Below, in pieces: positions 1 to 18,954 of a stretch of 18,954 nt of DNA. The notes under the pieces are model-generated. The model was given only the letters and a program-made list of their open reading frames with translations. It did no database searches and had not been told where the DNA came from. The stretch is from Spirochaeta sp. (GTDB lineage Bacteria > Spirochaetota > Spirochaetia > Sphaerochaetales > Sphaerochaetaceae). The position numbers and the translations under genes were made by a program. Where the stretch lies: positions 1 to 18,954 of the forward strand of contig JAIMZO010000007.1 of assembly GCA_020054965.1 (NCBI GenBank). The letters are read 5' to 3'. How positions within the stretch are numbered: the first letter of the stretch is position 1; every line of letters begins with the position of its first letter.

Positions 1-948
1 GTCATACGTCTTGTACACCCTGTGGCCGAATCCAGAGAGCCTGAACGGGTTTTCCTTGTCCTTTGCCATTGCAATTACCTGTTCGATGCTCAGTCCTTCA
101 TTATGGATTTTCAACAACATCTGCATGACTGCCTGGTTGGCTCCACCATGTTTGCTTCCCCAAAGGGCACAACAACCTGCTGCAACTGATGCATAAAGAT
201 TTGCCTCGCTGCTGCCTACCAGGCGGACAGCACTTGTGGAACAGTTCTGCTCATGGTCTGCATGGAGAATCAGGAGGATGTTCAATGCCCTGGCATGCAA
301 AGGATCAGGAATATAGGCATTTACCGGCGTAAGGAACATCATGTTCAGGAAGTTCTCACAGTAAGAATACTTGTAGGAAGGGTCGACGAAGTCCAATCCA
401 TTCATCTGTCGATAACTGAATGCAGCGATGGTTCTCATCTTGGAAAGCAGTCTGCTGACCGTCAAGTCAACATTCTCTTCCGGATCGGCATCCTCCAATT
501 CAGGATAAAACGCAGAAAGTGATGCAACCATTGCGGAGAGAATTGACATAGGGTGGGCTTCCTGCGGATAGTCACGGAAGAAGTTCCTCATGTCAACGTG
601 GAGCAATGAGTGCCTATTGAGCATGTCTGCATACGTGTGACGTTGGGCGAGTGTGGGAAGTTCCCCCTTGATCAGGAGATAGGCAACCTCAACGAAATCA
701 CAGTTCTCCACCAGGTCCTCAATATCATATCCGCGATATCGGAGGATTCCCTGCTCCCCGTCAACAAAGCAGATATTGCTCATACAGGATCCTGTATTTA
801 CAAAGCCGGGGTCATACGTGATGAACCCAGTGTTTTTTCTCAGGGCGGTTATGTCGATTGACTTTCCACCCATGTTGTCCGTGATGACAGTGAGATCGAA
901 TTCGTTGTCCTCAAGGACCAGTTTTGCTGCTTTTTCTTTGATATCCAT
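1..948 (-). CDS. gltA: Citrate synthase, 3' part cut by the window edge
   Basis: Condenses oxaloacetate and acetyl-CoA to citrate in the cytoplasm, feeding 2-oxoglutarate and glutamate synthesis. The reading frame is open from an ATG at 948 to base 1, giving 316 residues; the usual bacterial enzyme has about 430, so roughly the last quarter lies outside. Visible family motifs are HADHEQN at residues 229-235, followed by a CSTSAVR stretch, the catalytic-type histidine H267 in WGSKHGGAN, and H309 in GFGHRVYK. The third catalytic residue, an aspartate, would lie beyond the edge. The start is set by an AAAGGAGG Shine-Dalgarno at 956-963, seven bases upstream. It is divergent from the ArsR-type gene across 166 bp. 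No convincing promoter stood out on the minus strand, though TTTCCA-17-TACATT around 1008-1036 is a weak candidate. The identification is very secure. Confidence 0.96.
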   Translation of the reverse strand, partial: MDIKEKAAKLVLEDNEFDLTVITDNMGGKSIDITALRKNTGFITYDPGFVNTGSCMSNICFVDGEQGILRYRGYDIEDLVENCDFVEVAYLLIKGELPTLAQRHTYADMLNRHSLLHVDMRNFFRDYPQEAHPMSILSAMVASLSAFYPELEDADPEENVDLTVSRLLSKMRTIAAFSYRQMNGLDFVDPSYKYSYCENFLNMMFLTPVNAYIPDPLHARALNILLILHADHEQNCSTSAVRLVGSSEANLYASVAAGCCALWGSKHGGANQAVMQMLLKIHNEGLSIEQVIAMAKDKENPFRLSGFGHRVYKTYD

Positions 949-1068
949 TTTATAGCCTCCTTTAGGGGGTCATTTCGTATAGTATTTTGTGAGCAGGTGG
1001 GTGAAATGTATCCTAGTTTGATTGTTTTGGAAATATATCACCCAAGCATTCCTTGCCTTTTCTTTCTG

Positions 1069-1089
1069 ACCAGTAATGGTTATACTGGT
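1069..1089. promoter_or_regulatory. Possible ArsR operator and -10 element
   Basis: An inverted repeat ACCAGTA (1069-1075) / TACTGGT (1083-1089) has a 7-base spacer and sits 26 bp before the ArsR-type start. A good -10 match, TATACT, lies at 1081-1086 inside the right half; no convincing -35 is present. A repressor bound here would cover the promoter, which suits autoregulation. It does not match the classical 12-2-12 SmtB operator, so the assignment is inference. Confidence 0.4.
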
Positions 1090-1114
1090 AGGTATCAATC
1101 CCAGGAGATGCCCC

Positions 1115-1420
1115 ATGGAAGAATTTGTATTGCCGCTTGATGAGGAAATTGTCGATATTGCAGACTTTTTTAAGGTCTTCGGAGATCCCACCCGATTGAA
1201 AATCCTCTTCCTGCTTGAACAGGGGGAGAGAGGCGTCAATGCAATCAGTGAGGAACTGAACATGCAACAGAGTACCATCAGCCAACAGCTCAAACTTCTC
1301 AGGGCCCGTCGCTTGGTGCGCTTCAGGAAGGACGGGCGTAATGTTCTCTATCGTCTCAATGATGAACATATCCATGACATTCTTGCCATGGGCGTTGAGC
1401 ATTACCAGGAATTACTCTGA
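1115..1420 (+). CDS. ArsR/SmtB-family metal-sensing repressor
   Basis: A winged-helix transcriptional repressor of 101 residues, cytoplasmic and DNA-binding. FGDPTRLKILFLL at residues 22-34 is the family's first conserved helix. The recognition helix is around STISQQLKLLRARRLV (53-68), and the wing around FRKDGRNVLYRL (70-81). The alpha-3 cysteine box of arsenic and cadmium sensors is absent. The last helix instead carries D83, H85, H96 and E99, with the offsets +2, +13 and +16 of the SmtB/CzrA alpha-5 zinc site, so a Zn, Co or Ni sensor is likely. The ATG at 1115 is preferred over one at 1076 because AGGAG at 1103-1107 is seven bases away. No metal exporter or metallothionein gene is adjacent, so the target is unknown. 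Its stop codon abuts that of the convergent deaminase. Confidence 0.88.
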   Translation: MEEFVLPLDEEIVDIADFFKVFGDPTRLKILFLLEQGERGVNAISEELNMQQSTISQQLKLLRARRLVRFRKDGRNVLYRLNDEHIHDILAMGVEHYQELL

Positions 1421-1894
1421 TCAGTACCTCTGGGATTCATGTTCTGCATATTCGCCAAAGAGATTTAGGCACATCTCTCTCTCTGCTTGGGTAAGGTTGA
1501 GTACTCCCTGATCCTTGCATCCTTCCTGTATGTACCGATAAATGTAATCATCCCGAAATCCAATCGCCTCGGCGTCCTCAGGTGTGCACCCGTAGTACAC
1601 CTCCTTGATGTTTGCCCAGATGCTTGCAGAGAGACACATGGGACAAGGATAACAGGTGGTGTAGAGTATGCAACCGGAAAGGTCATGGGTCCCTTTCTTC
1701 TTGCATGCTTCACGGATGGCATTTATTTCTGCGTGTGCGGTCGGGTCATGGGTTGCCAACACACTGTTGGAGGCAACATAGAAAGAACCATCGTTTGTGT
1801 CCACAACCACAGCACCAAAAGGACCACCTTCATCGTTGTTCATGGTCTTTCGTGCTTCGTCTATCGCCATTTGTAAATACGCTTTCACATCCAT
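1421..1894 (-). CDS. Guanine deaminase-like CDA-fold deaminase
   Basis: A zinc-dependent deaminase of the cytidine deaminase fold, 157 residues. It most resembles the short Bacillus GuaD type that converts guanine to xanthine in purine salvage. The zinc-site motifs are H54-A-E56 (ligand and proton shuttle) and P83-C84-P-M-C87 (two cysteine ligands), and an N-terminal GGPFGAVVV (23-31) is typical. The C-terminal part (FRDDYIYRYI) also matches the GuaD pattern rather than TadA. Substrate cannot be fixed by eye: other nucleobase deaminases remain possible. GGAG at 1905-1908 supports the start, with a rather long 10-base spacing. It lies 92 bp downstream of argG on the same strand with no terminator hairpin between them, so co-transcription is possible. 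The stop codon directly abuts that of the ArsR gene at a TGATCA site. Confidence 0.85.
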   Translation of the reverse strand: MDVKAYLQMAIDEARKTMNNDEGGPFGAVVVDTNDGSFYVASNSVLATHDPTAHAEINAIREACKKKGTHDLSGCILYTTCYPCPMCLSASIWANIKEVYYGCTPEDAEAIGFRDDYIYRYIQEGCKDQGVLNLTQAEREMCLNLFGEYAEHESQRY

Positions 1895-1986
1895 AGTACT
1901 CTATCTCCAATCATCACTCTCGCATACGTTCCTCAGTAGATAAATTGTCGCCCTCTGTCTCTTTGCAAGCGGTAGTGATCAACAGC

Positions 1987-3204
1987 TTACCCGCGTTTGG
2001 AACTGGCAATCAAGCGGATTGCATTGATATTGATGAATCCCTTGCAATCAACCGGCTCATACCCACCAGCCTTGTCCATGCTTCCCATCTCCTCGTCGTA
2101 GAGGGAGAAGGGGCTTTCTACGCCAGCGAAGATGACATTACCCTTGTACAGTACAACCTTGCTGGTACCTGTGACATGCTTCTGGCTCACGGTGAAGGCA
2201 GCGCGAAGCATCTCAAACTCAGGAGCACCCCAGTAACCATTGTAGATCAACTCAGAATACTTGGGCATGAGACTGTCCCTCAGGTGCATTGCTTCCTTGT
2301 CCATGGTAATGCCCTCAAGATTATGATGAGCCTTCCAAAGGATTTCACAACCCGGGGTCTCATAAACACCGCGACTCTTGATCCCGATATAGCGGTTCTC
2401 CACCATATCCACCCGGCCGATTGCGTTGTCATGTCCCATCTTGTTGAGATAGAGAATCATCTGCAGAGGATCAGTGACTACCGTTTGGTCGTTTTCGTTC
2501 TTCACAGAGACAGGAATGCCGTCCTCGAAGGTCAAGGTCAGCAGTGTTTCCTCATCCTTGGCTTCCTTCGGGCTGAGGGTAAGGCTGTACACATCATCAT
2601 CAGCGCGAAGTGAAGGATCCTCCAGGATACCGGCCTCATGGCTTATGTGGATGAGATTCTCGTCCTCGCTGTATGGCTTCTTGGTGGATGCCTTGACGGG
2701 GATATCATACTTCTTTGCATAGGCGATCATATCGCTTCTTCCCTCGAACTGACTGAGCCATTCCGGGTCTTTCCAGGGACTGATGATCTTAACCTCGGGC
2801 ATATGCATATAGTAACCGAACTCAAAGCGGACCTGGTCATTTCCCTTGCCTGTGGCTCCATGGGAAACATAGACAGTTCCTTCCTTGCGGGCAATTTCAA
2901 TCTGGCGTCTTGCGATGATCGGGCGGGCCAGGGAGGTTCCCAGCATATAGGTGCCTTCATAGATGGTATTTGCCTGGAGGGCAGGGAAGATGTAGTCAGT
3001 GACCAATTCCTCTCTGAGGTCTTCCACGTATACTTTTGAAGCACCAGTTGCCAAAGCCTTCTTTTCAATAGCTGCAAAATCCTCGTTCTGCCCTACATTT
3101 GCCACATAGGCGATGACATCAAACCCTTTATTGGCAAGCCATTTCAGGATAACCGAGGTATCCAGTCCTCCGCTGTATGCCAGAATGATTTTTTCCTTAT
3201 CCAT
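1987..3204 (-). CDS. argG: Argininosuccinate synthase
   Basis: Catalyses the ATP-dependent joining of citrulline and aspartate to argininosuccinate, the penultimate step of arginine synthesis. The 405-residue product has the normal family length. The PP-loop ATP-binding motif [10 protein letters not shown] is at residues 8-17, and [15 protein letters not shown] further on is the second family signature. The frame is open to 3270, but the ATG at 3204 is chosen. It gives the canonical [13 protein letters not shown] beginning and has GGGAG at 3213-3217, eight bases upstream. No argH, argF or other arginine genes are adjacent. The upstream region has a near-consensus promoter and two ARG-box-like palindromes, suggesting arginine repression. 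Confidence 0.98.
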
Positions 3205-3278
3205 ATTCGTATCTCCCTGTCCGGTATTGTATTCTGCCGTCAGTGTAGTAATTCTTGTGTAGAATGACAAGAGGTATA

Positions 3279-3292
3279 TGCATAAATATTCG
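3279..3292. promoter_or_regulatory. ARG-box-like site downstream of the argG promoter
   Basis: TGCATAAATATTCG matches the E. coli-type ARG box palindrome TGAATAATTATTCA at 11 of 14 positions. It lies just downstream of the predicted argG transcription start (about 3296, minus strand), where a bound repressor would block transcription. The high local AT content raises the chance of random matches. Whether this genome encodes ArgR/AhrC cannot be seen. Confidence 0.45.
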
Positions 3293-3302
3293 TATAAATC
3301 GT

Positions 3303-3332
3303 ATTATATGCAATTAAAATCGAATATATCAA
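3303..3332 (-). promoter_or_regulatory. argG promoter
   Basis: On the minus strand, -35 TTGATA (3327-3332, five of six consensus bases) and a perfect -10 TATAAT (3303-3308) are separated by 18 bp. The predicted start near 3296 leaves a leader of about 92 nt before argG. It is one of the strongest sigma-70-type promoters in the window. Confidence 0.75.
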
Positions 3333-3341
3333 GAAATATAC

Positions 3342-3355
3342 TGCATTAATATACA
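3342..3355. promoter_or_regulatory. Second ARG-box-like site upstream of the argG -35
   Basis: TGCATTAATATACA matches the ARG box at 10 of 14 positions. Its centre is 63 bp from that of the first site, close to six helical turns, so the two sites would face the same side of the DNA and bracket the argG promoter. ARG boxes in E. coli usually occur as tightly spaced pairs, so this arrangement is atypical. Confidence 0.35.
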
Positions 3356-3359
3356 ACAA

Positions 3360-3387
3360 TACTAATTCGAAAATTTTCGAAATAGTA
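3360..3387. promoter_or_regulatory. 28-bp palindrome, candidate operator of the ABC operon
   Basis: The core TTCGAAAATTTTCGAA (3366-3381) is a perfect 16-bp palindrome. One mismatched pair (3365/3382) follows, then TACTA (3360-3364) pairs with TAGTA (3383-3387). The whole is a 28-bp dyad with a single mismatch, 48 bp before the ABC ATPase start. It has no T-tract and lies upstream of the gene, so an operator is more likely than a terminator. No regulator gene is adjacent. Confidence 0.6.
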
Positions 3388-3388
3388 A

Positions 3389-3417
3389 TTGCAAAATCAT
3401 ATTTTCCACTCTATACT
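3389..3417 (+). promoter_or_regulatory. Candidate promoter of the ABC transporter operon
   Basis: TTGCAA (3389-3394) and TATACT (3412-3417) have ideal 17-bp spacing. The implied start near 3424 falls at or inside the Shine-Dalgarno GGAGG (3423-3427), leaving almost no leader. A weaker alternative, TTTCGA (3375-3380) with CATATT (3398-3403), would give a normal leader and overlap the palindrome. Confidence 0.4.
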
Positions 3418-3434
3418 GCAGTGGAGGTAGTCAA

Positions 3435-4169
3435 ATGCTGGTATGTGATCAAATAACCAAACGATATGGTAATCAACCAACGAAAGCGGTCGATACACTG
3501 AATCTCTCCATTGCACCTGGGCAGATATTCGGATTCCTTGGTCCCAACGGGGCTGGAAAGAGTACCACCATCAAGATGCTCACTGGTTTGCTCAGACCAG
3601 ATTCTGGTTCGATCAGTTTCATGGGATACTCCCTTCATTCTGATCCTCTCAGCTATAAGCGATTAATCGGTTATGTACCTGATGAACCGTTTTTTTATGA
3701 GAGAATGAGTGGGTATGAGCATCTCTCCTTCATTGCAGATCTCTATGGGGTTGGTAGCGTGGAACGTAAGCAACGGATTGATGAGCTGGGGGAGCGATTA
3801 TTGCTCTCACACGCTTTGGAGGAGGAGATCTCTTCCTATAGCCATGGGATGAAACAGAAGCTTTCTATCATATCAGCCCTGTTGCCTTCCCCTAGGTTGC
3901 TTATCTTGGATGAGCCCATGGTTGGGCTGGACCCAAAAGCAACCTTCATCTTGAAAACGCTCCTGGGTGAGTTTGCTGGATCCGGGAATACGGTCTTCTT
4001 CTCCACCCATGTATTGGAAGTTGCCCAGCAACTTTGTAGCAGTCTGGGAATCATAAAAGAGGGGAGGTTGTTGTACACCGGGACCCTACAGGAACTGCAG
4101 TCTCGTACACAAGAACTTGATGCAACCCTGGAAGCGTTGTTTCTTGAACTGACAGAGAGCGAGGAGTAG
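3435..4169 (+). CDS. ABC transporter ATP-binding protein, ABC-2/exporter type
   Basis: The nucleotide-binding subunit of an ABC exporter, 244 residues, acting at the inner face of the membrane with the permease encoded next. Walker A GPNGAGKST is at residues 36-44, and the signature YSHGMKQK at 134-141 is the variant seen in NatA/CcmA-like exporters. Walker B LLILDEP spans 154-160, a GLDP D-loop 163-166, and the switch histidine is H191 in FFSTH. In place of the usual Q-loop glutamine the sequence reads GYVPDEP (78-84), as in many ABC-2 ATPases. GGAGG at 3423-3427 lies seven bases before the ATG. No solute-binding protein or regulator gene accompanies it, so import is unlikely and the substrate is unknown. 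It is translationally close-coupled to the permease. Confidence 0.93.
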   Translation: MLVCDQITKRYGNQPTKAVDTLNLSIAPGQIFGFLGPNGAGKSTTIKMLTGLLRPDSGSISFMGYSLHSDPLSYKRLIGYVPDEPFFYERMSGYEHLSFIADLYGVGSVERKQRIDELGERLLLSHALEEEISSYSHGMKQKLSIISALLPSPRLLILDEPMVGLDPKATFILKTLLGEFAGSGNTVFFSTHVLEVAQQLCSSLGIIKEGRLLYTGTLQELQSRTQELDATLEALFLELTESEE

Positions 4170-4174
4170 TGGCC

Positions 4175-5821
4175 ATGAACGTGCGCGTCGTTTTGTTGCT
4201 GGTTCGCGCCTTCTTCTCGGGGACCAAGCCGGTCAAGGATTTCTTTGAACGCATCAGTACCTCACGTTCCCGTATCGTGAGTATACTGGCCAGTTTCTTG
4301 ATAGTCATGGTTTTTATCTATCTTGGTGTTATTCTGGGGGTGAATTACTATAGCTATCAAACCCTTGGTTTGTTCTTGGGTTATCCCTATCTAGGCCTTA
4401 TCTTTGCTGCTCTTTTGGGTTTTGCATTCCAACTGTTTTATAGCTTGGCCAGTGGGACCAGCCTGCTCTATGGGGCAAAGGACATCTTGTTGGTTGGACC
4501 ATTGGCCGTACGTCACAGCGAATTGGGAGCAAGCAGGCTGCTGATCGCCTACTTGATGCAAGCTCCCCTGTACTGGTTCGTTACCTTCCCAGCTCTCATC
4601 GTTGGACTCTGGATTGATGGTTTCTCCCTGGTATACCTATTTGGCGGAATCTTTTTTCTTCTGATAGGACCGTTTTTTGCACTCTCCCTTTCTGTCCTGA
4701 TTTCCATGGTATTGGTAAGACTCACAAAGGGAAGGAACCATAAGAGGGCAGAGGAGCTCTTCAGCGCTGTCGCCTTGATGCTCCTGATTCTTATGATGAC
4801 AGTTTCCCTTGCCAGGAATATGAGTGAGGATGGTTCGTTGCTCGCGTTCAATTATGAGGCAATGTTGCAAGCCTATGCACCTATCATCGAGAAGCTCATG
4901 GCTATGATCCCCCTTTTCATCATGCAGGCAAAGATGGTCACCTCCCTTGCAAGCCTGTTTGGTATGCTGGGACTGGGATTGCTTCTCCTTATTGGTTTGG
5001 TTCTGTTTGTGGGATCCACCTATGCAGCAAATCTCTCGTATGTACTGAGCAACCAATCGGTTGCGAGGCCCCGAAAAGCCAAGCATTCCCTCCGTTCTTC
5101 AAGTCCCCAGTGGGCGCTGATGAAACGTGAATTGCTCATCATCCGCTCTGAGAGCATGTTTGTGTTTGAAATAGTGGGAGAACTTGGAATCCCTGTTTTG
5201 CTTCTTGTGCTCTATGGATTCATGGGTATCCTCGATGAGCTAGCTGCGGTTGCTTCGCAACTTATTGAAACCGGGGTGTTCCTCCAACTCGTGTATCTGT
5301 TGTTGCTCTTGTTCGCAAATCTCAGCATGATCAGCTCAACCAGTGTTTCCAGGCAGGGAAAGCGCTTTGACCTTGATAAGCAGTACCCGCTTGAAGCAAG
5401 TACATTCGTCAGGGCGAAGTTGTTGTTTCATCTTCTGCTTGTCTTCATTCCCCATGCAATCTATCTAGCAGCAGCGTTCCTGTTACTTTCGCTTCCCCTG
5501 TGGCATCTGCTTTGGATGATACCTTTGTCATTGCTTTGCATAGGAATGATTGCATGCCTGCAACTTGCAATCGATTACCATCATCCAAGGCTCGACTGGA
5601 AGGTGAGTCAGCAGGCGATGAAAAGCAACCTGAATGGGCTCTTCGGTATGCTTGCAGCTTTCATGTCCTTGGCGCTCTTTGCCTTGATATTGTTGTTGCC
5701 AATGCTTATCGGTCTGAGTATGGTGCTCTCCGTGTTGCTGTTGTTTGGTTTGACCGGCCTTGGCTTTTCCCTTTCCTATCGCCTTGCGCTCCGGGGGGCT
5801 CGTGTATTGCTTTCCAAGTAA
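4175..5821 (+). CDS. ABC transporter permease, ABC-2/exporter type
   Basis: A very hydrophobic 548-residue protein, the likely membrane partner of the preceding ATPase. By eye it has about twelve membrane-spanning stretches, with the first near residues 35-60. A charged cytoplasmic loop lies in the middle, around the RKAKHSLRSSSPQWALMKRELL segment, which divides two halves of similar size. It is larger than NatB-like permeases of about 400 residues and resembles the large putative ABC exporter family of about 550; substrate unknown. A GTG at 4169 overlaps the ATPase stop codon, but the ATG at 4175 has GAGGAG (4161-4166) at eight bases, so that start is used. The 3' end overlaps the convergent HAD gene by 46 bp. 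Confidence 0.85.
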   Translation: MNVRVVLLLVRAFFSGTKPVKDFFERISTSRSRIVSILASFLIVMVFIYLGVILGVNYYSYQTLGLFLGYPYLGLIFAALLGFAFQLFYSLASGTSLLYGAKDILLVGPLAVRHSELGASRLLIAYLMQAPLYWFVTFPALIVGLWIDGFSLVYLFGGIFFLLIGPFFALSLSVLISMVLVRLTKGRNHKRAEELFSAVALMLLILMMTVSLARNMSEDGSLLAFNYEAMLQAYAPIIEKLMAMIPLFIMQAKMVTSLASLFGMLGLGLLLLIGLVLFVGSTYAANLSYVLSNQSVARPRKAKHSLRSSSPQWALMKRELLIIRSESMFVFEIVGELGIPVLLLVLYGFMGILDELAAVASQLIETGVFLQLVYLLLLLFANLSMISSTSVSRQGKRFDLDKQYPLEASTFVRAKLLFHLLLVFIPHAIYLAAAFLLLSLPLWHLLWMIPLSLLCIGMIACLQLAIDYHHPRLDWKVSQQAMKSNLNGLFGMLAAFMSLALFALILLLPMLIGLSMVLSVLLLFGLTGLGFSLSYRLALRGARVLLSK

Positions 5822-6474
5822 TCGATGGAGTGCAATACTGCTGACTCCAGGGAAGGGAAGGTGTCAAAGGGGTACTGCCGGTTCTGCCTGTTCCAAGCAA
5901 CAATCATCCCATGGTCTGCCGCCTCAAGCATGGGGATATCGGTGGGGCCATCACCGATGGCGATGATGGTCTCATAGTCTGCTCTGAGCGAGTCTACTGC
6001 CAGAGCTTTGTCCTCCGGGCCTGCAATATCGACCAACAAGTGGAAGATGCCTTCTTCATTTCTGACGAGTCTTTTTCCACGAATGAACGAGAATGAGTCA
6101 TCCATCCCGAGCTTCTGGAGGAATGCCCTTGCAATATTTTCCGTACCGCAGGTAAGGATACCCAGGTCACTGATCCGAGAAAGTCTGAGGAGGGCCTCTT
6201 TTTCCCTCTTTCCAATGGAAGAGAGAAGGATGTCTGCTACTTCATCTATCATGGTTGAGGTAGCTTGCTTGACCAGTTTTTCATAGCGGTGGTGGAACGA
6301 TGCATCGTCATAAACTCCCTTCTGGTCCTGTTCGATGAAGTGCTTGCCCCGTTTCTTGAACAGGACCCCTCTCTCCTTCGCCGCAGAAAGAATCAGCAGC
6401 TGTTCGCTGTCATAGGAGTTGATCGGGTAGAGTGTACCGTCGAAGTCGAAGATGGTTAGGCTTTTCTCTTTCAT
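5776..6474 (-). CDS. HAD-superfamily phosphatase, SerB-like IB type
   Basis: A cytoplasmic Mg-dependent phosphohydrolase of 232 residues. Motif I is FDFDGTLY with nucleophile D10 and general acid D12. Motif II is GILTCG with T108, motif III is probably K156, and motif IV is GDGPTD with D175 and D179. The helical cap between motifs I and II (about residues 20-95) and overall size match the phosphoserine-phosphatase-like IB group, but the substrate cannot be told. The frame extends to a TTG at 6498 inside the hflC terminator. The ATG at 6474 is chosen, although no clear Shine-Dalgarno precedes either. It lies downstream of hflKC on the same strand, behind a terminator, so expression may depend on read-through. 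It converges on and overlaps the ABC permease. Confidence 0.86.
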   Translation of the reverse strand: MKEKSLTIFDFDGTLYPINSYDSEQLLILSAAKERGVLFKKRGKHFIEQDQKGVYDDASFHHRYEKLVKQATSTMIDEVADILLSSIGKREKEALLRLSRISDLGILTCGTENIARAFLQKLGMDDSFSFIRGKRLVRNEEGIFHLLVDIAGPEDKALAVDSLRADYETIIAIGDGPTDIPMLEAADHGMIVAWNRQNRQYPFDTFPSLESAVLHSIDYLESNTRAPRSARR

Positions 6475-6496
6475 GCGATGAGTGTAACAGGAAGGC

Positions 6497-6528
6497 AAAA
6501 AAAGAGGAAGGGAACAAATTCCTTCCTC
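6497..6528 (-). terminator. Intrinsic terminator of the hflK-hflC operon
   Basis: Read on the minus strand, GAGGAAGG (6521-6528) pairs perfectly with CCTTCCTC (6504-6511) across a 9-base loop. Seven T residues (6503-6497) follow at once. It starts 24 bases past the hflC stop, in the right orientation. Confidence 0.88.
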
Positions 6529-6551
6529 CTGGATGATAGCCTGTCGAGTAT

Positions 6552-7553
6552 TTACTCTTGGGCATCTCTACCATAAATCATGTCAAAGTACTGCATATCA
6601 GTACTGAGGATCTTGTCCAGACCAGGCACTGTCTTGCGATATGACTCCAAGGTTCTCCACAATTCGAAGAATTCGGGATCTACCTCGTAAGACTCTGCAT
6701 AGATCTTTGCAGCTTCAGCGTCTGCAATACCCTTGATCTTTTCACTTTCAGCATAGGCTTCTGAGAGAATCTGTTTCTCTTCTCCCTCAGTCTTTCCTTG
6801 CCACTGTGCTAGCTGTCCACGACCGTAGGAACGATATGCCTCAGCAATCTGGTTACGTTCCTTGATCATCCTCTGATATACGCTTTCGGTGAGATCATCA
6901 CTGTAGCGAATCTGTCGGATGACGATGTCAATCAGTTCAATACCGAACTCATCGGTAAATTGTTTTGCTTGGGCAAACATCATATTGCTCAAGCCATCAC
7001 GACCGATACTGATTGTTTCCTGCTTGGCAACGGTTGCGGTAAGGTTACGCAGTCTCTCAGCATCCTCGACACTCTCTACATTTTGTACCTGCTCTTCGAC
7101 CTCGATGACATTGATCTCATTGCTGTTCCTTACCGCCTCATTGAGATAGTTTTCACTGATGATGGTTCGAATCGAAGAATCAAGGATATCGTTCAGCCTG
7201 AAAATGCCATTATTGACGGTATTGACCGTCTCATAGTACTTGGCAGGATCTGCAATTCTCCATCTGGCTGTGGTATCAACCCAGATGAACTGGTTTTCCT
7301 TGGTTGGAATCCTCTGTGCAGCCCCATCCCACGAGAGTATTTTCTTGGGATAGATCACTACGCTGTCTACCAACGGCATCTTGAACTTGAGTCCTGCATC
7401 CTGTTCCGTATCAACAATCTTGCCGAAGCGGGTGATCACTGACTGCTGGCCTTCTGGAAGAATGTAGAAGGGTCCCAGCAAGATGAAGATGGCAATGAAG
7501 ACAACGAGGACTACCAGGGTGGTAACTAGTTTCTTATTGGTGTTTGTGCTCAT
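6552..7553 (-). CDS. hflC: HflC, SPFH-family membrane protein
   Basis: The partner of HflK in the complex that surrounds and modulates the FtsH membrane protease. It is 333 residues long, about normal. A single N-terminal membrane anchor lies near residues 9-30 (LVTTLVVLVVFIAIFILLG). An SPFH/band-7 domain follows, beginning EGQQSVITRFGKIV, and then a charged, alanine- and glutamate-rich helical region (EGEEKQILSEAYAESEKIKGIADAEAAKIYAE) typical of the family. The short C-terminal tail reads FDMIYGRDAQE. Its ATG overlaps the hflK stop codon in an ATGA arrangement (7550-7553), so translation is coupled. FtsH is not encoded in this window. A strong terminator follows the gene. Confidence 0.95.
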   Translation of the reverse strand: MSTNTNKKLVTTLVVLVVFIAIFILLGPFYILPEGQQSVITRFGKIVDTEQDAGLKFKMPLVDSVVIYPKKILSWDGAAQRIPTKENQFIWVDTTARWRIADPAKYYETVNTVNNGIFRLNDILDSSIRTIISENYLNEAVRNSNEINVIEVEEQVQNVESVEDAERLRNLTATVAKQETISIGRDGLSNMMFAQAKQFTDEFGIELIDIVIRQIRYSDDLTESVYQRMIKERNQIAEAYRSYGRGQLAQWQGKTEGEEKQILSEAYAESEKIKGIADAEAAKIYAESYEVDPEFFELWRTLESYRKTVPGLDKILSTDMQYFDMIYGRDAQE

Positions 7554-8533
7554 TTTGCACCCCCTTCAACCATCTGCACCGGAAGGAAGTTGCCCAGGTT
7601 CTTGTCAACCAGGGTAACCGATCCGCTTTCGGTGGGATTGATGACTGCCTCCATTGTCTCAATGTACAATCGAGTTCGAGTGATGGTCTGTGACTGTTCA
7701 TAGACCTCTCGGACGCTGTTGAATCGTGCCACATCACCTTTGGCTTGGTTTACACGTTCAGCTGCATATCCTTGCGCTTGCTGGATGAGCTTGTTTGCTT
7801 CACCTCGGGCAGAAGGAATGACCTTGTTGTAGTTCTGCTTTCCTTCGTTGATCAAGCGGTTCATATCCTGGATTGCCTTGTTGACATCCTCAAAAGCATC
7901 CTGGACTTCTCCAACCGGTGGTACGATGTTCTGTAGCTTGACGGTAACAACGCGTACTCCCAATTCGTAGGCATCAAAGATTTTCTGCATATTCTCTTGT
8001 GCTTCAATCTCGATTCGGGTACGTTCACTGGTCATGACAGAGAGAATGGGAAGATCGCCCACCAGCTTGTTCATGACACTCTGGCTGATATCCCGCAGTG
8101 TTGTTTCCCTGGACTCAACATTGAACATCCAGTCCACCGGGTTTTCAATCTTGTATTGAATGATCCACTGTACATCGATGATGTTCAGGTCACCTGTCAA
8201 CATGAGTGATTCAGTGGTGTAGTCGCTGTTTCCAAAAAGTGGGGAAGTAGGGCTGTTTGAGCGATAACCGAATGTCATCGTCTGAACGACTTGGGTTGGG
8301 ACATTGTAACTGGTCTCGATTCCTAGTGGGATCTTGGTCTGCAATCCAGGGCCTACTGTTCGGTTGTATTTTCCCAAGCGCAGGACAACCGCTTGTTCGG
8401 TTTGGTCGACAACAAAGAAACTGCTAAGAACCAGCATGATGAGGACGACGGCGACAATAATCCAGATCACCAGCTTGGGGCTGATGTTCTTCACTTTGCG
8501 CGCAGGCCTCGGTGGTTGCTGCATGGTATCCAT
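7550..8533 (-). CDS. hflK: HflK, SPFH-family membrane protein
   Basis: The first subunit of the HflK-HflC complex, 327 residues. A short proline- and arginine-rich N-terminus (QQPPRPARK) precedes one transmembrane segment near residues 20-42. The SPFH domain starts with DQTEQAVVLRLGKYNRTVGPGL, and a helical C-terminal region includes ANKLIQQAQGYAAERVNQAKG. It is somewhat shorter than E. coli HflK (419 residues), lacking the long glycine-rich N-terminus. The frame runs up to a TTG at 8554, but the ATG at 8533 is supported by GAGGAG at 8539-8544, five bases upstream. It is the first gene of the operon, divergent from metG, with its own promoter in the 135-bp gap. Confidence 0.94.
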   Translation of the reverse strand: MDTMQQPPRPARKVKNISPKLVIWIIVAVVLIMLVLSSFFVVDQTEQAVVLRLGKYNRTVGPGLQTKIPLGIETSYNVPTQVVQTMTFGYRSNSPTSPLFGNSDYTTESLMLTGDLNIIDVQWIIQYKIENPVDWMFNVESRETTLRDISQSVMNKLVGDLPILSVMTSERTRIEIEAQENMQKIFDAYELGVRVVTVKLQNIVPPVGEVQDAFEDVNKAIQDMNRLINEGKQNYNKVIPSARGEANKLIQQAQGYAAERVNQAKGDVARFNSVREVYEQSQTITRTRLYIETMEAVINPTESGSVTLVDKNLGNFLPVQMVEGGAK

Positions 8534-8569
8534 GATAACTCCTCTTTGTACCAATTATGGCACTCTTTC

Positions 8570-8598
8570 AATGTACTTAGCTCTCGTGGACTAGTCAA
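8570..8598 (-). promoter_or_regulatory. hflKC promoter
   Basis: On the minus strand, TTGACT (8593-8598, five of six) and TACATT (8570-8575, four of six) are spaced by 17 bp. The predicted start near 8563 gives a leader of about 30 nt that includes the GAGGAG ribosome-binding site. Confidence 0.6.
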
Positions 8599-8632
8599 GG
8601 AGGCAATAACGCCAACATCGATTCGTTTGGCA

Positions 8633-8661
8633 TTGAAATAAAATTCTGTGCGTTCTATTAT
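8633..8661 (+). promoter_or_regulatory. metG promoter, implying a leaderless mRNA
   Basis: TTGAAA (8633-8638, five of six) and TATTAT (8656-8661, five of six) have the ideal 17-bp spacing. The expected start is 8668 plus or minus one base, and the metG ATG begins with the A at 8669. No Shine-Dalgarno-like sequence lies between the -10 and the ATG. Confidence 0.7.
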
Positions 8662-8668
8662 ATCCCTT

Positions 8669-10882
8669 ATGAAAAAGAGACTAGTAACTTCTGCGCTCCC
8701 GTATGTGAACAATATTCCCCATTTAGGCAACCTTACCCAGGTCCTGAGTGCTGATGTTTTTGCCCGTTTCTGTCGATTGAAAGGGTATGAGACACTTTAT
8801 ATATGTGGTACCGATGAATATGGTACGGCAACTGAGACACGTGCTCTCAAGGAGGGCGTGAGCCCAAGGGAGTTGTGTGACCGCTATCATGCCATACACC
8901 GTGACATCTATGCGTGGTTCAATATTGATTTTGATTATTTTGGAAGGACAAGCACAGAGGCCCAGACTGAAATTGTCCAGGATATCTTCAAGCGGATGGA
9001 CGCAGCTGGGTATGTCAGTGAGCATGAGTTGGAGCAGCTTTACTGCCCAAAGTGCGAGCGATTCCTTGCAGACCGCTTTGTTGAAGGAACCTGTCCTTAC
9101 TGCCACGCAGAGGGTGCAAGAGGGGACCAGTGTGACAGTTGCCAGACCCTGCTTGACCCTGTTGAGTTGATCGACCCTCACTGTGGTGTCTGTGGTACCA
9201 CCCCGATTGTCAAGAAAACCAAACATCTCTACATCAATCTGCCCAAAGCTCTTCCAATGCTGGAAGCTTGGATGGAGAAGACCAGCAAAGATGGTTTCTG
9301 GGCAAACAATGCCATCCAGGTGACCAAGTCCTGGATCCGCGATGGTCTGAAAGAACGTTGTATCACCCGCGACCTGAAGTGGGGTATTCCTGTCCCCAAG
9401 CCGGGATATGAAGACAAGGTGTTCTATGTCTGGTTTGATGCCCCCATCGGGTATGTATCCATATCAGCCAATGCTACCAAGGATTGGAAGAAATGGTGGT
9501 TCGATCCACAGAATACTGAACTGTTCCAGTTCATTGGCAAGGACAATATTCCCTTCCATACAGTAATTTTCCCCTCCTGCCAGCTGGCAAGTGGGATGGA
9601 TTGGACCATGCTTCATCATATGAGCAGTACTGAATACCTTAATTACGAGGGTGGAAAGTTCAGCAAGAGTCTCGGGATCGGCATATTTGGCAATGATGTC
9701 CAGGACACAGGAATTCCAGCCGATGCCTGGCGGTTCTACATGTTCTACAACCGACCGGAGAAAAGTGATGTTACCTTCACTTGGGCTGACTTCCAGGAGA
9801 AAGTGAATGGGGAGCTCATTGGCAACCTTTCCAACCTGGTCAACCGGACTCTGACTTTTGTGAAACGGTTTTATGAAGATGGAGCCCTTTTCTCAGCACC
9901 CATCGATACTGAGTTGCATGCACAGATTGTAGAACGTGAGAAGAAAATCGATTCATGCATGGAGCGTGCTGAGGAGCGCGATGCACTCAGGCAGATCATC
10001 AGCCTCTCCTCATTGGGAAATAAGGCATTCCAGGACGGCGAACCTTGGAAGATGCGCAAGGAACAACCAGGGAAAGCGATGAGCCTGCTCAAGACCCTCG
10101 TCTATTTGATTCGTGACCTGGCGGTGATGGTACAACCGTTCATGCCGGATACCTCTCTGAAAATGCTTTCCTTCCTTGGTGTTGAGAAAACCAACTGGAA
10201 AGACCTTGGAAACTGGGAAGGGATACAGGGTATCGGCGAGGTTTCACTGCTCTTCACCAAGCTTGAGGATTCGGTGGTTGAGCAGTTGCGTACTCGTTTC
10301 AGTGGCTCGCAGGAAGAGCGGGAACAGAAGAAAACCAAAGAATTGGAGAAAGATATGGATCAGAAAGAGGACCAGGTAAGCCTGGCTGGACAGTTTGCGA
10401 GTCGAGTGATTCTCAAGGTCGCAAAGATTACCAATGTGAAGAGACACCCTCGTGGTGATAAACTCTATATACTTACCCTTGATGTACAGGAAGATGAACC
10501 AAGGACTATTGTCAGTTCCATCGTGCCTTATTACACGGAAGAGGAGTTGCAGGACCAGAACATAGTACTGGTAAGCAATCTCAAACCGGCAAATTTCCGT
10601 GGAGAGAAAAGCTACGGTATGCTGCTTGCAGCCAGTGATCCTGATGCTGAGGAACACACCACCTGTGAAGTGCTCTTCGCACCCCAGTTCGAAGTGGGAA
10701 GTGTGCTTACACCCGAGGGATTTTCTCCGGTTGAGGAAAAGCTCCCGTATGTGAAGGCCGATCACTTCTTCTCCATGCCGATCTATACTGAGTCTGGTGT
10801 AGTGAAGATTGATGGGAAGCCGATCGGAAAAGACGGGATAGTCCTGACCGCAAAGAAATACCTGAATGGCCCGGTAGGTTGA
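8669..10882 (+). CDS. metG: Methionyl-tRNA synthetase, archaeal/eukaryotic type, with tRNA-binding tail
   Basis: Charges tRNA-Met with methionine in the cytoplasm; 737 residues. The class I HIGH motif is PHLGN (17-21) and the KMSKS motif is KFSKS (330-334). Four CxxC knuckles (C126/C129, C142/C145, C155/C158, C172/C175) form a two-zinc connective insert. The catalytic region closely follows the eukaryotic/archaeal pattern (GTDEYGTATET, FLADRFVEGTCP, EYLNYEGGKFSKS, QDTGIPADAWRFY). After a charged linker rich in K, E, D and Q (about 550-572), a C-terminal EMAPII/Trbp111-like tRNA-binding domain follows (about 573-737). The ATG at 8669 gives the usual MKKRLVTSALPYVNN start. A GTG at 8648 lies upstream of the predicted -10 and is rejected. 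No Shine-Dalgarno is present. Confidence 0.97.
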   Translation: MKKRLVTSALPYVNNIPHLGNLTQVLSADVFARFCRLKGYETLYICGTDEYGTATETRALKEGVSPRELCDRYHAIHRDIYAWFNIDFDYFGRTSTEAQTEIVQDIFKRMDAAGYVSEHELEQLYCPKCERFLADRFVEGTCPYCHAEGARGDQCDSCQTLLDPVELIDPHCGVCGTTPIVKKTKHLYINLPKALPMLEAWMEKTSKDGFWANNAIQVTKSWIRDGLKERCITRDLKWGIPVPKPGYEDKVFYVWFDAPIGYVSISANATKDWKKWWFDPQNTELFQFIGKDNIPFHTVIFPSCQLASGMDWTMLHHMSSTEYLNYEGGKFSKSLGIGIFGNDVQDTGIPADAWRFYMFYNRPEKSDVTFTWADFQEKVNGELIGNLSNLVNRTLTFVKRFYEDGALFSAPIDTELHAQIVEREKKIDSCMERAEERDALRQIISLSSLGNKAFQDGEPWKMRKEQPGKAMSLLKTLVYLIRDLAVMVQPFMPDTSLKMLSFLGVEKTNWKDLGNWEGIQGIGEVSLLFTKLEDSVVEQLRTRFSGSQEEREQKKTKELEKDMDQKEDQVSLAGQFASRVILKVAKITNVKRHPRGDKLYILTLDVQEDEPRTIVSSIVPYYTEEELQDQNIVLVSNLKPANFRGEKSYGMLLAASDPDAEEHTTCEVLFAPQFEVGSVLTPEGFSPVEEKLPYVKADHFFSMPIYTESGVVKIDGKPIGKDGIVLTAKKYLNGPVG

Positions 10883-10916
10883 CCCCTGCCAGGACTCTTC
10901 TTATGGAGAAAAGGAT

Positions 10917-10950
10917 TTTGGGGGCCGATTGGCCCCCAAATATGTTTTCA
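10917..10950 (+). terminator. Terminator hairpin after metG
   Basis: TTTGGGGGCC (10917-10926) and GGCCCCCAAA (10931-10940) form a perfect 10-bp, GC-rich stem with a GATT loop. The following TATGTTTT is only a moderate T-tract. It lies 34 bases past the metG stop and just before the FemX ribosome-binding site, so it could also act as a partial attenuator. Confidence 0.7.
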
Positions 10951-10969
10951 AGGGGGGAGGAGCATGAAC

Positions 10970-12013
10970 ATGCGTATCCAGAGAATAGCAACCAGTGAAC
11001 TTTCACCGAGCAGTACAGTGTTCCAAAGCAGCTACTGGGCTGGGGTGAAACAGCACTCCGGGTGGAAGGGCTATGCATTCTCAGTTGAGATGGAGAGCTC
11101 AGCTTTTACACTGCTTGTGCTCGTCAAACGGATGGCTCCTTTCTGTTCCCTCGCATACATCCCCTTTGGGCCCCCGCTCTCATTGCTCAAGCTCAGTCAA
11201 GTGGGTGTATTCTTGGAGGATCTAGCCAAACAGATACGGAAACTTCTCCCAAAAGGGGTGTTTGCACTTCGCTATGACCTGCCATTTGAAGAAGTGAATG
11301 ATCAGAATGTCATGACCTTTCATACAAGAAGGCTCAGGACATTGGAGCAGAGTGTACAACCTGAAGGTACTGTCAGGATAGACCTCAGGTGGGGATACAA
11401 TGCCGTGACACTGGGTTATCGGGAGAGGGCCAAGCGTGCGCTCAGAAAAGCGGAACAAGCTTTCCAGGTAAGGGTGCATGAGGGGGACGAGGCGTCCTTC
11501 CTTGCTTGGTATGATGTGTATTTGGAAACAGCACGAAGGGATGGGTTCAGCCCCAGGTCAAAAAAATATCTTCGTTCCCTGATGATGCTTTCCCCAGATG
11601 AGAGTGTGTTCACATCTCAGCTTTTGCTGGCCTATGAAGGCAAGAAGATTGTCGGGGGGATTATCGTACTGTTCAGTCCATCTGAAGCGATCTATCTCTA
11701 TGGGGCGTCCTTGCGCTTTGATGGCATTTCCTGTTCCTATTTATTGCAGGATAGTGCAATCCGGATGGCTTGTGAGAGAAAGTGTGGAATCTATGACCTG
11801 TATGGAATTCCTGGGCCAAGGGGCAGGGCAAGTCACCTTGCCGGGTTGGAGATATTCAAACGTTCATTTGGAGGACAACCATATTACCGCTCGCCTTCAA
11901 CCGATTATCTCTACAATCGGCTAACCTGGCATTGTTATAGGTTCTTTGAGACAGTCCGGTTTCGTTCAAGAAGGGGCATCAAGAGCCAAGCAGAAGCCCT
12001 ACCAAGTTCTTGA
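10970..12013 (+). CDS. FemX/FemAB-family peptidyltransferase
   Basis: The family uses aminoacyl-tRNA to add amino acids to the stem peptide of lipid-linked peptidoglycan precursors at the inner face of the membrane. The 347-residue size suits a two-GNAT-domain FemABX protein. The most telling part is at residues 273-303, GIYDLYGIPGP followed by HLAGLEIFKRSFGGQ, which matches the conserved YDLWGIP...GLYRFKTGFGG block. The middle holds a basic helix pair (YRERAKRALRKAEQAFQVRV) as in the family. No membrane segment is evident. ATGs at 10964 and 10970 are both possible; the second has GGAGG (10956-10960) at a better nine-base spacing. It converges on murD with a 35-bp overlap, which supports a cell-wall role. 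The amino acid transferred is unknown. Confidence 0.82.
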   Translation: MRIQRIATSELSPSSTVFQSSYWAGVKQHSGWKGYAFSVEMESSAFTLLVLVKRMAPFCSLAYIPFGPPLSLLKLSQVGVFLEDLAKQIRKLLPKGVFALRYDLPFEEVNDQNVMTFHTRRLRTLEQSVQPEGTVRIDLRWGYNAVTLGYRERAKRALRKAEQAFQVRVHEGDEASFLAWYDVYLETARRDGFSPRSKKYLRSLMMLSPDESVFTSQLLLAYEGKKIVGGIIVLFSPSEAIYLYGASLRFDGISCSYLLQDSAIRMACERKCGIYDLYGIPGPRGRASHLAGLEIFKRSFGGQPYYRSPSTDYLYNRLTWHCYRFFETVRFRSRRGIKSQAEALPSS

Positions 12014-13304
12014 ACTGGTTTCCACGGTCGAACTCATTGGCGAACAGTTCAAAGGAAGCACTTCCAGGCGAAAGAAGAATTGCCTGTACCAGATTCGGCA
12101 ACTCCTGTTCCTTCTCGCGAGCCATTTCATAACTCTGTTGCAGGGCATCACCCATTGACTTGAAGGGACCGTAATATGGGATGTGGTGCTTCTCAAGCAG
12201 AGGAATAAGCTTGCCTCTGGTGAAACTTCCATCGAGCAAGGAGAGACTGCTTGCATGCAGTAGTTCCTCAAGCATTCCTTCAGCTTGGAGATTCTTGTCT
12301 GTACCACCACAGATGAGGTGTACAGCCATGGTTCTGTACTTTGCATAGGAGAAGTGCACTGCTTCGGGAATTGTAGCTGCACTGTCATTGACAAACAGGA
12401 TATTGCCAAGCATACCCAATTGTTCGATTCGGTGAGGAACTCCTTGGAAACTCTGCAGGGCCTTAAGAATGCTTTTATATTTGAAACCCAATGCAAGCAG
12501 AATGGCATAGGCACTTCTGAGATGCGGTTGCTCCTCAAGTACCTTTGCGCTTGCTCTTTCAATTCCACGGATATGTCGTTTGTCCAGGTGGGTCTGGGTT
12601 CTTATCCTGCCCAGCATCACATCAGGGATGACCGCCATTTTGATGTTTCTGGTGAATAATTGCAGTTTATCCTCAAGATAGCGCTCTATGGATTCATAGG
12701 AGTTCAGGTGATCGGGATAGAAGTTGGTAAGCGCACAGAGCTCCATCATCGGCAACTGTCCATGCATTGCCTGTACCGTGTCCCGAATTTGCCAGGATGA
12801 GAATTCGCAGACAAGAAATTCGGGCAATGCTCTTCCTTGCTCATTCCGCCTTTCCCACTCCCTGAGAATGCTGAATCCGCTGATCCCCATATTCCCACAC
12901 TGCATTGCCTCGTGCCCATACTCCTGCAGCACATGGGCAACAGCTGCACTGGTTGTGGTTTTTCCTTTGGTTCCTGTGATGCCTATAATCTTTACCTGTT
13001 CACACCAAGGGGAACTGAACAGCCAGGCAAAGTCATTGACTACCATGCGTGCATACTTGAGCATTGGGTGGTTGGGGGGAATGGCTGGGTTCTTGACTAC
13101 AATGTCAGCCCACAGAAAATCTTCTGCCCGATGTGGTCCGGAGATGCACAATGCCCCTCGTTGGTTGAGATCTTCCATCTCATAACCGAGATCACTGGTC
13201 CCCTTCAGATCTGTAATTCTTACTTCATCTCCATGGTCAAGGAAATATGAGGCTGCTGCAAAACCGCCTCCATGCATTCCAAGGCCGAAGATAAGAACCT
13301 TCAT
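11979..13304 (-). CDS. murD: UDP-N-acetylmuramoyl-L-alanine:D-glutamate ligase
   Basis: Adds D-glutamate to UDP-MurNAc-L-Ala in the cytoplasmic stage of peptidoglycan synthesis; 441 residues, the normal length. It has an N-terminal Rossmann-like domain (KVLIFGLGMHGGG, 2-14), the Mur-ligase ATP loop GITGTKGKTTT (108-118), EFSSWQI in the central domain, and a C-terminal domain with CGGTDKNL and LSPGSASFELF. Some motifs are divergent for MurD, for example KNPAIPPNHP where SPGIP is common and FYPDHLN where EDHLD is common. The ATG at 13304 is chosen over an upstream start at 13346 because the N-terminal fold begins there; a G-rich run just before it may serve as ribosome-binding site. A weak promoter candidate is TTGCTC-17-TACTAT at 13327-13355 (minus strand). 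Confidence 0.88.
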   Translation of the reverse strand: MKVLIFGLGMHGGGFAAASYFLDHGDEVRITDLKGTSDLGYEMEDLNQRGALCISGPHRAEDFLWADIVVKNPAIPPNHPMLKYARMVVNDFAWLFSSPWCEQVKIIGITGTKGKTTTSAAVAHVLQEYGHEAMQCGNMGISGFSILREWERRNEQGRALPEFLVCEFSSWQIRDTVQAMHGQLPMMELCALTNFYPDHLNSYESIERYLEDKLQLFTRNIKMAVIPDVMLGRIRTQTHLDKRHIRGIERASAKVLEEQPHLRSAYAILLALGFKYKSILKALQSFQGVPHRIEQLGMLGNILFVNDSAATIPEAVHFSYAKYRTMAVHLICGGTDKNLQAEGMLEELLHASSLSLLDGSFTRGKLIPLLEKHHIPYYGPFKSMGDALQQSYEMAREKEQELPNLVQAILLSPGSASFELFANEFDRGNQFKNLVGLLLGS

Positions 13305-13421
13305 GTGCCACCCCCCGGATGTCTCTATAGTAAAAAGAAAGTGCAATTAGAGCAAGTGAAACGCAACTGAAAGCGCAGGAATTTCACCTAAGAGTATACG
13401 AGAAATTTCCCAAGTTCCCTA

Positions 13422-13450
13422 TTGACGTTGATTTATCTTCCCTGCATAAT
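13422..13450 (+). promoter_or_regulatory. Promoter of the 29-residue basic protein gene
   Basis: TTGACG (13422-13427, five of six) and CATAAT (13445-13450, five of six) are spaced by exactly 17 bp. The predicted start near 13457 gives a leader of about 65 nt. It is one of the best promoters of the window, which fits high expression of a ribosomal component. Confidence 0.8.
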
Positions 13451-13467
13451 AGACCGGTAATTACAAA

Positions 13468-13509
13468 ACCAGTCGTATTCGGGCTCTACCGAAAATAGAG
13501 ACGGTTGGT
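13468..13509 (+). promoter_or_regulatory. Structured mRNA leader of the small basic protein gene
   Basis: ACCAGTCGT (13468-13476) pairs with ACGGTTGGT (13501-13509) through nine pairs including two G-U wobbles. CTCTA (13484-13488) then pairs with TAGAG (13496-13500) around a CCGAAAA loop. The two helices stack on one strand and leave a 7-base bulge on the other. The Shine-Dalgarno AAGGAG begins at the next base, 13510, so folding or protein binding could control initiation. Confidence 0.5.
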
Positions 13510-13522
13510 AAGGAGCGCTATA

Positions 13523-13612
13523 GTGCCTTGTGGAAGAAAAAGAAAGAAGCATAAGATTGCTACTCATAAGAGAAAAAAGAAGCTCAGAAAGAATAGACAT
13601 AAGAATAAATAG
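13523..13612 (+). CDS. COX24/AURKAIP1-like small basic ribosomal protein
   Basis: A 29-residue, extremely basic protein starting at a GTG and beginning MPCGRKRKKHKIATHK, with KKKLRKNRHK near the end. About half the residues are lysine or arginine, with four histidines. The pattern matches the tiny proteins annotated AURKAIP1/COX24-domain in Bacteroidetes and spirochaetes. These are thought to be related to mitochondrial mS38 and similar in style to mycobacterial bS22; a role in the ribosome is inferred from those relatives. AAGGAG at 13510-13515 lies seven bases before the GTG. The gene stands alone between its own promoter and its own terminator, directly before the rpsF operon. It is easily missed because of its length. 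I am confident it is translated, and fairly confident of the family. Confidence 0.85.
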   Translation: MPCGRKRKKHKIATHKRKKKLRKNRHKNK

Positions 13613-13647
13613 TCTGTTCAAGTAGACTTATACTTCGTACAATGTGC

Positions 13648-13675
13648 AAAACCGTCGGTCGCTCCGGCGGTTTTT
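13648..13675 (+). terminator. Terminator after the small basic protein gene
   Basis: ACCGTCGG (13651-13658) pairs with CCGGCGGT (13664-13671), one G-U wobble included, around a TCGCT loop. AAA before and a run of T after (13671-13675) complete a canonical intrinsic terminator. It separates this transcript from the rpsF operon. Confidence 0.9.
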
Positions 13676-13725
13676 CGTATGGAAGTCGTGAGCTGATATA
13701 AAGCTTGATGACAGAATGAGATTTA

Positions 13726-13755
13726 TTGACCAAACCATACAATGTATGGTAGGGT
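13726..13755 (+). promoter_or_regulatory. Probable promoter of the rpsF operon
   Basis: TTGACC (13726-13731, five of six) is followed after 18 bp by a weak -10, TAGGGT (13750-13755). The start would be near 13762, just before a leader hairpin. The poor -10 makes this tentative, and the spacer is filled by an inverted repeat. Confidence 0.5.
13734..13750. repeat. Inverted repeat in the rpsF promoter spacer
   Basis: ACCATAC (13734-13740) and GTATGGT (13744-13750) are perfect 7-base arms around AAT. The dyad lies between the -35 and -10 elements, an ideal operator position. The loop is too short for a stable RNA hairpin, and it is upstream of the predicted transcription start, so a DNA-binding site is more likely. 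Confidence 0.5.
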
Positions 13756-13767
13756 ATGCAGACACCT

Positions 13768-13798
13768 CTTTATCCGCTCTTGAGGGCGGATCATAAAG
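13768..13798 (+). promoter_or_regulatory. rpsF leader hairpin
   Basis: CTTTAT (13768-13773) pairs with ATAAAG (13793-13798), and CCGCTC (13774-13779) pairs with GGGCGG (13784-13789), one wobble included, around a TTGA loop. A 3-base bulge, ATC (13790-13792), lies on the 3' side. It ends six bases before the Shine-Dalgarno AAGGAGG (13804-13810). Bacterial rpsF leaders are known to bind the S6:S18 complex for feedback control; whether this RNA has that motif is not certain. Confidence 0.55.
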
Positions 13799-13814
13799 TC
13801 CGTAAGGAGGAACC

Positions 13815-14096
13815 ATGAGAAATTATGAGTTCACTGTTATTTTCAATGCAAACGAAGATAACACACAGGCTGGTTTGGAATTCGTGACCAGCACATTTGC
13901 AGCTGCTGGCGTAGAAATTACCAAGCAGGATGACATGGGCGTAAAATACCTGGCCTATGATATCAAGAAGCAGGAAAAGGGACACTATGTCTACTTCGAG
14001 ATGAAGGCAGACCCCAGCAGCATCCTTGGCTTCGAGCAAAAGTTCTTGTTGAACCCGAACATCTTGAAGTTCTTGTTCGTAAACCCTGAGAAGTAA
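13815..14096 (+). CDS. rpsF: Small subunit ribosomal protein bS6
   Basis: A 30S subunit protein of the central domain, where it pairs with S18; 93 residues, the usual length. It begins MRNYEFTVIFNANED and continues with TFAAAGVEITKQDDMGVKYLAYDIKKQEKGHYVYFEM, the typical beta-alpha-beta S6 pattern. It lacks the long acidic C-terminal tail of E. coli S6. AAGGAGG at 13804-13810 lies four bases before the ATG. It is the first gene of a rpsF-ssb-rpsR-(membrane protein)-rplI-dnaB operon and follows a hairpin leader likely used for autoregulation. Confidence 0.96.
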   Translation: MRNYEFTVIFNANEDNTQAGLEFVTSTFAAAGVEITKQDDMGVKYLAYDIKKQEKGHYVYFEMKADPSSILGFEQKFLLNPNILKFLFVNPEK

Positions 14097-14120
14097 AGAA
14101 AAGAGAATGGGAGCAAAACC

Positions 14121-14606
14121 ATGGCAAATGACCTGAATGTAGTCGCATTAGTGGGCCGTCTTACCAGAGATAGCGAGCTTCGCTATTCAAATGGTGGTAT
14201 GGCAATCTGTCGTTTTACCTTAGCAGTCAACCGGAGAAAGAGGTCGGGTGACAATAAATGGGAGGACGAGGTCAACTTTTTCGACTGCCTGATGTTTGGC
14301 AAGAGTGCCGAATCTCTCAACCAATATCTGGAGAAGGGAAGGCAGGTTTCCATTATCGGTGAGCTTAGGCAGAACCGATGGGAACAGGACGGCCAAAGTC
14401 GGAGTCGGGTTGAGATTGCCGTGAATTCGTTGCAGCTCCTCTCGAGTCCCGGTTCTACAGATGGTAGAAACACCTCTCGTCAGGGGGAACAACCACCGAC
14501 GAGAAACCAGGGGTCATACGGTTCACGACCTGCTCCCCAGGCTCCCGCCTCTCCCCTGGATATCGGCGGGCCTGAGCAGTTTGACGATGACCAGATCCCA
14601 TTCTAA
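14121..14606 (+). CDS. ssb: Single-stranded DNA-binding protein
   Basis: Binds and protects single-stranded DNA in replication, repair and recombination, normally as a tetramer; 161 residues. An N-terminal OB fold (about 1-108) contains LNVVALVGRLTRDSELRYSNGG and the RVEIAVNSLQLL strand. A glycine-, proline- and glutamine-rich linker follows, and the protein ends in the acidic tip DDDQIPF, which recruits partner proteins. GGGAG at 14109-14113 is seven bases before the ATG. It lies 24 bp after rpsF, the position held by priB in E. coli. Its place in the operon links replication capacity to ribosome synthesis. Confidence 0.97.
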   Translation: MANDLNVVALVGRLTRDSELRYSNGGMAICRFTLAVNRRKRSGDNKWEDEVNFFDCLMFGKSAESLNQYLEKGRQVSIIGELRQNRWEQDGQSRSRVEIAVNSLQLLSSPGSTDGRNTSRQGEQPPTRNQGSYGSRPAPQAPASPLDIGGPEQFDDDQIPF

Positions 14607-14609
14607 GAC

Positions 14610-14625
14610 TCTGCCTTTCGGCAGA
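14610..14625 (+). other. Small hairpin between ssb and rpsR
   Basis: TCTGCC (14610-14615) and GGCAGA (14620-14625) form a perfect 6-bp stem with a TTTC loop, directly after the ssb stop codon and ten bases before the rpsR Shine-Dalgarno. There is no T-tract, so it is not a terminator. RNA stability or processing is possible. Confidence 0.4.
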
Positions 14626-14649
14626 TGATGTTGCAAGGAGAAACATACA

Positions 14650-14934
14650 ATGCGCGATGACGATAACGATTCCATGAATAATGACGGAAGAAACGGAAGA
14701 GATAGAAGAGGGGGCGGACGCAAACCCAGCTTCAGGAAGAAAGTTTGCAAGTTCTGTACCCAGAACCTTACTCCCGATTACAAGAATCCCGATATGCTTC
14801 GGCGATACATAACCGAGCGTGGCAAGATTCTTCCTGCCCGTATCACCGGTTGCTGTGCAAAGCACCAGAGGGCCGTTACTGCTGAGATCAAGAAGGCACG
14901 TGTACTTGCGTACCTTCCGTTTGAGAAGAAGTAA
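14650..14934 (+). CDS. rpsR: Small subunit ribosomal protein bS18
   Basis: A 30S protein that binds next to S6; 94 residues. A hydrophilic N-terminal extension of about 26 residues, rich in D, N, G and R, precedes the conserved core. The core carries VCKFC (C33, C36) and GCCAKHQR (C68, C69, H72), so this is the cysteine-containing, probably zinc-binding form of S18. The core ends [18 protein letters not shown] at 14635-14640 lies nine bases before the ATG. It is third in the operon, followed almost immediately by the membrane protein gene. Confidence 0.96.
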
Positions 14935-14949
14935 CTTGTGTTGGGTGCC

Positions 14950-15918
14950 ATGAACCAGATAGATACAAAGATGCTGAAACAGGTAGGGTTCCTGACAGTG
15001 GTAAGCTACGCGCTTTCTCGCTTGTTGATCGGAAACCTGCTCTTCACCATCCCGCTGATGGTTCTTGCACCGAAGTTTTCCAATCGGCGAGAGGCATTGT
15101 TCCCTGTTGGCTTGGTAGCCGCCTTGTTGGTGATTACGGAGTTTTCCAGGGCAGAAGGGGCCTTAAGTAGCCCCGAAGGACGCCTGTTGCTTGTGATTGG
15201 AATGTTCATCCCGATGGTGCTCTTGGTAGCCAGTGCAGTATGGATTGTGCTGGATGACAGGCGTACATTCTACCGCTATCTTGCCTCATCCATGTTTGGG
15301 ATTGTTGCTTCGGTTGTGGTGGTTATTTGGTTTACAAGACCTAACGAGGCGCTCCAGAGGGTAGACTCAGCAATGTTTGAGACCTTCCGTACGCTCCTCG
15401 AAGGGACAATGGGTGGAACACAACCATTCCTTGAAACACCTGGTGTTGCATTGGAAGGTTTGTACAGGATGTCGGTAATGGCAATAGGGGCCATGTTGGC
15501 TCCGCTCTGTATGGTATTGGTTGGGTTCACGTCTTTCATGGCAATGAGCTACCAAGCCCGGTTCGATGGGACCTTCAATGCACGGGTTTCCCGTTGGAAG
15601 GTACCGGAAGTCACCCTCTGGGTGTTTCTTGGTTCCTGGGCATTGGTCCTCCTGTTGATCCTGGCTAAAGCAACCTACCTGTATAGGGCGCTTGCGTTGC
15701 AAGCAGCACTGGCAAGTAGTGTGCTGTATGCAGTACAAGGAATGGCAATCGTAGTACATGTAGTTTTGCGAAAAGGCATTGCCGTTAACACGACCCGCTT
15801 GTTTCCCACACTGTTCCTCTTGGCGTTCTTGATACCTGGGGTGAATGTACTGGTTGTCTTTGTTCTTCCCTTGTTAGGGGTAACGGAGACTTGGATTATG
15901 TATAGACGTAATGCGTAA
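14950..15918 (+). CDS. YybS-like (DUF2232-type) polytopic membrane protein
   Basis: An integral membrane protein of 322 residues with about eight hydrophobic segments. They include the first at VGFLTVVSYALSRLLIG and the last around LFPTLFLLAFLIPGVNVLVV. Size, topology and position between rpsR and rplI match the YybS/DUF2232 family, whose biochemical function I do not know. In Bacillus this gene is followed by the cyclic-di-AMP phosphodiesterase gdpP before rplI; here gdpP is absent. The start is uncertain: a GTG at 14938 or the ATG at 14950 are both possible and neither has a good Shine-Dalgarno. The stop codon TAA (15916-15918) overlaps the rplI ribosome-binding site, so the two are translationally linked. 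Confidence 0.78.
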   Translation: MNQIDTKMLKQVGFLTVVSYALSRLLIGNLLFTIPLMVLAPKFSNRREALFPVGLVAALLVITEFSRAEGALSSPEGRLLLVIGMFIPMVLLVASAVWIVLDDRRTFYRYLASSMFGIVASVVVVIWFTRPNEALQRVDSAMFETFRTLLEGTMGGTQPFLETPGVALEGLYRMSVMAIGAMLAPLCMVLVGFTSFMAMSYQARFDGTFNARVSRWKVPEVTLWVFLGSWALVLLLILAKATYLYRALALQAALASSVLYAVQGMAIVVHVVLRKGIAVNTTRLFPTLFLLAFLIPGVNVLVVFVLPLLGVTETWIMYRRNA

Positions 15919-15930
15919 GGAGTGTATCCT

Positions 15931-16542
15931 ATGAAAATTATTCTGAATCAGGATGTAGTCAACCTCGGTGAAGAGGGAGACGTTGTAGTTGTAAAGAACG
16001 GGTATGCCCGTAACTATCTGCTTCCAAACAAAATGGCTGTGATGTTCAACAAAACCAACCAAGCCATTTTTGCAAGCCGTGCTGCAGCTATCGAGAAGCG
16101 TAAGGAAGAGAAGCGCGCAGCAAGTACAAGCATGAAAGAGAAGCTTGATAATGTTGAGATTACCATGGTTGTATCAGCAGGTGAGAGTGGCAAGCTGTTT
16201 GGTTCTGTCACGTCTGCTATGGTGCAGGAAGCACTTGCAAAGCAGGGTATCGAAGTTGAACGCAAGAAGATTGAGGTTGCTACCCACTCCATCAAGATGG
16301 TTGGTACCTATTCTGTACGTGTCCGCTTGTATGAGGACGAGAGTGCAGAGGTCAAGCTTGTTGTTGAAAGTGAAAATGCCTTGAAGAGACGTAAGGCGGA
16401 AGAAGCCAAGGCAAAGGCTGAGGCTGATAAGGCTGAAGCTGTCAAGGCTGCACAAGAGGCCAAGGCTGCCAAGGCTGCTGAGGAAGCTGCTGCTGCAGAA
16501 GCACCAGCAGAAGAGGCTGAAGCCGAAAATGTAGAAGAGTAG
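15931..16542 (+). CDS. rplI: Large subunit ribosomal protein bL9 with long charged tail
   Basis: A 50S protein that binds 23S rRNA near the L1 stalk and extends from the ribosome. The usual length is about 148 residues; this one has 203. The N-domain begins MKIILNQDVVNLGEEGDVVVVKNGYARNYLLP, the long connecting helix spans about 40-75, and the C-domain ends near 148. Residues 151-203 form an extra tail made almost only of A, E and K, with repeated KAEA/KAAEEA units, probably helical then acidic (ending ENVEE). The ATG at 15931 is preferred to a GTG at 15922 because AAGGAG (15917-15922) is eight bases upstream. dnaB follows after five bases. Confidence 0.96.
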   Translation: MKIILNQDVVNLGEEGDVVVVKNGYARNYLLPNKMAVMFNKTNQAIFASRAAAIEKRKEEKRAASTSMKEKLDNVEITMVVSAGESGKLFGSVTSAMVQEALAKQGIEVERKKIEVATHSIKMVGTYSVRVRLYEDESAEVKLVVESENALKRRKAEEAKAKAEADKAEAVKAAQEAKAAKAAEEAAAAEAPAEEAEAENVEE

Positions 16543-16547
16543 TAGAT

Positions 16548-17933
16548 ATGGCATCGTATAATATGCTGGGGCGTGTTCCTCCTCAGAACGAAGAGGCAGA
16601 ACGCGCAGTACTTGGGGCGATCTTGCTCAATGAGAAGGTCCTTGTAGAAGTGACCGATTTCTTGAGCAAGGATGATTTTTATAAAGTCGCCCACCAGCAT
16701 TTGTTCGCCGCCATCCTTTCATTCCGACAGGAGAGTACCGAAGCACTGGACCTGATTACCCTCAGTTCATATCTGAAGCGTAAAAACCAGGTAGACCAGT
16801 GTGGTGGTCTCTCCTATATTTCGACCCTTACCAGTGATGTCCCTACCACAACAAATGCTGCCTATTATGCAAAGATACTGAAGGCGTTGAGCCAGAGACG
16901 CAAGCTTTTATTGTTTGCCTCAAAGCTCAAGGATGATGCCTTCGACGAGTCACAAGAAATCCAGCAGGTCATTGACGAGGGAGAACAAACACTCTCCAAG
17001 CTGAATAATGAGACAGCGGGGAGTGATGCATATCAATCAATCAAGGATCTGATTACACAAACCATCAGTGACATCGAGTATCGCAGCACCCATGGGACAA
17101 AGAATGGGCTTGATAGTGGGTATGCCTCTCTGGATTCCATAACCGGTGGGTTCAAGAAACAAGAACTTGTCATCGTGGGAGCACGACCTTCCATAGGAAA
17201 AACTGCATTTGCACTTTCCATGACACTGAACATGATTACCAAAATGAAATATCGTGTAGGTTTCTTCTCCTTGGAAATGAGTGCTGCAAGCTTGATGGAA
17301 CGTTTGCTTACCGGGCATAGCCGTGTCGATTTCTCCCATATCCGTAAGGCTACACTGAAAAACAGTGAGATGAGCGCCATAGTTGATGCATCAGGATTGC
17401 TCTATGAATCAGAGCTCTATATCCAGGATACCCCCAACATGAAGCTCATGGAGCTGAGGGCACAAGCGCGAAGAATGAAGTTGGAGCATGATGTCCAGAT
17501 TCTCTTTGTCGACTATATCGGCTTGATCGATGCCCAGGCAGATGCTCGCATTCCACGTCATGAACAGATATCGATCATCAGCAGAAACCTGAAGCAGCTT
17601 GCCCGAGAGCTGGATATCCCCATTGTCTGTCTAAGCCAGGTAGGGCGCCAGGCAGATGGGGTTGAGCCAAAACTCAGTGACCTGAGAGAGAGTGGATCCA
17701 TCGAGCAGGATGCCGACGTGGTTATCCTCCTTCACCGTGAGGTCGGCAAAAACCGTACCGATAGTGAGGAAGAACGTCAGAAGAACAATATACAGGAAAC
17801 AAAGATCATCATGGCCAAGAACAGGAATGGTGAGACGGGTGTGTTCTCACTAGCCTTCGTAAGCAATATTGTTCGTTTTGAGGAGATGGAGTTCAGTCAC
17901 AAATATGTGGCCGGGAACAATCCTAATGCCTGA
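16548..17933 (+). CDS. dnaB: Replicative DNA helicase DnaB
   Basis: The hexameric helicase that unwinds DNA ahead of the replication fork; 461 residues, the normal length. The N-terminal primase-interacting domain starts RVPPQNEEAERAVLGAILL. The RecA-like motor has Walker A GARPSIGKT (211-219), Walker B ILFVDYIG with D322, and the DNA-binding and sensor region LSQVGRQAD, DLRESGSIEQDADVVILLHRE. No intein or insertion interrupts it. The ATG at 16548 has only a weak AGAAGAG ribosome-binding site, so translation probably depends on coupling to rplI, whose stop is five bases upstream. The 3' end overlaps the convergent rseP gene by 11 bp. Confidence 0.97.
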   Translation: MASYNMLGRVPPQNEEAERAVLGAILLNEKVLVEVTDFLSKDDFYKVAHQHLFAAILSFRQESTEALDLITLSSYLKRKNQVDQCGGLSYISTLTSDVPTTTNAAYYAKILKALSQRRKLLLFASKLKDDAFDESQEIQQVIDEGEQTLSKLNNETAGSDAYQSIKDLITQTISDIEYRSTHGTKNGLDSGYASLDSITGGFKKQELVIVGARPSIGKTAFALSMTLNMITKMKYRVGFFSLEMSAASLMERLLTGHSRVDFSHIRKATLKNSEMSAIVDASGLLYESELYIQDTPNMKLMELRAQARRMKLEHDVQILFVDYIGLIDAQADARIPRHEQISIISRNLKQLARELDIPIVCLSQVGRQADGVEPKLSDLRESGSIEQDADVVILLHREVGKNRTDSEEERQKNNIQETKIIMAKNRNGETGVFSLAFVSNIVRFEEMEFSHKYVAGNNPNA

Positions 17934-18954
17934 GGCCAAGAAAATGTCTCACATCAGCAAGCGTTAAAACCAAGAATAGTACAATAACGAAGGCAACTCC
18001 CATGAGCTGGAGATGATAGTAGGTCCTTGGTTTCATCTGTTTTCCCGTAATCCACTCCAGTCCGGCAATGACAACCTGTCCGCCGTCAAAGGCAGGGATA
18101 GGGAGTAGATTGACCACTGCAAGGGAGATGGAAACCACTCCCATGAGATACAACAATCCTCGTATACCACTTACGGTGCTGCTCTCAAGCCCAAGCGTGG
18201 TGATATCGCCGATCATCAGAGCGGAACGAGCCATGCCCGTAACTTCCGAGCGGAGATCTGCATCACTTCTCGAGACCAAATTGCGCAGTGATGCCATGGT
18301 CTCTTCAACAACATTCCACCCCTTGCGAATCCCACCTATGATACTGAACCGCTCATTCTCTCCCTCTTTTGTCTTTACTGCGAGAGAGAACCCAAGGTCG
18401 ATTGATCCCATTTCATTGCGTCCAGGGGTGAATCGCAAATCCCTTTTCTGCCCGTTTATATCTTTAACGGTAGTAACGATCTCATCCTCTGTCTGGCCGG
18501 CCAATACGGTAAGCAGATCAAGTTGGTTCATGACAGGGGTATCGGATACCGAAACTATCACATCCCCTTCTTGTAATCCTTGGTTGTAGGCAGGGCTCCC
18601 ATAGCGTACTGACCCCACCTCCAGTTCCTGTATCGGGGTCAATCCATAGCGGAACCCACCCTCCGGGGTTGGGATTCCCTGTACCATGAAATTAATGGCT
18701 GCTCCCTCTCGTAGGATGTTGAACTGCTCAAGGCCGTTGCTTTCCGCAAGCTGTAGTGCCAGATCCTGCCAGTCGGAAACCGGCACCCCACCAAGTGCGA
18801 TGATCTTGTCACCTTTCCGGATCCCGGCGTCATAGGCTGGACTTTCCTGGTTGTTGAATAAGGAAGGGTATTCAGCAGTGGTTGCAACCACTGCCTCAGT
18901 GGTGATGACCTGTGTCGGCAGGCTGGCAAGTATGGCATACAGGAGGGCGGCAAA
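17923..18954 (-). CDS. rseP: RseP-like site-2 intramembrane zinc protease, N-terminus cut off
   Basis: A regulated intramembrane protease, member of the S2P family, which cleaves membrane-anchored signalling proteins or signal peptides. The frame is open to the right edge, giving 343 residues; the start and the HExxH zinc motif lie outside. Visible parts are the end of a membrane segment at the edge (FAALLYAILASLP) and two PDZ domains. The PDZs are marked by AYDAGIRKGDKIIALGGVPV and AYNQGLQEGDVIVSVSDTPV. A membrane segment with NLLPIPAFDGG follows, the conserved motif carrying the third zinc ligand, and then a final transmembrane helix (GVAFVIVLFLVLTLADV). It converges on dnaB with an 11-bp overlap. 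Confidence 0.93.
   Translation of the reverse strand, partial: FAALLYAILASLPTQVITTEAVVATTAEYPSLFNNQESPAYDAGIRKGDKIIALGGVPVSDWQDLALQLAESNGLEQFNILREGAAINFMVQGIPTPEGGFRYGLTPIQELEVGSVRYGSPAYNQGLQEGDVIVSVSDTPVMNQLDLLTVLAGQTEDEIVTTVKDINGQKRDLRFTPGRNEMGSIDLGFSLAVKTKEGENERFSIIGGIRKGWNVVEETMASLRNLVSRSDADLRSEVTGMARSALMIGDITTLGLESSTVSGIRGLLYLMGVVSISLAVVNLLPIPAFDGGQVVIAGLEWITGKQMKPRTYYHLQLMGVAFVIVLFLVLTLADVRHFLGLRH

Follow-up and report, generated by a model that had tools for sequence, protein, structure and literature searches.

Positions 13422 to 13675 of the window, by which we mean the whole stretch of 18,954 nucleotides from Spirochaeta sp. that was analysed, raise two questions: whether a frame of only 29 codons, enclosed by a promoter and a terminator, is a gene and for which protein, and what the folded message that would be read from it might serve. 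The features on which the answers depend are as follows.

13422-13450, + strand: sigma-70 type promoter TTGACG-17-CATAAT, 10 of 12 consensus matches
13456-13464, + strand: box GGTAATTAC at the predicted 5′ end of the transcript, with the palindrome GTAATTAC at 13457-13464
13468-13509, + strand: leader hairpin, outer stem ACCAGTCGT / ACGGTTGGT and inner stem TTCGG / CCGAA, ending directly at the Shine-Dalgarno sequence
13510-13515, + strand: Shine-Dalgarno sequence AAGGAG, 7 nt before the GTG at 13523
13523-13612, + strand: bS22 coding sequence, GTG start, 29 codons, TAG stop at 13610-13612
13546-13555, + strand: coding arm GAAGCATAAG of the window's duplex, from the end of codon 8 to codon 11
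13627-13636, + strand: 3′ UTR arm CTTATACTTC, 9 of 10 pairs with 13546-13555
13648-13675, + strand: intrinsic terminator, with a core common to many relatives

The transcription unit and its product

The promoter is the best of five promoter-like sites in 1.5 kb, where shuffled sequences give 1.9, and the terminator stem comprises 11 pairs (AAAACCGUCGG-UCGCU-CCGGCGGUUUU, 13648-13674), which is longer than the 6-pair version given by the scanner. The geometry and spacing of the promoter, from which the 5′ end is inferred, predict a transcript that would be approximately 219 nt long (13457-13675). A preliminary description of this DNA had proposed a complete unit of promoter, AAGGAG, GTG-started frame of 29 codons, and terminator, and each of these elements was confirmed. 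The terminator core GGTCGCTCCGG is nearly letter-identical across many relatives, and its flanks differ.

Among solved structures, a phmmer search with the 29-residue product gave three matches in all at E ≤ 10, namely the Borreliella bS22 (8fmw_V, E = 4.4e-8), the Flavobacterium johnsoniae bS22 (7jil_5, E = 7.8e-8), and an AURKAIP1/COX24 domain-containing protein (9i5v, E = 1.3e-7), and all three alignments run nearly end to end. The earlier reading of the locus as a separately transcribed gene for a small-subunit protein of the mS38/AURKAIP1 kind is borne out. Neither Pfam nor NCBIfam gave a match to the protein at E ≤ 1, and the Pfam family COX24_C (PF08213), against which a search had been suggested, gave no match at E ≤ 10 in any of three genomes of the window's genus. 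Two bS22 peptides from solved ribosomes go unmatched by this profile as well, so that the failure concerns the profile.

With a cut-off of E ≤ 1, 54 of the 60 relatives searched gave a match, of which that in G015 (E = 0.27, with internal stops) is probably due to chance. In the family Sphaerochaetaceae, 123 of 139 genomes have bS22 at E ≤ 1e-4, as do 73 of the 75 good ones (completeness of 90% or more and contamination of 5% or less); most genomes have one strong match, a few have two, and some matches lie at contig ends. The conservation in relatives on which the preliminary description had staked its reading is thus observed, and so is the selection: in the comparison proposed there, 102 distinct bS22 coding sequences gave pS = 0.70 vs pN = 0.06 (dN/dS = 0.03) with the frame conserved, and the window's sequence compared with the others gave dN/dS = 0.04. 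A chance open frame is ruled out by these ratios and by the homology to proteins of ribosome structures. The product is very short (29 aa), very basic, mostly encoded by one gene per genome, and under selection at the protein level, which are traits of bS22. We conclude that the gene is real and that its product, as judged by homology, is almost certainly bS22, a ribosomal protein of the small subunit. The protein itself is of an already known kind, and the window adds a member to a known family.

In Borreliella, bS22 occupies a pocket of the 16S rRNA helices h2, h27, h44, and h45 and touches H68 of the 23S rRNA (PMC10618245), and the same site is described in work on Cutibacterium (PMC10085706); in other bacteria, bS22 is a basic helix that is bent, sits in a pocket of the 16S rRNA, and reaches the large subunit. 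The exact site, which the preliminary description had called poorly described together with the role, is a 30S pocket known by cryo-EM as that of bS22 (PMC10618245, PMC10085706). The Borreliella protein was called analogous to mS38 and eL41 and was the one ribosomal protein that mass spectrometry failed to identify, and its gene, which was previously unannotated, has a GUG start and shows no transposon insertions (PMC10618245). The same paper predicted that bS22 would appear in other species, and the window family and the class-wide start pattern described below bear out its printed prediction that genomes contain hidden bS22 genes, short and with unusual starts (PMC10618245); the suspicion that annotation can miss the gene was justified, and a subunit may be missing from the protein lists of these ribosomes.

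The window's product shares 23 of 27 aligned residues, counted by eye, with the bS22 of Borreliella burgdorferi (bb0822; 8fmw chain V), and the two genes have in common the GUG start and the ease with which they remain unannotated (PMC10618245). The similarity to the F. johnsoniae bS22 (7jil) and to the AURKAIP1/COX24 domain-containing protein (9i5v) also extends end to end at E of approximately 1e-7, whereas the organisms of these two belong to another phylum, and Bacteroidia sequester the 16S tail (PMC9976891); the likeness is one at the protein level. Actinobacterial bS22, mitochondrial mS38, and eukaryotic eL41 are placed at the same ribosomal site by cryo-EM (PMC10618245, PMC10085706), whereas the window's product is placed by sequence homology, and the three sequences that the search matched at E ≤ 10 include none of them. 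The mitochondrial mS38 is longer, and eL41 is shorter and unbent (PMC10618245).

Upstream of the gene, the opposite strand encodes a MurD-like ligase (11979-13310), and downstream follow rpsF-ssb-rpsR-(326-residue frame)-rplI-dnaB; the closest named relatives of the window's rpsF are from Sphaerochaeta and other Sphaerochaetaceae. The position beside rpsF had been regarded as telling in the preliminary description. In the family, bS22 does keep company with rpsF, but not in a fixed arrangement: among 61 rpsF-anchored loci, it lies at most 400 nt upstream in the same direction in 19 and in the opposite direction in 13, it lies farther upstream in 3, and it is not in the fetched flank in 26, of which 8 have a short flank. 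This varied arrangement fits an independent transcription unit rather than a part of the rpsF operon.

The 5′ box and the leader hairpin

The protein being known, what looks new here are the features of the bS22 mRNA in Sphaerochaetaceae, which were obtained by comparison of sequences. The preliminary description overlooked two of them, the conserved 5′ box and the pairing of the coding region with the 3′ UTR. The palindrome GTAATTAC stands 6 to 8 nt past the -10 hexamer in 91 of 116 loci, which are those of 117 distinct loci that have 150 or more upstream bases; other families contribute 8 of the 116 (L014, L020, L024-L027, L029, and L030), and loci collected by rpsF were counted as family by assumption. 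All 91 box loci also have TTGAC, a spacer of 16 to 18 nt, and a NANAAT hexamer. A pattern of box, AAGGAG, and start-proline, which excludes family genomes with longer leaders or different Shine-Dalgarno sequences, occurs once each in 27 of 297 genomes of the class and in none for the reversed control; these are 27 of the 44 family genomes in the set, with 0 of the 253 remaining class genomes.

The outside comparison comprised 60 loci from other families (56 GTG and 4 ATG, each genus represented by one or a few), which were hand-picked by start pattern among the matches listed, so their start codons are uninformative. No box was found within 170 nt upstream in any of these 60 loci, which rules out the box as a general bS22 feature. 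In genome G212, bS22 is located at 867605, which is the published Borreliella start (PMC10618245), and the locus L262 assigned by that coordinate to the Borreliella type differs from the window family in having no GTAATTAC box and in a coding-3′ UTR pairing that is not significant (p = 0.34). Three boxless loci (L043, L044, and L046) have a stretch like TCACGTTGTGA or TTACGTTGTAA within a different hairpin before the Shine-Dalgarno sequence, and their leaders are perhaps a second leader type.

The preliminary description had also proposed a folded leader. The predicted transcript as a whole is well folded (13457-13690, -60.1 kcal/mol, z = -3.5, none of 200 shuffles as low), and its leader hairpin covaries in relatives, but the fold of the leader alone is modest (13457-13530, z = -1.8, 10 of 200 shuffles as low). 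The window's hairpin has a fold of -12.9 vs -7.5 for shuffled sequences, and 82 of 89 box leaders fold below their own shuffled mean, where 2 of the 91 were too short to be scored and the shuffles were mononucleotide shuffles. In a second comparison using 90 of the 91 box leaders (one is without GGAG), of which 77 are distinct, the longest Watson-Crick stem averaged 4.34 pairs vs 3.20 (sd 0.09), and 0 of 300 shuffles were as high. An alignment of 14 long leaders, including that of the window, has changes on both sides in 6 of 12 pairs, and the covariation term of RNAalifold for the leader is small (-0.62 kcal/mol). The hairpin abutting the Shine-Dalgarno sequence hence keeps its pairing while its letters change, and it covaries in relatives with a modest term. 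The leaders of L168 and L181 are too short for a hairpin and consist of the box and the Shine-Dalgarno sequence only. Rfam returned no family at the gathering score and nothing near the cut-off at a relaxed threshold.

Pairing of the coding region with the 3′ UTR

Codons of approximately 9 to 20 pair with the 3′ UTR in the family: with competing structure allowed, 9.16 pairs are expected vs 2.88 after shuffling, and the native value is higher in 83 of 88 loci. The 88 are the box loci, out of 91, that have a stop and downstream bases. A duplex calculation for the same loci, with codons 7 to 20 against the first 34 nt past the stop, gave -14.8 for own pairs vs -9.7 for shuffled UTRs (79 of 88 lower), -10.7 for dinucleotide shuffles (78 of 88 lower, 43 at p ≤ 0.05), and -11.6 for a shuffled coding core (73 of 88 lower). 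With the UTRs of other loci, the energy is -12.9, and 0 of 2,000 permutations were as low, the permutation ignoring relatedness. Between the coding core and the final 34 nt of the leader at the same locus, the calculation gave no signal (36 of 88). The tested stretches were set after the pattern had been noticed, and the outside families and the leader control were run with the same settings.

Relatedness was taken into account with 30 dissimilar representatives, of which 9 reach p = 0.05, with a combined p of 1e-7. Pairing is weak in the family loci that lack the exact box, as 9 of 16 (out of 17 such loci) are below the shuffles and 2 are at p ≤ 0.05. In the other families, 1.90 pairs are expected vs 1.77 after shuffling, 17 of 60 loci are higher, and 4 of 60 are at p ≤ 0.05; the absent group signal rules out the helix as a general bS22 feature.

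The pairing can be followed in the letters of codons 11 to 13, since the 3′ UTR has GCAATCTT where these codons are AAG-ATT-GC and GCTATCTT where they are AAG-ATA-GC. An ATA at codon 12 occurs with GCTATC in 20 loci, ATT occurs with GCAATC in 23, and the crossed combinations do not occur; the other 45 of the 88 loci lack both GCAATC and GCTATC, and 6 of these have TAATCTT. A perfect complement of codons 11 to 13 is present in the locus's own UTR in 25 of 88 loci, compared with a permuted mean of 11.6 and a highest permuted value of 19. On a tree of the metG-like neighbour, however, the codon-12 switch is a single event, so it represents one compensation, and a reading of the ATA/ATT switch as many compensations is ruled out. 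This tree covers 32 loci, as 8 of the 40 fetched were dropped for want of a usable metG-like frame. In the window, the corresponding frame (8648-10882, + strand), which by its sequence looks like that of methionyl-tRNA synthetase, also lies upstream of bS22; in another genus, the metG-like frame is upstream of bS22 in 32 of 40 loci, and many of these frames reach the fetched edge approximately 2.5 kb away.

The window's own helix is in a register other than that of the GCAATCTT/GCTATCTT pairing, with GAAGCATAAG opposite CTTATACTTC, and is marginal (duplex -13.2 vs -9.0, p = 0.069). It has 2.85 expected coding-UTR pairs vs 0.30 for shuffled sequences, and the window's minimum-energy fold is without the coding-3′ UTR helix. 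The comparison establishes the helix for the family and more weakly for this window. A single-gene mRNA design is very probably conserved in the family, in which GGUAAUUAC would stand at the predicted 5′ end, a hairpin abuts the Shine-Dalgarno sequence, and codons of approximately 9 to 20 are paired with the 3′ UTR before the terminator; for the window itself, the case is weaker.

Candidate control of bS22 synthesis

Autogenous ribosomal-protein leaders, such as the 20 candidates of PMC7247131, share with the present mRNA a structured, covarying 5′ leader before the gene for a ribosomal protein; here, the structure is conserved and its covariation is modest. A term search of the main text of that paper gave no occurrence of bS22, S22, or Spirochaet-, and we found no description of a bS22 leader in the open-access papers searched. 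The folded message appears to be a variant of the structured ribosomal-protein mRNA, with a putative function. Pairing of a coding region with the 3′ UTR is, to our knowledge, unusual for autogenous ribosomal-protein leaders.

The best mechanism that we can offer, and we offer it tentatively as less likely than not, is autogenous control by bS22, in which binding to the leader would slow initiation and the coding region would close onto the 3′ UTR. Because bS22 is a small, strongly basic rRNA binder, it could bind the leader. Once bS22 is in excess over its free 16S sites, it may bind its own leader and thus hinder initiation at the Shine-Dalgarno sequence abutted by the hairpin; with no ribosomes melting the short coding region, this region would close onto the 3′ UTR, and the closed message would stay silent or be degraded. 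Together, bS22, the conserved mRNA design, and autogenous control form the explanation of the locus that we judge best, and we hold it as a whole with good confidence. A more specific form, in which the Sphaerochaetaceae bS22 mRNA is a self-closing regulatory RNA, is unlikely: bS22 would recognise the GGUAAUUAC-hairpin leader, and the stopping of ribosomes would let the coding region and the 3′ UTR fold, so that the protein would trigger a collapse of the whole transcript. If this were true, the structure of an autogenous ribosomal-protein switch would take in a large part of the coding region and the 3′ UTR.

Many autoregulatory leaders contain 16S-like sequence. In these leaders, such sequence was not found on comparison with the whole 16S rRNA of one relative (mean best score 7.99 vs 8.13 for shuffled and 8.19 for reversed 16S), and the last 70 nt of the 16S rRNA scored 5.47 vs a mean of 5.56 over 43 windows in a comparison at the sequence level. 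The idea that the leader mimics the 3′ end of the 16S rRNA in sequence, with CGGYUGG before the Shine-Dalgarno sequence resembling h45, thus has no support against shuffled or reversed 16S. The negative result makes autogenous control less likely. Flavobacterium bS21 (rpsU) resembles bS22 in being a late protein of the small subunit that lies near the 3′ end of the 16S rRNA, and control of its own synthesis was shown there (PMC9976891), whereas it is only proposed here; the Flavobacterium control uses an extended Shine-Dalgarno sequence (PMC9976891), whereas that of the window is an ordinary AAGGAG.

It is possible, if rather doubtful, that the folds serve only the stability or the expression level of an abundant short message and that no feedback takes place. 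The 5′ hairpin, the 3′ helix, and the strong terminator could protect a message of 219 nt, and the Borreliella bS22 transcript is reported as highly abundant in fed nymphs (PMC10618245); however, protection needs no coding-region pairing, of which the 60 other-family loci show none as a group, and it leaves the nearly invariant 8-base box unexplained.

That box invites the reading of the palindrome GTAATTAC at +1 as an operator in the DNA, at which a repressor would block the promoter, the mRNA folds being incidental or only stabilising the message. The 8 bases of the box form a perfect palindrome whose distance from the -10 hexamer hardly varies, and L137 and L138, which start with ATG, carry a longer palindrome, GTAAATTTAC, near the same place instead of GTAATTAC. 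The palindrome is not always kept, however, as L021, L134, L157, and L208 retain GGTAAT and have lost the second half, and L012, L057, and L067 deviate in the first half. Among 12 family genomes, 28 boxes lie 4 to 8 nt past TAAT, and 12 of them are at bS22, one per genome; the remaining 16 are near chance (12 for the reversed control), which leaves a regulon-wide operator unsupported and would be odd for a regulator. The box looks private to the bS22 gene. The leader hairpin and the coding-3′ UTR pairing are also left unexplained, and we consider an operator unlikely.

Distinctly less probable is a feedback through the start codon, by analogy with the reading of rpsU by bS21-less ribosomes in Flavobacterium, in which GUG and the hairpin near the Shine-Dalgarno sequence would make a weak message that is read best by 30S subunits lacking bS22. 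The proposal draws on the reported autoregulation through bS21-less ribosomes (PMC9976891) and on the location of bS22 by h44 and h45 (PMC10618245). With a loose pattern of the first eight codons, and chance hits included, a GTG-started copy was found in 238 of 297 class genomes vs an ATG-started copy in 49, while rpsF starts with ATG in 60 of 61 pattern matches at the rpsF-anchored loci, the remaining one being spurious. The 117 distinct loci, mainly of the family, divide into 104 GTG and 13 ATG starts, and GTG is a retained feature of the bS22 gene and no accident of a single genome. This start is class-wide, however, and the mRNA box and helix are not, so that it cannot account for them. 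The strong folding of the transcript could finally suggest a conserved non-coding RNA with a chance frame, but this has practically no probability in view of the purifying selection at the protein level and the homology to proteins seen in ribosome structures.

Autogenous control by bS22 would make this locus a test case for the control of a ribosomal protein that is absent from the E. coli ribosome (PMC10085706), and the message is small enough to be made and probed whole. In the surroundings of the gene, the MurD-like ligase (11979-13310, - strand) has a Mur_ligase_M match, with MurD-like_N just above the cut-off, and is adjoined by a FemAB-like frame (10964-12013). Between rpsR and rplI, the frame of 326 residues (14938-15918, + strand) gave no Pfam or NCBIfam match at E ≤ 1 and has, by eye, the look of a membrane protein.
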